NCBI GenBank assembly: GCA_016182785.1
Contig: JACPFU010000030.1
Span: 62,001-126,000, forward strand
Length of the DNA: 64,000 nt
DNA from: Lysobacterales bacterium
Lineage (GTDB): Bacteria > Pseudomonadota > Gammaproteobacteria > Xanthomonadales > Ahniellaceae
Direction: 5' to 3'
The notes below the pieces were generated by a model. That model was not told the origin of the DNA. It saw nothing but the letters and a program-made list of their open reading frames with translations, and ran no database searches. Position numbers and translations under genes: made by a program. This document shows, piece by piece, positions 1 through 64,000 of this stretch (its first letter is position 1; the number at the start of each line of letters is the position of its first letter).

Positions 1-404
1 AGCGCTTGCGCCTGAAGGGGCCGGAGCACGCGGCCACGCTGGAGTCGGCCGGGGATCTGGCGTCGCTGCTGGTCGATCGCCGCGAATACGCGCAGGCACT
101 GGCGCTGCTGGCACCGCGCGAACCGGCGGCGCGAGTTGCGTTAGCCGGCGGGAAGAGCTCCGAGCTCGGCCAATTCCTGATGGCCCTGGGCAAGGCCCAA
201 TCCGGCCAGGGCCAGTTCGAGGCGGCCGAACGCGTGTTGCTGGAAGCACATGCCAGTTTCGACCCGGCCGCTGCTTCGGACCAACGCGTGTTGCAGCAGT
301 GCGCACAGGCGCTGGTCTCGTTGTACCGCGCCTGGCACGCCGCCGAGCCCGGTCGCGACCACGCCCAACAGGCGGCCCGGTGGCAGCAGTCGCTGGAACG
401 CTGA
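1..404 (+). CDS. C-terminal part of a TPR-containing protein (5' end outside the window)
   Basis: The reading frame is open from the window edge to a stop at 402-404, leaving about 133 residues. The visible part is alanine- and leucine-rich and helical. It contains segments that look like degenerate tetratricopeptide helices (ESAGDLASLLVDRREYAQAL and AKGQ/FEAAERVLLEA-type pairs). In Xanthomonadales such tails commonly end serine/threonine kinases or large TPR scaffold proteins, but no kinase residues lie inside the window. The role is therefore not assignable. The only TTG near the edge (position 6) is not a credible start. Confidence 0.6.
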   Translation, partial: RLRLKGPEHAATLESAGDLASLLVDRREYAQALALLAPREPAARVALAGGKSSELGQFLMALGKAQSGQGQFEAAERVLLEAHASFDPAAASDQRVLQQCAQALVSLYRAWHAAEPGRDHAQQAARWQQSLER

Positions 405-467
405 ACGCGGGCAGGGCTGTGTCAGAATGTGGCCGAATCCAGCCACCACCACCGCAAGGGACCGCCG

Positions 468-581
468 ATGAACATCAACCTGACCCTGTTCGCCCAAGGC
501 TTCATGGTCGCCCTCTTCGGCGCCGGCCTCGGCTTTGCCGGCCTGGTCGTCTGGCACATCCTGCGCAAGCGGCCGCGCTGA
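468..581 (+). CDS. Small single-pass membrane protein, 37 aa
   Basis: A 37-residue frame begins MNINLTLFAQ and continues with a hydrophobic, Gly/Ala-rich stretch (residues about 11-31), then a basic tail HILRKRPR. This is the classic layout of a one-helix inner-membrane miniprotein with a cytoplasmic positive end. A purine-rich stretch (AAGGGACCG, 456-464) sits just upstream of the ATG. The first seven residues match the common start of ATP synthase subunit b in proteobacteria, but everything after that differs and no atp genes are near. Function unknown. Confidence 0.5.
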   Translation: MNINLTLFAQGFMVALFGAGLGFAGLVVWHILRKRPR

Positions 582-602
582 GACGGCCGCGCGCGGCGGC
601 GA

Positions 603-857
603 TCAGTGTTCGGCGTTCCGCAGTGACTTCTGCGCGGCCTCGCGGTCGAGTTCCTGCTGCGCACGGGTGAAGCACACCTTCTCCTTGAGGTTGCTGCCCA
701 GGCGCTTTTCGAAACGACAGACCACCTCGCTCTTGGCTGACGCCTTCGCGGCGTCGGCGGTGGCTTCGGTGTCCGCATCGGACTTGGTCGCCGCGGCGTC
801 TTCGGCCTGCAGCATCGGGGCGAGGCCGAGCAGCCCCAGCAGCATCAGTGTTCTCAT
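603..857 (-). CDS. Small secreted protein with a two-cysteine motif, 84 aa
   Basis: Starting at the ATG at 857, the protein opens with MRTLMLLGLLGLAPMLQA, a short typical signal peptide, so it should be periplasmic. A low-complexity Ala/Asp/Lys linker follows. Then comes a C-terminal segment with the pattern VCR-(x)6-GS-(x)6-VC-x-T-x-AQ. Small Xanthomonadales proteins with paired cysteines about 15 residues apart and a GS in between are frequent, and the cysteines probably form a disulfide. ATGs at 863 and 872 are alternative starts in the same frame. The function is not known. Confidence 0.6.
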   Translation of the reverse strand: MRTLMLLGLLGLAPMLQAEDAAATKSDADTEATADAAKASAKSEVVCRFEKRLGSNLKEKVCFTRAQQELDREAAQKSLRNAEH

Positions 858-987
858 GTCCATCCACTCCATTGAAGGGGAGCGACCTTACAACGCGTTG
901 CCGGGTCGGTAGCGTGCCAAAGGCAACGGTTCCGGGCGGCGGGCCCACGTCCGGTCACGGCCACCTGGCGCACCGAACGCGTCGCGG

Positions 988-1911
988 CTATCCGCGCCGC
1001 GACAAGCTGGCCATGGCCGAGCCGATGACGACCACGGCGGCGCCGGCGTAGCCGAGGGCGGTGATGGTTTCCGGCGGCACCAGCGCCGGGTTCAGGCGAT
1101 GCGCGAGTGCGACTGCGGCCACGGTCAGCAGCGGCGTCAGCGCCAGCACCACGCCGACGCGCGAGGCTTCCCAGTGCGCCAGCGCTTCGGCAAAGGCGCC
1201 GTAGGCGGCGACGGTGTTGATCAGGCAGTAGCCGAGCGCGAGTCCGTGCAGGAGGTCGAGCCCGGACAGTTGCGAGGGATGTGCGAACGGCGTCAGCAGC
1301 AGCGCCGAGATCGCGTAGATCGACAGCATCGTCGCGCCCGAACCCAGATGATGCAGCAGCTGCTTCTGCGCCAGCGCATACACCGCCCAGACCACCGCCG
1401 ACGCCAGCACGATCGCCGCGCCGATCAGGTACTGCCGCTGCGGCACCGAGGCATGCCGCGACTGGTCGAGCGCGAACAGCCCGAGCCCGAGCGCGACCGC
1501 GGCCACGCCGGCCCACTGCAATGCGTTGAAGCGCTCGCCGAACACGACGATGCCGCCGATCGCCATCAGCAGCGGCGCCGCCTGGATCAGCAGCTGCGCG
1601 TTGGCCGGCGTGGTGTAGTCGAGCCCGACGGTGTAGCCGACGAAGTTGCCGATCAGCATCACCGCCGCCAGCGGCATCAGCCAGAAACTGCTGCGCGGCA
1701 GGTTGCGGAATTGGGCGTAGCCGCCGCGCAGCGCGAACCACAGCGCCAGCATCAGCGTGGCGGCGACGAAGCGCGCCCAGATCAGGGTCCAGACATCGAC
1801 GCGCTCGATCACCAGGCGGATCGCGATCGGCAGCGTCGCCCAGAACACGGCAGTGACGAGGGCCAGTGGCAGGCCGATCTGCCAACGGCCCGAGGCTTGG
1901 TGCAGTGCCAT
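988..1911 (-). CDS. EamA/DMT-family transporter
   Basis: The 307-residue protein has ten hydrophobic segments arranged as two tandem EamA repeats (about residues 13-145 and 160-295). This is the layout of drug/metabolite transporter superfamily exporters in the inner membrane. Internal repeat hallmarks include a Gly/Ala-rich fourth helix (AAVALGLGLFAL) and a repeat-2 region rich in small residues. Members export amino acids, sugars or other small metabolites, and the substrate cannot be read from sequence. It stands alone, 57 bp upstream of the end of recD. Confidence 0.85.
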   Translation of the reverse strand: MALHQASGRWQIGLPLALVTAVFWATLPIAIRLVIERVDVWTLIWARFVAATLMLALWFALRGGYAQFRNLPRSSFWLMPLAAVMLIGNFVGYTVGLDYTTPANAQLLIQAAPLLMAIGGIVVFGERFNALQWAGVAAVALGLGLFALDQSRHASVPQRQYLIGAAIVLASAVVWAVYALAQKQLLHHLGSGATMLSIYAISALLLTPFAHPSQLSGLDLLHGLALGYCLINTVAAYGAFAEALAHWEASRVGVVLALTPLLTVAAVALAHRLNPALVPPETITALGYAGAAVVVIGSAMASLSRRG

Positions 1912-1968
1912 CGGGGTTCCCGCAAAGGCGGCGACGCTAGCACGCGCGCAGATGGCCCCGAGCGGGCG

Positions 1969-3696
1969 TCACCATCTCTTGCCAAGCACCGCGCGCAGCT
2001 TCGACTGCAGCCCGCCGGAACGCGCCAGCGGACGCGCCAGCGCCGCGGCCAGCACCTCGTCGCTGGCCCACAACGACAACGCCTGGCGGGCGCGCGAAGC
2101 CGCGGTGTACAGCAGCTGCCGCGACAGGATCGGCGAGCTCGGCGTGGCAGCCAGCAGTACCGCGACCTGTTCGTACTCGGAACCCTGGCTCTTGTGGATG
2201 GTGATCGCGAACGCGGGTTCATGCGCCGGCAGCAGTGCCGGCACGAACGCGCGCGCCGGCTCGTCGCCGCGGCCCTCGAACCAGACCATCAGCCGCCCGT
2301 CCTGGTCGGGGAGCGCGACGCCGACATCGCCATTGAACAATCCGTGCGCCTCGTCGTTGCGGGTGATCATCACGCTGCGGCCGGGGAACCACGCATCGCC
2401 ATCCGTCGCGAACCGACGCGCCAGTTGCGCCTGCAACAGGGCATTCACCGCGAGCACGCCCTGTGCCGACTCGCGCAGCGCGCACAGCAATTGCTTCTGC
2501 TGCAGCGCTCGCAACGTCGCCGCCGCGCGCTCGGCGTCGTGGCGAGCGCGCACGTCGCGGGCGTCGAGCAAGGCCGCGAGCTGCTCGGCCCAATCGAGCA
2601 GCAGGCGGCGCAGTTCGCGCGGGTGATGCAGCGCGACCTGCTCGATGCCGCCGTCGCCGCAGGCCGCGTGCAACGCGCCGAGGTCGCCGCTGCGGATCGC
2701 GGCATTGCCGGCACTGAGCCCGGGCGTTGCGCGAAACACCGTGTCGAGCCGCACCAGTGAAGACGATCCGGCCTCGGCCAGCGCCTGCACCACATCGGTC
2801 AGCACCGCGCCGGCAGCGACCGAGGCGAGCTGGTCGGCATCGCCGACCAGGACCAGCCGCGCCGAGTCCGGCAGCGCCGCGAGCAGCGCGCGCATCTGGG
2901 CCAGGTCGAGCATCGAGGCTTCATCGACCACGACCACGTCGGCCGCCAGCGGCTGCTCGCGGTCACGCCGCCAGCGGCCGTGGCGCGGGTCGAACTCGAG
3001 CAGGCGATGCAGGGTCTGCGCGGACGCGCCGGCGAGCGTTGCCAGCGCGTCGTTCCAGGAGGCGTCGAGCTGCGCGGCCAGCTCGCGGCGGCCGCGCTCG
3101 ATCGCCTGCTGCAGCCGCTGCGCGGCCTTGCCGGTCGGGGCCGCAAGCCGCACCACCAGCGGTGCCGGCGCACCGCGTTGCAGCGCGAGCAGGATGCGCA
3201 GCACGGTGGTGGTCTTGCCGGTGCCGGGGGCGCCGGTCAGCACCACCAGGCGCTCGTGCAGCGCTGCCTGCACCGCTTGCTGCTGCGCCCGCGTGCGCGT
3301 TCGATCCGTCGCCGCGAACAGCGCCTCGACATCGAGCGCGTCCGCGTCTGCAGACGACATCGACGCCTGCGCACAGCGCGCGGCGAGCGCGGTCGCAACG
3401 GCGCATTCATCGGCGTGGCCGCGCCAGAAGTAGAAGCGACCCTCGCCATCGAGCACGAACGGCGTGGTGGTCTGGCCATCGCCGACCAGGGGCGAATCGA
3501 AACCGTCGGCGAGCTCGGCTTGATCGAGCTGCAGCGCGGTGTGGCCCTGGCTCTCGGCGAGCCCAAGGCGTGCCGTACATCGCGCCAGCGCCGGGGCCGC
3601 GCCGATCGCGAGCGCCCAGCGATACAGCAGCCGATCGAAGTCGCGCCACTCGGGGTCGAGGCGTGCGCCGGCGGGTGGCTGGAAACCGAAGCGCAT
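1969..3696 (-). CDS. recD: Exodeoxyribonuclease V subunit alpha, RecD helicase
   Basis: RecD is the fast 5'-3' SF1B helicase motor of the RecBCD enzyme, which resects double-strand breaks and loads RecA at Chi. The 575-residue frame has the Walker A motif GAPGTGKT near residues 153-160. A DEASM Walker B motif and a late helicase motif TIHKSQGSEYEQV near residue 500 follow. The start chosen is the ATG at 3696, which overlaps the recB stop as ATGA, so translation is probably coupled. The N terminus MRFGFQPPAG and the total length fit short RecD proteins of this order. Confidence 0.95.
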   Translation of the reverse strand: MRFGFQPPAGARLDPEWRDFDRLLYRWALAIGAAPALARCTARLGLAESQGHTALQLDQAELADGFDSPLVGDGQTTTPFVLDGEGRFYFWRGHADECAVATALAARCAQASMSSADADALDVEALFAATDRTRTRAQQQAVQAALHERLVVLTGAPGTGKTTTVLRILLALQRGAPAPLVVRLAAPTGKAAQRLQQAIERGRRELAAQLDASWNDALATLAGASAQTLHRLLEFDPRHGRWRRDREQPLAADVVVVDEASMLDLAQMRALLAALPDSARLVLVGDADQLASVAAGAVLTDVVQALAEAGSSSLVRLDTVFRATPGLSAGNAAIRSGDLGALHAACGDGGIEQVALHHPRELRRLLLDWAEQLAALLDARDVRARHDAERAAATLRALQQKQLLCALRESAQGVLAVNALLQAQLARRFATDGDAWFPGRSVMITRNDEAHGLFNGDVGVALPDQDGRLMVWFEGRGDEPARAFVPALLPAHEPAFAITIHKSQGSEYEQVAVLLAATPSSPILSRQLLYTAASRARQALSLWASDEVLAAALARPLARSGGLQSKLRAVLGKRW

Positions 3697-6600
3697 CAGG
3701 CGACCTCCGCTTCCGCGGTGGCGAACAGCGCATCGACTGCTGCAAGGAAATCGGGCGCGAAGCGATGCCGCCAGATGCCGGCACCGGGCTCCATCCCGAG
3801 CGCGCGCACGAACAGGTAGATCACCTCGCCGAGCGGCAAGGGCGCAGCCTGGCCGCGCTGGCGACGCGCCAGATAGCGCCGCACCGCGAGCGCATACAGC
3901 AGCGCCTGCCAGCGATAGCCATGGGCGTCCATCGCCTGCGCGAGCGCCGCGCCCTGGTAGTCGGCGAGCGCATCGCCGAGGTGGTTGCTCTTGTAGTCGA
4001 GCACCTGCACCGTGCCGTCGTGGACCAGCACCAGATCGATCTTGCCGCCGAGGAATCCGTGCAGGACGCCGGTACCCAGCCCGTCGGGCACCAGCCCGGC
4101 TTCGCCCCACTGCTCGCACAGCGCGCGCAGGCGGCCGAGATCAAGCTGCTCGATGCGGAACTGGAAACCCATCTCGGCACGCTGTGCGCGCGCGCCGAGA
4201 TCGCCGAGGCGCAGCCCGCCGCCGAGATCGGCCGCGAGCGTGGCCTGCGCGCGCTCGAGCACGGCTTCGAGCAGCGCGGCAGCGCGCGACCCGTCGACGC
4301 CAAGCCCGGCGTGCGCGAGCTGTTCCAGCACCAACGGACGCTGTTCGGCGAGCGGCCGTTCGACATCGCGGTGCTCGAACACGGCGTGCAACGCGTTGCC
4401 GAGCTCGACGCCGCGCCAGGGTGACAATGCCGCCAAACGCGGATCGGCCGCGGTCGTGGCGATGGCATCCGTCGGCAGCAGATGCTCATCGCGCGCGGCG
4501 GCCTCGGCACGATCGGCCAGTGCCGCGCGCGCCATCAGCGACGAGAAGCTGTAGGCCGCCTCCAGGCGCCGTCGCTGCGGACCGGGCCGCACCCTGCGCA
4601 ACGCGGCGGCGATCGTGGCCGGCGGCTCCGGCGCGCGCTCGGGCCGGGTCGTGTGCAGCGCGATCTGCGCGCAGCCGCCGAGCAAGGCCGCGCCATCGAC
4701 CCCATGCAGCAGCCACTGCAGTGCCGAGCCACGCACGCTGCGTTCGGCAGCGGGCTGCGGCAGGAACAGATGGCAGGCGTGCTCGGCGCGGGTCAGCGCG
4801 ACATACAGCAGACGCAGGCGTTCCTGCAGCGCCTCGCGCGCGGCGAGGGCGCGGTGCGCGTCACTGCGCGCGCTGCCGAGATCGATGCGCCGCTCGCCGC
4901 TCGCGGCATCGGTCCACAACGGCCAGTCGTGGTTGGCGCCGCGCTGCGCATCCATCAGCGGCAGCAGCACCACCGGGAACTCCAGGCCCTTGCTGGCATG
5001 CAGCGTCAGCAGCTGGACGCGACCGGAATCGGACTCGATGCGCAGCGCGCGCTCCTTCGCGGCCGCGTCGTCGCTGGTCACCGGAGCTTCGCACTGAGCC
5101 GCGAACCAGGACAGCAACTGCACGCGGCCCTGGCTGCGCTGCTCGCGGCTTTGCAGCAGTTCGCCGAGATGGCGCAGGTCGGTGAGCGCGCGCTCGCCGT
5201 CGATGCGTGCGAGCAGCCGTGGCGCCGCGAACGCGATGATGCGATCGACCGCATGCAGCACGCCGTGGCGCTGCCAGGCCTCGGCCCAGCGCAGCAGGCG
5301 GTCGGCGCGCTCGCGCCAGCACGCATCGTCGGTGGCAAAGGCGCGCAGGCTGGCGTAGTCCTCGCCGAGCAGGCGCGTCGCGAGCGCGGCGCGCAACGCG
5401 CCGGCATCGGTCGGTTGCGACAGCGCGTGCAGCACGATGCGCAGCTCTTCCGCCCAGATCGACGCGAACAGGTCGCTGCGTCCGGCGCCGACACTGGGAA
5501 TGCGCCGGCGCGCCAGGCGCTCGCGCAGTTCGACGATGTGGTCGTGGCGCGGCAGCAGCACCGCCAGGTCCCCAGGTCCGAGCGGGTCTGCGCCGAGCTT
5601 CCAGCGTCCGGGCACCAGGTAATGCGCGATCAGCTCGACGCACAGGCCGAGTGGATCGTCGTCGTGCGCATGCAGTTGCAGCGGCGCGAACGCGGCGCCA
5701 TCGCTGCGTCGCAGCGGCTTGGCCTCGACCCGCCCGGCGGCGCGCACCGGCAGATAGCGGATGGCGTCGTCGTCCATCGCGAACGGCGAGGAACTGGCGC
5801 CGTACAGCGCATTGGTGGCCGCGACCAGGCCGGTGCTGGCGCGCTGGTTCACGGCCAGCGTGAGGCGCTGCGTGGTGCTGGCCGCGGCGCGCAGATAACT
5901 GGCGATGTCGCTGCCGCGAAAGCCGTAGATCGCCTGCTTCGGATCGCCGATCAGCAGCAACAGTCCGCGGCTGGCGCCATCGGCATCGCGATGCAGGGCG
6001 TCGAAGATCGCCCACTGGCGCGCGTCGGTGTCCTGGAACTCGTCGATCAGGCTCACCGGCCACTGCGCGTGCAGGCGATCGGCCAGGTGCCCGGCCTCCG
6101 CGCGCGGCGCGGTGGCGCGGTCGTGCACGCGGCTGATCAGATCATCGAAGGTGAATTGCTCGCGCGCTGCCAGCCGCGCCTCGCGCCACGCCTCGAGCAT
6201 CGGCAGCACGCGACGCACGCCGGCGGCGCCGAGGATCGCATCGCGCTGGCGCAGCAGCGCGCCGGCATTCCGTGCGAAGACCGCGACCGGGTCGGCCAGC
6301 GTGCTGGCCAGGTGCTCGGGTTGGAGCTGGCCGCGCCAGTGTGCGTCGTCCGCGAGCTCCTTGGGCGTGCCGTCGAAGTCGGCGAAGGCGTCGCCGCCTT
6401 CGAGCCAGTCGGCGAGTTCGCGCAGCCGGGTGCGCAGCGCCGACTTCCTCGTCTGCATCGGCAGCGTCGCCGCGAATTCACGCAGCCGCGTCGGCCATTC
6501 GCGGTCGCGAACCAGCGCCAGCAGGTCGTCCACTTCGCCACCGACCACGACCACGCCGGGCTGCATCGCCGCCTGCAGCAGCTTGGCGCGGGCCGCGGGA

Positions 6601-7169
6601 TTCAGGCGCGCGAGCGCGGGCAGGCCGCTGGCTTCGTCGTCGCCGGCGGCATGCGCGAGCCAGCGCGTCAGGTCGTCGAGCAACTCGGTGCGCAGTTCTT
6701 CGCCGGGGACCAGTTCTCCGGGGCGCAACGCGGTGCCGGCGGACAGCGCCTGCTCCTCGAGGATGCGCCGGCACAGCGCGTGCAGCGTGGCGATCGGCGC
6801 GCGCTCGAGCTCGGCCAGCGCGCGCTGCAGCCGCCACTGCGCTTCGGCAAGCGCAACGCCGGTGCGGCTCGCGGCCAGCCATTCGTGCAGCTCGGCATCG
6901 TCCGTGCTCGGTGTCGGCTCCACGCCCTGGCGCAGTGCCCACTGCAGACGCGCGCGGATGCGTTCGCGCAGTTCCGCGGCGGCAGCTTCGGTGAAGGTCG
7001 AGACCACGATCGCCCCGGGGCGCACACCGTGTTCGACGATCAGGCGCAGATACAGCGCCGAGATCGTCCAGGTCTTGCCGGTGCCGGCGCTGGCCTCGAC
7101 CAGGACGCGCCGGTGTGCCGCGTGCTCCGGATCGAGATCGAGCTGGCGCCAGTCGGTCAGCGGGCTCAT
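3696..7169 (-). CDS. recB: Exodeoxyribonuclease V subunit beta, RecB helicase-nuclease
   Basis: RecB supplies the 3'-5' helicase and the only nuclease of RecBCD. The 1157-residue protein has Walker A ASAGTGKT at residues 26-33 and a DEFQDTD Walker B element. It also shows UvrD-type motifs such as TLHASKGLEFPVV. The RecB-family nuclease motif LDYKSNHLGD lies near residue 1058, with the following Gln/Tyr-rich motif (WQALLYALAVRRY) intact, so the nuclease should be active. Translation starts at the ATG at 7169, overlapping the recC stop by 4 bp. Length is close to the E. coli protein (1180 aa). Confidence 0.97.
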   Translation of the reverse strand: MSPLTDWRQLDLDPEHAAHRRVLVEASAGTGKTWTISALYLRLIVEHGVRPGAIVVSTFTEAAAAELRERIRARLQWALRQGVEPTPSTDDAELHEWLAASRTGVALAEAQWRLQRALAELERAPIATLHALCRRILEEQALSAGTALRPGELVPGEELRTELLDDLTRWLAHAAGDDEASGLPALARLNPAARAKLLQAAMQPGVVVVGGEVDDLLALVRDREWPTRLREFAATLPMQTRKSALRTRLRELADWLEGGDAFADFDGTPKELADDAHWRGQLQPEHLASTLADPVAVFARNAGALLRQRDAILGAAGVRRVLPMLEAWREARLAAREQFTFDDLISRVHDRATAPRAEAGHLADRLHAQWPVSLIDEFQDTDARQWAIFDALHRDADGASRGLLLLIGDPKQAIYGFRGSDIASYLRAAASTTQRLTLAVNQRASTGLVAATNALYGASSSPFAMDDDAIRYLPVRAAGRVEAKPLRRSDGAAFAPLQLHAHDDDPLGLCVELIAHYLVPGRWKLGADPLGPGDLAVLLPRHDHIVELRERLARRRIPSVGAGRSDLFASIWAEELRIVLHALSQPTDAGALRAALATRLLGEDYASLRAFATDDACWRERADRLLRWAEAWQRHGVLHAVDRIIAFAAPRLLARIDGERALTDLRHLGELLQSREQRSQGRVQLLSWFAAQCEAPVTSDDAAAKERALRIESDSGRVQLLTLHASKGLEFPVVLLPLMDAQRGANHDWPLWTDAASGERRIDLGSARSDAHRALAAREALQERLRLLYVALTRAEHACHLFLPQPAAERSVRGSALQWLLHGVDGAALLGGCAQIALHTTRPERAPEPPATIAAALRRVRPGPQRRRLEAAYSFSSLMARAALADRAEAAARDEHLLPTDAIATTAADPRLAALSPWRGVELGNALHAVFEHRDVERPLAEQRPLVLEQLAHAGLGVDGSRAAALLEAVLERAQATLAADLGGGLRLGDLGARAQRAEMGFQFRIEQLDLGRLRALCEQWGEAGLVPDGLGTGVLHGFLGGKIDLVLVHDGTVQVLDYKSNHLGDALADYQGAALAQAMDAHGYRWQALLYALAVRRYLARRQRGQAAPLPLGEVIYLFVRALGMEPGAGIWRHRFAPDFLAAVDALFATAEAEVA

Positions 7170-10100
7170 GGCGACAGTTTCGCATCGAGGTCGAGCAGCT
7201 CGCGCAGCCATCGCGCATGCGCGAGCAGCGCCCTTGCCTCCGGGCGATCGGTATCGGCGGGATCGACGCCACGCGCGAGCAGCGCGGCGTACCCCGGCGC
7301 GTAGTCGCGTTCGCCGATGTGGTATCGGTCCGAGGCCCAGGCCTCGTGCATGGCGGCGAACGTCTGCTCGTCGCTGCTCGTCGCCGCAGCCCACGCCGTC
7401 TTCGGCAGGTAGCGCAGCGGGTCGGTTTCGGCTCCTTGCCAGAACTCGACCAGCCGGGACAGGCGCGCGCCCAGGTCCGCTTGCCGCGAGCCGATGTCGA
7501 ATGCGTTCAGCAGCTCGTCGAAGCGCCGCGCTTCCTTCGGGTCGGGCGTGGTCAGCAGGCACACGCGCAGCGGCTGCTGCGGATAGGCCAGGCGCAGCAG
7601 CGCCCACTCGATGAACACCGGAATGCGCTGCTGGAACCCGAGTGCGGCCAGCCGCTTGCCCGGGAATGCGTCGAACAGCAGCCAGCCCTGCGCATCGTGG
7701 TGCACGCGCGTCACGCTGCCGACGATGCGCCGCGCGCCGAGCGCCAGATCAATCGCGATCGGCTGGCGCGGCGGCAGTCCGCGTGCGAGTCGCGGGTCTT
7801 CCGCTGCCGCCTGCAACAGCGGATCGACCGACTTCGCGACGGCGCGATAGGCCTGCATGCCGAGCGCTCCGGCCGGCAGTCGCCCGGACAGACGCAGCCA
7901 CGCGGGCGGCGCCGGCGGCAGTGCCGACGCGCCCTGCGCGAGCGCGTCGAGCAGCAGTTGCCGGGGCAGGCGTTCGCGCGGATCGGGCTTCAGCTCGAGC
8001 GGTTCGCAGGCGGCGCTGCGATCCTCCTCCAGCGCATCGAGCCGCAGCCGCAGACGATCGCGCAGCAGGTGCGCGGCCGGGTCGCGGTAGTAGCGCAACA
8101 GGTGCGCGAGTGACAGCGGGGTGGCATCGGGCGTCGGCGCAGCCAGCGCTGCGCCGGCAACGAAACGTTCGCCGGTATCGGCATCGGCGTCGCTGGCGGC
8201 GGCCACCATCGCCGCGAATTCGCGACTGAAGCTCGCCAGGCGCGGATCGCGGCCGTCGAAGCAGCGCGCGTCGAACGGCTGCAGCGGATGCCGCACGAAC
8301 CACGGTCGACCGGCATCAAGGTGCGTGTCCAGGTACGCCATCAGCTCCGCCAGCGGCGCCGCCGGGCTGCGCGCGCGTCCATCCTGGGCGCCTTCGTGGT
8401 GGTAGCTCAGGTGCAGGCGACGGCGCGCCGCCATCAGCGTTTCCAGGAACAGGTAGCGGTCGTCGTTGCGCGTGTCGCGGTCGCCGATGCGGGGATGGCG
8501 CGCGATCAAGTCGAGACCATCCTCGCTGCCGCCGCGCGGGAAATCGCCCTCGTTCAGACCGAGCACGGCGATCATCGCGAACGGGATCGAGCGCTGCGGC
8601 ACCATGCCGCAGAAGGTGATGCCGCCGAGCAGGAACGGCTGCTGCTCGGGCACGCGCGCCAGCGCCTCGTCGACCAGCGCGCAGACCGTGGCATGGGCCA
8701 GTTCGGGATCGTGCCCGCTGACGCGGAACTGCTCGTGCAGCGCGCGGATCGCGGCGCGCAGGCTGGCCATCGCGGCGCTGGCGTCGGCGTCGTCGGGGTC
8801 GCTCATGAACAGGCCGTCGAGCAGGGACTCCATGCGTGCGCACCACTGCGAGCCGCGCAGGCCGGTGCTCGCGGCCTCGCACCAGTCGGCGATCGCGGCG
8901 AGCAGGCGATCGAGCGCGCCGAGCGCCGTCACCGCCACGCCCTGCACGCCGGCGACCGGCCAGAGCCCGGTCTGTGCCGCCACCGTGGTCGCCGACTCGT
9001 CACCGTAGACGTGCCCGGCGACGAGCCGGGCCAGGCCCCAGGCGAAGCTGTGCTCGGCATAGGCGGGCAGGCCAAGCTGCGCGCGCGCGCTCGCATCGAG
9101 GCCCCAGGCGACGCGGGCATCGTCGAGCCAGCGGCGCAGCGCATCGAGGCCTTCATCGTCGATGCCGAGCGCGCGCCGGATCGCGTCGCATTGCAGCAGG
9201 TCCAGCAGCTGCGACGTCTCGATGCGCGTGCGCGGCAACTGCAGCAGCGCGAGGAAGGCGTCGCACAGCGGATGCGCGCGCCGCAGCGCGAGATCGGCGC
9301 AGTGATAGGGCAGCTCGGCGCGGGCATCGCCGGCGGCGCCGAAGATCGCCGGCAGCAGCGGCGCGTAGGCGTGGATGTCGGGTGCCATCACCGCGATGTC
9401 GCCGGGCTTCAGCTGCGGGTCGGCGGCGAGCGCATCGAGCACGGCATCGCGCAGCACTTCCAGCTCGCGCACGCGGGTGTGGCAGCCATGCACGCGCAGG
9501 CTGGCATCGGCCAGCGCATCGGCGACCGCTGGCGGTGGCGAGCCCGGCTGCAGTCGCCGGATCCCCTGCTGCAGCCAGGCCAGCAATCCGCTGCCTTCGG
9601 GCGGGTCGTGCTCGTCCTCGCCGGCGCGCACGTCGGCGACGACGGCGCCGGCCTGATCGAGCAGGCTCAGCCCGAAATGCTGGCCGATGCGACCCCAGGC
9701 CGCGAGCAGCGGATGCCCGAGCGACTGCAGCTCGCGCTCGGCTTCGTCGCCACTGCCAAGCTGCTGCAAGCGCTGCAGGCGCGACTCCTGCCGGCCGAGG
9801 CCAGCCCAGTATTCGACGCAGGGATCGGGGAAATACAGGCACACCAGCCGATGGCGCGCCTCCGCACACAGCACCGCGAATTCGCTTGCAGGCAGGTGGC
9901 TCAGGCCGAACACATGCAGTGGCGGCGGCGGATCGAGTTCGCGCGTCGCCGCGTGCCGTGCCGCGGCCAGCCGCTGCAACAGGACGCCGCGATGTTCGCC
10001 CGCGAGTGCGGCACGCACGCGCCGCCACAGTGGACCCAGAACATGCCGCGCCGGCACGCTGTCGCGGCCCTGCTCCCAGGCGGCCAGCCAGTCCGCGCGA

Positions 10101-10558
10101 TAGACCAGACAGCGCGCATAGACCGCGGCGATGCGGTCGGCGAGCTGGAAGCGGCGATGCGCGTCGGCACCCGCCAGATAGCGTTGCAGGCCCGGCTCGT
10201 CGCTGCCATCGAGCGCCGCCAGCACCGCCCAGCGCAGCACTTCGCGGCGAAACGGCGACTGCGTGGGTGCGCTGGCGCCGAGCCGCGCGCGCGCTTCCGC
10301 GTCGAGCCAGCTGCCCGGCAATTGCACATCGAGGTTGGCGACGACGTCGCCAGCGCCGCGGCGTCGCGCCAGTTCGCGCGTCAGCCAGCGCTGGATGCCG
10401 GGATGCGCCGCGAGCACGAGTTGCGGCGCCAGCAGCTCGTCCGGCGGCCAGGCTTCGAGCAGTGCCTCCAATGGTCCGAGCAGGGCTTCGAGCCGGCTCG
10501 CGCGATAGACGCGCAGGCCGCGCAGCATCCCGTCCCGGTCGGCCTTGCCTGAGCCCAT
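7166..10558 (-). CDS. recC: Exodeoxyribonuclease V subunit gamma, RecC
   Basis: RecC holds RecB and RecD together and recognises Chi. The 1130-residue protein keeps the RecC opening (LRVYRASRLEALLGPLEALL) and the helicase-like fold with degenerate ATPase motifs. Typical RecC blocks include WLTREL, GLNEGDFPR and the LSYHHEG element. Three ATGs lie at 10564, 10558 and 10528. The one at 10558 was chosen because AGGTGG ends 6 bases before it, while the same purine run abuts 10564. recC is the first gene of recC-recB-recD, joined by ATGA overlaps. Confidence 0.95.
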   Translation of the reverse strand: MGSGKADRDGMLRGLRVYRASRLEALLGPLEALLEAWPPDELLAPQLVLAAHPGIQRWLTRELARRRGAGDVVANLDVQLPGSWLDAEARARLGASAPTQSPFRREVLRWAVLAALDGSDEPGLQRYLAGADAHRRFQLADRIAAVYARCLVYRADWLAAWEQGRDSVPARHVLGPLWRRVRAALAGEHRGVLLQRLAAARHAATRELDPPPPLHVFGLSHLPASEFAVLCAEARHRLVCLYFPDPCVEYWAGLGRQESRLQRLQQLGSGDEAERELQSLGHPLLAAWGRIGQHFGLSLLDQAGAVVADVRAGEDEHDPPEGSGLLAWLQQGIRRLQPGSPPPAVADALADASLRVHGCHTRVRELEVLRDAVLDALAADPQLKPGDIAVMAPDIHAYAPLLPAIFGAAGDARAELPYHCADLALRRAHPLCDAFLALLQLPRTRIETSQLLDLLQCDAIRRALGIDDEGLDALRRWLDDARVAWGLDASARAQLGLPAYAEHSFAWGLARLVAGHVYGDESATTVAAQTGLWPVAGVQGVAVTALGALDRLLAAIADWCEAASTGLRGSQWCARMESLLDGLFMSDPDDADASAAMASLRAAIRALHEQFRVSGHDPELAHATVCALVDEALARVPEQQPFLLGGITFCGMVPQRSIPFAMIAVLGLNEGDFPRGGSEDGLDLIARHPRIGDRDTRNDDRYLFLETLMAARRRLHLSYHHEGAQDGRARSPAAPLAELMAYLDTHLDAGRPWFVRHPLQPFDARCFDGRDPRLASFSREFAAMVAAASDADADTGERFVAGAALAAPTPDATPLSLAHLLRYYRDPAAHLLRDRLRLRLDALEEDRSAACEPLELKPDPRERLPRQLLLDALAQGASALPPAPPAWLRLSGRLPAGALGMQAYRAVAKSVDPLLQAAAEDPRLARGLPPRQPIAIDLALGARRIVGSVTRVHHDAQGWLLFDAFPGKRLAALGFQQRIPVFIEWALLRLAYPQQPLRVCLLTTPDPKEARRFDELLNAFDIGSRQADLGARLSRLVEFWQGAETDPLRYLPKTAWAAATSSDEQTFAAMHEAWASDRYHIGERDYAPGYAALLARGVDPADTDRPEARALLAHARWLRELLDLDAKLSP

Positions 10559-10636
10559 CTGCATCCACCTGCTGCGATCGCGCCCACCTTAGGCGCAGAC
10601 CCGCATCGCAGCAACCGCCGCAATTTCCCCGGCCCC

Positions 10637-10757
10637 CGTCTCAAGATCCGAGACGCCGCCGTGGACACTGTGCGCACCGGTTCTCCGGTTGCTGCGTTGA
10701 CCCACCACGGTCAATTCCTTGGGCCCGCGTCCGGCTTCCGGCGCGGGCCGATTTTTT
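10637..10757 (+). ncRNA. Candidate structured RNA or leader with four consecutive hairpins
   Basis: Between divergent recC and the rhomboid gene, the + strand can form four hairpins in a row. They are CGTCTC/GAGACG (10637-10655), ACCGG/CCGGT with a 4-base loop (10676-10689), TTGACC/GGTCAA with loop CACCAC (10697-10714), and a long G+C stem followed by six T (10722-10757). The last is a textbook intrinsic terminator lying before, not after, a coding gene. A small RNA or an attenuating leader of the rhomboid gene both fit. I do not recognise a known RNA family. Confidence 0.35.
10722..10757 (+). terminator. Rho-independent terminator upstream of the rhomboid gene
   Basis: The arms GGCCCGCG (10722-10729) and CGCGGGCC (10742-10749) pair perfectly. 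The inner CCGG/CCGG pair with loop CTT extends the stem, and six T follow at 10752-10757. Its position 43 bp before the GTG start of the rhomboid gene means it ends an upstream transcript or regulates by attenuation. Confidence 0.6.
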
Positions 10758-10799
10758 CGCCGCCCTTGCGTCCGCGCCCGCAGGCCCCACCATGGCGGA

Positions 10800-11612
10800 G
10801 TGATCGATCTGACCCCACCCCCGCCGCCGACTCCGGCGCAGCTGCACGCCGACGCGCAGCGCTTCCACCGCGTGCTGATCGGCGTCGCGCTGTTTCTGGT
10901 CGGCCTGGCCGCGCTGTGGTGGGCCGAGCATCAGTTCCGGCTCGACTTGCAGGCACTGTCGATCCATCCGCGCGCACCGGCGTACCTGCTCGGGGTGCTG
11001 ACGGCGCCGCTGCTGCATGGCTCGCTCGAACATCTGCTCGGCAACAGTTTCGGCCTGTTCGTGCTCGGCGTGCTGACGCTGTATCGCTATCCGCAGGGCG
11101 CGCGCGCTGCGCTGCCGCTGATCTGGCTGCTGGCCGGGCTCGGCACCTGGCTGATCGGGCGCGGTTCCTTCCACATCGGCGCCAGCGGCATCACCCACGG
11201 TTTGATGTTCTTCGTGTTCGTCTCCGGATTGGTGCGCCGCGACCGCACCTCGATCGCAGCGGCCCTGCTCGCGTTCGCGTTCTTCGGCGGCATGCTGGTC
11301 ACGGTGCTGCCGCGCGAGCCCGGCGTGTCCTGGGAATACCACTTGAGCGGCGCGCTTGCCGGCGTGTTCGCGGCGCTGCTGCTGCGCAAGCGCGACCCGG
11401 CGCCGGCGCGGCGCAAGTACTCGTGGGAGATCGAGGAAGAACTCGAAGCCGAGGCCGAGCGCCTGCGCGCCGAGACCGAGCCGCCGCGACCGGACCAGGT
11501 CACCCCGATCTGGGACGGCCCGCGCCGATCCGCCGAGCCCGATGACACCCAGCGCGGCGCGATTCTGCAGTTCCCCTATCGCCACCGTGGCGGCAGCGAC
11601 CGCCTGCATTGA
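10800..11612 (+). CDS. Rhomboid-family intramembrane serine protease
   Basis: Rhomboids cut transmembrane helices of substrate proteins inside the bilayer. From the GTG at 10800 the protein is 270 residues with six or seven hydrophobic segments. The oxyanion-region HGSLEHLLGN lies at about residues 73-82, the nucleophile GASG has Ser129, and the helix-6 base is His181 in EYHLSGALAG. The Ser-His dyad is thus complete. A charged, probably coiled tail (residues about 205-235) rich in Glu and Arg extends into the cytoplasm. The GTG was preferred over upstream starts because the sequence before it overlaps a terminator and looks non-coding. Confidence 0.85.
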   Translation: MIDLTPPPPPTPAQLHADAQRFHRVLIGVALFLVGLAALWWAEHQFRLDLQALSIHPRAPAYLLGVLTAPLLHGSLEHLLGNSFGLFVLGVLTLYRYPQGARAALPLIWLLAGLGTWLIGRGSFHIGASGITHGLMFFVFVSGLVRRDRTSIAAALLAFAFFGGMLVTVLPREPGVSWEYHLSGALAGVFAALLLRKRDPAPARRKYSWEIEEELEAEAERLRAETEPPRPDQVTPIWDGPRRSAEPDDTQRGAILQFPYRHRGGSDRLH

Positions 11613-11706
11613 AGCCGGCTTGCGCGCAGCGCATTGCCCGCATGCGGGCCGCCATCGCGCCGTGAATTGACCGGGCGCCGCCCGCCGCAGCGGCCAACCT
11701 GCGCGC

Positions 11707-12546
11707 ATGCATCGTGCGTCGGCTTCGTCGTGGCTTGTCGAGTTCCTGTGGTTCTGCCGCAAGGAACTGCGGGCCTGCGTGTTCGCCGGCGCGTTCTTCG
11801 CGGTGCTGGCGGCGTCGCGCCAGCTGCCGCTCGGACCGCTACCCCGCTACGACTTCATCCTGCTGATGGCGCTGCTGCTGCAGGCGCTGCTGTTGCTGAT
11901 GCGGGTCGAGTCGCTGGACGAGTTCCGCACGATCTGTCTGTTCCACCTGATCGGCTTCGCACTGGAAGTGTTCAAGACGCAGCCGCAGATCGGCTCGTGG
12001 AGTTACCCGGAGCCGGGGTACAGCAAGCTGTTCGGGGTGCCGCTGTATTCCGGGTTCATGTACGCCGCGGTCGCCAGCTACATGATGCAGGCGTGGCGCC
12101 TGTTCGAGCTGGAACTGCGCCACTACCCGCGTTACCGCCACACGCTGCCGCTGGCGGCGGCGATCTACCTCAATTTCTTCACCCACCACTTCATCGGCGA
12201 TCTGCGCTGGTGGCTCGCGGGCCTGCTGGTGATCGTGTTCGCCCGCACCGAGGTCAGCTTCCGCCCGCACCGGCTGCGCCTGCGCATGCCGCTGTTGCTG
12301 GCGTTCCTGCTGATCGGGTGCTTCGTCTGGATCGCCGAGAACCTCTCCACCCTGCTCGGCGCCTGGGTCTACCCGAACCAGCACCACGGCTGGCGCATCG
12401 TGCACGTCGGCAAGATCAGCTCGTGGACACTGCTGGTCGTCATCACCCTGATCCTGGTCGCCGACCTCAAGCACTACAAGGCCGGGCGCGAGCGGGCTTG
12501 CGCGCCGGTCTCTGGTGCTGCGAGCGAGGCGGAGTCGCTGTCGTGA
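11707..12546 (+). CDS. DUF817 family membrane protein
   Basis: The 279-residue protein has about eight transmembrane segments. It carries the DUF817 hallmarks FHLIGFALEVFKT, GSWSYPE and a region around YSGFMYAAVASYM. The family includes Bacillus YoaT and has no known biochemical role. It sits 94 bp after the rhomboid gene on the same strand, so the two may be co-transcribed. The last ~20 residues (after DLKHYKAGRERA) look unconserved. From its stop to 12712 (about 165 bp) I see no gene. Confidence 0.8.
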   Translation: MHRASASSWLVEFLWFCRKELRACVFAGAFFAVLAASRQLPLGPLPRYDFILLMALLLQALLLLMRVESLDEFRTICLFHLIGFALEVFKTQPQIGSWSYPEPGYSKLFGVPLYSGFMYAAVASYMMQAWRLFELELRHYPRYRHTLPLAAAIYLNFFTHHFIGDLRWWLAGLLVIVFARTEVSFRPHRLRLRMPLLLAFLLIGCFVWIAENLSTLLGAWVYPNQHHGWRIVHVGKISSWTLLVVITLILVADLKHYKAGRERACAPVSGAASEAESLS

Positions 12547-12712
12547 GCCGTGTGGTATCCACGGACCGCGAGACGAGAAGCGGATCCGGCAGGGACGCAC
12601 GTCACGGCCGAACATCCAGAGCCGTCAACCCGTGGCTGCCAGGCGTCACCTCGAACGGCAGCGGTCACTTGTGTGGCGCGAGGGCGCCGACCACGGCGCA
12701 GCAAGCGGGTCG

Positions 12713-14149
12713 CTAGTCCTCGAAGCCATCCGCGTGGAGCACGTCGGAGTCGGTCCGGAACCGGAATGCGTCACGATTGCTGGCACCGTTGAAATCGCCG
12801 AGGCCAAGCAGCTTGCTGCCCTCGGTCGCCAACGCGCGCAGTGCGCGGTCGTCACTGGACGGAGTGGAAAAGTACTCGGCGAGAGCGCCGGTCGCGGCGA
12901 AACCGGCATCGGGTGCGCCGTTCGTCGTCAGCCGCGCCAGGAAGACGCGGCGCAGGCCGGCGCGTTCCGAGCTTCCGCCAAGTACGTAGCGGGAGGCGCC
13001 ATCGAGGATCAACGCGCTCGGTGTCAGCGGCGCATCGGCCAAGCTCAGGCCCTGGTACCCAGGCGTAGCCACGTCGCCAAAGCCGGGGTCGAGGTCGCCG
13101 TTGGCATTCAGACGCAGCACCAGTAGCGGCGCCTGCCCTGCGGTGACCGCAGCCCGACCGGCGAGCAGCAGTCGCCCGGAATCCTCGCGCAGTCCGAGCG
13201 TGGTCGTCACCGCGCTGATGGTGTAGCCGCTCAGTTGCGGATCACGCAGCACCCGCTTGCCGTGGTTGGCGCCAGCGACCGAGCTGGCGATGCAGCCGGC
13301 ACTGGAGCAGAAGCTGGCGTCCAGCTGGCCATCGGACGCCAGCAGTTGCGCTGCCGCCGGCCGGCAGCCGAGTGCGATGGTGCACGATTGCGCCAACACC
13401 ACGACACGGTTGTCCGGCAGCGCCGACAGACCGACCACGGTGTCGCGCGCGCCGTTTGCAGTGGGCTGCAGGTCGATCGTCTGGAATCCGAAGCCATTTC
13501 CCCAGCTTTCGATCGCCGTGCCGTCAACGCCGCTGATGCGACGCAGGATGAGGTTGCCATTGCCATCGGCGAGGTTGCCGGCATGAACCAGATCGTTGTT
13601 GGGCATCAGCGCGACCGCGACGGCGCGGCTGTCGGCGCTGGATCCGAAGCTGAAGCAGGAGATCCCGCTGTTGCCGACGCCGCCGGTGAAGGTCTCGTCG
13701 CGCGAACCGTCGGGCAGCAGCCGCAGCAGGCACTGGGCGACGACGGCCGGAGCGCCGTCGACGATCGTGCCGACAACGACAATGCGGTCTTGCCGATCGA
13801 TCAGCGCACCGCGGAACTCGGTCCAGTCGGTCTGCAGGCGCCGATAGGCGCTCCCAGAGTTGAAGCCGGCGTCCGGAATGCCGGATGCGAGATAGCGGAA
13901 CATGATCAGTTCCAGGGGTCGGCTGGCGGCGACGGGAAACGGATTGCGACGCGTGATCAAGACAATCCGCCTGCCCAGGCTGTCGCTCAGCAGTGCCAGT
14001 CCGGCGTCCTCGTCATCGCTGGCGGCGAGCGGATACGCCAACGGCTGCAGTCCGCCAGAACCGAACGTGGGATCGAGGCTGCCGTCGAAGGCTTGCAGCG
14101 GCGACGCGAAGATCGCGGCAAGGGCCAAGCACCAGCGCCATCCGGACAT
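12713..14149 (-). CDS. Secreted delta-60 repeat protein with C-terminal GFE tail
   Basis: The 478-residue protein starts MSGWRWCLALAAIFASPLQA, a clear signal peptide. Repeated segments of the delta-60 (DUF5122) type then follow, for example DGSLDPTFGSGG, DGSRDETFTGG and NGDLDPGFGD, spaced roughly 55-65 residues apart. Such proteins form beta-propeller-like extracellular folds. It ends HADGFED, the tail shared with four other secreted proteins in this window. The start at 14149 has a GGAGAGAG Shine-Dalgarno sequence. An earlier in-frame ATG at 14233 would bury the signal peptide. No catalytic residues are evident. Confidence 0.8.
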   Translation of the reverse strand: MSGWRWCLALAAIFASPLQAFDGSLDPTFGSGGLQPLAYPLAASDDEDAGLALLSDSLGRRIVLITRRNPFPVAASRPLELIMFRYLASGIPDAGFNSGSAYRRLQTDWTEFRGALIDRQDRIVVVGTIVDGAPAVVAQCLLRLLPDGSRDETFTGGVGNSGISCFSFGSSADSRAVAVALMPNNDLVHAGNLADGNGNLILRRISGVDGTAIESWGNGFGFQTIDLQPTANGARDTVVGLSALPDNRVVVLAQSCTIALGCRPAAAQLLASDGQLDASFCSSAGCIASSVAGANHGKRVLRDPQLSGYTISAVTTTLGLREDSGRLLLAGRAAVTAGQAPLLVLRLNANGDLDPGFGDVATPGYQGLSLADAPLTPSALILDGASRYVLGGSSERAGLRRVFLARLTTNGAPDAGFAATGALAEYFSTPSSDDRALRALATEGSKLLGLGDFNGASNRDAFRFRTDSDVLHADGFED

Positions 14150-14258
14150 CTGCTCTCTCCAAGGGAGGAAATCCACAGCATCTTCAGCGTGCCCTTTCGT
14201 GGCGCACTGTACGCCGCGGACCCATGCCGTCAAGCATCCGCCCTACCCGCGCCTCCGC

Positions 14259-15101
14259 TCAACCTCGCGCCGTCACGAACGCCGCGATCCGCTGCACCAC
14301 CGGCTGCGGGTCTTTCATCCACGAGAAGTGGTCGGCGCGGCCGTGGCCGAAGTCGGCGCGAGCGAGACATTGCGTCTGCGCCCGCGTGCGCGGCAGTTTG
14401 GCGAGCAGGCCGGCGAGCGAGGACGGCGGGGCGTAGCGGTCGTCGCGCAGTTGCAACGCGAGCAGCGGGTGGGTCAGCGTTGCCAGTTCGGCGTCGAGGT
14501 TGCCGTCCTCCAGCACTTGCCGATAGCGACCGCTCCAGGCGGTACCGGCCCAGTCGCGCATCAGCGATTTCGCCTCGCGCCCGGCGAAGCCGATGCGCTG
14601 TCCCGGAAAGTAGCCACAAGCGCTGGCGAGTGCCGGGAAGCCGGCAACCAGGCCAAGCATCAGTGGCCATTGCCAGAGCGGGAAGCGGCGCCAGTGCGGG
14701 ATGCCGCCGGCGACGAGGACCAGGCCGGCGAGCGACGGGTCGCGCGCCAGCGTCAACGCGGCGAGCTGCGCGCCGAGGCTGTGGCCGCCGATCCAGACGC
14801 GCGCCGCGGGGTGTCGGGCGCGCAGCGCCTGGATGCCTTGCGCGACGTCCGCGAGCAGGTCGCGGTAGCGCCAGTCGACACCGCGGCGCGCACGCAGATT
14901 GCTGGAACCGGCGCCGCGCCACTCGTGTCGCGCCAGCCCGATCCCGGCCGTGGCCAGCAGTTCGGCGAAGCGTGCGTAGTGGCGCGCGGTGACGCCAAGC
15001 GCCGGCAGCCAGTACAGGAACTCGCCTTGGTCAGCCGGATGCACGATCAGTTCGGCGGCCGCGCCATCGGCCGATGCGACGTGCAGGATCTCCGGCGTCA
15101 T
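14259..15101 (-). CDS. Alpha/beta hydrolase (COG4757-like)
   Basis: A 280-residue serine hydrolase of the alpha/beta fold. The nucleophile elbow is GGHSLG with Ser108. A late acidic/turn region DDRYAPPSS precedes the C-terminal FGHGRADHFSWM, which holds the likely catalytic His (253 or 258). The early block RHEWRGAGSS matches predicted hydrolases of COG4757 rather than true lipases. There is no signal peptide, so it is cytoplasmic. Its ATG overlaps the stop of the DUF2238 gene by 4 bp, so the two are co-translated. The substrate is unknown. Confidence 0.8.
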   Translation of the reverse strand: MTPEILHVASADGAAAELIVHPADQGEFLYWLPALGVTARHYARFAELLATAGIGLARHEWRGAGSSNLRARRGVDWRYRDLLADVAQGIQALRARHPAARVWIGGHSLGAQLAALTLARDPSLAGLVLVAGGIPHWRRFPLWQWPLMLGLVAGFPALASACGYFPGQRIGFAGREAKSLMRDWAGTAWSGRYRQVLEDGNLDAELATLTHPLLALQLRDDRYAPPSSLAGLLAKLPRTRAQTQCLARADFGHGRADHFSWMKDPQPVVQRIAAFVTARG

Positions 15102-15730
15102 CGCGCCGGGCCGAGCTCGCGGTCATGCTGGCGGGCGAGAAGCAGCTGCGCGAGGATCGCCCCGCACATCGCCAGGAACATGTCCCACTGCGTGTCCCAG
15201 ATGTCGCCCTGGGTCGCGAGGAATGCGTCCGCGCGACCGCCCATGATCACCGCCGACCACCACTCGATCATCTCGAAGAAGGCACTGAACGCGAGCGCGC
15301 AGCTCACGCACAGATAGAACAGCCACGCCCCCGGACGCAGCGCGGTACGGCGCAGCAGCAGTTCGCGCGCGAGGATCGCCGGCACGAAGCCCTGGGCGAA
15401 GTGGCCGAGGCGGTCGTAGTGATTGCGCGACAGCTCGAACCAGTCGCGGAACCAGTCGCCGAGCGGAACCTTGGCGTAGGTGTAGTGCCCGCCGAGCATC
15501 AGGATGGCGCCGTGGATCACCAGCAGCACGCACAGCAATCGCGTCAGCGGGAAGCGCGACCAGGCGAGCAGCACCAGCGGCAGCCCGAGCATCACCCACA
15601 CCGTCTCCATCCACCAGGTCAGGCGATCGGCGGGCTGGATGCCGGAGGCCGCCAGCATCGCCACCGTGGCGGCGACCAGGAACAGGCCGAGGCTGCGGCT
15701 CGGGGGTTTGCGCGGCTGGCCAAGCAACAT
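15098..15730 (-). CDS. DUF2238 family integral membrane protein (YjdF-like)
   Basis: The 210-residue protein has about six transmembrane helices. It shows the DUF2238 signature NHYDRLGHFAQGFVPAILAR together with EMIEWWSA and TQGDIWDTQWDMFLA, which are highly conserved polar residues inside the membrane. The family is widespread and of unknown function. Translation begins at the ATG at 15730, preceded by GGAGCTCCCG. It is the first gene of a two-gene unit with the hydrolase. Confidence 0.85.
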   Translation of the reverse strand: MLLGQPRKPPSRSLGLFLVAATVAMLAASGIQPADRLTWWMETVWVMLGLPLVLLAWSRFPLTRLLCVLLVIHGAILMLGGHYTYAKVPLGDWFRDWFELSRNHYDRLGHFAQGFVPAILARELLLRRTALRPGAWLFYLCVSCALAFSAFFEMIEWWSAVIMGGRADAFLATQGDIWDTQWDMFLAMCGAILAQLLLARQHDRELGPAR

Positions 15731-15850
15731 CGGGAGCTCCTGCGGGACGCGCGATTGTGCAGAGGATTGCGCCGTCGTCCAAGCGGCGGACGCGCGGCTA
15801 CACTGCCCGCCAACGCGCCGCACGGGCGTGACCGAGCGCACGAAGCCACG

Positions 15851-16516
15851 ATGTCGAACACCACGCCCTACGGCCTCGAAGCCAGTGAACTCGACGAGCT
15901 GCACGAGTACCTGGTCGCGCATCCGGGCCCGGTCGGCCTGATGCTCGACGGCGTGCACGGCCTGCTCTCCGCGGTCGTCGCCGGCCCCGAGCCGGTGCCG
16001 GCGAGCGAGTGGCTGCCGCAGGTGGTCGACGAGGAATCCGGCTTCAGCGACGCCGACCAGGCGAACCGCATCCTCAGCCTGATCGTGCGCCTGTACAACA
16101 GCGTCGTGCAGGAGCTGGAAGCGTTCACTTACGAACCGATCTTCGGCGAATACGAGGAAGAGGACGGCAGCGCCGAGCTGGCCGCGGTCGGCTGGTGTGA
16201 AGGCTTCAGCGTCGGCATCGACCTGCGCTCCGAAGTCTGGGAAACGCGCATGGCCAGCGACCCGCGCCTGATGGACCTGCTCGACCCGATCATCCGCATC
16301 TCCGCCGACGAAGGCCTGTTCGAGTCCGACACCACCGAACAGCTGGCGCCGCTCGATGACGAGGAACGCGAGCTGCTGCTGCGCGCCATCGGCGGCGCGG
16401 TCGCCGATGTCCAGCAGTACTGGCGCGAACAGCCGCCGCAGCCGGACGAAGCCAGCACCAACGACCCCCCGCCACGCCCGCTGCCACGCCGCCGCGCGGG
16501 ACGGTGGGTGCATTGA
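15851..16516 (+). CDS. YecA/YgfB family protein (UPF0149)
   Basis: A 221-residue acidic soluble protein. The UPF0149 pattern is visible: an opening ELDELHEYL, the block MLDGVHGLLSAVVAGPEPVPASEWLP, and AAVGWCEGFSVGIDL in the middle. No SEC-C zinc tail is present, unlike E. coli YecA. The last 25 residues are proline- and arginine-rich and look disordered. Function is unknown, and the family occurs near peptidase and ubiquinone genes in other species but not here. Confidence 0.8.
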   Translation: MSNTTPYGLEASELDELHEYLVAHPGPVGLMLDGVHGLLSAVVAGPEPVPASEWLPQVVDEESGFSDADQANRILSLIVRLYNSVVQELEAFTYEPIFGEYEEEDGSAELAAVGWCEGFSVGIDLRSEVWETRMASDPRLMDLLDPIIRISADEGLFESDTTEQLAPLDDEERELLLRAIGGAVADVQQYWREQPPQPDEASTNDPPPRPLPRRRAGRWVH

Positions 16517-16539
16517 GGCTTGTTGTTTTGCTCAAGGCA

Positions 16540-16569
16540 TTGAGTAAAATTACTCAACGTATTGAGTAA
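16540..16569 (+). promoter_or_regulatory. Palindromic operator with a third half-site
   Basis: TTGAGTAA (16540-16547) and TTACTCAA (16550-16557) form a perfect inverted repeat with two bases between. A third copy TTGAGTAA follows at 16562-16569, ending 6 bp before the ATPase start codon. The block is strikingly A+T-rich in this genome. It fits an operator overlapping the promoter or ribosome site of the DUF4143 ATPase gene. Confidence 0.5.
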
Positions 16570-16575
16570 AATGTA

Positions 16576-17772
16576 ATGACCTTCCAGCGAAGCCAGATGC
16601 AGAGCCTGCGCCGTCGGCTGTCCGAGCCGCGCCGATTCATCCAGGTCGTGGCCGGGCCGCGGCAGGTGGGCAAGACCACGCTGGTCCAGGCGGCGATCGA
16701 TACGCTCGACCGCCCGGTGCGCTTCGCGAGCGCCGACGAGCCGACGTTGCGCGGTGACGCCTGGATCGAGCAGCAGTGGCAGGCGGCACGCCTGTCGCTC
16801 GCCGACGCCGATGCGCGCGGTTCGGTGTTGGTGCTCGACGAGATCCAGAAGCTGCCCGGCTGGTCGGAATCGGTGAAACGGCTGTGGGACGAAGACACAC
16901 GACGCCGGCGGCCGCTGCACGTGGTGCTGCTTGGCTCCGCGCCGCTGCTGATCGCACGCGGGTTGGGCGACAGCCTTGCCGGTCGCTTCGAGGTCACGCA
17001 CCTGCCGCACTGGAGCTTCGCCGAAATGCGCGCGGCATTCGGCTGGACGCTCGACCAGTACCTGTTCCACGGCGGCTATCCCGGCGCCGCACCGCTGATC
17101 GACGACCCTGCGCGCTGGGCGCGCCACGTGGTCGACGCGCTGATCGAGACTTCGATCTCGCGCGACGTGCTGTTGCTGTCGCGGGTCGACAAGCCGGCGC
17201 TGCTGCGTCGGTTGTTCGAACTCGCCTGTCGCTATTCGGGCCAGACGCTGTCCTACACCAAGATGCTCGGTCAGCTGCAAGACAGCGGCAACACCACGAC
17301 GCTCGCGCACTACCTCGATCTGCTCGCCGGTGCCGGCATGGTCTGTGGGCTGCAGAAATACGCCGGCGACGCTGCACGCAGCCGCGGGTCGATCCCCAAG
17401 CTGCAGGTGCTGAACACCGCGTTGATGACCGCGCCCTCGGGCCTGACGCTCGCGGAAGCGCGCGCCGACTCGGAATACTGGGGCAGGCTGGTGGAGTCGG
17501 CGGTCGGCGCACACCTCGCGAATGCGGCTGCAAGTGGCGCCTGCGAACTGTTCTACTGGCGCGAGCGCAACCTCGAAGTCGACTTCATCGTGCGCGCCGG
17601 ACGTCGGCTCATTGCGATCGAAGTGAAAAGCGCGCGGGCCTCCGTGCACCATCCGGGCAGTGCAGCATTCGCCGCAGCCTTCAAGCCGCACCGCACCCTG
17701 CTCGTCGGGGGCGACGGCATCGCGCTGCAGGAATTCCTCGAACGCCCGCTGCAGCACTGGCTGCAGCAGTAG
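16576..17772 (+). CDS. AAA ATPase with DUF4143 domain
   Basis: The 398-residue protein has an N-terminal AAA_14 ATPase core (Walker A GPRQVGKTT at 27-35, Walker B LVLDEI at 85-90). A C-terminal DUF4143 domain follows, with the PD-(D/E)XK-like element DFIVRAGRRLIAIEVKSA near residues 336-353. Such proteins are common orphan genes in bacteria and archaea. They may be selfish or defence-related, but no function is established. It stands alone, with its own palindromic upstream site, and ends 3 bp from convergent uppP. Confidence 0.85.
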   Translation: MTFQRSQMQSLRRRLSEPRRFIQVVAGPRQVGKTTLVQAAIDTLDRPVRFASADEPTLRGDAWIEQQWQAARLSLADADARGSVLVLDEIQKLPGWSESVKRLWDEDTRRRRPLHVVLLGSAPLLIARGLGDSLAGRFEVTHLPHWSFAEMRAAFGWTLDQYLFHGGYPGAAPLIDDPARWARHVVDALIETSISRDVLLLSRVDKPALLRRLFELACRYSGQTLSYTKMLGQLQDSGNTTTLAHYLDLLAGAGMVCGLQKYAGDAARSRGSIPKLQVLNTALMTAPSGLTLAEARADSEYWGRLVESAVGAHLANAAASGACELFYWRERNLEVDFIVRAGRRLIAIEVKSARASVHHPGSAAFAAAFKPHRTLLVGGDGIALQEFLERPLQHWLQQ

Positions 17773-17775
17773 CCC

Positions 17776-18579
17776 TCAGCGCAGGTAGACCAGCCCCAGC
17801 ACCGCCAGGCCGAGCGCGATGCGGTACCAGACGAAGGGCATCAGGCCGAGGCGGCGCAGGAAGTGCAGCAGGAAGTGGATGCAGGCAACGCCGGCGACCG
17901 CCGCGACCGCGGCGCCGATGGCGAAGTCGGCCCACAGGAATGCTTCGCCGCTGCGGTACGCCTGCAGTGCGCCGTGCGCGCAGGCAGCGGCAGTGATCGG
18001 CACGCCCATCAGGAAGCTGTAGCGCGCCGCCTCGTGGCGGTCGAGGCCGAGGAACAGCGCCGCGGTCATGGTGACTCCGGAGCGCGAGGTGCCCGGGATC
18101 AGCGCCAGTGCCTGGGCCACGCCGATGAACAACGCCTCGCCGAGGCCGACCGAGAGCACGCCGCGGCTCTTGCCGCTGGCGCGGTCGGCGACGCCAAGCA
18201 ACACGCCGAACGCGATCAGGTTGACCGCGATCAGGGTCGGCACGCGCAGCGCCGCGGCGGTTTCCTCGCCCATCGCCGCGCCGACGATGATCGCCGGGAT
18301 CGTGGTCAGCGCCAGGCCGATGCCGAGCCGGTGCTGCACGCGGCCGTGTTCGCTGCGGTCACGCCGCAGCATCGCGGTCGCGATCGTGAGCAGGTCGCGC
18401 CGGTAGTAGCCGAGCACCGCGAGCAGGGTGCCGAAATGCAGCGCCAGGTCGAAGCTGACGCCCTGGTAATCCCAGCCGACCAGGAACCCGATCAACCCGA
18501 GGTGCCCCGAACTCGATACCGGCAGGAACTCGGTGATCGCCTGCACCAGGGCGAGGAGCAAGATGTGGCTGAGTTCCAT
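17776..18579 (-). CDS. uppP: Undecaprenyl-diphosphate phosphatase
   Basis: UppP (BacA) recycles undecaprenyl pyrophosphate to the monophosphate carrier for peptidoglycan and O-antigen assembly and gives bacitracin resistance. The 267-residue polytopic protein has both signature motifs: EFLPVSSSGH at residues 17-26 and GTSRSG at 163-168, with the catalytic Glu, His and Arg present. The ATG at 18579 gives the standard start MELSHILLLALVQAITEF. The upstream extension to 18618 is not conserved in style. Confidence 0.95.
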   Translation of the reverse strand: MELSHILLLALVQAITEFLPVSSSGHLGLIGFLVGWDYQGVSFDLALHFGTLLAVLGYYRRDLLTIATAMLRRDRSEHGRVQHRLGIGLALTTIPAIIVGAAMGEETAAALRVPTLIAVNLIAFGVLLGVADRASGKSRGVLSVGLGEALFIGVAQALALIPGTSRSGVTMTAALFLGLDRHEAARYSFLMGVPITAAACAHGALQAYRSGEAFLWADFAIGAAVAAVAGVACIHFLLHFLRRLGLMPFVWYRIALGLAVLGLVYLR

Positions 18580-18716
18580 GGACGACCCGAGCGAAGGAGC
18601 CGCGGATTGTGCCAGCACGGCTGCGCGAACGTGGCGCGATCACCCTGACCAAGTGCGGGCGGCGTGGCGGCAGCCCGACCCGCTTCGCTATGCTCGGCCC
18701 GCTCCATGAGGTGCGC

Positions 18717-20093
18717 ATGAACCAGAACCGCGTGCTGGTCGTCGACGACGAGCCCGACATCCGCCAGCTGATCGGCGACATCCTGCTCGACGAGGGACAC
18801 CGCGTCGAGACCGCCGACTGCCTGGCCGCGGCGCGTGCGGCATTGCCTGCGTTCAAGCCCGACCTGATCCTGCTCGATGTCTGGCTGCCCGACGGCGACG
18901 GTGTCGCGTTGCTGCAGGAGTGGCAGGAGCAAGGCGGCCCGGGTGCGCCGGTGGTGATGATCTCCGGCCACGGCAGCATCGAGACTGCGGTCAACGCGCT
19001 CAAGCTCGGTGCCTACGATTTCCTGGAAAAGCCAGTGTCGCTGGCGAAGCTGCTCGCCACCGTGCATCGCGGCTTCGAGCATGCCGCGCTGAAGCGCGAG
19101 AACCTCGGCCTGCGCGCGCGCGTTGCGCCGCCGCCGCCGATCGGCGGCAGCACCGCGATGCAGATCGTGCGCACCCAGCTCGAACGCGCCGCGCATGTCG
19201 ATGCGCCGCTGATGATTCGCGGCGAGACCGGCACCGGCAAGGAAGCGCTGGCGCGCTACGCGCATGGCCATGGACCGCGGGCGGCGGCGCCGTTCGTGCA
19301 CTTCGCGGCGGCGACCATGGCCGGCGAGCGCGGCGTCGCGGCGCTGTTTGGCCGCGACACCGCGCATGGCGAGGAACCCGGCGCGATTGCCCAGGCCGCG
19401 AACGGCACCCTGTACATCGACGAAGTCGCCAGCCTCGACGCCACCACCCAGGCACGGCTGGCATCGGCGATCGCCGCGCGCCAGTACGTGCCCGAGTCCG
19501 GGCAGAAGCCGAGGCCGTTCGCGGCGCGGCTGATCGCGTCCAGCCTGCGCGCGCCGGAACAGGAGCTGCAGGCCGGCACCCTGCGCGAAGATCTCTACTT
19601 CCAGCTCAACGTGCTGTCGGTGCACGTGCCGGCGCTGCGCGAACGACCGGAGGACATCGCCGCACTGCTCGGGGCCCAGCTCGAACAGGTGGCCGCGCGC
19701 GACAGCCTGCCGCCGCGCACGCTGAGCGCCGCGGCGATCGACCGCCTGCGCCGCCATCCGTGGCCGGGCAACCTGCGCGAATTGCGCAACCTGGTGCAGC
19801 GCCTGCTGATCATCGGCGGCGAGGGCGAGATCGATCTCGACGAGGTCGAGGACGCGCTCGGCATCATCGCGCCCGCTCCCGGCAAGCCCGCCGGCGACTT
19901 CCTGCTCGACCTGTCGCTGCCGCTGCGCGACGCCCGCGACCGCTTCGAGCGCACCTACCTGATGCGCCAGCTGCGCCACTGCCGCGGCTCGGTCTCGCGC
20001 CTGGCGCAGATCTCCGGCATGGAACGCACCCACCTCTACCGCAAGCTCAAAGACCTCGGCGTCGATCCCAAGGCGCTGGATGCGGCGGACTAG
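18717..20093 (+). CDS. NtrX-like response regulator with AAA+ domain lacking the GAFTGA loop
   Basis: The 458-residue protein has a receiver domain (phospho-acceptor Asp54, Lys105), an AAA+ ATPase domain (Walker A GETGTGKE at 169-176, Walker B TLYIDE at 231-236) and a FIS-type helix-turn-helix near the C terminus (MERTHLYRKLKDLG). This is the NtrC/NtrX layout. The segment after LFGRD (210-214) is shortened, and GAFTGA, which contacts sigma-54, is missing. The protein may therefore repress or act independently of sigma-54. No histidine kinase gene is adjacent. GAGGTG lies just before the start. Confidence 0.8.
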   Translation: MNQNRVLVVDDEPDIRQLIGDILLDEGHRVETADCLAAARAALPAFKPDLILLDVWLPDGDGVALLQEWQEQGGPGAPVVMISGHGSIETAVNALKLGAYDFLEKPVSLAKLLATVHRGFEHAALKRENLGLRARVAPPPPIGGSTAMQIVRTQLERAAHVDAPLMIRGETGTGKEALARYAHGHGPRAAAPFVHFAAATMAGERGVAALFGRDTAHGEEPGAIAQAANGTLYIDEVASLDATTQARLASAIAARQYVPESGQKPRPFAARLIASSLRAPEQELQAGTLREDLYFQLNVLSVHVPALRERPEDIAALLGAQLEQVAARDSLPPRTLSAAAIDRLRRHPWPGNLRELRNLVQRLLIIGGEGEIDLDEVEDALGIIAPAPGKPAGDFLLDLSLPLRDARDRFERTYLMRQLRHCRGSVSRLAQISGMERTHLYRKLKDLGVDPKALDAAD

Positions 20094-20116
20094 ACGCGCT
20101 GTGTCTTGCAGCGCGT

Positions 20117-20148
20117 AAGATATCTATCTCGTCAGTGCCTGATATCTT
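20117..20148 (+). promoter_or_regulatory. Inverted-repeat operator of the toxin-antitoxin genes
   Basis: AAGATATC (20117-20124) and GATATCTT (20141-20148) are perfect inverted repeats 16 bp apart, ending 7 bp before the antitoxin ATG. Ribbon-helix-helix antitoxins bind such palindromes to repress their own operon, and the site lies where a promoter would be blocked. Confidence 0.5.
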
Positions 20149-20155
20149 GCCCGCC

Positions 20156-20401
20156 ATGCCCAAGACACTCGTCAATCTCGATGCGGCCGACAAGGCCTGG
20201 TTGGACCGCGAGGCGCGTTTGCGGCGTGTTCCCATGACCGAATTGGTACGCCAGGCGGTGCAGCATTTCCGCGTGCGCGAACAAGCACGCTCGGCACCGA
20301 CCCTTGCTTCCGTGCTTGCTGCCACGAAAGGCGTGTGGCGTGAAGGGGATGGGCTTGCCTGGCAAGAGCGCCTGCGCGACGAGTGGAGCGATTCGCGTTG
20401 A
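20156..20401 (+). CDS. Ribbon-helix-helix antitoxin of a type II TA pair
   Basis: The 81-residue protein has an N-terminal beta strand and two helices of CopG/MetJ type (TLVNLDAADKAWLDREARLR then MTELVRQAVQHF), followed by a toxin-binding tail ending WQERLRDEWSD. Its stop TGA overlaps the putative TTG start of the PIN toxin, the usual coupling in VapBC-like modules. An inverted repeat immediately upstream supports autoregulation. Confidence 0.75.
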   Translation: MPKTLVNLDAADKAWLDREARLRRVPMTELVRQAVQHFRVREQARSAPTLASVLAATKGVWREGDGLAWQERLRDEWSDSR

Positions 20402-20767
20402 AGTACCTGATCGACTCCGTGATCGTGATCGATCACCTCAATGGCGTCGAGTTGGCCAGCGCATTTCTCGCGGAACATGGGGGATCTGCCGCGCTGTCGG
20501 TGATCACACGAGCCGAGGTTTTTTGCTGGGTGCGACGAGACTCGCGCCGCAGTCGTGCGCGAGTTGCTGGATGTCTTTCCCACGCTGCCGATCACCGCAG
20601 AGATTGCCGACCGCGCCGGAGCCTTGCGGCGAAGCCGGCGCTGGAAGCTGCCGGATGCGATGCAGGCGGCGTTGGCGATGCAGCACGGGCTGGTGCTGGT
20701 CACGCGCAACACACGCGACTTTCAGCCCGGAGGTGACCCATCCGTGCTGATTCCCTACCGCATGTGA
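20398..20767 (+). pseudogene. PIN-domain (VapC-like) toxin, frameshifted
   Basis: The first part reads LKYLIDSVIVIDHLNG through VITRAEVF. The second part, in another frame, reads MRELLDVFPTLP, PDAMQAALAMQ and LVTRNTRDF. Together these supply the four acidic residues of a PIN ribonuclease. The frames meet at a run of six T (20519-20524). With five T the reading continues AEVFAGCDETRAAVVRELLD and gives an intact protein of about 122 residues. As given, the toxin is broken. A sequencing error in the homopolymer, phase variation or true decay are all possible. Confidence 0.75.
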
Positions 20768-20824
20768 CGGATTGACGCGGCATCCGGCGATGCGATGATC
20801 GCTCCCCCACCCCCGGAGCCCGCC

Positions 20825-22426
20825 ATGAGTCAGCCGCACGATCCGCGTCGTCGAGCGTTCATCGCTGCCAGTGCAGTCGCGACCGTGGCTGCGGTGCCGG
20901 GTGCGGTCGAGGCCACGACCTCGCAGCGGCGGCTCAGCGAATTCGAGCTGGCCGGCAAGGACCGCGAGGCGCTCGCGATCGGGCTGCGCAACGGGCAATA
21001 CAGCGCGCTCGGGCTGACGCGCGCCTATCTCGAGCGCATCCAGGCGCACGACGCGCACACGGTCAACGCGATCGTCGAGATCAACCCCGACGCCGAAGCG
21101 ATCGCGGCGCAACTCGACGCCGAGCGCAAGGCCGGCCAGGTGCGCGGTCCGCTGCATGGCGTGCCGGTGCTGGTCAAGGACAACATCGACAGCGGCGACC
21201 GCATGGCCACGACCGCGGGCTCGCTGGCGCTGATCGACTGGCATGCGCCGGCCGACGCCGCAGTCGTCGCCAGCCTGCGCGCGGCCGGTGCGGTGCTGCT
21301 TGGCAAGACCAATCTGAGCGAGTGGGCGAACGCGCGCTCGACGCGTTCCACCAGCGGCTGGAGCGCGCGCGGCGGCCAGACCCGCAACGCCTACGACCGC
21401 GCGCGCTCGCCGAGCGGCTCCAGCTCGGGTACCGCCGCGGCGGTCGCGATGGAGTTCGCCGCGCTCGGCATCGGCACCGAGACCGATGGTTCGATCATCT
21501 CGCCGGCGAACGCGAACGGGCTGGTCGGCCTGAAGCCGACCGTGGGCCTGGTGCCGCGCAGCGGGATCATCCCGATCGCGCACTCGCAAGACAGTGCCGG
21601 CCCGATGACGCGCACCGTCGCCGATGCCGCCGCCCTGCTCGCGGCGATCGTGCAACCGCACCGCGAGCCGGGCGCGATCGCCGCACCCGCAGCCGGTTTC
21701 GATCGCGACTACCTCGGCGCACTCAGCGCGCGCGCCGCCGAGGGCGCACGCATCGGCGTCGCGCGCGGCCTGTTCGGCTTCCATCCGGAGGTCGACCGGC
21801 TCGCCGAAAACGCGCTGCGCGCGCTGAAGGAACTGGGTGCCGAGATCATCGACGAGGTCGCCATCGACACCCTCGGCGAGTTCGACGACAGCGAGTTCGA
21901 GGTGCTCAGCCACGAGCTCAAGGCCGGGCTCGACGCCTATCTCTCCCGCCTGCCGCGTTCGGCGCCGGCGCGTTCGCTGGCACAGCTGATCGAGTTCAAC
22001 CGCAGCCGCGCCACGCTGGAGATGCCGTTCTTCGGCCAGGAGTGGTTCGAGGGCGCGGTGGCCAAGGGTGCATTGACCCACCCGGCGTACCGCAAGGCGC
22101 TGGCCCGCAACCACGATCTGACGCGGCGCAAGGGGCTCGACCCGGCGTTCGCGAAACATCGCCTGGACGCGCTGGTCGGCCCGAGCGGCGGCCCGGCCTG
22201 GCTGATCGACCCGATCAACGGCGACCACTACACCGGCGGCAACACCTCGCTGGCCGCGGTCGCCGGCTATCCGCACCTGAGCGTGCCGATGGGCTTCGTG
22301 CGCCACCTCCCGGTCGGCTTCAGCTTCATCGGCCTGCCCTACAGCGAAGCCAGGCTGCTCGGCCTCGGCTACGCCTTCGAGCGCGCGACCAAGGCACGCC
22401 GTTCGCCGTTCGCGACGCGGCGCTGA
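20825..22426 (+). CDS. Amidase signature family enzyme with Tat signal
   Basis: The 533-residue protein begins with a twin-arginine leader (PRRRAFIAASAVATVAA, ending near PGAVEA), so it should be exported folded. The mature part shows the amidase-signature catalytic triad: Lys118 in VLVKDN, the cis-Ser in SPSGSSSGTA (about residue 199) and the nucleophile Ser223 in TDGSIISPA. These enzymes hydrolyse diverse amides, and the substrate cannot be told. The start at 20825 was chosen over an upstream ATG at 20795, which would displace the Tat signal. Confidence 0.88.
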   Translation: MSQPHDPRRRAFIAASAVATVAAVPGAVEATTSQRRLSEFELAGKDREALAIGLRNGQYSALGLTRAYLERIQAHDAHTVNAIVEINPDAEAIAAQLDAERKAGQVRGPLHGVPVLVKDNIDSGDRMATTAGSLALIDWHAPADAAVVASLRAAGAVLLGKTNLSEWANARSTRSTSGWSARGGQTRNAYDRARSPSGSSSGTAAAVAMEFAALGIGTETDGSIISPANANGLVGLKPTVGLVPRSGIIPIAHSQDSAGPMTRTVADAAALLAAIVQPHREPGAIAAPAAGFDRDYLGALSARAAEGARIGVARGLFGFHPEVDRLAENALRALKELGAEIIDEVAIDTLGEFDDSEFEVLSHELKAGLDAYLSRLPRSAPARSLAQLIEFNRSRATLEMPFFGQEWFEGAVAKGALTHPAYRKALARNHDLTRRKGLDPAFAKHRLDALVGPSGGPAWLIDPINGDHYTGGNTSLAAVAGYPHLSVPMGFVRHLPVGFSFIGLPYSEARLLGLGYAFERATKARRSPFATRR

Positions 22427-22487
22427 CAAGCGGCGGCAGCGTTTCGCGTATCAGGCGGCGGACCCGCTGCGGGTTCGCCACGATGTG

Positions 22488-23525
22488 ATGCCCATGCTGC
22501 GCCGTACACCGTTCCTGCTTGCCCTCGCCTTCTCGCTGTCGGCACCCGCTGAAGCCGACATCCTCGCCGGGAAGAACTGCGAGCCCAGCTGCGACCGCTA
22601 CCGAGCGATCTCGATTTTCGGCGACACCATGGATGGCAACACCGAACCGCTGTCGCTGCTCGGTGGCCCGAACCAGAGCGGCATGCTCGATGCCAGCGAC
22701 CTCAGCTACGACCCGGTCGAACGCACCGTCATCGTCTCCGACTTCTACGGCCAGCAGGTGCATGTGTTCGCGCGCGACGCCCGCAACGACGTGGCGCCGC
22801 TGCGCTCGTTCTCGAACATCTTTCTCGGCCAGGTGCGCAACGTCGCGGTGGTGCAGGCGCAAGCCGAGTACATCGCGATCAACGCCAGCTTCATCTACGC
22901 CTTCTCGCGCAGCGCCACGGGCAGCGTCAACGCGCTGCGCAGCACCAGCTACGACCCGGCACTGGTGCAGAACCTCAACGGCCTCGCCTACCTGCCAGAC
23001 AGCGACGAGATCGCGATCGGCGACTACTACGACACCGGCGGCGGCCAGTACGCCGGCGAGATCCTGATCTTCCCGCGCACCATCAGCGGCGCGCCGGTGA
23101 CCAGCCGCCGCATCGCCGGCCCGGCGACCGAGCTCGGCGGCTGGATCGCCGACCTCGACTACAACCCGGCGACGCACGAGCTCTACGTGCTGGCGGCCGA
23201 CGGCAACGGCAGTGGCCGGCTGCTGACCTTTGCAGCCAGTGCCAACGGCAATGCCGCGCCGACGCGAAAGATCGTGGGCGCGGCGACGCGGCTGAGCAAT
23301 GCCGTGGGCCTGTCGTACTACGCGCTGCGCGACGAACTGCTGGTCGCCAGCGGCAGCTTCAACAGCGCGGTCACGCGCGTGCTCGGCTTTCCGCGCACGG
23401 CCAGCGGCGATGTCGCGCCCGCCCGCGACATCAGCGGCCCGGCCACCGGCGTCGGCGGCACCTATGGCTGGTATGACGTGCTCGGGGTGCCGCTGACCGA
23501 GTTGTTCGCCAGCGGGTTCGAGTAG
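22488..23525 (+). CDS. Secreted beta-propeller-like protein with C-terminal GFE tail
   Basis: The 345-residue protein has a signal peptide ending near APAEA. Repeated segments suggest a beta-propeller, such as LDASDLSYDPVERTVIVSDF, GLAYLPDSDEIAIGDYYD and DLDYNPATHELYVLAADG. These resemble NHL/SMP-30-like blades in which a value is read from a repeated FPRTxSG motif. It ends TELFASGFE, the tail found on four other exported proteins here. A GTG at 22485 directly before the ATG is an equally possible start. No enzymatic motif is visible. Confidence 0.75.
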   Translation: MPMLRRTPFLLALAFSLSAPAEADILAGKNCEPSCDRYRAISIFGDTMDGNTEPLSLLGGPNQSGMLDASDLSYDPVERTVIVSDFYGQQVHVFARDARNDVAPLRSFSNIFLGQVRNVAVVQAQAEYIAINASFIYAFSRSATGSVNALRSTSYDPALVQNLNGLAYLPDSDEIAIGDYYDTGGGQYAGEILIFPRTISGAPVTSRRIAGPATELGGWIADLDYNPATHELYVLAADGNGSGRLLTFAASANGNAAPTRKIVGAATRLSNAVGLSYYALRDELLVASGSFNSAVTRVLGFPRTASGDVAPARDISGPATGVGGTYGWYDVLGVPLTELFASGFE

Positions 23526-23606
23526 CCGCGACGCGCGGCCCCGTTGCGTTTCGATAGATGGCATGCGACGTTGCCGGTCCGGGGAAAGACAGCGAAGGAC
23601 GGCAGG

Positions 23607-26600
23607 ATGCGCGGTTCCGAGCGAATGGAAGTGCCCTTCCGGCACAGCCTGAGGGCGAAGTTGCTGGTCGGGCTGCTGCTGGCATTGGCGACGATGCTGG
23701 CGGCGGTACTGGTGGTGTTCTACCTGCGCGGCTACGAGCTGCTGATGGCGCGCGAGCGCGCGGTCGCGACCAACGCCGCACAGCGCCTGGCCAGCGAGAT
23801 GGGCAAGCAGCTGGCAATGGCCGAGGGTCTTGCCGTCGCGCTCGAGAACCTCGGCGAACACCTGCCGCACGACGCGGCGATGTGGCGCACGATCATCCCG
23901 CACGTGCTCGACCTCGATGGCCGCGGCGAACTGATCGCCGGCGGTGGCCTGTGGCCCGAGCCCGGCGCGTTCGAGCCCGGCGTCGCGCGCCGCAGCTTCT
24001 TCTGGGGTCGCGACAGCGGCGGCGTGCTGCGCTACTTCGACGACTACAACGCACCCGACGGGCCCGGCTACCACGGCGAGGAATGGTACGTGCCGGCGCG
24101 GCACCAGCGGGACGGACGCTGCTACTGGTCGCGTTCGTACCAGGACCCCTACAGCGGCGAGCCGATGGTCACCTGCACTGCGCCGATGCGCGTCGCCGGC
24201 GCCTTCGTCGGGGTCAGCACCGTCGACCTCAAGCTCTCCGGGCTGCAGCGCTTCCTCGACGCGCGCGGCCAGGGCCTGCCCGGCTACGCCTTCCTGATCG
24301 ACCGCAATGGCGTGTTCATCACGGTGCCGCCGGTACGCCGCGTGCGCCTGTCGGCCGAAGCGGTGCCGCAGCCGAAGACGAGCGTGCTCGGCATCGCCGA
24401 CTTCGCCGAGCACCACGGCGACTTCGCCGCGTTGGCGGCGTTCCTGCGCGTGGACGCGGGGGCGGACGTCGACGCGCAGCAGTCCGGGCTGGCGGCGCGC
24501 ATCGATGCCGCCACCGCCACCATCGACGCCGCCGAGGCCGGACGCATCGCGGCGCAGCTGCTCGACGATCCCGCGGCCGAGGTGGCGACGCGGCAATTGC
24601 AGCTGGCGCGCGATCCGTTCCTGCAGGAGGCCGGACTGGTCACTGCACTGCGGTTGCCCGGGGTGCACTGGCAGCTGGTGACGGTGCAGCCGGCACGCCT
24701 GGTGCACGAGGCGGTGATGTCGGTGATGACGCGGGTGGCGTGGGCGCTCGGGCTCGCGATCGTGCTCGCGGTGCTCGCCGCTGGCTGGTTGCTGCGACGC
24801 ACGCTGGTGCTGCCGATCCGGCGCATCATCGAGCAGATGGCCGCGACCGAACACGCCATCGTCCCCGGGCGCGTCGAGGTGCAGGGCCACGACGAGCTGG
24901 CGGTGCTGGCCGAGCGCTTCAACAACTACGCCGAGCGCATCGCCGAGAGCCACGCCGACCTGCTCGCCTCGGCCGAGCAATTCCGTGCCGTGACCGAACT
25001 CGCGCATGACGCGCTGATCCAGATCGGCGACGACGGCCGCATCATCAGCGTCAACCGCGCCGGCGAGCAGATGTTCGGCTGGACCGAAGCCGAACTGCGC
25101 GAGAGCGAGTTCAAGCGGCTGATGGCCTGGGACCCGCGCGCCGAACTGCCCGCAGAGCAAGCCGGTGCGGGCGCCGACGCCAGCCGTGCCGCCAGTCGCA
25201 TGCTCGAGCTGAGCGCGGTGCGCCGCGACGGCCGCGTGTTCCCGGCCGAGGTCTCGGTCAGCTACTGGCGCGGCCCGAGCTACGGCCTCTACAACGTGCA
25301 GGTGCGCGACGTCACCGAGCGCCAGCGCGCCGAGGAACGCGTGCGCATGCTGGCCACGCACGACACCCTCACCGGCCTGCCGAACCGCACCCTGTTCAAC
25401 GACCGCCTGAAGCGCGCAGTCGAACGTTGCCTGCTCGGCAATTCGGGCATGGCGCTGCTGTTCCTCGACCTCGACCACTTCAAGATCGCCAACGACAGCC
25501 TCGGCCACAGCGTCGGCGACGCGCTGCTGCGCGCGGTCGCGCAGCGCCTGCTCGACTGCATCCGGCCCGGCGACACCGTTGCCCGCCTCGGTGGTGACGA
25601 GTTCGCGATGCTGATGCCGAACCTCGACGACCCCGGTCCCGCGGCGCTGATGGCGCAACGCCTGATCGACGCGATCGGGGTGCCGTTCGACCTCGCCGGC
25701 CAGCGCGTGCAGGTTGGCGTCAGCGTCGGCGTCACGCTGTGCCCGGGCGACGACCGCAACGCCGACCAGTTGCTGCGCAAGGCCGACCTGGCCATGTACC
25801 ACGCCAAGTCCGAGGGCCGGAACACCTTCCGCTTCTTCACCGACCGCCTGCACGCCGAGCTGATCGAACGCAAGGCCATGCTCGACGAGCTGGCGCAGGC
25901 GTTGCCGCGCAATCAGTTCGAGCTGCACTACCAGCCGGTGCTGGAGACGCGCACACGTGCGCTGCACGGCTTTGAGGCGCTGATCCGCTGGCGCCATCCC
26001 AGCCTCGGCCTGGTCACGCCCGAGCGCTTCGTGCCGCTGGCCGAGCAGAGCGGGCTGATCGTGCCGATCGGGCACTGGATCATCGCCCAGGCGATGTTCG
26101 ACCTGGCCGCGCTCGATGCCGCCGCCGCCGAGACCCCGGTCCGTCTTGCGATCAACCTGTCGCTGGCGCAGTTTCGCGACCCCGGGCTGGTTGAGGGTTT
26201 GCGCCGCGCGATTGCGAAGTCCGGCATCGACGCGACCCGCATCGAGCTGGAGCTGACCGAAACCGTGCTGATGCACGACCTCGACTCGGCGATCGAGATC
26301 ATGCAGCAGCTGCGCGAACTCGGCATCGGGCTCGCGATCGACGACTTCGGCACCGGCTATTCGTCGCTGTCGTACCTGAAGCGTTTCCCGGTGCAAAAGC
26401 TCAAGATCGACAAGAGCTTCGTGCGCGGCGTCGCCGACGACGCCGACGCCGCCGCGATCTGCCGCTCGGTGATCGCGCTCGGCCACAACCTCGGCCTGCG
26501 CCTGGTCGGCGAAGGCGTCGAGCAGCAGACCGACCTGGACTGGCTGCAACAGCACCACTGCGACTACCTGCAGGGATATCTGATCAGCACCCCGCTACCA

Positions 26601-26657
26601 CTCCCGCAACTCCTCGACTGGGCCGCCGGTTACCGGCCTGGCGGCGGCAACGCCTGA
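23607..26657 (+). CDS. Membrane-bound PAS-GGDEF-EAL cyclic-di-GMP enzyme
   Basis: The 1016-residue protein has an N-terminal transmembrane helix, a periplasmic Cache-like sensor (about residues 45-360), a second helix, a HAMP segment and a PAS domain (about 450-560). A GGDEF domain follows with GGDEF at residue 662 and an RPGD inhibitory I-site five residues before it. The EAL domain has EAL at 790 and the metal/catalytic blocks ELTET, IDDFGTGYSSL, KIDKSFV and GEGVEQ. Both catalytic sites look intact, so it may make and break c-di-GMP. The ATG at 23607 has AAGGA upstream. Confidence 0.9.
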   Translation: MRGSERMEVPFRHSLRAKLLVGLLLALATMLAAVLVVFYLRGYELLMARERAVATNAAQRLASEMGKQLAMAEGLAVALENLGEHLPHDAAMWRTIIPHVLDLDGRGELIAGGGLWPEPGAFEPGVARRSFFWGRDSGGVLRYFDDYNAPDGPGYHGEEWYVPARHQRDGRCYWSRSYQDPYSGEPMVTCTAPMRVAGAFVGVSTVDLKLSGLQRFLDARGQGLPGYAFLIDRNGVFITVPPVRRVRLSAEAVPQPKTSVLGIADFAEHHGDFAALAAFLRVDAGADVDAQQSGLAARIDAATATIDAAEAGRIAAQLLDDPAAEVATRQLQLARDPFLQEAGLVTALRLPGVHWQLVTVQPARLVHEAVMSVMTRVAWALGLAIVLAVLAAGWLLRRTLVLPIRRIIEQMAATEHAIVPGRVEVQGHDELAVLAERFNNYAERIAESHADLLASAEQFRAVTELAHDALIQIGDDGRIISVNRAGEQMFGWTEAELRESEFKRLMAWDPRAELPAEQAGAGADASRAASRMLELSAVRRDGRVFPAEVSVSYWRGPSYGLYNVQVRDVTERQRAEERVRMLATHDTLTGLPNRTLFNDRLKRAVERCLLGNSGMALLFLDLDHFKIANDSLGHSVGDALLRAVAQRLLDCIRPGDTVARLGGDEFAMLMPNLDDPGPAALMAQRLIDAIGVPFDLAGQRVQVGVSVGVTLCPGDDRNADQLLRKADLAMYHAKSEGRNTFRFFTDRLHAELIERKAMLDELAQALPRNQFELHYQPVLETRTRALHGFEALIRWRHPSLGLVTPERFVPLAEQSGLIVPIGHWIIAQAMFDLAALDAAAAETPVRLAINLSLAQFRDPGLVEGLRRAIAKSGIDATRIELELTETVLMHDLDSAIEIMQQLRELGIGLAIDDFGTGYSSLSYLKRFPVQKLKIDKSFVRGVADDADAAAICRSVIALGHNLGLRLVGEGVEQQTDLDWLQQHHCDYLQGYLISTPLPLPQLLDWAAGYRPGGGNA

Positions 26658-26678
26658 AAGCTTCGCTCCCCAGCGAGT

Positions 26679-27008
26679 CTAGAACCCGCCGATCAGGCCG
26701 AAGCAGGCGCCGTTGACGAGCATGGCGATGCCGGCGCTGATCCAGAGTCCGAGGGCGGTGTCGTGGCGGCCGCGGCGGTGCAGCCAGATGCCGGCGGGGA
26801 TCACGAACAGCCACTGGCTGGCGCCGAACAGGATCCACACGCCAAGGCCGGCATAGCCGTAGTCGGGCTTGATCTGTGCGCCGATGACGGCGACGGCGAA
26901 GCCGAGCGCGGCCACGAGCGCAAGGCAGCCGACTTCCCAGACAATGCCCATGGCCCAGTTGCCGCGATCGGTGTTGTGCGAGGTCGGTGGCGGCGCGGCA
27001 GTGTTCAT
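26679..27008 (-). CDS. Small three-helix membrane protein, last gene of the TMEM43-Lgt-radical SAM operon
   Basis: The 109-residue protein has a short Pro/Thr-rich N terminus and three hydrophobic stretches (about residues 20-41, 49-70 and 84-105). A basic loop WLHRRGRHD lies between helices two and three. Its ATG overlaps the stop of the radical SAM gene by 4 bp, so it is translationally coupled and probably acts with that operon. I do not recognise the family. Confidence 0.65.
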   Translation of the reverse strand: MNTAAPPPTSHNTDRGNWAMGIVWEVGCLALVAALGFAVAVIGAQIKPDYGYAGLGVWILFGASQWLFVIPAGIWLHRRGRHDTALGLWISAGIAMLVNGACFGLIGGF

Positions 27009-28447
27009 CGGCTGGTTTCCTCGGCACGGGGCTGCGCCCACGCGCGATCATGGCGCTCGCGCAACGACTGCAGCAAGTCGCGGCGGTCGTCGCGATAGAA
27101 CAGGTTGTAGGTGTCGAAAGGGATCAGTTCGCCATTTGGCTGGGCGATCTGCACGCAGCTCTTCTTCACCGCGCGCAGGTCGAAGCTGTGGGCGTCGAGG
27201 AACTGCATGATGATGATGCGGAACACGTCGCGGTAGCCGAGGTCGGGCACGGTCTCGACCTGCGGCAGGCAGCACAGCAGGCTGGCCAGATGCTGCGCGC
27301 TCGCGGCCGGTGAATTCGCGGTCGAGAACAGCTTGAACACCAGCTCGCGCAGGGCCGGGTCGCGCTCCACCGCGATCGAGTTGCGGCTGCCCTCGATCAG
27401 CACGCGCGGCTCGACATGGCGCGTCAGCGGCACCAGTTCGCCGCCCTGCTTCAGCGCATAGGCCATTGCCAGGCAGTCGGGATTGCACGGCACCGGCACC
27501 AGATCGGCGGCGCTGAACACCGGAGACTGCTCCAGGATGCGCCGGCGCACTTCGGTCAGCGTCAGCCGGTGCCGCGCCGGGTCGTAGCCTTCGATGCGAC
27601 CCGCCGCCTGCACCGGCTGGAAGGTCACGCCGCGCACGCTCGGGCGCGACTTCGCGAAGTCGATGATGGCGCCGAGCTCGTCGTCGTTGACGCCGCGCAT
27701 CACCGTCACCACCAGTGTTGTCGAAAGGTCGTGGGCGTCGAGCGCATCGAGCGCGCGCATGCGGGTCTCGCGCAGCTTCGCGCCGCGCAGCGTCTCCAGC
27801 GCGCCCTCGCGCAGCGAGTCGAACTGCAGGTACACCTCGAAGCCCTTGCGGTACTCGGCCAGCCGGCGCACGAACTCGGGCTCGCGCGCGATGCGCAGGC
27901 CGTTGGTGTTCAGCATCAGGTGCCGGATCGGGCGCCGCCGCGCCGCGTCGAGAACCTCGAAGAACTGCGGATGCAGGGTCGGTTCGCCGCCGGAGAGCTG
28001 CACCACGTCGGGCTCGCCCTCGGTCTTCACCACCGCGTCGAGCATGCGCTCGATCGTCTCCAGATCGCGAAAGCCGGGCCGGTGCGGGCCGGAGTCGGCG
28101 TAGCAGATCGGGCAGCGCAGGTTGCAGTGGTCGGTCAGTTCGATCAGCGACAGGCAGGCATGCTGCATGTGTTCCGGGCACAGGCCGCAGTCGTAGGGGC
28201 AACCGAAACGCTGCGGCGTGGCGAAGTGGCGCGGCAGTTCCGGCGGCTTGATCCAGCTCTCGCGCGCGGCGCGGTAGTAGGCGGCATCGTCGGCGATCAG
28301 CACGCGTTCGCGGCCGTGCTCGGGGCACCACTTCTCCAGGTACACGCAGTCGTCCTGGATCAGGATCTTGGCTTCGACGCGCATCAGGCAACTGCTGCAC
28401 ACCGACACGGCGTAGTCGTAGAACAGGTAGGGGCGGACCTTGCTCAT
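27005..28447 (-). CDS. Radical SAM protein of the Tes/MJ0619 type
   Basis: The 480-residue protein has the radical SAM cluster motif CNLRCPIC (Cys108, 112, 115). Before it come a CSSC (17, 20), CPEHG (Cys41) and GCPYDCGLCPEHMQHAC (Cys83-98). This N-terminal cysteine pattern matches archaeal MJ0619 and the tetraether lipid synthase Tes, which use auxiliary clusters to couple unactivated carbons. More cysteines (CNPDC, LLCC, KKSC) follow. Its neighbours encode an Lgt homologue and a TMEM43 protein with 4-bp overlaps. A lipid substrate is an inference from family and context. Confidence 0.8.
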   Translation of the reverse strand: MSKVRPYLFYDYAVSVCSSCLMRVEAKILIQDDCVYLEKWCPEHGRERVLIADDAAYYRAARESWIKPPELPRHFATPQRFGCPYDCGLCPEHMQHACLSLIELTDHCNLRCPICYADSGPHRPGFRDLETIERMLDAVVKTEGEPDVVQLSGGEPTLHPQFFEVLDAARRRPIRHLMLNTNGLRIAREPEFVRRLAEYRKGFEVYLQFDSLREGALETLRGAKLRETRMRALDALDAHDLSTTLVVTVMRGVNDDELGAIIDFAKSRPSVRGVTFQPVQAAGRIEGYDPARHRLTLTEVRRRILEQSPVFSAADLVPVPCNPDCLAMAYALKQGGELVPLTRHVEPRVLIEGSRNSIAVERDPALRELVFKLFSTANSPAASAQHLASLLCCLPQVETVPDLGYRDVFRIIIMQFLDAHSFDLRAVKKSCVQIAQPNGELIPFDTYNLFYRDDRRDLLQSLRERHDRAWAQPRAEETSR

Positions 28448-29178
28448 GGCGGGGCTTCCGGCAACTGGCGCGCGATGCGCGGGATCGACTTGAGGTAGTA
28501 CAGCAGGCCGGCGAGCGCCAGCCACTGCAGGCCCGAGAAGCCGGGCGGATAGCGCAGCGGCGCGGGTTTCAGCGACTCCACGTACAGCCGCCACGCGCAA
28601 TAGCCGAACATCAGCAGCCGGAAGCGATCACCGCGCTCGCGCAGGCGCGGTGCCAGCAGTGCGATCGCGCCACCCCACGCGAGCAGGAACGCGATCTCGT
28701 ACAGCGCGGTCGGGTGTCGCGGCACGCCGTCGCCATAGTCGAATGCGAACGGCGCCGCGGTCGGCAGGCCGGCGGTGTGGTCGGAGACGCCGGCCAGGTG
28801 GCAGCCGATGCGACCGAGCGCGAGCGCGAGCAGGATCGGCCAGACGAACGCATCGCCGGTCGATTCGCGAAGCCCGATGCGCGCCTTGGCGAACTCGACG
28901 CCGGCGACCCCACCGAGCAGGCCGCCGAGGATCGACTTGCCGCGCATCAGGTGCATCGCGCTCGGGAACTCCGCGAACGCGAGTTGCGGGTCCTGCAACC
29001 ACCACGACAGACGCGCGCCGAGTGCAGCGCCCAGGATCGCGCCGGCGAGCAGCGCAAGTTGCGCGCCGCCCGCGAGCGCCGCGGTGGTCGGATAGCGCCG
29101 GCGCTCCCGCAGAAACAGCTGGAAGCCGAGCGCATAGGCGAGCAGCTCGAACAGCAGGTGGACCCGCGCCGGGTTCAC
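28444..29178 (-). CDS. Lgt-like (prolipoprotein diacylglyceryl transferase family) membrane protein
   Basis: The 244-residue polytopic protein has Lgt-family blocks: RGKSILGGLLGG (79-90), GRIGCHLAG (122-130, equivalent to the GRIGNF motif) and RHPTALYE (154-161). It is shorter than canonical Lgt (about 290 aa) and lacks the full GELYG motif, so it is a paralogue rather than the housekeeping enzyme. It may handle phosphatidylglycerol-type lipids. The GTG start at 29178 overlaps the TMEM43 stop (GTGA), and its stop overlaps the radical SAM start (ATGA). Confidence 0.75.
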   Translation of the reverse strand: MNPARVHLLFELLAYALGFQLFLRERRRYPTTAALAGGAQLALLAGAILGAALGARLSWWLQDPQLAFAEFPSAMHLMRGKSILGGLLGGVAGVEFAKARIGLRESTGDAFVWPILLALALGRIGCHLAGVSDHTAGLPTAAPFAFDYGDGVPRHPTALYEIAFLLAWGGAIALLAPRLRERGDRFRLLMFGYCAWRLYVESLKPAPLRYPPGFSGLQWLALAGLLYYLKSIPRIARQLPEAPP

Positions 29179-30371
29179 GCGCCGGGCGGTGGCGGCGGTG
29201 GCGCGGCGGGCGCAGGTGCCGCGGCCACCGGCGCCGACTTGCGACCCATGCGCGACCACACGAACAGCCCGACCACGGCGGCGATGATCGCGAAGCCGAG
29301 CAGCGGCCGATAGAACACCCAGGCGATGCCGATGGTCAGCAGCGACAGCAGCAGCGAAATCAAGCCAGTGACCAGGCCGATGCCCCAGCTGCCGATGGTG
29401 CCGAGCATCGGCAGCACGTCGAGCACGCGGCTGATCGGTGCGAACACCATCGACAGGCCGATCCACATCAGCAGGGTGCCACCGGCACGCACCAACCACG
29501 TGATCAGGCTGTTGCGGGCCTGCGCGCCCTCGAACATCTGCGCCGCCGGCACCGAGCCGTCCTCGACCAGCAGCACCTCGCGACCGTTCGACGCGACGTA
29601 GCGGTCGAGCAGGCCACCGCTCTGTTTGGCGACGATCGAGAACGTCGCCTCCGGCTGGTACTCGTAGCGGATGCGCATGTCGCCGACCTCGGGCCGTTCG
29701 GGATCGGCGCCGCGGTACAGCGCGCCGTTGGCGAGACGACGGAACTCGCCGAACTGCTCGGGCAGTTGCGCGGTGATCGCCGCCGGCAGGTCCTGCCAGC
29801 GCCCGAGCGCATCGCGCGTCGCCTGCGCCAACACGAACGCGCCGAGCTTCACCTCGTTCGCGGCAAAGCTGTCCGAATGCAGCGGCCACTGGTTCGGGTT
29901 GGCATGGGTCTCGGGCTTCTTGAAGTCGCTGGAATCGATCGGATCGTCGTTCCATTCCTGCTCGTACTCGTACACGGTGACGGTCTCGCTGCCGCCGCCG
30001 AGCTTCTTCTCTTCCTTGCTGCTGCGCTTCTCGACCCACTGGTACATCTCGACCACGCGCCGCAGCTGCAGCGCATCCACGGTGAGCCCGGTGCTGTCGT
30101 CGCGCGCCTGCGGGCTGGCATCGACCTGGCCGGTGACATGCAGCAGCTTGCCCTCGTTCTTCGCCTCGACCGTATCGATGCCGACATCGATCACCGCGCC
30201 CGCACCCTCGGCCAGTGCCCGCGCCTCGCCGATGGCGCGGCCTTCGTTCCACCACAGCAATGCAAACGAGCCGAGGAACAGCAGCCCGCCGATCAGGGCC
30301 CCGGACAGCGACTGCCCGATGCGCTTGCCCCAGCCGGTGCGGGTGACTTCGGTGTAACGGTCGCGTGCCAT
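29175..30371 (-). CDS. TMEM43 family membrane protein
   Basis: The 398-residue protein has one N-terminal helix, a long hydrophilic periplasmic domain (about residues 45-290), then three or four clustered helices and a Pro/Ala-rich tail. This is the topology of TMEM43/LUMA. Conserved features include LLWWNEGRAI after helix 1, YEYEQEWNDDPIDSSDFKK in the domain and a TWLVRAGGTLLMWIG-type segment at the membrane return. Bacterial members have no known function. It is the first gene of a four-gene overlapping operon with Lgt-like and radical SAM proteins. Confidence 0.8.
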   Translation of the reverse strand: MARDRYTEVTRTGWGKRIGQSLSGALIGGLLFLGSFALLWWNEGRAIGEARALAEGAGAVIDVGIDTVEAKNEGKLLHVTGQVDASPQARDDSTGLTVDALQLRRVVEMYQWVEKRSSKEEKKLGGGSETVTVYEYEQEWNDDPIDSSDFKKPETHANPNQWPLHSDSFAANEVKLGAFVLAQATRDALGRWQDLPAAITAQLPEQFGEFRRLANGALYRGADPERPEVGDMRIRYEYQPEATFSIVAKQSGGLLDRYVASNGREVLLVEDGSVPAAQMFEGAQARNSLITWLVRAGGTLLMWIGLSMVFAPISRVLDVLPMLGTIGSWGIGLVTGLISLLLSLLTIGIAWVFYRPLLGFAIIAAVVGLFVWSRMGRKSAPVAAAPAPAAPPPPPPGA

Positions 30372-30436
30372 ATGGTGTCTCCGCTGCGGTCGCCAATGGT
30401 GGCGAGGTCGCGCACCGGCACGCAAGCAGGTGCGGC

Positions 30437-31342
30437 TCAGTGGTTGCCGATGCCCCGGCGCACCATCAGGCGCAAGCTCCAGAACGGCTCCGTCGCCAGG
30501 TCGGCCCCGGGACGATGGACCTCAAGCGGCACATACAGCAACTCGGCCGACCATTGCCAGCGTGCCGCGGCTGCGTGGCTCAGGCCGAGCGCCAGATACG
30601 GCCGCGTGCCGGAGCTGACCAACACGCTGCGGTTGCGCACGCTACGTTGCTCGGCGCGGATCTGCACCTCGGGCTCGAAGCGTGCAGCGGCAAGCGTCGC
30701 GTACCCGCGCCACGAAGCGGCAGGGGGGCCGAATGCGGCGGTGACTTCGGCGGCGTGGTAGCGCATGCGGATGTGGTCGCGCGAGGGTTCCAGGCAACCG
30801 AACGGATTCACCGCCGGATCACTGCTGACAGCGACTGCTGCCGGACAGGTGATGTCGCCGCTGGCGCCGCCGATCTGGCCGTGCACGCGCGTCGACAGCG
30901 ACCAATGCTCGCGCTGCAGCCAGCGTCGACCGAGCGCGGCGGAAATGAGGTCGCGCGGTCGCGCGCCATCGATCTCGACTGGTGGCGTGTAACCGAGTTC
31001 GCCGATCCAGCCATGAGGCAGTCCGACCCACAGTCGCGCGCGACCGGCGACCGGCGACTTGTTCAGGTCTTCCTGCTTGATGCCGCCGAGCCCGACGCGC
31101 TGCTCGGCGTCGCTCAGGCGCGGGATGTGTCCGAGTTCGCCGCCGAGCAGCGTGCTGCCCGCAGCGAGCTCTGGGGTCTCGCCAAAGCCGGTCATCAACG
31201 TCGCCGAGGTGACATAGGCCATCGCCCAGGCATCGGTCTGCGTGAACGCGATGACGCTGCGCGAATCGTCGACCGGCTGCGCCCGCGCGCCGCTTGCAGC
31301 GATCGTCAGCAGCAGCGCAAGTGCGGCCCCAGACCGTCTCAC
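30437..31342 (-). CDS. Secreted hypothetical protein, possibly an outer-membrane barrel
   Basis: The 301-residue protein starts at a GTG (31342) that overlaps the stop of the cupredoxin gene. A signal peptide (RRSGAALALLLTIAASGARA) follows. The body alternates polar and aromatic strands, such as RLWVGLPHGWIGELGYTP and YATLAAARFEPEVQIRAEQR. It ends in a basic, Trp-containing strand (FWSLRLMVRRGIGNH), which could suit a beta-barrel. It belongs to a two-gene unit with the cupredoxin-like protein. No family was recognised. Confidence 0.65.
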   Translation of the reverse strand: MRRSGAALALLLTIAASGARAQPVDDSRSVIAFTQTDAWAMAYVTSATLMTGFGETPELAAGSTLLGGELGHIPRLSDAEQRVGLGGIKQEDLNKSPVAGRARLWVGLPHGWIGELGYTPPVEIDGARPRDLISAALGRRWLQREHWSLSTRVHGQIGGASGDITCPAAVAVSSDPAVNPFGCLEPSRDHIRMRYHAAEVTAAFGPPAASWRGYATLAAARFEPEVQIRAEQRSVRNRSVLVSSGTRPYLALGLSHAAAARWQWSAELLYVPLEVHRPGADLATEPFWSLRLMVRRGIGNH

Positions 31343-32136
31343 TCGGCGGTCGCGGGGATCAGCGACTGGCACAACACGCCCATGCCGATGGTGGCGGAAC
31401 GCGAAATCGGAATCGTGCCGCTCAGGCCCTCGCCCGGGATGCTGTAGGCCGCGGTCGCGGTCGAGCAGTTCTCGAAGGTCAGCGTCAGTGTGCCGACCGG
31501 CAAGGTCGTCACCGGCGTGCCGTTGTCGAACACGCCGCCGCTGCTTGAATACAGGGTCAGGCTCGCGGTGTTGCCATCCCACGGACCGGACGCCGTCAGC
31601 CAGCGCTGCGTGGTGGTGCCGATCTTGGCATTGCCGCCGGCCAGCGTGGCGGGCGGCGGTGCCTTTTCGTAGGTGAACCAGGCCACGAACATGAATTTCG
31701 GATCGAGCGCCAGGTCGATCAGCATGCCCTGGCCGCCGGTCGCCGGGTTGAACCAGGAACCCGGAATGCCCTGGTTGATCTGGAACGCCGGCGTGCCCTG
31801 CACCACGCGCACGATGCCATTCATGCCGGTATTGATGTTGCCGCCGGGGATCGCGTGTTCGGAGCAGAAGTACGCAACGTCGCCGGCCGCGGTGAAGGTG
31901 TGCGAGAACGTCCACGCCGCCGACGAGGACGTGTTGCCCCAGGAGCCGTCGTCGGCGCGAACGTTGTGGAAGCCGCCGGTGTTGGTCCAGCGCACGGTGT
32001 CGCCGACCTGGATGGTGAGGTCGTTCGGAGTGAAGCGGAAACTGCTCACCGCGACGTCGAAGGTCGTCGCGCCGACACCCGTGACCTGCGCCAGCAGCAG
32101 CAGCGCAAGCGCCAGCGCTCGAAACAGCACGTTCAT
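31339..32136 (-). CDS. Secreted cupredoxin-like protein with an added beta domain
   Basis: The 265-residue protein has a signal peptide (ending GVGA, residue ~23) and a plastocyanin-like domain with type 1 copper ligands His57, Cys91, His94 and Met105. The His-Met loop is about six residues longer than in plastocyanin. Residues about 118-260 form a second domain with FNPATGGQGMLID and FVAWFTYEK. That style of domain is common in secreted Xanthomonadales proteins but undefined. It may carry electrons in the periplasm. GGAGGT precedes the ATG at 32136 by 7 bases. Confidence 0.8.
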   Translation of the reverse strand: MNVLFRALALALLLLAQVTGVGATTFDVAVSSFRFTPNDLTIQVGDTVRWTNTGGFHNVRADDGSWGNTSSSAAWTFSHTFTAAGDVAYFCSEHAIPGGNINTGMNGIVRVVQGTPAFQINQGIPGSWFNPATGGQGMLIDLALDPKFMFVAWFTYEKAPPPATLAGGNAKIGTTTQRWLTASGPWDGNTASLTLYSSSGGVFDNGTPVTTLPVGTLTLTFENCSTATAAYSIPGEGLSGTIPISRSATIGMGVLCQSLIPATAE

Positions 32137-32273
32137 ACCGACCACCTCCAGCCACGGCGGAAACGCCGCGAAGCTAGTCCTGCCGACGTCGCCGGGGCGT
32201 GAGGGTGGGAAGTTGCGTCCGTGGCGGCAGGAGCGCGATGCAGCGCTCTGAGCCCGGGTGACGCGACCCGCTT

Positions 32274-32966
32274 TCAGCCCACGGCGGCGAGCCGGCGCAG
32301 TTCGTCGTGGTGGTGGACGTGCACGCCGGGCGGGCCGGGGTGGGCGATCAGGCGGGTCATCGCGGTTGCGACTTCGGCGGCGGCGATGGCGCGGTAGCGC
32401 GACAGCTCGCCGCCGAGCCAGGGGCTGTAGGCGCGGGCGGCGAGTTGGGCGAGGCGTTCGAGCGGGCGGGATTCCTCGCGCTCGCCGAGCAACTGCCCGG
32501 GGCGCAGCAGGTCGACGCGCTCGAATCCGATGCCGCCGAGGTCGCGTTCGGTCTGGCCCTTCACGCGCAGATAGAACACCCGCGCCGCCGGGTCGGCGCC
32601 AACCGAGGAGACCAGCAGCGCATGACGCGCGCCGAGTTCGTGCGCAACCCGCGCCCAACGCAACACCAGATCATGGTCGATCGCATGGAACATGCCTGGG
32701 CTGCCGGCCTTGCGGATGGTCGAACCGAGGCAGCAGGCGTAGACGTCGACGTGTTCCGCCGGTGCTTCGCGCAGCGCGCCGCGCAGCTTCTGGTCGCTGC
32801 AGGTCATCGCATCGACCAGCGGATTGGCCAGCCGCGCGTGGCCGACGCCGATCGCGCGCCGCGTCGGCGCGATCACGCGCAGGTCGAGCGCGTCGTCGCG
32901 CAGCAGGCGTCCGAGCAGTTCGATGCCGATCATCCCGGTTGCCCCGGTCAGCAGGACCGTCCTCAT
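32274..32966 (-). CDS. NAD(P)-binding Rossmann-fold protein (SDR-like)
   Basis: The 230-residue protein opens with the dinucleotide-binding motif LLTGATGMIG at residues 5-14. It resembles atypical short-chain dehydrogenases of the NAD(P)H-binding/NmrA or HTATIP2 type. Typical blocks include VYACCLGSTIRKAG, HALLVSSVGADP and YLRVKGQTE, where a YxxxK-like pair is present. It is likely cytoplasmic, and the substrate is unknown. It is divergent from the TPR protein gene, with 127 bp between. Confidence 0.8.
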   Translation of the reverse strand: MRTVLLTGATGMIGIELLGRLLRDDALDLRVIAPTRRAIGVGHARLANPLVDAMTCSDQKLRGALREAPAEHVDVYACCLGSTIRKAGSPGMFHAIDHDLVLRWARVAHELGARHALLVSSVGADPAARVFYLRVKGQTERDLGGIGFERVDLLRPGQLLGEREESRPLERLAQLAARAYSPWLGGELSRYRAIAAAEVATAMTRLIAHPGPPGVHVHHHDELRRLAAVG

Positions 32967-33093
32967 CGCGCGCACCTCGTCGTTGCCCCGCGGCACCGTA
33001 GCGCAGCCGCTCACTTTCGGCACGGTGCCGTGCGCCCGCAGCAGGACTACACTGGCCCTGCGCGCGGTGGCGTTTCGTCCCGGGAGCAGTCCG

Positions 33094-34194
33094 ATGCGGA
33101 CATCAGGGTGGCTGGCGTTGTGGATGTGGGTGGGCTTGGCCGCAGGCGCGGCGGGCGCACAGGAGACAGTCGGCCCGCGCGAGGCGGTGCCGCCGGCGCA
33201 ATCGGTGCTGGCGATGCCGGAGGACCTGCGCCAGGCCTTCCATGCCCAGGTGCTGGACCAGCCGCGGCCGCCGCATCGACGCATGCAACTGCTGGTCGAG
33301 TTCCTGTTCCGGCCGCAAGGTCTTGGCATGCAGTACCGCGACGACGCCACCTATTCGGTCGCCGATGCCTGGCGCACGCGCGAGGCCAATTGCCTGGCCT
33401 TCACCCTGCTGACCGTGGCGCTGGCGCGCGAAGCCGGGCTGAATGCCTATGGCCAGGAAATCCGCGATGCGATCACCTGGCGCAAGGACGCGGACATGAT
33501 CTATCGCGCCAACCATGTCAGCGCCGGCATCCGCATCCTGAGCGAGCGCTACGCGATCGACGTGGCCTGGGACGAGGTGATCGCGAGCGGTCGGCCGCGT
33601 CCGATCGACGACCAGCGCCTGGTCGCCCACTTCTACAGCAACCGCGCGGTGGAGCTGATGCGCGCCGGACATCTGGATGCCGGCATCGCCCATGCCGACG
33701 CCGCGCTCGCGCTCGACCCGGGCAATGCCGCGTTCCTGAGCAACCGCGGCGTGCTGCACCAGCGTGCCGGCGATGCCGTTGCGGCGGAACGCGACTACCG
33801 TGCGGCGCTCGCGCTCAATCCGGACCATGCCAGTGCCTTGTCGAATCTGGCGATGCACTATCGCCGCGCCGGTGACGCTGCCTCGGCTACCGTCTTGCTG
33901 CAGCGCCTGGCCGCGGTGCAGGCACGCGATCCGCTGCACCAGTTCCTGCTGGCCGCCGACTACGAACGACGCGGCGACTGGGAGCAGGCGCTGGCGCACT
34001 ATCGGCGCGCGGTGCGGCTGTTCGAGCCCGAACACAGCTTCCACTACGCGTTGGCAAGGGTGAATGTCGTGCTCGGTCACGGCGAAGCGGCGCGGCGCGA
34101 GTTGGAGCGCGCGCGCGAACTCAGCAACGGCGCCACACGCGCGCGCTACCAGGCCAAGCTCGACTACCTGCGCTCGCGCCCGCCGCAGGGCTAG
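33094..34194 (+). CDS. Secreted transglutaminase-like and TPR protein
   Basis: The 366-residue protein has a signal peptide ending near GAAGA. A transglutaminase-like segment follows, with REANCLAFTLLTVALAREAG containing the candidate catalytic Cys. After that come at least four TPR units, for example AHFYSNRAVELMRAGHLDAG, AFLSNRGVLHQRAGDAVAAE and ALSNLAMHYRRAGDAASA. Such proteins help assemble envelope complexes. It overlaps the convergent LpxL-type gene by 4 bp at the 3' end. Confidence 0.8.
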   Translation: MRTSGWLALWMWVGLAAGAAGAQETVGPREAVPPAQSVLAMPEDLRQAFHAQVLDQPRPPHRRMQLLVEFLFRPQGLGMQYRDDATYSVADAWRTREANCLAFTLLTVALAREAGLNAYGQEIRDAITWRKDADMIYRANHVSAGIRILSERYAIDVAWDEVIASGRPRPIDDQRLVAHFYSNRAVELMRAGHLDAGIAHADAALALDPGNAAFLSNRGVLHQRAGDAVAAERDYRAALALNPDHASALSNLAMHYRRAGDAASATVLLQRLAAVQARDPLHQFLLAADYERRGDWEQALAHYRRAVRLFEPEHSFHYALARVNVVLGHGEAARRELERARELSNGATRARYQAKLDYLRSRPPQG

Positions 34195-35111
34195 CCGACG
34201 CCGTAGATCGAGTCGCCATCGACGCCGGGCTGCGCCGAGTAGCGCTTGTAGGTCCACTGGTACTGCTCCGGCGCCAGACGCACGCAGGCCTCGATGCCGC
34301 GGTGCAGGGCCGTCACCGCGGCAACGCGATCCACGCTCGCGATCGCCGCATCCGCCGGCAGGAAGTGCAGGTCGAAGCCCTGGCCCTGCGCCAAGCGCTC
34401 GGCGAACCCGAACACCACCGGTGCGCCGGTCTTCTCGGCCAGACGCGACAGCAAGGTCATGCTCTTGCACGGCAGTCCGAAGAACGGCGCGAACTCGCCC
34501 TCGCCGCCCTTGGCGCGCTGGTCCGGCAGGATGCCGAGCGTCATGCCCTGCTTCAGGCAACGCAGCAGCTCGCGCACGCCGGCCGCATCGGCGCGCACCT
34601 GGGTCGCGCCGAGCGTGCCGCGCGCCGTGCGCAGCAGCGCCTCCCATTCGGCGTGCTGCGGCACGCGGTAGAGCAATGCCATCGGCCGCTGCGCGCACAG
34701 CCACAGGTTGAGCAATTCCCAGCAGCCGAGGTGCGGGGCGGCGACGATCACGCCGCGCCCGAGCGCCCGCGCCGCATCCAGGTGCTCGCGACCATGCACG
34801 TTGCGGACCAGGGCCAGCGCACGTTGTGGCGGCGCACCCCAGACCTTGGCGAGCTCGGTCAGGTTCTTGCCGGTCTCGACCAGCACCGCGCGCACGAAGT
34901 CATCGCGTCCGGGCCGACCGAGCGTGGCCCCGACCAGTTCGTGGTTGCGACGCGTGACCCGCCACTCGCGCGTATGCAGCAGCACCGCGAGGCGGCCGGC
35001 CACCGCCCCGACCGCATGCAGCCAGGACAGCGGCAGGTGCGCGGCCAGGCGCAGCAGCGCCATCGCGGCGCGCACCTTGAGCGGGGCGGCAGCTAGCGCG
35101 GAAGCCACCAT
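34191..35111 (-). CDS. Lysophospholipid acyltransferase (LpxL/HtrB-type)
   Basis: The 306-residue protein has an N-terminal hydrophobic anchor and the acyltransferase motif HLGCWE (HX4E, His127 and Glu132). [12 protein letters not shown] and [11 protein letters not shown] follow, as in lipid A late acyltransferases. It probably adds a secondary acyl chain to lipid A or a related glycolipid on the cytoplasmic face of the inner membrane. LpxL and LpxM cannot be told apart from this sequence. It is divergent from dtd, 66 bp apart. Confidence 0.85.
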
Positions 35112-35177
35112 GGACCCACGAATTCGGCGATCATCCCGCGATCATCCCCGATCCCGGGCTCGGGCGGAAAGCGAACC

Positions 35178-35618
35178 GTGATTGCATTGATCCAGCGCGT
35201 CAGTACGGCCAAGGTCGAGGTCGAGGGCAAGCTCGTCGGCGAAATCGGCCGCGGCCTGCTCGCATTCATCGCGGTGGAGCCGGACGATGGCGAAGCCCAG
35301 GTCGAGCGCATGCTGATGCGCCTGCTCGGCTACCGCGTGTTCGAGGACGCCGACGGCCGCATGAACCGCTCGCTGCACGAGATCGCCGGCGGGCTGCTGC
35401 TGGTCTCGCAGTTCACCCTTGCTGCCGACACCAAGAAGGGCATGCGCCCGAGCTTCACCTCCGCCGCCCCGCCCGAAGCTGGCCGGCGCTGGTTCGAGCG
35501 TCTGGTCGAGCGCGCCCGCGCCGCCCACAGCGTGGTCGAGACCGGCCGCTTCGGCGCCAACATGCAGGTCAGCCTGATCAACGACGGCCCGGTGACGTTC
35601 TGGTTGCAGGCGAGGTAA
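35178..35618 (+). CDS. dtd: D-aminoacyl-tRNA deacylase
   Basis: Dtd frees D-amino acids mischarged onto tRNA. The 146-residue protein starts with GTG at 35178 and opens [17 protein letters not shown], the standard Dtd N terminus. It keeps the active-site SQFTL block and the C-terminal [16 protein letters not shown] motif that places the cross-subunit Gly-Pro loop. Length matches the family (about 145 aa). A palindromic repeat directly follows the stop. Confidence 0.95.
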
Positions 35619-35624
35619 GGGGAG

Positions 35625-35713
35625 TCGCGCCGTGACCGGCGCTCCCACAGAGGGCCGAGCGAATTTCCGCACTTTGTGGGAGCGCCGGCAACGGCGCGAT
35701 GTTCTGCCCCACA
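35625..35713. repeat. REP-like palindromic repeat, copy 1
   Basis: TCGCGCCGTGACCGGCGCTC and its near reverse complement face each other across about 30 bp. They form a long hairpin between dtd and rpoD. The same element, with similar flanking bases after it, occurs again at 62850-62940. Such GTGGGAGCGCCGG palindromes are dispersed in Xanthomonadales genomes. It may shield the 3' end of the dtd transcript. Confidence 0.7.
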
Positions 35714-35727
35714 ACACAATCAATGAC

Positions 35728-35756
35728 TTGGGTCGCCTTGACAGGCTGCCTATACT
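35728..35756 (+). promoter_or_regulatory. Candidate sigma-70 promoter of rpoD
   Basis: A good -10 box TATACT lies at 35751-35756, with TTGGGT 17 bp upstream (35728-35733) as a weak -35. A perfect TTGACA at 35738 is only 7 bp from the -10 and cannot be its partner. ACAGGC and GCCTGT flank the -10 as an inverted repeat, which could be a regulator site. The rpoD leader would be about 130 nt. Confidence 0.35.
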
Positions 35757-35894
35757 GCCTGTCCTTCTGCCGGAAGCGCGATCCGCGCGTTCCGATCTCA
35801 TGTCGACCGCACCCGTCGCAAGCCATCGCGACGCGGTCGGTGTCCGCTTCCGGCGCCAAATCCCGTTACCGCTGTACAGCCTTTGGAGTGCCGG

Positions 35895-37769
<1,875 letters not shown>

Positions 37770-37794
37770 TCGCGCAGCGGCGCCCCGGGCGCCG

Positions 37795-37874
37795 GTAGGG
37801 GCAACCCCCTGTGGTTGCCCGCCTTCGCCCGGCCGTGGCGCCCGTCCAGGGCGGCCACGGGGGGCCGCCCCTAC
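37795..37874. repeat. Compound inverted repeat downstream of rpoD
   Basis: GTAGGGGC (37795-37802) pairs with GCCCCTAC (37867-37874). Inside are two further perfect hairpins, GGGCAACC/GGTTGCCC and GGGCGGCC/GGCCGCCC. The element can therefore form a cloverleaf-like structure. It belongs to a widespread intergenic repeat type of high-G+C proteobacteria. The rest of the 200-bp gap shows no gene. Confidence 0.65.
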
Positions 37875-37970
37875 GGGTTCCGGCAAGCCTCGTGATGCGT
37901 GGCTGCCTCCGGTGGCATTGTGATGCCCGTCCAGGACGACCCCGACCGCGACCGCAGTCATAATGGCGCG

Positions 37971-38843
37971 ATGCCCGCCGCACTCTCCAACCTGATCCGC
38001 CTGCTGCGCCCGCACCAGTGGGCCAAGAACCTGCTCGTCTTCGTCGCGGTGCTGACCGCGCACCGCTTCGGCGACGCCGGAGCGTGGCGTGCCGGTTTGC
38101 TGCTGTTCGCGGCGTTCTGTTGCGCGGCTTCGGCGATCTACGTGATCAATGACGCGCTCGATGTCGGAGCCGATCGTCGCCATCCGGACAAGGCGAAGCG
38201 CCCGTTCGCGAGCGGCGCGTTGCCGCTGGCGCTGGCCTGGGTACTGGCGCCGCTGCTGCTCGCGGGCGCCGCCGCATTGGCGCTGCCGCTGCCGCGTGCG
38301 GCGGGGGTCGTGCTGGTCGGCTACGTCGCCCTGTCGGTCGCCTACAGCCTGCTGCTCAAGCGCGTGCTCTGGCTCGACGTGCTGGTGCTGGCCGCGCTGT
38401 ATGTGCTGCGCGTGATCGCCGGCGCCCTCGCGATCGCGGTGCCGATGAGCCCGTGGCTGCTCGGCTTCGCGCTGTTCCTGTTCATCAGCCTGGCGACGCT
38501 GAAGCGCTATGGCGAGCTGGCGATGAGCACGACCGGCGTGCTGGATGGCCGTGCCTATCGCGCCACCGACGCCCCGGTGGTGCTGGCGCTCGGTGCCGCA
38601 GCCGCGCTGACCGCGGTGCTGGTGCTGGCGCTGTACGTGCAAAGCGACGATGTGCGCGCGCTCTATCGCAAACCGGAGTTGCTCTGGTTCGCGACACCGA
38701 TCCTGATCTACTGGCTCGCCCGCCTGTGGACGCTGGCCGGTCGCGGTGCGGTCCGCGCCGACCCGATCCTGTTCGCGCTGCGCGATGTCGCCAGCCACCT
38801 CTGCGGAGTCGCACTGATGATCACGTTCTGGGTGGCACTGTGA
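37971..38843 (+). CDS. UbiA-family prenyltransferase
   Basis: The 290-residue polytopic protein has the UbiA aspartate motif NDALDVGADRRHPDK (Mg-diphosphate binding). The opening LIRLLRPHQWAKNLLVF and the second conserved loop LKRYGELAM follow the decaprenyl-phosphate phosphoribosyltransferase-like branch (COG0382). It likely transfers a group to a polyprenyl phosphate in the inner membrane. Its TGA overlaps the GTG of the next gene, suggesting joint work in a glycan or polyprenyl-sugar pathway. Confidence 0.85.
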   Translation: MPAALSNLIRLLRPHQWAKNLLVFVAVLTAHRFGDAGAWRAGLLLFAAFCCAASAIYVINDALDVGADRRHPDKAKRPFASGALPLALAWVLAPLLLAGAAALALPLPRAAGVVLVGYVALSVAYSLLLKRVLWLDVLVLAALYVLRVIAGALAIAVPMSPWLLGFALFLFISLATLKRYGELAMSTTGVLDGRAYRATDAPVVLALGAAAALTAVLVLALYVQSDDVRALYRKPELLWFATPILIYWLARLWTLAGRGAVRADPILFALRDVASHLCGVALMITFWVAL

Positions 38844-40390
38844 TCGCGTCGCGGGGGTTGTGGCTGCTCTACGTCGGCGTCGCGCTGCTGCTCGCCTGGC
38901 CGGCCCTGAACGGCCAGTTCCTCAGCGACGACATCGGCGTCATGCACTGGCTGTTGCGCTGGGATGCCAGCGACGGGCTGTGGCGCTCGGTGGCCGGCAA
39001 GTTCGCCAGCGGGCTCGACGTGCCGAGCCACTACTACCGGCCGCTTGCGCTCGTCAGCTTCGCGCTCGACCAGCGCCTGTTCGGCTGGGCGCCGCTGCCG
39101 TGGCATCTCACCGGCTTCGCGATCCACCTCGGCAACGCGCTGCTGGTCGGTGCGGTGATGCGGGCGCTGGGCGGCGATGCGTTGCGTGCGGCCACCGCGG
39201 GAGGGCTATTCCTGTGCTTCCCGCTGGCGCCGGAAGTGAGCATCTGGTTCTCGGGGCGCTATGACGTGCTCGCGGTGACCGGCATGCTGATCGCGGTCTA
39301 TGGTCACCTGCGTGCCAGCGGCTTCGATCGCTGGCGCGTGCTCAGCCTGCTCGGATTCGCGCTTGGCCTCACCGCCAAGGAAGCGGCGATGCCGACCCCG
39401 GGCCTGCTCGTGCTCGCGAGCTTCCTGCGCGCACCGGCCGGCGAGCTGCTGTGGCAACGCGGCCTGCGCACCTTGCGCGAGACCTTGCCGGCGGTGCTGC
39501 TGTTCGCGGCCTACCTCGGCTTGCGCGTTGCCCTGTTTGGCAGCGCCTTGCAGGTCTATCCGGACTCGAATCCCACCGCAGCCCTCGGCGTGGGCGAAGT
39601 GCTGCAGCGCCTGCTCGCGATCGTCACGATCCCGCAGCACCTGTTCGCCGACGCGCCGGTGCGCGGAGCGATCGCATTGCTCGCGATGGCGCTCGCGCTG
39701 CTCGCTGCCGCGCGCGTGGCCTGGCGCGATCGCGAGCCGGTGCGAGACCTGCTGCTGCCGCTGGCGTGGACGCTGCTGTCGTTGCTGTCGCTGGTGCCGC
39801 ACCTGAGCGGCGTCTACGGCCATGGCGAGGGCGGACGGTTCTACTACGCCACCGCCGCATGGCTGGCGCTCACGCTGGCGGCGGCGATCGCGGCGGCGCC
39901 GCAGCGGCTGCGTCCGCTGGCTTCGCTGCTGCTGGTCGGTGCATTTGCCTGCGCGCAATCGCACGCGCTGTCGCACTGGTCGCGCGCCGGCGAGGCGATG
40001 CGCGCCATGCTGCCGCTGCTCGCCGAGGCCGCGGACACCCTGGCCGAGCACGAATTCGCGCTGGTGGTGGTGCCGGACCACATCGCCTCGGTGCCGTTCG
40101 CGCGCAACGCCCAGGGCGGCATCGTGATGCCGCCGCAACAGGCCACGAACCTGCTGCCGAAGCTGGTACCGGTGCTGCCCGAACACCTCGACACCTGGCC
40201 GCAGCGGATTGCCGCGGGCGATGTCGCCCTGATCAAGGGCAGCGCGGTCGCGCCGCGCCTGGATGCGGTGTTCTGCTTCGACGCCGCGCATCTGCGCATG
40301 CACCGCGCCGGACAGGCCGCGAACTGGCGCGAACCGGACAGCTTCCTGCGCGACGTGCGCGCCTTCACCCGATCGGCCTGCGCGCTCTGA
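38840..40390 (+). CDS. Polytopic glycosyltransferase-like membrane protein
   Basis: The 516-residue protein starts at a GTG coupled to the prenyltransferase stop. It has about ten transmembrane helices in the N-terminal 370 residues and a soluble C-terminal part. An acidic motif FLSDDIGVMHWL follows helix 1, the place where GT-C enzymes (PMT and ArnT families) carry the catalytic Asp. SHYYRPLALVSFALDQRLFG resembles the first-loop block of bacterial O-mannosyltransferase-like proteins. It likely uses the lipid-linked sugar made with its neighbour. Substrate unknown. Confidence 0.7.
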   Translation: MIASRGLWLLYVGVALLLAWPALNGQFLSDDIGVMHWLLRWDASDGLWRSVAGKFASGLDVPSHYYRPLALVSFALDQRLFGWAPLPWHLTGFAIHLGNALLVGAVMRALGGDALRAATAGGLFLCFPLAPEVSIWFSGRYDVLAVTGMLIAVYGHLRASGFDRWRVLSLLGFALGLTAKEAAMPTPGLLVLASFLRAPAGELLWQRGLRTLRETLPAVLLFAAYLGLRVALFGSALQVYPDSNPTAALGVGEVLQRLLAIVTIPQHLFADAPVRGAIALLAMALALLAAARVAWRDREPVRDLLLPLAWTLLSLLSLVPHLSGVYGHGEGGRFYYATAAWLALTLAAAIAAAPQRLRPLASLLLVGAFACAQSHALSHWSRAGEAMRAMLPLLAEAADTLAEHEFALVVVPDHIASVPFARNAQGGIVMPPQQATNLLPKLVPVLPEHLDTWPQRIAAGDVALIKGSAVAPRLDAVFCFDAAHLRMHRAGQAANWREPDSFLRDVRAFTRSACAL

Positions 40391-40407
40391 GCGCAACGCA
40401 GCAAGCT

Positions 40408-40502
40408 GCCGGACCACAATTGCGATTCTTCGCGGGCCTATAGCTCAATGGTCAGAGCGCGGGACTCATAATCCCTCGGTTCCAGGTTCGAGTCCTGGTG
40501 GG
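40408..40502 (+). repeat. Tandem-duplicated tRNA promoter block, copy 1
   Basis: This 95-bp block recurs at 40594-40688, exactly 186 bp further on, with one difference: the -10 region reads CACAAT here and TACAAT in the second copy. It covers the promoter and nearly all of the tRNA gene. The DNA between the copies (40503-40593) contains a perfect hairpin GCCCGGAC/GTCCGGGC but no gene. Confidence 0.85.
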
Positions 40503-40509
40503 GCGAACC
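40434..40509 (+). pseudogene. Degenerate copy of tRNA-Ile2(CAU)
   Basis: The sequence equals the functional tRNA at 40620 through the T arm, with anticodon CAT in a CTCATAA loop. The 3' acceptor strand then reads TGGGGCG instead of TGGGCCC, giving mismatches at pairs 1-72 and 3-70, and the CCA is lost. The upstream -10 box is also weaker (CACAAT). It is most likely a tRNA pseudogene left by a tandem duplication. Confidence 0.65.
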
Positions 40510-40593
40510 GGGACATGGCGCGGCACCGCCGCGCCCCGGTGAGCGCCCGGACAGGAAGTCCGGGCTGGCGCCGAGCCCCAGGGATGGTTGCTC

Positions 40594-40688
40594 GCCGGAC
40601 TACAATTGCGATTCTTCGCGGGCCTATAGCTCAATGGTCAGAGCGCGGGACTCATAATCCCTCGGTTCCAGGTTCGAGTCCTGGTGGG
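40594..40688 (+). repeat. Tandem-duplicated tRNA promoter block, copy 2
   Basis: This is the second copy of the 95-bp block starting at 40408. It ends where the acceptor arms of the two tRNA copies diverge. It retains a consensus-like -10 TACAAT at 40601-40606, which places the transcription start a few bases before the tRNA. Confidence 0.85.
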
Positions 40689-40695
40689 CCCACCA
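40620..40695 (+). tRNA. tRNA-Ile2(CAU), lysidine-modified type
   Basis: The 76-nt gene folds with acceptor GGGCCTA/TGGGCCC, discriminator A and encoded CCA, D arm GCTC/GAGC and T arm CCAGG/CCTGG. The anticodon is CAT. The acceptor and anticodon stems resemble tRNA-Ile2 genes (ileX type), which read AUA after lysidine modification by TilS, more than elongator tRNA-Met. Elongator Met cannot be fully excluded without comparison. Confidence 0.8.
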
Positions 40696-40710
40696 ACTTC
40701 CGGTCTCCGC

Positions 40711-42234
40711 ATGTCCGTTTCCGCACCGGCACCCCAGCACTTGCCGAACGCACCGGCGGCTCCGGCGCGTCGCTTTCGACGCTGGCGCGTGGCGACGCTG
40801 ATTGCGGTGAATGTCGCGATCGTGGCGCATCTGCTGCATGGCTGGTGGGCGGGGGAAACCTTCGGGCGCGTGGTGTTCGCCGATGCCAAGGCGACGCTCG
40901 AGTCGGGCGTGATCAATCCCGGGTTCCTGTTGTTCGCGCTGGCGCTGTTGGTCACCGCGTCGTTCGGGCGCTTCTTCTGCGGCTGGGCCTGCCACATGGC
41001 GGCGTTGCAGGACCTGTGTGCGTGGCTGCTGCAGCGCATCGGTATCCGGCCGCGGCTGTTCCGTTCGCGCCTGCTCGGCTACGTCCCGCTGCTGCTGGCG
41101 CTGTACCTGTTCGTGTGGCCGAGCGTCGAGCGCAGCATCGTGGTGCCGCTGCTGGCGCGGGGCTGGCCGTCGGCGTTGGCCTGGTTCGATCCGCCGCCGC
41201 CGATCGGCGGCTGGTCGCTGCAATGGACCAGCACCGACCTGTGGGCGGGCATGCCCGAGCTCTGGGTCGCGATTCCGTTCCTGCTGGTCTGCGGCTTCGC
41301 CACCGTGTATTTCCTCGGTGCGCGCGGGCTGTGCCGTTATGGCTGTCCGTACGGCGGCTTCCTGCGACCGGTCGAGCAGGTGGCGCCGCTGCGCATCGTC
41401 GTTGACCCGGATCGTTGCGACCACTGCGCGCTGTGCACCGCCGCCTGCGGCATGCAGATTCGCGTGCATGAGCAGACCCGCGAGCACGGCGCGGTGCTCG
41501 ACGCCGATTGCATGCGCACGCTCGACTGCATCGACGCCTGCCCGCACCAGGCGTTGTCCTTGCGCGTCGCGACGCCGCCGTTGTGGCGCGAGGCGCAGCC
41601 GGCAGCGACCTATGACCTGCGGCTACGGGACGAATGGCTGATCGCGATCGTGGCCTTGCTGACGCTGCTCGCGACGCGAGGGCTGTACGCGCGCATCCCG
41701 CTGCTGCTCGCGGCGACGCTGGCGGTCCTCGCCGGGTTCCTGACCTGGCAGGCGCTGCAGCTGGCGCGTCGACCGGATTGGCGGTTCCGGCGTCTGGTGC
41801 TGCGCCGCGGCGGACGGCTGAGCGGGATCGGCAGGGGCGCGGTTGCGCTGCTCCTGCTGTTCGGGTTGCTGCTCGCGCAATCCGCGTTGTTGCGGCTGAC
41901 GTTGTGGCGCGCGGCGCAGCTCGATGCGCAGGTGACGGTCGGCTTCGACGCGCTCGCTGCCGGCGTCGATCCGGCGCAGCGCGCGTCGGCGGCTGCGGCG
42001 GCGCGCTGGTATCGACTGGCGCAACCGCTCGGCGATGGTGGCCTGGCGCTCGCGACCACGCCCGAAGTGCCGTTGCGCCTGGCCTGGCTGGAACTGGTGC
42101 AGGGCGATTGCGCCGCGGCGACGGCGCGGCTTGCGCGCGAGCGCAAGCGACTGCCCGACGATGCCGTGGTGCGCGATGCCGTCGAACTCGCCGCCGCGTT
42201 GTGCGGACCGCTCAGCCCTCGAAGCCGTCCATGA
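40711..42234 (+). CDS. Membrane 4Fe-4S polyferredoxin (NapH/NosR/CcoG-like)
   Basis: The 507-residue protein has about five N-terminal helices with FFCGWACHM and CRYGCPYGG motifs. Two [4Fe-4S] ferredoxin motifs follow, CDHCALCTAAC and the related CMRTLDCIDACP, and then more helices and a soluble tail. This is the layout of membrane electron-transfer proteins such as NapH, NosR and CcoG. It likely moves electrons across or along the inner membrane. The ATG lies only 15 nt after the tRNA CCA and no Shine-Dalgarno sequence is visible, so it may be co-transcribed with the tRNA. Confidence 0.8.
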   Translation: MSVSAPAPQHLPNAPAAPARRFRRWRVATLIAVNVAIVAHLLHGWWAGETFGRVVFADAKATLESGVINPGFLLFALALLVTASFGRFFCGWACHMAALQDLCAWLLQRIGIRPRLFRSRLLGYVPLLLALYLFVWPSVERSIVVPLLARGWPSALAWFDPPPPIGGWSLQWTSTDLWAGMPELWVAIPFLLVCGFATVYFLGARGLCRYGCPYGGFLRPVEQVAPLRIVVDPDRCDHCALCTAACGMQIRVHEQTREHGAVLDADCMRTLDCIDACPHQALSLRVATPPLWREAQPAATYDLRLRDEWLIAIVALLTLLATRGLYARIPLLLAATLAVLAGFLTWQALQLARRPDWRFRRLVLRRGGRLSGIGRGAVALLLLFGLLLAQSALLRLTLWRAAQLDAQVTVGFDALAAGVDPAQRASAAAAARWYRLAQPLGDGGLALATTPEVPLRLAWLELVQGDCAAATARLARERKRLPDDAVVRDAVELAAALCGPLSPRSRP

Positions 42235-43627
42235 ACATGGCTCCGGGAACCAGCGCGGGCATGCTGTAGCTGGCCGGGGACCCGGCTTCCTGCACGCCAA
42301 GCTCGATGGAGCCGCTGGCCGGTGCGAACGGTGCGACGAAGCTGAAGCGCATCAGCGTGCCCCAGTCGAGCGTGCCGTTGACGTCGGAGGCGGTGAACAC
42401 CACCGAACCGCCGGCGGCGTTGGTGATCCACGCCGGGATCAGGCCGGCGCCGTCCACGGCTTCGATCGAGGCCAGCGCGCCCGCATTCGGCACCGGGATC
42501 GTCACCCGGTCGAAGCCGTGGTTGCGCAGCACGCGCAGGTTCGGCTCGGCGCCCTGGGTCGCGGCGCGCGCGAAGTCGAGGTTCATCAGTGCGTAGTCAT
42601 AGCGGTACAGGCCGCCGCCGAGCGGGATCACGCGCGTCACCAGGCGCACGCGGCCCTCGTCGGTCTCGAGCGTGGTCGGCAGCGACGCACCGCCGCCCGG
42701 CACCGGCAGAGCCGCCCAGGTATCGACCGCCGGGCCTTCGATCTGCGCGCCGCTGTAGTTGAACGCGGACCAGGTTCCGCCGGACCAGGTCGCGCTGCCG
42801 CGGACGTGGCGGAAGTTGTCGTTCGGGTTGCCCTCGTCGCGGATCAGATACCAGGCCTCGAAGAAATACTGTGCGCCCGGGTTCTGCGCCGGTGCCAGGT
42901 CGGATTCGCGCACCATCATGCGGTGCGCGGGTGCGCCGATGCCGTGGTCGCTGGCAACGCCGCTGCAGCTTGGGTCCCACAGCGAACCGCAGCGGCCCCA
43001 GATGGCATCGTTCGGGATGATCTCGCTGCGCGGCCCGAGGCGGCGGGTCTCGTTGTTGTTGTAGGTGCCGTAGGTGTCGGAGCAGCCGATCAGGTTGGAG
43101 CTGTTTGGCGCCGCCCACAGCACGTGGCCGCTGGCGCAGCCGCAGCTGCCATTGGTCGTGAGCCAGGCATGCTTGACCCCGGAGCGGCCGATCTGGTCGA
43201 TGCGGCCCTCGCTGTCGACGCGGTACAGGTTCCAGGTCAGCAGCGGATGCTGGCGGTTGTTGTAGGGCGCCACCGGCGCCGAGTTCCCGGCGTCGATCCA
43301 GTCGTTCCACGGCACGTCGGCGCTGCCCATGTTCTGCAGACTGGCACTGGGCGCGAAGTACACGCGCGCGCTGCTGGAACTGCCGTTGCAGCCGCCGAGA
43401 CAGCCAAACATCGATGCCGACGAACTGAGCGAGGTCAGCTTCACGTCGGTGGTGGTGCCCGGCGTGCCCGGCCAGACCGGGACGCTGCAGGCGAGCACCG
43501 CCTTGGGCGCGCCGAAGACGAAGGCCTCGCCCGCGGGCGCATCGGAAGTGGCGAGCAGGCTGGCCGCCGTCACCCCGGTGCCGACCGTCAGTGCCAGGAC
43601 CTTGAGGGGTTTGGGAAGGATGCGCAT
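42212..43627 (-). CDS. Secreted hypothetical protein with C-terminal GFE tail
   Basis: The 471-residue protein has a basic, hydrophobic N terminus (MRILPKPLKVLALTVGTGVT, a signal peptide of the longer kind). A cysteine-containing body follows (GCLGGCNGSSSS, GSCGCASGH), with blocks such as NDNFRHVRGSATWSGGTWS and YRYDYALMNLDFARA, suggesting a large extracellular beta fold. It ends MFMDGFEG. A perfect FNR-type site lies about 90 bp before the start. It overlaps the convergent polyferredoxin gene by 23 bp. No enzyme family was recognised. Confidence 0.7.
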   Translation of the reverse strand: MRILPKPLKVLALTVGTGVTAASLLATSDAPAGEAFVFGAPKAVLACSVPVWPGTPGTTTDVKLTSLSSSASMFGCLGGCNGSSSSARVYFAPSASLQNMGSADVPWNDWIDAGNSAPVAPYNNRQHPLLTWNLYRVDSEGRIDQIGRSGVKHAWLTTNGSCGCASGHVLWAAPNSSNLIGCSDTYGTYNNNETRRLGPRSEIIPNDAIWGRCGSLWDPSCSGVASDHGIGAPAHRMMVRESDLAPAQNPGAQYFFEAWYLIRDEGNPNDNFRHVRGSATWSGGTWSAFNYSGAQIEGPAVDTWAALPVPGGGASLPTTLETDEGRVRLVTRVIPLGGGLYRYDYALMNLDFARAATQGAEPNLRVLRNHGFDRVTIPVPNAGALASIEAVDGAGLIPAWITNAAGGSVVFTASDVNGTLDWGTLMRFSFVAPFAPASGSIELGVQEAGSPASYSMPALVPGAMFMDGFEG

Positions 43628-43711
43628 GCCGGCTCTCCGCGACCGCGCGACCGGTGCCTGTCACCAATCGTCACGAATCGGCAAGGCTCGACCCCGCCGG
43701 CGCCGGCCGCC

Positions 43712-43725
43712 TTGATCTGGATCAA
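43712..43725 (-). promoter_or_regulatory. FNR/Anr-type binding site
   Basis: TTGATCTGGATCAA matches the FNR consensus TTGAT-N4-ATCAA perfectly. It lies between the stop of the RegA-like gene and the start of the GFE-tailed secreted protein, centred about 91 bp upstream of the latter's ATG. That distance suits activation at -41.5 with a ~50-nt leader. Confidence 0.55.
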
Positions 43726-43732
43726 GGCACCC

Positions 43733-44278
43733 TCACGCGGTCGGCGCGTGCTTGCGCAGGATGCGTTGCAGCGTGCGCCGGTGCATGCCGAGCGCACGCG
43801 CGGTCGCGGCGACATTGCCGCCCTGCTCCTGCAGCACGCGCTGGATGTGCTCCCAGGCGACGCGATTCCAGGCCAGCGGGCGATCGGGCGCTGTCGCTTC
43901 CGCGCCGGCGTCGGCATCGGCCAGCCCGAGCGCGCGCAGCACCTGCGCGGCGTCGGCCGGCTTGGCCAGATAGTCGTGCGCACCGCGCTTGATCGCGGCC
44001 ACCGCGGTGGCGATGCTGGCGTAGCCGGTCAGCAGCAGCACCCGCGCCTGCGGCCAGCGCGCCAGCAGCTCGGGCAGTGCCAGCAGGCCATCATCGGCGC
44101 CGAGCTTCAGATCAAGCACGATGTGCGTGGGCCCGAATTCCGCGCCGCCGGCGAGTGCGCCGGCCAGGCTGTTCGCGGCGAGCGCGACCTGACCACGCCG
44201 CTGCAGCGAGCGCGCGAGCACGTCGGCGAATACCGCGTCGTCGTCGATCACCAGGATGCGGGCCGCGCTCGTGCTCAT
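43733..44278 (-). CDS. RegA/PrrA/ActR-type response regulator
   Basis: The 181-residue protein has a receiver domain (Asp56 phospho-acceptor, LLTGYASIATAV, KPAD) and a C-terminal FIS-like helix-turn-helix (NVAATARALGMHRRTLQR). This is almost identical in style to RegA, PrrA and ActR. These regulators control redox-dependent respiration, photosynthesis or nitrogen genes. It is co-translated with the RegB-like kinase through an ATGA overlap. Confidence 0.88.
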   Translation of the reverse strand: MSTSAARILVIDDDAVFADVLARSLQRRGQVALAANSLAGALAGGAEFGPTHIVLDLKLGADDGLLALPELLARWPQARVLLLTGYASIATAVAAIKRGAHDYLAKPADAAQVLRALGLADADAGAEATAPDRPLAWNRVAWEHIQRVLQEQGGNVAATARALGMHRRTLQRILRKHAPTA

Positions 44279-45510
44279 GCCTGCGGCCAGGCCAGCGTTG
44301 CGCGCACCCGGCTGCCGCCGCGCTCGTCGATTTCGAGCGCACCGCCGTGGCGTTCGCAGATCAGCGCCGAAAGCGTCAGCCCAAGCCCGAGCCCGTCGCG
44401 CTTGCCGCTGACGAAGGCGCGCGGCGCGCTCGCGAAACCGCTGCCGCCATCCTCGACCTCGATGCACAGGTGCGCGGGCTCGGCGCGCAGCACCAGGCGG
44501 ATGTCGCGCCGCGCATTCGCCTGCGCCGCGTCGGCGGCGTTGTTCAGCAGGTTCAGCAGCAGCAGCTCGAAGGCACGGTCGAGGCGCGGCGTGCGCGCGG
44601 CGGCGGCGGCGTCGACCGCGACGTCCACCTCGAACGCCGGCCGCAGCAGGCGCCAGCGGCCGATGGCGGTCTGAACGCGCTGCGCCAGTGCCGCCGCGGC
44701 GGCATCCGCTTGCGGCTGCGCCTCGGCCACCAGCTGCCGCACCGCGTCGCGACAGGCGTCGAGTTGGCGTGCGATCAGGTCGAGGTCGGCGCGCGCTTCC
44801 GCGGTGGCGCCCTCGCGCAGGTCGGCGACCAGCACCGCCATCGTCGCCAGCGGCGTGTTCAGCGCATGTGCGGCACCGGCGCCAAGGGTGGCGACCGCGA
44901 GCACGCCTTCGTCGCGCAGGCTGCGTTCGCGCGCGGCCGCGAGTTCCGCACGCTGCGCCGCCATGGTCGTGGCCACGCGCACGCCGACCCAGCCGACCGC
45001 GCCGGCGCTGATCAGGAAATTGACCCACATGCCGAACAGGTGCAGGTCGAACTCGCCATGCACGTGCGGCAGCGGTGCGTGCCCGAACCACAACGCGCTG
45101 TAGGCGACCACCGCCAGCACCGCGGTTGCGACCACCGCGCGCGCCGAGCGCCAGGCCGCGGCCAGCGCGATCGGTACCAGGTACAGCGACACGAATGGAT
45201 TGGCCGGCCCGCCGGCCCAGTACAGCTGCCAGCTGAGCACGCCGATGTCGAGCGCCAGCGTCGGCGTCAGCGGCGCGACGCGTCCGCGGCGGGCGGCGAT
45301 CTGGATGCCGCCGTTGACCAGCGCCAGCACCGCCACCCCGGCAAGCAGCGGCCGCCACGGCAGCACCAGATGCAGCCAGCGATCGACGCCTGCGAACACC
45401 AGCAGCTGCGCGCACACGGCGACCCAGCGCAAGCGCACCAGCGCTGCCGCCTGCGTCGCCGCATCGCGCGCGTCGGCGGCGCGCGCGAGCGGCGAAACCG
45501 TGCCGCTCAT
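44275..45510 (-). CDS. RegB/PrrB-type redox-sensing histidine kinase
   Basis: The 411-residue protein has six transmembrane helices with the RegB quinone-site motif GGPANPF at residues 100-106. The H-box LGAGAAHALNTPLATM (His215) and a CRDAV segment with Cys253 follow. In RegB the equivalent CRDIL cysteine is the redox switch. The ATPase part keeps LLNLLNNAADAA and GLGLGLTL. It should sense quinone or cytoplasmic redox state and phosphorylate the adjacent RegA-like regulator. It overlaps the PLP-enzyme stop by 4 bp. Confidence 0.88.
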   Translation of the reverse strand: MSGTVSPLARAADARDAATQAAALVRLRWVAVCAQLLVFAGVDRWLHLVLPWRPLLAGVAVLALVNGGIQIAARRGRVAPLTPTLALDIGVLSWQLYWAGGPANPFVSLYLVPIALAAAWRSARAVVATAVLAVVAYSALWFGHAPLPHVHGEFDLHLFGMWVNFLISAGAVGWVGVRVATTMAAQRAELAAARERSLRDEGVLAVATLGAGAAHALNTPLATMAVLVADLREGATAEARADLDLIARQLDACRDAVRQLVAEAQPQADAAAAALAQRVQTAIGRWRLLRPAFEVDVAVDAAAAARTPRLDRAFELLLLNLLNNAADAAQANARRDIRLVLRAEPAHLCIEVEDGGSGFASAPRAFVSGKRDGLGLGLTLSALICERHGGALEIDERGGSRVRATLAWPQA

Positions 45511-47033
45511 GCGTCCGCGGCGGGGGCTGCGGCCAACGCCGCGAACCAGCCGGCGACGCGGCGTTCGCGCGCGTCGTCATCGCGCACGTGGCAGAACTCG
45601 TTGGCGCGCGAGCAGTAGCGATAATCGCGGCCCCATTCGCGATGCTGGCGCGCGACTTCGCCCACCGCGTGCACGATGCGCCGCGCCTCGTCGTCGGTCA
45701 TGGTCGGGTGGATCGACACGCGCACCCAGCCCGGCTTGTCGCTGAGGTTGCCCTGGTTGATCTTGCAGGTGATCGAATGCGAGTACTCGTGGCTCACGTG
45801 CAGCAGGTAGTGGCCGTAGGTGCCGGCGCAGGAACAGCCGCCGCGACTCTGGACGCCGAAGTAGTCGTTGAGCAGCCGCACCGCGAGGTTGTAGTGCAGC
45901 CCCTCGATGTAGAACGACAGCACGCCGAGCCGATGCGGCTGGTTGTCGGCGAGCAGGTGCAGGCCCGGGATCGCGCGCAGGCCCGGCCACAGGATGGCGA
46001 GCAGTTCCGCCTCGCGCGCGAGCATGTTGCGCGTGCCCATCGCCTCCTTCAGCTCGATGCACAGCCCGGCGCGGATCGCCTGCAGGAAGCCGGGCGTGCC
46101 GCCGTCCTCGCGCGCCTCGATGTCGTCGACGTACTTGTGCTCGCCCCAGGGGTTGGTCCAGTCGACGGTGCCGCCACCGGGGTTGTCGGGAATGCGGTTG
46201 TGATAGAGCTTGTGGTCGAACACCAGCACGCCCGGCGTGCCCGGGCCGCCGAGAAACTTGTGCGGCGAGAAGAAGATCGCGTCGAGCGCCGCGTCCGGCC
46301 GCCCGGCCGGGCGCATGTCGATGTCGATGTACGGCGCGCTGCACGCGAAGTCGACGAAGCACAGCCCGCCGGCGCGATGCATGCGCTCGGCGATGTCGTG
46401 GTAGGGCGTGAACAGCCCGGTGACGTTCGAGCACGAGGTCACGCTGGCGATCTTCAGCGGCCGCTCGCGGTATTCCACGAGCAGGCGATCGAGCGCGTCC
46501 AGATCGACCAGGCCATCGCCATCGGCGTCGATCACGCGCACGTCGCACAGCGTTTCCAGCCACGAGGTCTGGTTCGAGTGGTGCTCCATGTGCGAGACGA
46601 ACACGACCGGGCGTTCGTGCTCGGGCTTGCGCGCCAGGTCATGGAAGCGCTCGTGCACGCGCAGCCCGAGGATGCGCTGGAACTTGTTGACCACGCCGGT
46701 CATGCCGGTGCCGTAGCAGATCAGCGCGTGGTTCGGCCCGGCGTTGACGTGTTGCTTGATGCGCTTCAGCGCGTGGTGATAGGCCAGCGTCATGGTCGCG
46801 CCGGTCTCGCTGGTCTCGGTGTGGGTATTGCCGACGAAGGGCAGGATCTCGCGCCGGATCAGCTCCTCGATCGGCCCGTACATGCGCCCGCTCGCGGTCC
46901 AGTCGGCATACAGGATGCGCTGGCGCCCGAGCGGCGAGTCGAACTCCTGCTCGATGCCGAGGATGTTGCGGCGGAATGGCGCGAACCAGTCCTGCAGGGA
47001 AACGTTCGGTGCGGCGAAGGGGGCGACGGGCAT
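45507..47033 (-). CDS. Class V PLP-dependent aminotransferase / cysteine desulfurase-like enzyme
   Basis: The 508-residue fold-type I PLP enzyme has the Schiff-base lysine in SPHKFLGGPG (Lys259). GNTHTETSETG and VSHMEHHSNQTSW are also typical of class V. A later SRGGCSCAGTYGHYLL segment offers cysteines where desulfurases place their catalytic Cys. It is longer than IscS (about 400 aa), so it may be a specialised desulfurase or lyase. It heads an operon with the RegB/RegA-type two-component system, with ATGA overlaps, and could supply or sense a sulfur or redox signal. Confidence 0.8.
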   Translation of the reverse strand: MPVAPFAAPNVSLQDWFAPFRRNILGIEQEFDSPLGRQRILYADWTASGRMYGPIEELIRREILPFVGNTHTETSETGATMTLAYHHALKRIKQHVNAGPNHALICYGTGMTGVVNKFQRILGLRVHERFHDLARKPEHERPVVFVSHMEHHSNQTSWLETLCDVRVIDADGDGLVDLDALDRLLVEYRERPLKIASVTSCSNVTGLFTPYHDIAERMHRAGGLCFVDFACSAPYIDIDMRPAGRPDAALDAIFFSPHKFLGGPGTPGVLVFDHKLYHNRIPDNPGGGTVDWTNPWGEHKYVDDIEAREDGGTPGFLQAIRAGLCIELKEAMGTRNMLAREAELLAILWPGLRAIPGLHLLADNQPHRLGVLSFYIEGLHYNLAVRLLNDYFGVQSRGGCSCAGTYGHYLLHVSHEYSHSITCKINQGNLSDKPGWVRVSIHPTMTDDEARRIVHAVGEVARQHREWGRDYRYCSRANEFCHVRDDDARERRVAGWFAALAAAPAADA

Positions 47034-47106
47034 GGGCTGTGCTCTGGAAGTGCGTGATTATCCCGCAGCCGGACCCGCGTGGCGCACCTGCGCTTGCCCC
47101 GCCCGA

Positions 47107-49134
47107 TCAGTTCTCGAAGCCGTTGCCGAAGATCTGGTTGCCAAGTCCGGTGCCCTGCAGCGGCACCGCCAGCACGCCCTGGTCCGTCGTGACCTGCAAC
47201 TGGTCCACCGCAGCGCCGTTGGCCAGGGGCTGGAACACCACCGAAATCTGGCAAGCGCCGCCGCCGGCCAGCGAGCCGGGGCAGTCATGGCTGCTGATCG
47301 CGAACTCCTGGCCGACGGTGAGGAGCAGGGCGCTGACCGCGAGCGATGCCGCGCTCGGGTTGCTCAGGTTGGCCTGCTGCGCCGCGCTGGTCGAACCCAC
47401 GGTCTGGATTCCGAAATCGAGCGCGGCCGGGCCCAGCTGCGGTGGCAAGCGGCTGGCCGATCCTTGCAAGGACACCACCGTATCCCCTGCCGCCTGCGGG
47501 AAGGTGCCGATCGCGGCAGTGGTCGCGAGCAGGCCGGGTTGTGAGGGCGAGAAGCGGTAGACCAGCGTGCAGGTGGCGTCCGGGACCAGGTCGAAGTTCG
47601 AGTTCGCGCAGGTGCCGCCCTGGCGACTGAAGTCGCCATGGATCGGCGGGAAGATCTGGCTGACATGGATGTCGCCGCCGCCGGCGTTGCGCAGCGTCAC
47701 CGTGCCCTGCACCTGGCTTTGCTCGGCGGTCGCGAGCGACAGCGGCTCCGGATCGACCTGCAGGATGCCCGGTGGCACCAGGTCGATCTGGCCACCGGTA
47801 CGCAGCACCTGCCAGTCGGACAGGCTCTGGCCTGCGGGGACCGAATCCAGCGTCAGCGAGCCGGTGGTGGTGCCACCGATCTGCAGCAGGCGGTAGCGGC
47901 CGACTCCGTTGAGCGTGGCGATATGCACGCGACCGCCGCTCACGCTGGCATTGCCGTCGACGATCAGCAGGTCGTTCGGACTGCCCACGGTCCCGGGTTC
48001 GGCCAGGTCGAACACCAGCGCGCTGAGGTCGACCAGGCCGAGGCTGCCAAAGCGCAGCGTCCCCGGCTGGCTGCTGTCGTGCGCGCCGGGACGGATGGCG
48101 GCATTCGCGGCAACGCTCACGGCGCCGTGCACGCGACCACTGCCGAGCAGGACCGAGTTGCTGGCGATGGACACCGCGCTTGCGGTCAGTTCGCCGACCA
48201 GATCCAGTTGCGCGCCGTTGCTCACGGTGGTGCTGCCGCTGAAGCCATGCGTGCCCGGCAGCACGCTGCGCACCGCATTGCTGGCGGTGAGTTGCATGCT
48301 GCCGTTCAGGCCGAGCGACGCACCACTCGGGCGTTCCAGGCGATAGCCGTTCTGGTTGTGATTGAGATCGACCCGGGCAACGGCGTTGACGCCCTTGTTG
48401 AAGGTCAGGCTGGCGCAGTCCAGCCGCCCGGGCTGGCCGAGATTGCCGACGTGGATCGTCGCGAGCGCCCCGGCCAGCGCGTTCAGCGTGGCGGAGGCGC
48501 CGATGCAGCCGAGCACGCCGCCATTGGTCAGGTACAGGTCGGTAGCGGCCTGCGCCTGGCCGCTGGTGAAGCGCAGGCGGCTGTTGCTGCCATCGGCGTC
48601 GATGCGCACGTTGGCCAGATCCAGGCTCGGCACGCTCACCAGCGAACCGCCGAGTACCGACAATCGGGCCTGGCTCGGCAGCCCGAGCGCGGTCAGGGTG
48701 TTGGCCGTGACCTGCGCGCCGCTGTCGACGCGCAAGTGGGCATCGGAACCGATCGACAGCGCGGTCGCCGTCAGATGCGCGTTCAACGTGCTGGTGCCGC
48801 TGTTCAACGTGAAGCTGCCCGCCATCAGCGTGCCGTTGCCGAAGCTGAGCCCGTTGGCCGTGGTCAGGCTGAGGCTGCTGATCGACGCAGTCGCTCCGCC
48901 CAGCGAAACGGTTGCCGCCGCGGGGCTCACGAACACCGCATCGTCGCCAGCGCCGGGCACGCCGCTGCCCCCGCTCCAGTTGCCGGCGTCGAACCACAGC
49001 CCGTTGCCGGCAGCGCCGGTCCAGGTCACGGTCGCGGCTTCGGCCGAGGAAGCCATTGCGACCACCAGCAACAGCGCGACCTGGCGGACAAAGCGGAGCG
49101 GGCGCTGCGGAGCAGCGGTCGGGTTCAGGTGCAC
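47107..49134 (-). CDS. Secreted repeat-rich protein with choice-of-anchor-like domains and GFE tail
   Basis: The 675-residue protein starts with a GTG and has a signal peptide (ending SSAEA). An autotransporter-like passenger region of short Gly/Ser/Asn-rich strands follows, including GAAGNGLWFDAGNWSGG at the start. Two Ig-like or ASPM/Hydin-type (choice-of-anchor D) domains occupy about residues 450-660. There LRNAGGGDIHVSQI and DFGIQTVGSTSAAQQANLSN repeat the same pattern. It ends QIFGNGFEN. Probably an extracellular adhesin-like protein; no barrel domain is present. Confidence 0.75.
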   Translation of the reverse strand: MHLNPTAAPQRPLRFVRQVALLLVVAMASSAEAATVTWTGAAGNGLWFDAGNWSGGSGVPGAGDDAVFVSPAAATVSLGGATASISSLSLTTANGLSFGNGTLMAGSFTLNSGTSTLNAHLTATALSIGSDAHLRVDSGAQVTANTLTALGLPSQARLSVLGGSLVSVPSLDLANVRIDADGSNSRLRFTSGQAQAATDLYLTNGGVLGCIGASATLNALAGALATIHVGNLGQPGRLDCASLTFNKGVNAVARVDLNHNQNGYRLERPSGASLGLNGSMQLTASNAVRSVLPGTHGFSGSTTVSNGAQLDLVGELTASAVSIASNSVLLGSGRVHGAVSVAANAAIRPGAHDSSQPGTLRFGSLGLVDLSALVFDLAEPGTVGSPNDLLIVDGNASVSGGRVHIATLNGVGRYRLLQIGGTTTGSLTLDSVPAGQSLSDWQVLRTGGQIDLVPPGILQVDPEPLSLATAEQSQVQGTVTLRNAGGGDIHVSQIFPPIHGDFSRQGGTCANSNFDLVPDATCTLVYRFSPSQPGLLATTAAIGTFPQAAGDTVVSLQGSASRLPPQLGPAALDFGIQTVGSTSAAQQANLSNPSAASLAVSALLLTVGQEFAISSHDCPGSLAGGGACQISVVFQPLANGAAVDQLQVTTDQGVLAVPLQGTGLGNQIFGNGFEN

Positions 49135-49309
49135 GGGAGCTCCGGGGTTGCGCGCACAGGCAGCGGCGCAGTGCGACAGGATGGACGAGCGTGCAGGTTA
49201 GGAGCGCGGCGCGGCTGCGTCCACACTGACCAAGTCGTCGGCTCTTTCGACCCTCCCGTGAGGATGCTTGCCAGCTCCCCTCTCGGGGCGCAGGGCAGCG
49301 GTCTGGCGG

Positions 49310-51505
49310 TCACTCGACTGCGAGATCCTCGAAGCCCGATCGGAACACGCCTGAGGAAGTCATCACCGTGACCAGATTGCTCGCGGGGCGCCCGACGACC
49401 AGACGACGGTTGGCAAAATCGTACGCGGCGAACACTCCACGGCGCCCGCCGTCTTCTCCACCTGCCCGGACCGATCCAATCACGCTGTTTTCGTGATTGA
49501 CGGCACCGACCAAGGGGGTTTCCGCCCATGTGAATGCGGCCGCGTCGACTAGCTCTCCGTCGTCAAATTCGGGACTGGCAACCAGGTATTGCCCAGCGGG
49601 CAGGCGGGGTTCCAGGTAGTCGAACTGATCGCTACAAAGACTGTCGTCTGGCGAAGAGCCGACCAACGAGTTGGAAGCGTTGACTTCGCCGACGAGTCCG
49701 CCCCAACCGCTCGCCCAGGTCACGGCACCGACGATTGCTGCCGAGTCCGTCGAAAAGTGTCGGCTGCAGATGATGTAATTGCCATCGGTGAGCGCGATCG
49801 GCCAACCGACGTAATCTCTTTCGTGTGCACCGACCAGCGCAGTCTCGACTGAAACGGTTCCGATGGTTCCACTGTCGCCGTTTCCCCAAACCACAGCTCC
49901 CGCCTGCATTACGGCGCCGCGATCCCATCCCGGAAAGGCGACGACGTAGTGGCCATTCGTCAGTGCCACCACGTTCATCCCCGCGCTCATGGGCGTCGTG
50001 CCAACCAGAGAGTTGCTCGCGTTGACGCTTCCGGTCCGAGGACCGCTGCCATCCACCCACGTGGCTGCGCCCACGTCGATTCCGCTCGCGTTCTTCCAAC
50101 TGGGCGAGGCGACGACGTAGTTGCCGTTGGCCAGGGGCGTCACCCCGGACCGCCATGACAGACCCAGCTGATCCCCGGTAGTCGCGCCGACCAGTGAATT
50201 CGAGGGCGAAACGACTCCTACAGTCCCTTGTGTGCCATTTCCCCAAGTGATCGCGCCCTTCTGTCCATTCCAGTAGGGTGACGTGACGACATAGTTTCCA
50301 TTGGCGAGTGCCACCACCCCGTCGACGACGTAATCCGGATCACCGCCGATGAACTGGAAGTCGGCGCCTCCGATCAGAGAATTCTGCGCCGAGACTTCGC
50401 CAGTAATGCCGGTCGCACCGTTGCCCCAGGTCACGGCGCCGACATTGGTTCCAGTCGCGCCTTCCCAGAACGAAGAGGCGACGACGTAGTTTCCATTGGC
50501 AAGTGGCTGCACATCGTCATATCCGACCCAGTTTTCAGTGCGTGCACCCACCAGTGCATTGGCGGAAGAAATCGTGCCGACGTTCGGCTTGGTGCCATCC
50601 CCCCAGACCACGGCGCCTGCGTTGATCTCGTTGCCGTTGTCCCAGTAGGGCAGCGCAATCACGAAATTGCCGTTCGCAAGTGGGAGGACCTTTGGAAGCG
50701 TGAAGTCGCCGCCGGTGGATCCGATGAGTGAATTCTCAGCGGTCATGTGCCCGGTCGCGCCGACACTTCCGTCGGCCCACATCGCGCCTCCGACAGACGG
50801 CTCTTGCGGCGTTCCCCAGCCTCTGCTGACGATGACATAGTTGCCATTGGTCAGGGCCGTGCCGAAACTGACGGAAGCGAAGAACGAGTTTCCGACAACC
50901 GAATTCTGTGGCGTAACGGCGCCCGACACGCCTGTACTGCCTGATCCCCAGGTGATGGCGCCGACCATTTCCTCCCCGTTGCTCCAGCGCCGTGAGTCCA
51001 CGACGTAGTTCCCGTTCGCCAAGGCGTGAACGCCGGTCTCGCCCACATTGTCGTCGGTACGGGTTCCGACGAGGGCATTGGCCGACGAGATCGCTCCTGC
51101 AAGCCCCGTCTCACCGCTGGCCCAGGCGACCATTCCGGCAGAGGAAACCGATCCATTACTCCAGAACGAATTGGTCAGCAGGTAGTTTCCGTTCTTCAGA
51201 ACCACGATCTTCACGCTGTCGAGCGAAACCCCGGAGCCCGTGTTCGGAACGACGTTCGCGACCGTGCTGATCAACTCCAGATCGCGAGAATAGAGGTAGG
51301 CGGCGCCATCGGGAGGTCGGCGCGGGTCGGTCACGACCAAGTTGCCGTTCGGCAAGACTGCGATTTGTGCGCCGAATGCGACACTGCCGGGCGGGCCGAC
51401 GAGATCGAACTGGGCAGCGTGCGTACGACCGGCGTCAAGGGCCAGAAACAGAGCCAGAAGCATCGTCGTCGCAGTACGGATCGAAAGCGGGAACTGGGTC
51501 TTCAC
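49310..51505 (-). CDS. Secreted ten-unit repeat protein with GFE tail
   Basis: The 731-residue protein has a signal peptide (KTQFPLSIRTATTMLLALFL). About ten repeats of 55-65 residues follow, with consensus LANGNYVVASPxW, GAVTWGNG and NSLVG. The best known match in style is the DUF5650 repeat, though I could not check. It ends FRSGFEDLAVE, so the GFE is internal by four residues. Base composition is visibly lower in G+C than the neighbours. The GTG at 51505 was chosen because AGGT lies 8 bases before it. An ATG at 51526 is the alternative. Confidence 0.75.
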   Translation of the reverse strand: MKTQFPLSIRTATTMLLALFLALDAGRTHAAQFDLVGPPGSVAFGAQIAVLPNGNLVVTDPRRPPDGAAYLYSRDLELISTVANVVPNTGSGVSLDSVKIVVLKNGNYLLTNSFWSNGSVSSAGMVAWASGETGLAGAISSANALVGTRTDDNVGETGVHALANGNYVVDSRRWSNGEEMVGAITWGSGSTGVSGAVTPQNSVVGNSFFASVSFGTALTNGNYVIVSRGWGTPQEPSVGGAMWADGSVGATGHMTAENSLIGSTGGDFTLPKVLPLANGNFVIALPYWDNGNEINAGAVVWGDGTKPNVGTISSANALVGARTENWVGYDDVQPLANGNYVVASSFWEGATGTNVGAVTWGNGATGITGEVSAQNSLIGGADFQFIGGDPDYVVDGVVALANGNYVVTSPYWNGQKGAITWGNGTQGTVGVVSPSNSLVGATTGDQLGLSWRSGVTPLANGNYVVASPSWKNASGIDVGAATWVDGSGPRTGSVNASNSLVGTTPMSAGMNVVALTNGHYVVAFPGWDRGAVMQAGAVVWGNGDSGTIGTVSVETALVGAHERDYVGWPIALTDGNYIICSRHFSTDSAAIVGAVTWASGWGGLVGEVNASNSLVGSSPDDSLCSDQFDYLEPRLPAGQYLVASPEFDDGELVDAAAFTWAETPLVGAVNHENSVIGSVRAGGEDGGRRGVFAAYDFANRRLVVGRPASNLVTVMTSSGVFRSGFEDLAVE

Positions 51506-51681
51506 GTCTGATACCTGGAGGAACATCGAAGCGCGAAGTCTAACGAAGCTGTCGAAAGACTGTTGGCGATAGCCTGCCACCGAAGCGCCGGCTGCATCGC
51601 GCATTCTCCGTCGCGGCGCGGGATGGATTCGGGCAGCGCATTGCCGGCAGACTCGGCCATCCCGCCCGAACGAGCGTTTCC

Positions 51682-52440
51682 ATGCGCAGCACCCTGCTTC
51701 TGATCTTCTTCGTCGCCGCCGTCATCGGCCTGTACCGGATCGGCAGCGATCCCTATCGCACCGCCCTGCCGCTGGAGGTCGAGGACCTGTCGCCGATCGC
51801 GCCGCAACTCGCAAAGCTGCCGCCCGCGGATCGCGAGCTGGTCATCGATTACCTCAAGCGCAGCAATGGCGACGTGCTGCCGGCGCAGTTCGCTGATCCG
51901 GACAACCCGCTGACCGCGCGCACCTTCGCCGAGGCGATCGAGCTGGAGAAGACGCACCGCGAGAAGATGAAACTCGAACAGGCGCGGGTCGCCGCCTGGC
52001 GGGCGGAGCGTGAGTCGCAGTTCCAGCCGCTGCGCGACATCGTCTCGGCGCGCATCGTGAACCGCGAGGAGCTGCCGGCCGACCAGGTCTACGGCGGGCA
52101 GGCGACCGCATTCGGCAAGTCCGCCAGCGGCGGCGCCGACCGCAGCACGGTGACCGTGCTCACCTATCGCCTGATGAATCGCGGCAACCGCACCATCACG
52201 GTGCTGCGGGGCAATCTCGAAGTGGCCGGCAGTGGGTTGATGCCGGCGGCATCCTGCTGGATCGACGATGCCGAACGTCTCCCCGCACTCGAACACCGCG
52301 ACCTGCGCTGCCGCACCCCGGCCGACGCCACCGCCGCCGACCGGGAGCTGATCCAGCGCCCGCTCGGCCAGATCCCGCTCGAGTGGTATCCGAAGGAAAT
52401 CCGCTTCGACGACGGGCAGGTGCTGAAGGGGCCGCAGTAG
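51682..52440 (+). CDS. Hypothetical membrane-anchored or secreted protein
   Basis: The 252-residue protein has an N-terminal hydrophobic segment (MRSTLLLIFFVAAVIGLYRI) serving as signal or anchor. A helical charged region (AEAIELEKTHREKMKLEQARVAAWRAERE) follows, then a beta-rich part (TVTVLTYRLMNRGNRTITVLRG). A conserved-looking Cys pair (SCWIDDAERLPALEHRDLRC) ends the domain. It lies 10 bp from the convergent xdhC. I do not recognise a family. Confidence 0.65.
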   Translation: MRSTLLLIFFVAAVIGLYRIGSDPYRTALPLEVEDLSPIAPQLAKLPPADRELVIDYLKRSNGDVLPAQFADPDNPLTARTFAEAIELEKTHREKMKLEQARVAAWRAERESQFQPLRDIVSARIVNREELPADQVYGGQATAFGKSASGGADRSTVTVLTYRLMNRGNRTITVLRGNLEVAGSGLMPAASCWIDDAERLPALEHRDLRCRTPADATAADRELIQRPLGQIPLEWYPKEIRFDDGQVLKGPQ

Positions 52441-52449
52441 CTCGGGCGT

Positions 52450-53328
52450 TCACCCCGACGCCAGGCGCTTCGCAGCCATCGCCGCGATGATCTCGGCCAG
52501 CACGCTGATCGCGAGTTCCTCGGGGGTCTCGGCGCCGATCGGCAGGCCGATCGGGGCGCGGATGCGGCTGCAGAACTCGGCGAGTTCGGGCACGGCCTTG
52601 AACACCTGGCGGATGCGCTTACGGCTGCCCATCATGCCGACGTAGTTCGGCGGATGCGCGGCGAGGACCGGCAGCAATGCCACGTCGCTCAGCCAGTCGC
52701 GGTTCTGCAGCACCGCGGCGACGCGGCGTTCGCTGTCGAGCAGCGCCGGCAACGCGGCGCGGTCGCGATGGCAGCTGGCGCCGGTGAATTCCGATTCGTC
52801 GTAGCCGTCGGCGCGGTCGTCGAGTACGTGCAGGTCGTAGCCAAGCGGCGCCGCCGCGTGGCACAGCGCCAGGCCGCAGTGGCCGGCGCCGAGGATCAGC
52901 AGGCGCGGCGCCGGGTCGAGCGTGAGCGTGGCGTCGGCACCGAGTGCTTCGGCATCGAGTGCCACGCGGTGACCTTCGGTCAACGCATGCGCGGTGCCAC
53001 TGGCGCGCATGCGATCGGCGGCACCCTGCCAGCGGCGCAGCGCGATCCGCATCGAACCACCACACACGCCCTGCGCGCCGTCGCGACCGGTCAGGTCGAT
53101 CGGCACCTCGCCGCGCTCGTGGGCGGCCGCGAGCAATTCACGCGCTGCGGCGATGGTGTGCAACTCCAGCCTTCCGCCCCCGACACTGCCGGCGATGCGT
53201 GTGTCCGTCACCAACATCTGCGCCCCGACATGGCGCGGTGACGCACCGCGCGTGGCGAGCACCGTTGCGAGCACGACCGCTTCGCTCGATAGCCAATGGG
53301 CCAGCGTTGCATACAGGCGCTGGCTCAC
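52450..53328 (-). CDS. xdhC: XdhC-family molybdenum cofactor insertion protein
   Basis: XdhC receives, sulfurates and inserts Mo cofactor into xanthine dehydrogenase. The 292-residue protein has the family N-terminal part with SVGGGRLELHTI and a Rossmann-like second domain (LLILGAGHCGLALCHAAAPLG). The C-terminal NYVGMMGSRKRIRQVF and IRAPIGLPIGAETPEELAIS blocks are typical. The GTG at 53328 overlaps the xdhB stop (GTGA). It is the last gene of xdhA-xdhB-xdhC. Confidence 0.92.
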   Translation of the reverse strand: MSQRLYATLAHWLSSEAVVLATVLATRGASPRHVGAQMLVTDTRIAGSVGGGRLELHTIAAARELLAAAHERGEVPIDLTGRDGAQGVCGGSMRIALRRWQGAADRMRASGTAHALTEGHRVALDAEALGADATLTLDPAPRLLILGAGHCGLALCHAAAPLGYDLHVLDDRADGYDESEFTGASCHRDRAALPALLDSERRVAAVLQNRDWLSDVALLPVLAAHPPNYVGMMGSRKRIRQVFKAVPELAEFCSRIRAPIGLPIGAETPEELAISVLAEIIAAMAAKRLASG

Positions 53329-55732
53329 GCCCCGCGCACCTTCACGATCGCGTGGTAGATCGCCTCGGGCGTGCTCGGGCTGGCGAGTTCGACCACGCGC
53401 GCATCGCCGAACGCGGCGACCGCGTCGCGGATCGCCTCGCGCACCGCGATCGCGAGCATCAGCGGCGGCTCGCCGACGCCCTTGCTGTGGAAGATCACGT
53501 TCGTACTCGGCGGCTTGCTGCGCCGGAACAGGTCGACGCGGAAATCCTCGGGCACGTCGCCGACGGTCGGGATCTTGTAGGTGCTGGGTGCATCGGTCAG
53601 CAGCCGGCCCTGCGCGTTCCAACGCAGCTCCTCGCTGGTCAGCCAACCCATGCCCTGCACGAAGCCACCTTCGATCTGGCCGCGATCGATCAGCTCGGCG
53701 ATCGAGTCGCCGACGTCGTGCAGCAGATCGACGCGGCGCAGGCTATGCACGCCAGTCAGGCCACAGACTTCGACCTCGCAGACCGCGGCGCCGAATGCGA
53801 AGTAGTAGAACGGATGGCCGCGCCCTAGCTTGGGGTCCCAGCTCAGGCCCGGGGTGCGGTAGTAGCCGGTCGCAGCCAGGCTGACGCGGGCGTTGTAGGT
53901 CGAACGCACGACGTCGTGGAATGCGAGCGAGTGTTCGGGTCGATCGCGGTGGAACACGCGGTCATCCGCGAACACGATGTCCGCGGCTTCGTCGGCCCCC
54001 TCTCTCCCGACCTCTCTCCCACCGGGGGAGAGAGGAGAAGAGCGGTCCGAGCCCGGCGTCTTGAGCCCCTCTCCCTCGATGGGAGAGGGGTTGGGGAGAG
54101 GGTGGACCCGCAGCGACGCGGCCGCAATCGGCGCCATCCGCGCCAGCAAGGTCTCGCAAGCAGCCTTCACCGCCTGGCCGTTCAGATCAGAGCCGCTGCT
54201 CGCCGCGGTCGCCGAAGTGTTCGGCACCTTGTCGGTGCTGGTGACCATGATCTGGATGCGCGACTGCGAGATGCCGAGGGTGCGTGCGGCGACCGCAAGC
54301 ATCTTGGTGTGCAGGCCCTGGCCCATCTCGGTGCCGCCGTGGTTCAGCTGCACGCTGCCGTCGCTGTAGATCAGCACCAGTGCGCCGGCCTGGTTGTATT
54401 CGGTCTTGTTGAACGAGATGCCGAACTTCACCGGCGTGATCGCCAGTCCGCGCTTGCGTTGCGGGTGCTCGCGATTGAACGCATCCAGCTCGGCGCGGCG
54501 CAGGTCATAGGCGCTCGACGTACGCAGCTGCGCCCACAATTCGGGCAGGTGGTTGTCGACCACCGGCTGACCGTAATGGGTCTGGTTGCGATCTGGCGTG
54601 CAGCCTTCGCGATAGAAATTGCGCTCGCGCACCTGGTCCACCGGCAACCCGAGGAACCGCGCAACGCGATCCAGGATCTCCTCGCCGACGACCATGCCCT
54701 GCGGCCCGCCGAAACCGCGGAATGCGGTGTTCGAGGCCAGGTGCGTCTTGGCGATGCGGCCCTGAACTTCCACGTGCGGGATGAAGTACGCGTTGTCGAC
54801 ATGCACCATCGCGCGCATCAGCACCGGCGGGCTCAGATCGACGCTCCAGCCGCCATCGGCGACCAGGTCGATGCGCGCGGCCTGCAACAGGCCGTCGTCA
54901 TCGAAGCCGACCGTGAAGCGCGCGAAGAACGGATGGCGCTTGCCGGTCAGTTGCATGTCCAGCGCGCGATGCAGTTTCACCCGCGCCGGGCGGCCGGTCT
55001 TCCATGCCGCGAGCGCCGCGACGGCGGCGAAGGGATTGGCCTGTGTTTCCTTGCCGCCGAAGCCGCCACCCATGCGCAGGCAGCGGCAGACGACGCGATG
55101 TGAGGCGATGCCGAGCACGTGCGCGACCATGTGTTGGGTCTCGCTTGGATGCTGGGTCGAGGACACCAGTTGCACCAGGCCTTCGCTGTCGATGCTGGCC
55201 CAGCAGGCCTGGGTCTCGAGATAGAAATGATCCTGGCCGCCGATCAGCAGTTCGCCGCTGAGGCGGTGGGTCGCTGCGGCAAGCCCGGCGCTGACGTCGC
55301 CGCGTTCGACCCGCGCCGGCGGCAGGTGAAAGGACTCGGCCGCGATCGCCGCGTGCACGTCGAGCAGGGCCGGCAGCGCCTCGTACTCGACCTTGACCTG
55401 GCGGGCCGCGGCCATCGCCTGTGCTTCGCTGTCGGCCACGACCCAGGCCACGGCCTGGCCGAAATAGCTGACGTGGTCGGCAGGCATCACCGGCTCGTCA
55501 TGCACGATCGGGCCGAGGTCATTGGTGCCGGGAATATCCGCTGCGGTCAGCACCGCATGCACGCCAGGCAGGGCACGCGCAGCAGCAGTGTCGATGGCGA
55601 GGATGCGCGCATGCGCGTGCGGCGCCTGTACCGGATACAGGCTCAGCAGGCCGGCGGGCGGATGTTGCTCGTCGGCATAGATGGCGCGGCCGCTGACATG
55701 GCCGACCGCAGATTCGTGCGTCGTCGCCTTGC

Positions 55733-55736
<4 letters not shown>
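53325..55736 (-). CDS. xdhB: Xanthine dehydrogenase, molybdopterin-binding subunit
   Basis: XdhB is the large catalytic subunit that oxidises hypoxanthine and xanthine. The 803-residue protein shows the family blocks GGQDHFYLETQ, RMGGGFGGKE, AFRGFGGPQG and the Mo-site region GGTEMGQGLHTK, with FHSKGVGEPPL near the end. A palindromic repeat at 53997-54106 is translated in frame as about 37 extra residues between ASLR and ADIVFADDRVF. Its ATG overlaps the xdhA stop by 4 bp. Confidence 0.95.
53997..54106. repeat. REP-type palindrome inserted in frame in xdhB
   Basis: Two hairpins, CTCTCTCCC/GGGAGAGAG and CCCCTCTCCC/GGGAGAGGGG, make up this ~110-bp element. It has the CCCTCTCCC/GGGAGAGGG style of a dispersed intergenic repeat common in proteobacteria. 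It is read on the minus strand as PLPNPSPIEGEG and LSPGGREVGREG within xdhB without breaking the frame. Confidence 0.75.
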
Positions 55737-57106
<1,370 letters not shown>

Positions 57107-57119
57107 CGCGGAAGATTAG

Positions 57120-58564
<1,445 letters not shown>

Positions 58565-58572
58565 GTTCGTCG

Positions 58573-59832
58573 ATGCTTGCATTCTGGACCGAAGCCGCGG
58601 CCTTCCTGTTGCGCTGGCTGCATGTGGTCGCGGCGATCGCGTGGATCGGCGAGTCGTTCTACTTCGTCGCGCTCGACCGTGGCTTGAAGCCGCCGAAGAC
58701 GGGCGCGCAGGGGCTGTTCGGCGAGTCGTGGTCGGTGCATGGCGGCGGCTTCTACCTGAAGCAGAAGTTCCTGCCGGCGCCGGCCGAGTTGCCGGCCGAG
58801 TTGCACTGGTCGAAATGGAAGTCGTACACCACGTGGTTGTCCGGCTTCGGCCTGCTCGCGCTGACCTACCTGCTCTCGCCCGAGCTGTACTTGGTCGATC
58901 GTAGCGTCGCCGACCTCTCGGGCAGTGCCGCGGTGGTCGCGGCGATCGTGTTCCTGGCGCTGACCTGGTTCCTGTACGACCTGATGTGCAAGGTGGTCGG
59001 CTTCCGCGACCGCTTGCTTGGCGTGCTGGTCGGGTTGCTGACGCTGGCGCTGTGTTACGTCGCGACCCAGCTGTTCGCCGGGCGCGCGGCCTTCCTGCTG
59101 GTCGGTGCCGCGCTGGCGACGATCATGTCGGCGAACGTGTTCTTCGTGATCATCCCCGGCCAGAAGCGCATGGTCGCGGCACTCGCCGCCGGCGAGGCGC
59201 CGAATCCGCTCGACGGCAGTCATGGCAAACAACGCTCGGTGCACAACACCTATTTCACCCTGCCGGTGGTGTTCGCGATGCTGAGCACGCATTACGGCAC
59301 CGCCTATGCGCACGAGTACAACTGGATCGTGCTGGCGGTGGCGATGGCGTCGGCGGCGATGATCCGCCAGTTCTTCGTGCTCTGGCACAGCGGCGAACGC
59401 GCCTGGCGCCTGCTCGCGGCCGGGGCGCTGGTGCTGCTCGGCCTGCTGTTATGGCTGGCACCGAGCCCACGCAGCGATGCCGCGGCGACGCCGGTGGAAG
59501 CGCTGTCGCCGGCCAACGGCTCGCAGATGCCGGATGGTTCGCCGTCCCCGACGATCGTGTTGCCCGATGCGTTTGGTGAAACACCGGACACCGCCGCCAT
59601 CCAGCCGATCATCGAGAAGCACTGCGTCGCCTGTCACTCGGCTCGCCCGACCCTGATGGCCAGCGCCCCCAAAGGCGCGCTGCTCGACACGCCCGAACGC
59701 ATCGAGCTGCAGGCCGCGCTCGTGCACAAACAGGTGGTCGAACTGAAGATCATGCCCCCCGGCAACATGACCCAGATGACCGACGCCGAGCGCGCCGCGA
59801 TCGCCCGCTGGTTCGCCGCCAAACCTCCATGA
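58573..59832 (+). CDS. puuD: Urate hydroxylase PuuD with cytochrome c domain
   Basis: PuuD oxidises urate to 5-hydroxyisourate using a membrane-bound haem protein instead of soluble uricase. The 419-residue protein has about eight transmembrane helices with conserved histidines (LRWLHVVAAIAWIGESF, HNTYFTLP). A C-terminal periplasmic c-type domain with CVACH follows, and a methionine-rich end (MPPGNMTQMT) supplies the axial ligand. The ATG at 58573 was chosen over a TTG at 58561 that overlaps the uraH stop. Confidence 0.92.
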   Translation: MLAFWTEAAAFLLRWLHVVAAIAWIGESFYFVALDRGLKPPKTGAQGLFGESWSVHGGGFYLKQKFLPAPAELPAELHWSKWKSYTTWLSGFGLLALTYLLSPELYLVDRSVADLSGSAAVVAAIVFLALTWFLYDLMCKVVGFRDRLLGVLVGLLTLALCYVATQLFAGRAAFLLVGAALATIMSANVFFVIIPGQKRMVAALAAGEAPNPLDGSHGKQRSVHNTYFTLPVVFAMLSTHYGTAYAHEYNWIVLAVAMASAAMIRQFFVLWHSGERAWRLLAAGALVLLGLLLWLAPSPRSDAAATPVEALSPANGSQMPDGSPSPTIVLPDAFGETPDTAAIQPIIEKHCVACHSARPTLMASAPKGALLDTPERIELQAALVHKQVVELKIMPPGNMTQMTDAERAAIARWFAAKPP

Positions 59833-59931
59833 ATGTAGGTCGGCTCAAGGCGCGCAGCGCCGGAGCCGACGTGGTGGTACGGGTGAGTCGACGCCGGAAC
59901 CGCTGCGCTTGATCCGGCCTACGTTCGCGCG
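59833..59931. repeat. Direct repeat copy A flanking the acyltransferase gene
   Basis: This ~99-bp element aligns along its whole length with 61158-61255. The best part is CCGCTGCGCTTGATCCG and the following CGTTCGCGCG. Its ends carry an imperfect inverted repeat (GTAGGTCGG against CCGGCCTAC). The two copies bracket the acyltransferase gene in the same orientation. Confidence 0.7.
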
Positions 59932-59958
59932 CGGGAGCGGCGGTTCCCGAATCTGCGG

Positions 59959-61137
59959 TTGGTGCTCGCCGCGCGATCCGATACCGTGCCGTCTTCGATC
60001 GACACCGGATCCCACTTGAGTTCGCAACAAGACAGTGACCTGCAGGGGCTGCATGTGCTGCGCGGGTTCGCGGCGCTCTCGGTATTGCTGTTCCACTTGT
60101 TCTACCTGGTTCCCTGGCCGGTGTTTCCCGGGCAAGGACCATTGGCCTGGTTTCGCCTCGGCGGGTTCGGCGTTTCCATCTTCTTTGCGTTGAGCGGTTT
60201 TGTGGTCACGCAGGCGGCGTTGCGCGAGCTCGCCGCGCATCCCGAACATGCGCGAGCGGCATTCATGCTCAAGCGCGTCGCGCGCATCATGCCGCTGTAC
60301 CTGCTGACGTCGGCCTGCTTTCTGGTGCTGGTTGATGCCGGTGCACTGCGCGGTGGCGACGCCTGGTTCCAGCTGGTGACGCATCTGAGCTTCACCCATA
60401 GCCTGTTCTCGACCAGCATCGGTTCGATCAACGGCCCGACCTGGTCGATCGGCGTGGAATTCCAGCTCTATCTGCTGGTGGCGTTGTTGCTGCCGTGGTT
60501 GCCGCGCTTGCGGCCGCTGCCGCTGGCGGTGGCCTGCGTCATCCTGTCCGTGCTCTACCGCGCGGCCGTGTATCTGTTCCAGCGGGATGTGTTGGCATTG
60601 CCGTTCAGCGATCTCAACTACTGGGTCGCCTCGGTGCAGGTACCGGGCAGCTTGGATACATTCGGCGTCGGCGCGGCCATCGCGCTTGCGCGGGCGCGTT
60701 CCGGTACGCATAGGTACTGGCCAAACTGGTGGTTGCCGTTACTCGCGATGGCCGCCGTACTGAGCTTGTTCACGAGCTTGGTCAAGCGCTTCGCGCCGCC
60801 CTATCTGTGGGCGAATTTCGGTTGGACAGTGTTGTTGCTGAGCGTGGCAGCGGCGATGGCGATCGCTCTGCTCGCGCTCGCGATGCGACTACCCAATGCT
60901 GGCGTCAGCCGCGCGCATCGACCATTCATCTACCTCGGCACGATCAGCTACGGCGTCTACCTGTGGCACGTGCCGGTGATCACGCTGCTGAAGAACCACA
61001 CTCCGCTGGCACCGAACCTGCTGGCACTGGCGGCGATCAGCATCACGCTGGTTCTCGCTGCCCTGTCCTGGCACTGCGTCGAGCAGCCGGCCATTGCATG
61101 GGCGCGGCGCTGGTTGGCGCGCAGGTCACGCGGCTGA
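59959..61137 (+). CDS. Acyltransferase family 3 membrane protein (OafA/OatA-like)
   Basis: The 392-residue protein has about ten transmembrane helices and the acyltransferase-3 motif LRGFAALSVLLFHLF near residues 33-48. GGFGVSIFFALSGFVV and the C-terminal YLGTISYGVYLWHVPV follow. These proteins acetylate sugars of O-antigen, exopolysaccharide or peptidoglycan. The start is uncertain: TTG at 59959, GTG at 59962 and TTG at 60016 are all possible. It splits the purine catabolic genes and is flanked by direct repeats, so it may be an insertion. Confidence 0.85.
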   Translation: MVLAARSDTVPSSIDTGSHLSSQQDSDLQGLHVLRGFAALSVLLFHLFYLVPWPVFPGQGPLAWFRLGGFGVSIFFALSGFVVTQAALRELAAHPEHARAAFMLKRVARIMPLYLLTSACFLVLVDAGALRGGDAWFQLVTHLSFTHSLFSTSIGSINGPTWSIGVEFQLYLLVALLLPWLPRLRPLPLAVACVILSVLYRAAVYLFQRDVLALPFSDLNYWVASVQVPGSLDTFGVGAAIALARARSGTHRYWPNWWLPLLAMAAVLSLFTSLVKRFAPPYLWANFGWTVLLLSVAAAMAIALLALAMRLPNAGVSRAHRPFIYLGTISYGVYLWHVPVITLLKNHTPLAPNLLALAAISITLVLAALSWHCVEQPAIAWARRWLARRSRG

Positions 61138-61157
61138 GTGCGCCGAGTCCGCCCGGT

Positions 61158-61255
61158 CGCAGCTCGGCCCACGGTGCAAAGTGCCGCAGCCGACGCGGAG
61201 GCGCGGATGGGTCGACGTCGGATCCGCTGCGCTTGATCCGAGCTGCGTTCGCGCG
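61158..61255. repeat. Direct repeat copy B flanking the acyltransferase gene
   Basis: This is the second copy of the element at 59833-59931, diverged mainly in its first half. It lies between the acyltransferase gene and the convergent allA gene. No gene is seen in the rest of this 154-bp gap. Confidence 0.7.
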
Positions 61256-61291
61256 GTGTGCAACCTTGGGACCGTGGGTCGCTCGGTTGCC

Positions 61292-61777
61292 TCAGTTCGC
61301 TGCGTCGATGCACCACGTCTGTGGCAAGTTCGCTTCCTCGCAGTTGCTCTCGTCACCGCCGCGGTCGACGATCAGGAAGTCGCCGGCTGCGAGTGCGAGC
61401 AGCGGGTGGTGCCAGGTGCCGGCGCGGTAGTTGACGCCTTCGCCGTGCGTGGCGAGGAAGCAGCGCGGCGGGTGCTCGGGAGACTCGGCGACGACGATCA
61501 GGTAGGGCGTGTTCGACAGCGGGATCCACGCCTGCGATCCGAGCGGGTGGCGCTCAAGCATGCGGATCGCAAACGGCAGCGTGCGCGACTCGGCACGGGC
61601 GAGGCTGATGAGTCCATGACCGCCGCCAACCTCGATGCGGGCCAGCGCGTGGTGGCGCTGACTGGTGCCGCCGTTGATCGGGTACACGCGCTTGGCTGCG
61701 CCGAACGCGATCACTTCGCCAAATGGCGCGAAGGCTTCAGGCGTCAGCACCTCGACGCGCAACTGCGCCTCGCTCAT
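61292..61777 (-). CDS. allA: Ureidoglycolate lyase
   Basis: AllA splits ureidoglycolate to glyoxylate and urea. The 161-residue cupin-like protein has [10 protein letters not shown] near the start, [14 protein letters not shown] and the C-terminal [20 protein letters not shown] with family-typical histidines. Its ATG overlaps the alc stop by 4 bp, so allantoicase and the lyase are co-translated, which is the expected pathway order. Confidence 0.92.
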
Positions 61778-62784
61778 GCCACGCGCCCACGCAGGCGCAG
61801 GCGCGAGACGCCGCCGTCCGGGAAGATGTTGAAGCGCACGTGCGTGACCGGCGTGCGCAGCACGATCTCGTCGCGGTAGTGGTGCTGGTGGTCCATCTGC
61901 AGCTTCTGCTCGGGCAGCAGCAGCGGCCAGAACATCGACTGCGTGACCATCGACTCGGCGGTGCCGCCGGCCGCGCTGGTCGCCTGGAGCGAGCAGCGGT
62001 CCGGGAAGTTGCCCTTGAAGTGGCAGGTGTCGACCTCGATCGCCTCGATCATGCCGGCCTGGCCGAGCGCGAGGATGCACCAGTCGTTGCCGGGCTCGCG
62101 CCGACGTCGCGTCTCCCAGCCATCGCCCATGTTCACGCCGCGCCCCGGGATCAGCAGGTTCGACGCGAGACCGAAATGCTGGTTGTTGGCGGCGACGACG
62201 GTGCCGCCGTTCAATGCGGCGACCAAGTCGACCAGGCCATCGGCTTCGGGCACGGCGAGCTTCGGATCGGGCACGCCATAGACGCGCAGGCGCGCCAGGC
62301 CGCCGTCCGGGTACAGGTTCACGCGCAGGTGCGAGACGCGGCACTGGCCGTCGAGCGCGACATAGTGGTGGGCATTGCCGCCGAGGTTCATCGCCGCCAG
62401 CACCGGGAACCACTCAGTGTTCGCATCCGGATCGCCGCCGGCGAGATCGCAGCCTTCGAGGGCAATCGCCGGCGGGTAGTTGCCGGTGAAATGGCTGGTG
62501 TCGAGGTCGACGCCGCGGATCACCCCGGGCCGCGCCAGGCGCACGATGCACCAGTCATGCCCGGCCACGCGCTTGCGCCGGCTTTCCCAGCCGTCCATCC
62601 ACTTGCCGTTGCTGTCGTACTTGCCGGGAACGAACACCGCCGGCTCCGGATTGAGCATGCGCCCCATCTCGGCGAAGAAGTCGTCGCTGCAACTGAGCGC
62701 CTTCGCACCCAGGCGCGCATCGGCGAGGTTGACGTAGCGGCGGGTGAAATCGGGAGCGTTCGGATCGAGTTGCGGCAGGGCCAT
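61774..62784 (-). CDS. alc: Allantoicase
   Basis: Allantoicase hydrolyses allantoate to ureidoglycolate and urea. The 336-residue protein is built of two homologous jelly-roll halves, seen as repeated [19 protein letters not shown] / [19 protein letters not shown] and [12 protein letters not shown] / [12 protein letters not shown]. The opening [14 protein letters not shown] and length fit the family. It is the first gene of an alc-allA unit. Confidence 0.95.
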
Positions 62785-62849
62785 GATGGTCTTGTGTCGG
62801 TTCGCGGCAAGGGCCCGATGTTAGCGCGCGCGTTCGGGGATGGCCTGCT

Positions 62850-62940
62850 ATCGCGCCGTGGCCGGCGCTCCCACAAAGAGCGTGGCCGCTCTCTGCTCTC
62901 TGTGGGAGCGCCGGTCACGGCGCGATGCTCTTCCGCCACA
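62850..62940. repeat. REP-like palindromic repeat, copy 2
   Basis: ATCGCGCCGTGGCCGGCGCT and its near reverse complement form a long hairpin between uraD and alc. The element matches 35625-35713, including a similar C/T-rich tail ending CCACA. It probably separates the uraD transcript from alc. No gene lies in this 161-bp gap. Confidence 0.7.
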
Positions 62941-62945
62941 CCGAC

Positions 62946-63476
62946 CTACCTTCGGGGTGCGGTTTGGTCGTCCAGCAACGCCGTCAGCCGAAACCGAGCG
63001 ATGCGTTCGATCTGCCGCAGCGCCTCGGCGATCTCGGCCTCGCGATCGTGGCCGATGCGTGCGCGCATGTTGGCGATGATGCTGTCGCGGGTATGGCCCT
63101 TGACCGCCAGGATGAACGGAAATCCGAAGCGTGCGTCGTATTCGCCATTCAACCGAGTGATCGCCGCGAACTCCTCCGGCGAGCATTGGTCGAGTCCGGC
63201 ACCGCGTTGTTCGTTGGTCGAGGCCGCGGTCAGCTCGCCGCGCACCGCGGCCTTGCCGGCCAGTTGCGGATGGGCACGAATCAGCGCCAGCTGCAGTTCG
63301 GGCCCGGCGCCGTGCACCGCCGCGCACATCGCCGCGTGCAGGGCATCGCGCGACGCGAACGGCCGCTGCGCCAGCACCCGCTCGGCTACCCACGGCGAAT
63401 GTTCGAAGATGCCCGCCAACGCCGCCACGAACGCCTCCGGCGCCGACTGATTCAACGCCTCGATAGCCATCGTCAT
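62946..63476 (-). CDS. uraD: 2-Oxo-4-hydroxy-4-carboxy-5-ureidoimidazoline (OHCU) decarboxylase
   Basis: UraD decarboxylates OHCU to S-allantoin, after UraH. The 176-residue protein has the catalytic histidine in ALIRAHPQLAGK (His69). The blocks GLDQCSPEEFAAITRLNGEYDARFGFPFI and FGFPFILAVKGHTR are typical. The ATG at 63476 overlaps the puuE stop by 4 bp. The upstream frame to 63536 is inside puuE and not part of the gene. Confidence 0.93.
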   Translation of the reverse strand: MTMAIEALNQSAPEAFVAALAGIFEHSPWVAERVLAQRPFASRDALHAAMCAAVHGAGPELQLALIRAHPQLAGKAAVRGELTAASTNEQRGAGLDQCSPEEFAAITRLNGEYDARFGFPFILAVKGHTRDSIIANMRARIGHDREAEIAEALRQIERIARFRLTALLDDQTAPRR

Positions 63477-64000
63477 GTCGCCGCCACGAACGGATGCACG
63501 CGCTTCCAATGTTTGGCGATGTCGATGCGCCGGCACACCCAGACGCGGTCGTGGCGCTCGATGTGGTCAAGGAAGCGTTGCAGCGCGAGGATGCGGCCGG
63601 GTCGACCGAGCAGACGGCAGTGCATGCCGATCGACATCATGCGCGGTGTCTCCGCGCCTTCGCGATAGAGCACGTCGAAGCTGTCGCGCAGGTACTCGAA
63701 GAAGTGGTTCGCGGTGTTGAAGCCCTGCGGCGTCGCGAAGCGCATGTCGTTGGCGTCGAGCGTGTACGGCACGACCAGGTGCGGCCGGCGCGAACCGTCG
63801 GAGATCTCGACCTCGGTCCAGAACGGCAGGTCGTCGCCGTAGTAGTCGCTGTCGTACTCGAAGCCGCCGTGCTCGACGATCAGCCGGCGCGTGTTCGGCG
63901 AATCGCGGCCGGTGTACCAGCCGAGTGGCGCGTCGCCGGTCAGCTCGCGCTGGATCGCGATCGCGCGCAGCAGGTGCTCGCGTTCGACGTCTTCGGGGAT
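63473..64000 (-). CDS. puuE: Allantoinase PuuE, C-terminal part (5' end outside the window)
   Basis: PuuE is the polysaccharide-deacetylase-type allantoinase that opens allantoin to allantoate. The visible 175 residues include PLGWYTGRDSPNTRRL, VEHGGFEYDSDYYGDDLPF, VVPYTLDANDMRF and SIGMHCRLLGRPGR, all typical of this branch. The frame is open to the window edge. It precedes uraD with an ATGA overlap. Upstream residues, including the first metal ligands, are not visible. Confidence 0.92.
   Translation of the reverse strand: MPEDVEREHLLRAIAIQRELTGDAPLGWYTGRDSPNTRRLIVEHGGFEYDSDYYGDDLPFWTEVEISDGSRRPHLVVPYTLDANDMRFATPQGFNTANHFFEYLRDSFDVLYREGAETPRMMSIGMHCRLLGRPGRILALQRFLDHIERHDRVWVCRRIDIAKHWKRVHPFVAAT

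Follow-up and report, generated by a model that had tools for sequence, protein, structure and literature searches.

Both Lgt and the radical SAM (rSAM) protein Tes act on phospholipids (PMC4728403, PMC9433317). In Escherichia coli Lgt, His103 is catalytically essential (PMC4728403). Homologues of Tes in bacteria have long been recognised, but their function is not known (PMC9433317, PMC8941075, PMC11868695). Two Cys-based signals are relevant as well. In lipoprotein biogenesis by Lgt, Lsp, and Lnt, the Cys of the lipobox, L-[A/S]-[G/A]-C, follows small residues where a hydrophobic helix ends on the periplasmic side. In the MYXO-CTERM/myxosortase system, an invariant Cys next to a transmembrane (TM) helix is thought to receive lipid from an enzyme that has yet to be named and may be Lgt-like (PMC11980579); in that system, the order is Cys, helix, and arginine cluster, and a CPBP protease cleaves. 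We compared with these systems four genes lying in a window of 64,000 nucleotides, which is the whole stretch of DNA that was analysed, from a Lysobacterales bacterium.

Results

All four minus-strand open reading frames and the three 4-nt overlaps of the original prediction were confirmed when re-checked in the window (Table 1). The TMEM43 and Lgt-like genes overlap by GTGA (29178-29175), the Lgt-like and rSAM genes by ATGA (28447-28444), and the rSAM and small membrane protein genes by ATGA (27008-27005). The shared strand and the overlaps support the view that the four genes form one operon.

Table 1. Genes and diagnostic residues of the locus, with positions in the window
Feature	Positions	Strand	Support and conservation
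P0001, TMEM43-family protein, 398 aa	29175..30371	-	PF07787 E 8.9e-76; same operon here, outside conserved system
P0002, Lgt-like integral membrane protein, 244 aa, GTG start	28444..29178	-	PF01790 E 3e-17, above cut-off; AlphaFold pLDDT 93.7; VIA-align Z 13.0 to 5azb
L84 of P0002, at position of Lgt His103 (HGGL)	28927..28929	-	Ile/Leu/Val/Met/Ala in relatives; no His in aligned relatives
R123 of P0002, equivalent of Lgt Arg143 (PG site), kept	28810..28812	-	68/68; Lys in distant elusimicrobial group
C126 of P0002, invariant Cys in place of Lgt Asn146	28801..28803	-	68/68; distant clades too
R197 of P0002, equivalent of Lgt Arg239, kept	28588..28590	-	68/68; invariant in 49 rows
P0003, Tes-like rSAM protein, clade F, 480 aa	27005..28447	-	phmmer to 7tol E 4.5e-61; VIA-align Z 47.5 to 7tom; tree
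Rubredoxin-type C-X2-C-X20-C-X2-H ligands C17, C20, C41, H44 of P0003	28316..28399	-	85/86 family, 28/29 Tes, rest gaps
N-terminal [4Fe-4S] ligands C83, C87, C90, H93 (CX3CX2C + His) of P0003	28169..28201	-	85/86 family, 29/29 Tes
Radical SAM CX3CX2C motif, C108-C112-C115 of P0003	28103..28126	-	85-86/86 family
C321 of P0003, near lost Tes C-terminal ligand	27485..27487	-	86/86 family
C392-C393 pair of P0003	27269..27274	-	82/86 family; missing from four methyltransferase-linked members
C431 of P0003, one residue past a Tes-invariant Cys position	27155..27157	-	86/86 family
D445 of P0003, at position of Tes-invariant Cys	27113..27115	-	Glu/Asp throughout family
P0004, small membrane protein, 109 aa, TM protein with conserved Cys; candidate substrate or partner	26679..27008	-	ATGA overlap with rSAM gene; counterparts adjoin Lgt-like/rSAM pair in most loci
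Cys102 codon TGC of P0004, 8th residue from C-terminus, in ...GLWISAGIAMLVNGACFGLIGGF	26703..26705	-	Position kept in counterparts

P0003 is similar to MJ0619 over its full length and matches the Pfam families Radical_SAM (PF04055, E 2.7e-26) and MJ0619 N-terminal zinc ribbon (PF23545, E 1.1e-16). Its model aligns with 7tom at 2.7 Å over 408 residues, and VIA-align matches to the Tes fold span 401-408 residues. The overall fold, the rubredoxin-type site (ligand assignment from the Tes paper, PMC9433317), the N-terminal [4Fe-4S] ligands, and the radical SAM motif are all shared with Tes/GDGT-MAS (MJ0619). In contrast, the rSAM family has invariant Cys of its own and has genes for an Lgt-like and a small Cys-TM protein as partners, while the three C-terminal Cys found in 29/29 Tes, which are probable [Fe4S4]C ligands, are replaced by Ala/Cys/Ser, Ser/Thr, and Glu/Asp. 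Against the Tes model NF045702 of NCBIfam (cut-off 450 bits), P0003 scores 260 bits, compared to 472-619 for true acidobacterial Tes. In our tree, the family is a clade apart from archaeal and acidobacterial Tes (support 100/99), sister to the Tes clade in the rooting used. One Bryobacterales genome encodes a true Tes (573 bits) as well as a member of the rSAM family (221 bits), so the roles of the two probably differ. The original description of P0003 as Tes-like is thus right insofar as the protein groups with Tes and MJ0619, and not with cofactor maturases, by phmmer, tree, and fold, but orthology to Tes is rejected on the separate clade, the score, and the lost Cys.

The best NCBIfam match of P0003 is TrsS, with 329 bits over residues 14-453 (NF045646, cut-off 490). 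However, a methyltransferase partner occurs only in a side branch of the rSAM clade and in distant relatives, and none was found among the genes adjoining the rSAM gene in the window. Neither the CysCys pair nor the two partners, Lgt-like gene and small protein, are found with the methyltransferase-linked members of this clade; 0/4 of their genomes have an Lgt-like gene elsewhere. The tree contains no true TrsS because no TrsS reference above cut-off was found in the one phylum searched.

P0002 has the fold of Lgt: VIA-align places E. coli Lgt (5azb) first, with the next match at Z 7.4. A Foldseek search with the model by itself did not list Lgt, whereas VIA-align did, and searching the PDB by sequence returned spurious superoxide dismutase matches only. 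In addition to the two arginines in Table 1, the equivalent of Lgt Tyr235 (Y193) is kept in 68/68 relatives. The position of E243 retains a carboxylate (Glu/Asp). Differences from Lgt are the replacement of His103 by Leu and of Asn146 by Cys, and the addition of a near-invariant Glu95 and an invariant Lys98. The score against TIGR00544 is 23.3 bits (cut-off 118.9), and a canonical Lgt (232 bits) is encoded elsewhere in the same genome. We therefore reject the identification of P0002 as canonical Lgt on the loss of His103 and the score; judged by its residues, it is not a functional prolipoprotein Lgt, since His103 is absent.

How conserved is the gene set? Of 80 related loci, 69 carry the Lgt-like/rSAM pair, and they come from at least eight phyla of bacteria. 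A reverse search of 274 gammaproteobacterial genomes found an adjoining rSAM gene for all seven close (strong-match) Lgt-like genes, compared to none of 21 canonical Lgt genes; two matches of intermediate score (L211 and L212) have no rSAM gene within 1.5 kb. Where an rSAM gene with the CysCys pair has no adjoining Lgt-like gene, one is found elsewhere in the genome in five cases out of six. Judged from these sequences, the CysCys pair of the rSAM goes with the Lgt-like partner. The original prediction had also named a way to fail, namely that the genes would rarely be neighbours; the pair survives this because it is so widely conserved.

The small protein recurs with the pair. Under a strict filter, designed after inspection of the data and applied identically to control windows, a small Cys-TM protein was detected at 52/69 pair loci, compared to 4/129 control windows and 0/4 methyltransferase-linked loci. 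About ten of the 17 pair loci negative by this filter were recovered by eye, and distant clades of the system also have such a protein. P0004 and nine counterparts matched no Pfam family above cut-off. These proteins are extremely divergent and often occur in tandem, with one Cys kept at the end of a TM helix. At 48 loci, a small TM frame adjoins downstream, and in 41 of them this Cys lies 5-15 residues from the C-terminus. Since the N-side of the P0004 helix is rich in Lys and Arg (HRRGRHD), the Cys end is predicted to be periplasmic, and the positive-inside rule gives this orientation in 72 cases and the opposite in 5, with 8 ties. The predicted periplasmic side is also the side of the Lgt active site. 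The original prediction, which called P0004 a small membrane protein, had overlooked the conserved Cys.

In the small proteins, as in lipoproteins, small residues come before a Cys that ends a hydrophobic helix on the (predicted) periplasmic side. Their tail motif, hydrophobic-G-x-[G/A/S]-x-C, resembles a lipobox without being a true one, and the copies with a C-terminal Cys are not expected to undergo signal-peptide cleavage. Likewise, although they share with MYXO-CTERM an invariant Cys adjoining a TM helix, they do not carry that type of signal (Cys, TM helix, Arg-rich cytoplasmic tail, and CPBP protease). In the small proteins, Lys/Arg come before the helix, the Cys closes it on the periplasmic side, and either a short tail or another helix follows. 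No conserved protease was found with the gene set, in a search confined to the neighbourhood of these genes.

These comparisons show that three genes travel together, those for the Tes-like rSAM, the Lgt-like protein, and the small TM protein with its single conserved Cys, and by this sequence evidence the small protein is a third core part of the system. For three of the four genes, the association is beyond chance because the small protein accompanies the pair in one phylum after another.

TMEM43, on the other hand, is an incidental local neighbour outside the conserved unit. It was found next to none of the 80 related rSAM loci, and only one of 20 TMEM43 loci in relatives adjoins the system, which is the window's own; among the genomes examined, the junction is found in this genome only. 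A relative (G004) has a system 72% identical, more than 4 Mb (contig coordinates) away from its TMEM43. TMEM43 as a core part is thus rejected. In a literature search for TMEM43 with radical SAM or Lgt with radical SAM, we did not find the combination described.

Discussion

Our tentative reading, plausible without being one that we would call probable, is that genes 2-4 form an undescribed three-component system that adds lipid to a Cys-bearing small membrane protein. Lipid attachment, one of the roles originally suggested for the set, is the most natural reading. The small protein would be inserted with its Cys at the periplasmic end of the TM helix. The Lgt-like enzyme might then move a diacylglyceryl-type lipid from PG to this Cys, with a changed mechanism or acceptor geometry. 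The cytosolic rSAM, with its rebuilt C-terminal metal/thiol site, may perform radical chemistry on the acyl chains of the lipid donor, forming C-C or C-S bonds, or act on the small protein before insertion. Tandem copies fit a substrate role since they are expected of substrates; counting against it, this protein may instead serve as an assembly subunit. Against lipidation, the rSAM is cytosolic, whereas the small-protein Cys is predicted to be periplasmic, the tail motif is no true lipobox, the strict filter missed 17 of the 69 pair loci, and the Lgt-like enzyme may not transfer diacylglyceryl at all because the essential His103 is missing. A more specific version, in which the Lgt paralogue lipidates an in-membrane Cys of dedicated small TM proteins and the rSAM with its rebuilt cluster welds lipid-tail carbons together or to the protein, yielding a cross-linked lipid anchor, is doubtful. 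We know of no covalently cross-linked lipid anchor of this kind.

It is rather unlikely that the set instead makes membrane-spanning or tail-coupled bacterial lipids, the rSAM joining phospholipid acyl chains as Tes does, the Lgt-like protein presenting PG or shifting diacylglyceryl on a free lipid, and the small protein being accessory. The extensive fold match and the full-length similarity to MJ0619 speak for it, and a part in brGDGT synthesis has been proposed for Tes homologues of bacteria (PMC8941075, PMC10087280). Nevertheless, the rSAM clade stands apart from Tes, the Cys lost from it lie at the C-terminal site of Tes intermediate formation, the Bryobacterales genome has both proteins, and this reading offers no reason for the small-protein Cys to be conserved. 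Tetraether synthesis by the set is disfavoured.

The same divergent, tandem small proteins next to an rSAM resemble precursor arrays, which raises a RiPP-like maturation. While the small protein is still cytosolic and not yet inserted, the rSAM would act on it directly, for example by forming a C-S or C-C crosslink at the Cys or close by, and processing or anchoring of the product would fall to the Lgt-like protein. The family-specific invariant Cys of the rSAM would suit such chemistry. We consider this quite improbable, as the nearest characterised relative works on lipids and not on peptides (PMC9433317), family scans reported neither a RiPP recognition element nor a SPASM domain, and the predicted place of the Cys is where the helix ends on the far, periplasmic side.

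Invariant Cys occur in every part (C126 in the Lgt-like protein, C321/C392/C393/C431 in the rSAM, and the small-protein Cys), and these could ligate a metal centre or act as a thiol relay bringing electrons to the rSAM; the Lgt-like protein would then be a scaffold that binds PG without catalysis, and the small protein would be structural. While the loss of His103 is consistent with a scaffold, conservation of the R143/Y235/R239 equivalents suggests continued catalysis, and the predicted periplasmic small-protein Cys and cytosolic rSAM lie on different sides, making this very unlikely. Finally, we give almost no credence to a functional unit of all four genes including TMEM43, for which the GTGA overlap and shared strand would allow a local role here, but which the 0/80 and 1/20 counts and the distant TMEM43 of G004 refute as a conserved unit.

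If the proposed three-component lipidation system exists, its Lgt-like protein would be a candidate for a kind of enzyme that lipidates membrane Cys beyond the canonical lipobox, which is an open question for MYXO-CTERM-like sorting signals (PMC11980579). Naming a likely substrate, the small membrane protein with one conserved Cys, makes function directly testable by mass spectrometry. A large, widespread clade is also set apart from true Tes by its lost C-terminal Cys and its Lgt-like partner, and because it is separable, brGDGT surveys could leave it out. Bacterial Tes homologues serve in such surveys as hints of brGDGT producers.

Linkage of an Lgt-like gene and a radical SAM gene across phyla

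The original prediction was an operon of four minus-strand genes, overlapping by 4 nt each and encoding TMEM43, an Lgt-like protein, a Tes-like radical SAM protein (rSAM) and a small membrane protein. Their coordinates were confirmed exactly on the window, which lies on contig C11, and the gene identities are consistent with family scans.

Genes of the operon and the gene converging on it
Feature	Coordinates	Strand	Remarks
TMEM43	30371-29175	-	window ORF, family scan
Lgt-like protein	29178-28444	-	GTG start; family scan
Radical SAM protein	28447-27005	-	window ORF, family scan
Small membrane protein, 109 aa	27008-26679	-	window ORF
GGDEF/EAL-type protein	23544-26657	+	converges on the operon, stopping 22 nt short of the small-protein gene

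Scanning one genome per species, we found 80 rSAM loci (in Pseudomonadota, Acidobacteriota, Bacteroidota, Bacillota, Planctomycetota, Cyanobacteriota, Elusimicrobiota and Myxococcota), and the expected co-occurrence held for one pair of genes, with an Lgt-like gene at 69 of them. It lies upstream of the rSAM on the same strand in 66 of the 69, and the open frames touch in 45. At the 11 loci without it, seven rSAM frames start <470 nt from a contig edge. Whole-genome searches in 10 of these 11 genomes revealed a strong match elsewhere (197-317 bits) in five of the six whose rSAM keeps a Cys-Cys pair, and no match >117 bits, approximately the canonical range, in the four whose rSAM is methyltransferase-linked. 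When 274 gammaproteobacterial genomes were searched from the Lgt-like side, all seven of the strongest matches (175-298 bits, including the window's own) adjoin an rSAM, two intermediate-score matches do not, and none of the 21 canonical Lgt loci examined has an rSAM beside it. TMEM43 drops out of the set, since it occurs at 0/80 rSAM loci and sits elsewhere in relatives. Another TMEM43 gene in the window's genome, a more distant one, lies within a longer open frame (C22:1762-2538).

The rSAM family is distinct from Tes

In a sequence search of solved structures, the closest relative of the rSAM was MJ0619 (Tes, GDGT-MAS), over residues 13-457 (E 4.5e-61). Its AlphaFold model (pLDDT 86) aligns with MJ0619 structure 7tom with a Z score of 47.5 (2.7 A, 408 residues), the next fold being MoaA (Z 19.9). 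However, the rSAM scores below cut-off against both the Tes model (260 vs 450 bits) and the TrsS model (329 vs 490 bits). In Acidobacteria, Tes-model scores are 472-619 bits for true Tes, ~310-350 for a third group and ~200-270 for the window's family, in which the match mostly stops near model position 315. In a maximum likelihood tree of 76 sequences, a branch with 100/99 support splits Tes and the third acidobacterial group from all Lgt-like-linked rSAMs, and the window's family is a single clade (100/100); long branches unite some distant groups, whose internal order is unsure. Proteins of the third group (L114, L160-L163), whose long open frames encode some 695-863 aa at these loci, have the Tes C-terminal cysteines while lacking the N-terminal cluster ligands.

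When residues of 86 rSAM-family members were compared with those of 29 Tes, three sites proved conserved in both: the rubredoxin-type C/C/C/H, the N-terminal cluster C/C/C/H and the CX3CX2C RS motif. Cys 358, 475 and 490 of the C-terminal domain (7tol chain numbers; subtract 20 for MJ0619 numbering) are invariant in 29/29 Tes and, by conservation and position, are probably the [Fe4S4]C ligands, Met439 being the labile fourth ligand (PMC9433317). In the rSAM family these positions are Ala/Cys/Ser, Ser/Thr and Glu/Asp. The family has its own invariant cysteines, C321 and C431 (86/86). In 82/86 there is also a C392-C393 pair, which falls in a low-confidence part of the model (residues 373-401). 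Only L089, L093, L096 and L104 lack the pair, and these same four are the methyltransferase-linked members with no adjoining Lgt-like gene.

The Lgt-like protein has an altered active site

The AlphaFold model of the Lgt-like protein (pLDDT 93.7) best matches E. coli Lgt (5azb; Z 13.0, 226 residues; runner-up 7.4). A canonical Lgt is encoded elsewhere in the genome (232 bits, contig C17), and the window's gene is therefore a paralogue. Considering the residue roles established for E. coli Lgt (PMC4728403), equivalents of R143, Y235 and R239 are kept in 68/68 aligned Lgt-like proteins and E243 is Glu/Asp, while H103 is replaced by Ile/Leu/Val/Met and N146 by Cys (68/68). Glu95 and Lys98 of the Lgt-like protein are likewise found in 68/68; this Cys and Lys98 extend to distant Lgt-like clades. 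As none of five H103 substitutions complements in E. coli (PMC4728403), the loss of this residue would rule out a standard prolipoprotein transferase.

A small membrane protein with a conserved cysteine

Most Lgt-like/rSAM pairs adjoin a gene for a small protein of 50-165 aa with 1-4 TM helices, barely alignable between lineages and for which no Pfam family was found. A strict filter for small TM frames with a Cys motif, devised after the data were seen, which weakens the exact figures, but applied equally to controls, retained 52/69 pair loci, 4/129 control windows from the same loci and 0/4 methyltransferase-linked loci; some 10 more pair loci show such a frame by eye. At 48 loci a small TM frame adjoins the rSAM downstream; in 41 of them a Cys falls 5-15 residues before the C-terminus (~8-9 expected by composition), and these 41 have in common a hydrophobic stretch followed by [I/L/V]-[mostly G]-x-[G/A/S/T]-x-C. 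The gene is placed differently in Burkholderiales and some Acidobacteriota, either upstream of the pair or between its two genes, with the Cys at the end of the first TM helix. Distant clades also have such proteins, e.g., L179 (LVLGACLLGAR) and L183 (LLFMTCMGIIALAN). In 72 proteins Lys/Arg are found on the N-side of the Cys helix, against 5 with them on the C-side and 8 ties, so that the positive-inside rule predicts a periplasmic Cys end, on the same side as the active site of Lgt.

A putative lipidation module

Taken together, these comparisons of gene content and conserved residues show that the Lgt-like protein, the Tes-like rSAM and the small Cys-TM protein form a conserved three-part module, sparse within groups (7/274 gammaproteobacterial genomes) yet spread over many phyla. 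The small protein would be the acceptor, its Cys lipidated by the Lgt-like enzyme, and the rSAM would modify lipid or protein. Tandem copies, as expected for substrates, are found in L064, L066 and L088 (three each), L106-L108 (two) and L036 (several). It is possible that the set makes a membrane-spanning lipid, as originally suggested, but two findings make this less likely: the Tes C-terminal cysteines are lost, and one Bryobacterales genome encodes a true Tes (573 bits) alongside an rSAM-family member (221 bits).

Bacterial Tes homologues of unknown function were already noted (PMC9433317, PMC8941075, PMC11868695). We found no description of the three-gene set in the literature searched, which included few subscription papers. 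The MYXO-CTERM pathway comes closest in concept: the enzyme lipidating its Cys is unidentified, with Lgt or an Lgt-like enzyme as the suspect (PMC11980579). Novelty lies in the system as a whole, both enzymes falling in recognised folds.

Variants of the module

Lgt-like genes also lie beside more remote relatives of the rSAM in Elusimicrobiota, actinobacteria and the order to which the window belongs. In two Elusimicrobiota loci (L166:3633-4286, L168:3612-4286), the gene after the Lgt-like gene resembles, by eye, isoprenylcysteine carboxyl methyltransferase (motif LARHPMYAS), which would suit a lipidated cysteine. A sister rSAM clade (L176, L178, L179) has an additional upstream 113-121-aa multi-TM protein and, in L179, ferritin-like and fatty-acid-hydroxylase-like genes (by eye). 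Distant relatives of the rSAM occur on plasmids of Mycobacterium avium (NZ_CP076860.1:187612-188811) and M. branderi (L174), the latter with an adjoining Lgt-like gene and small Cys-TM protein. The methyltransferase-linked L089, L093, L096 and L104 are a side branch of the window's clade that also lacks the small protein; further methyltransferase-linked variants, likewise with no Lgt-like gene, are found in a Mycolicibacterium and on a haloarchaeal plasmid (L172 and L173). A MAG labelled Pacearchaeota (L105) contains a complete set, including two small Cys-TM proteins, probably on a mis-binned bacterial contig, or else through transfer. In a Holophagae MAG (L036:7964-10239), the tandem small Cys-TM genes follow the rSAM.
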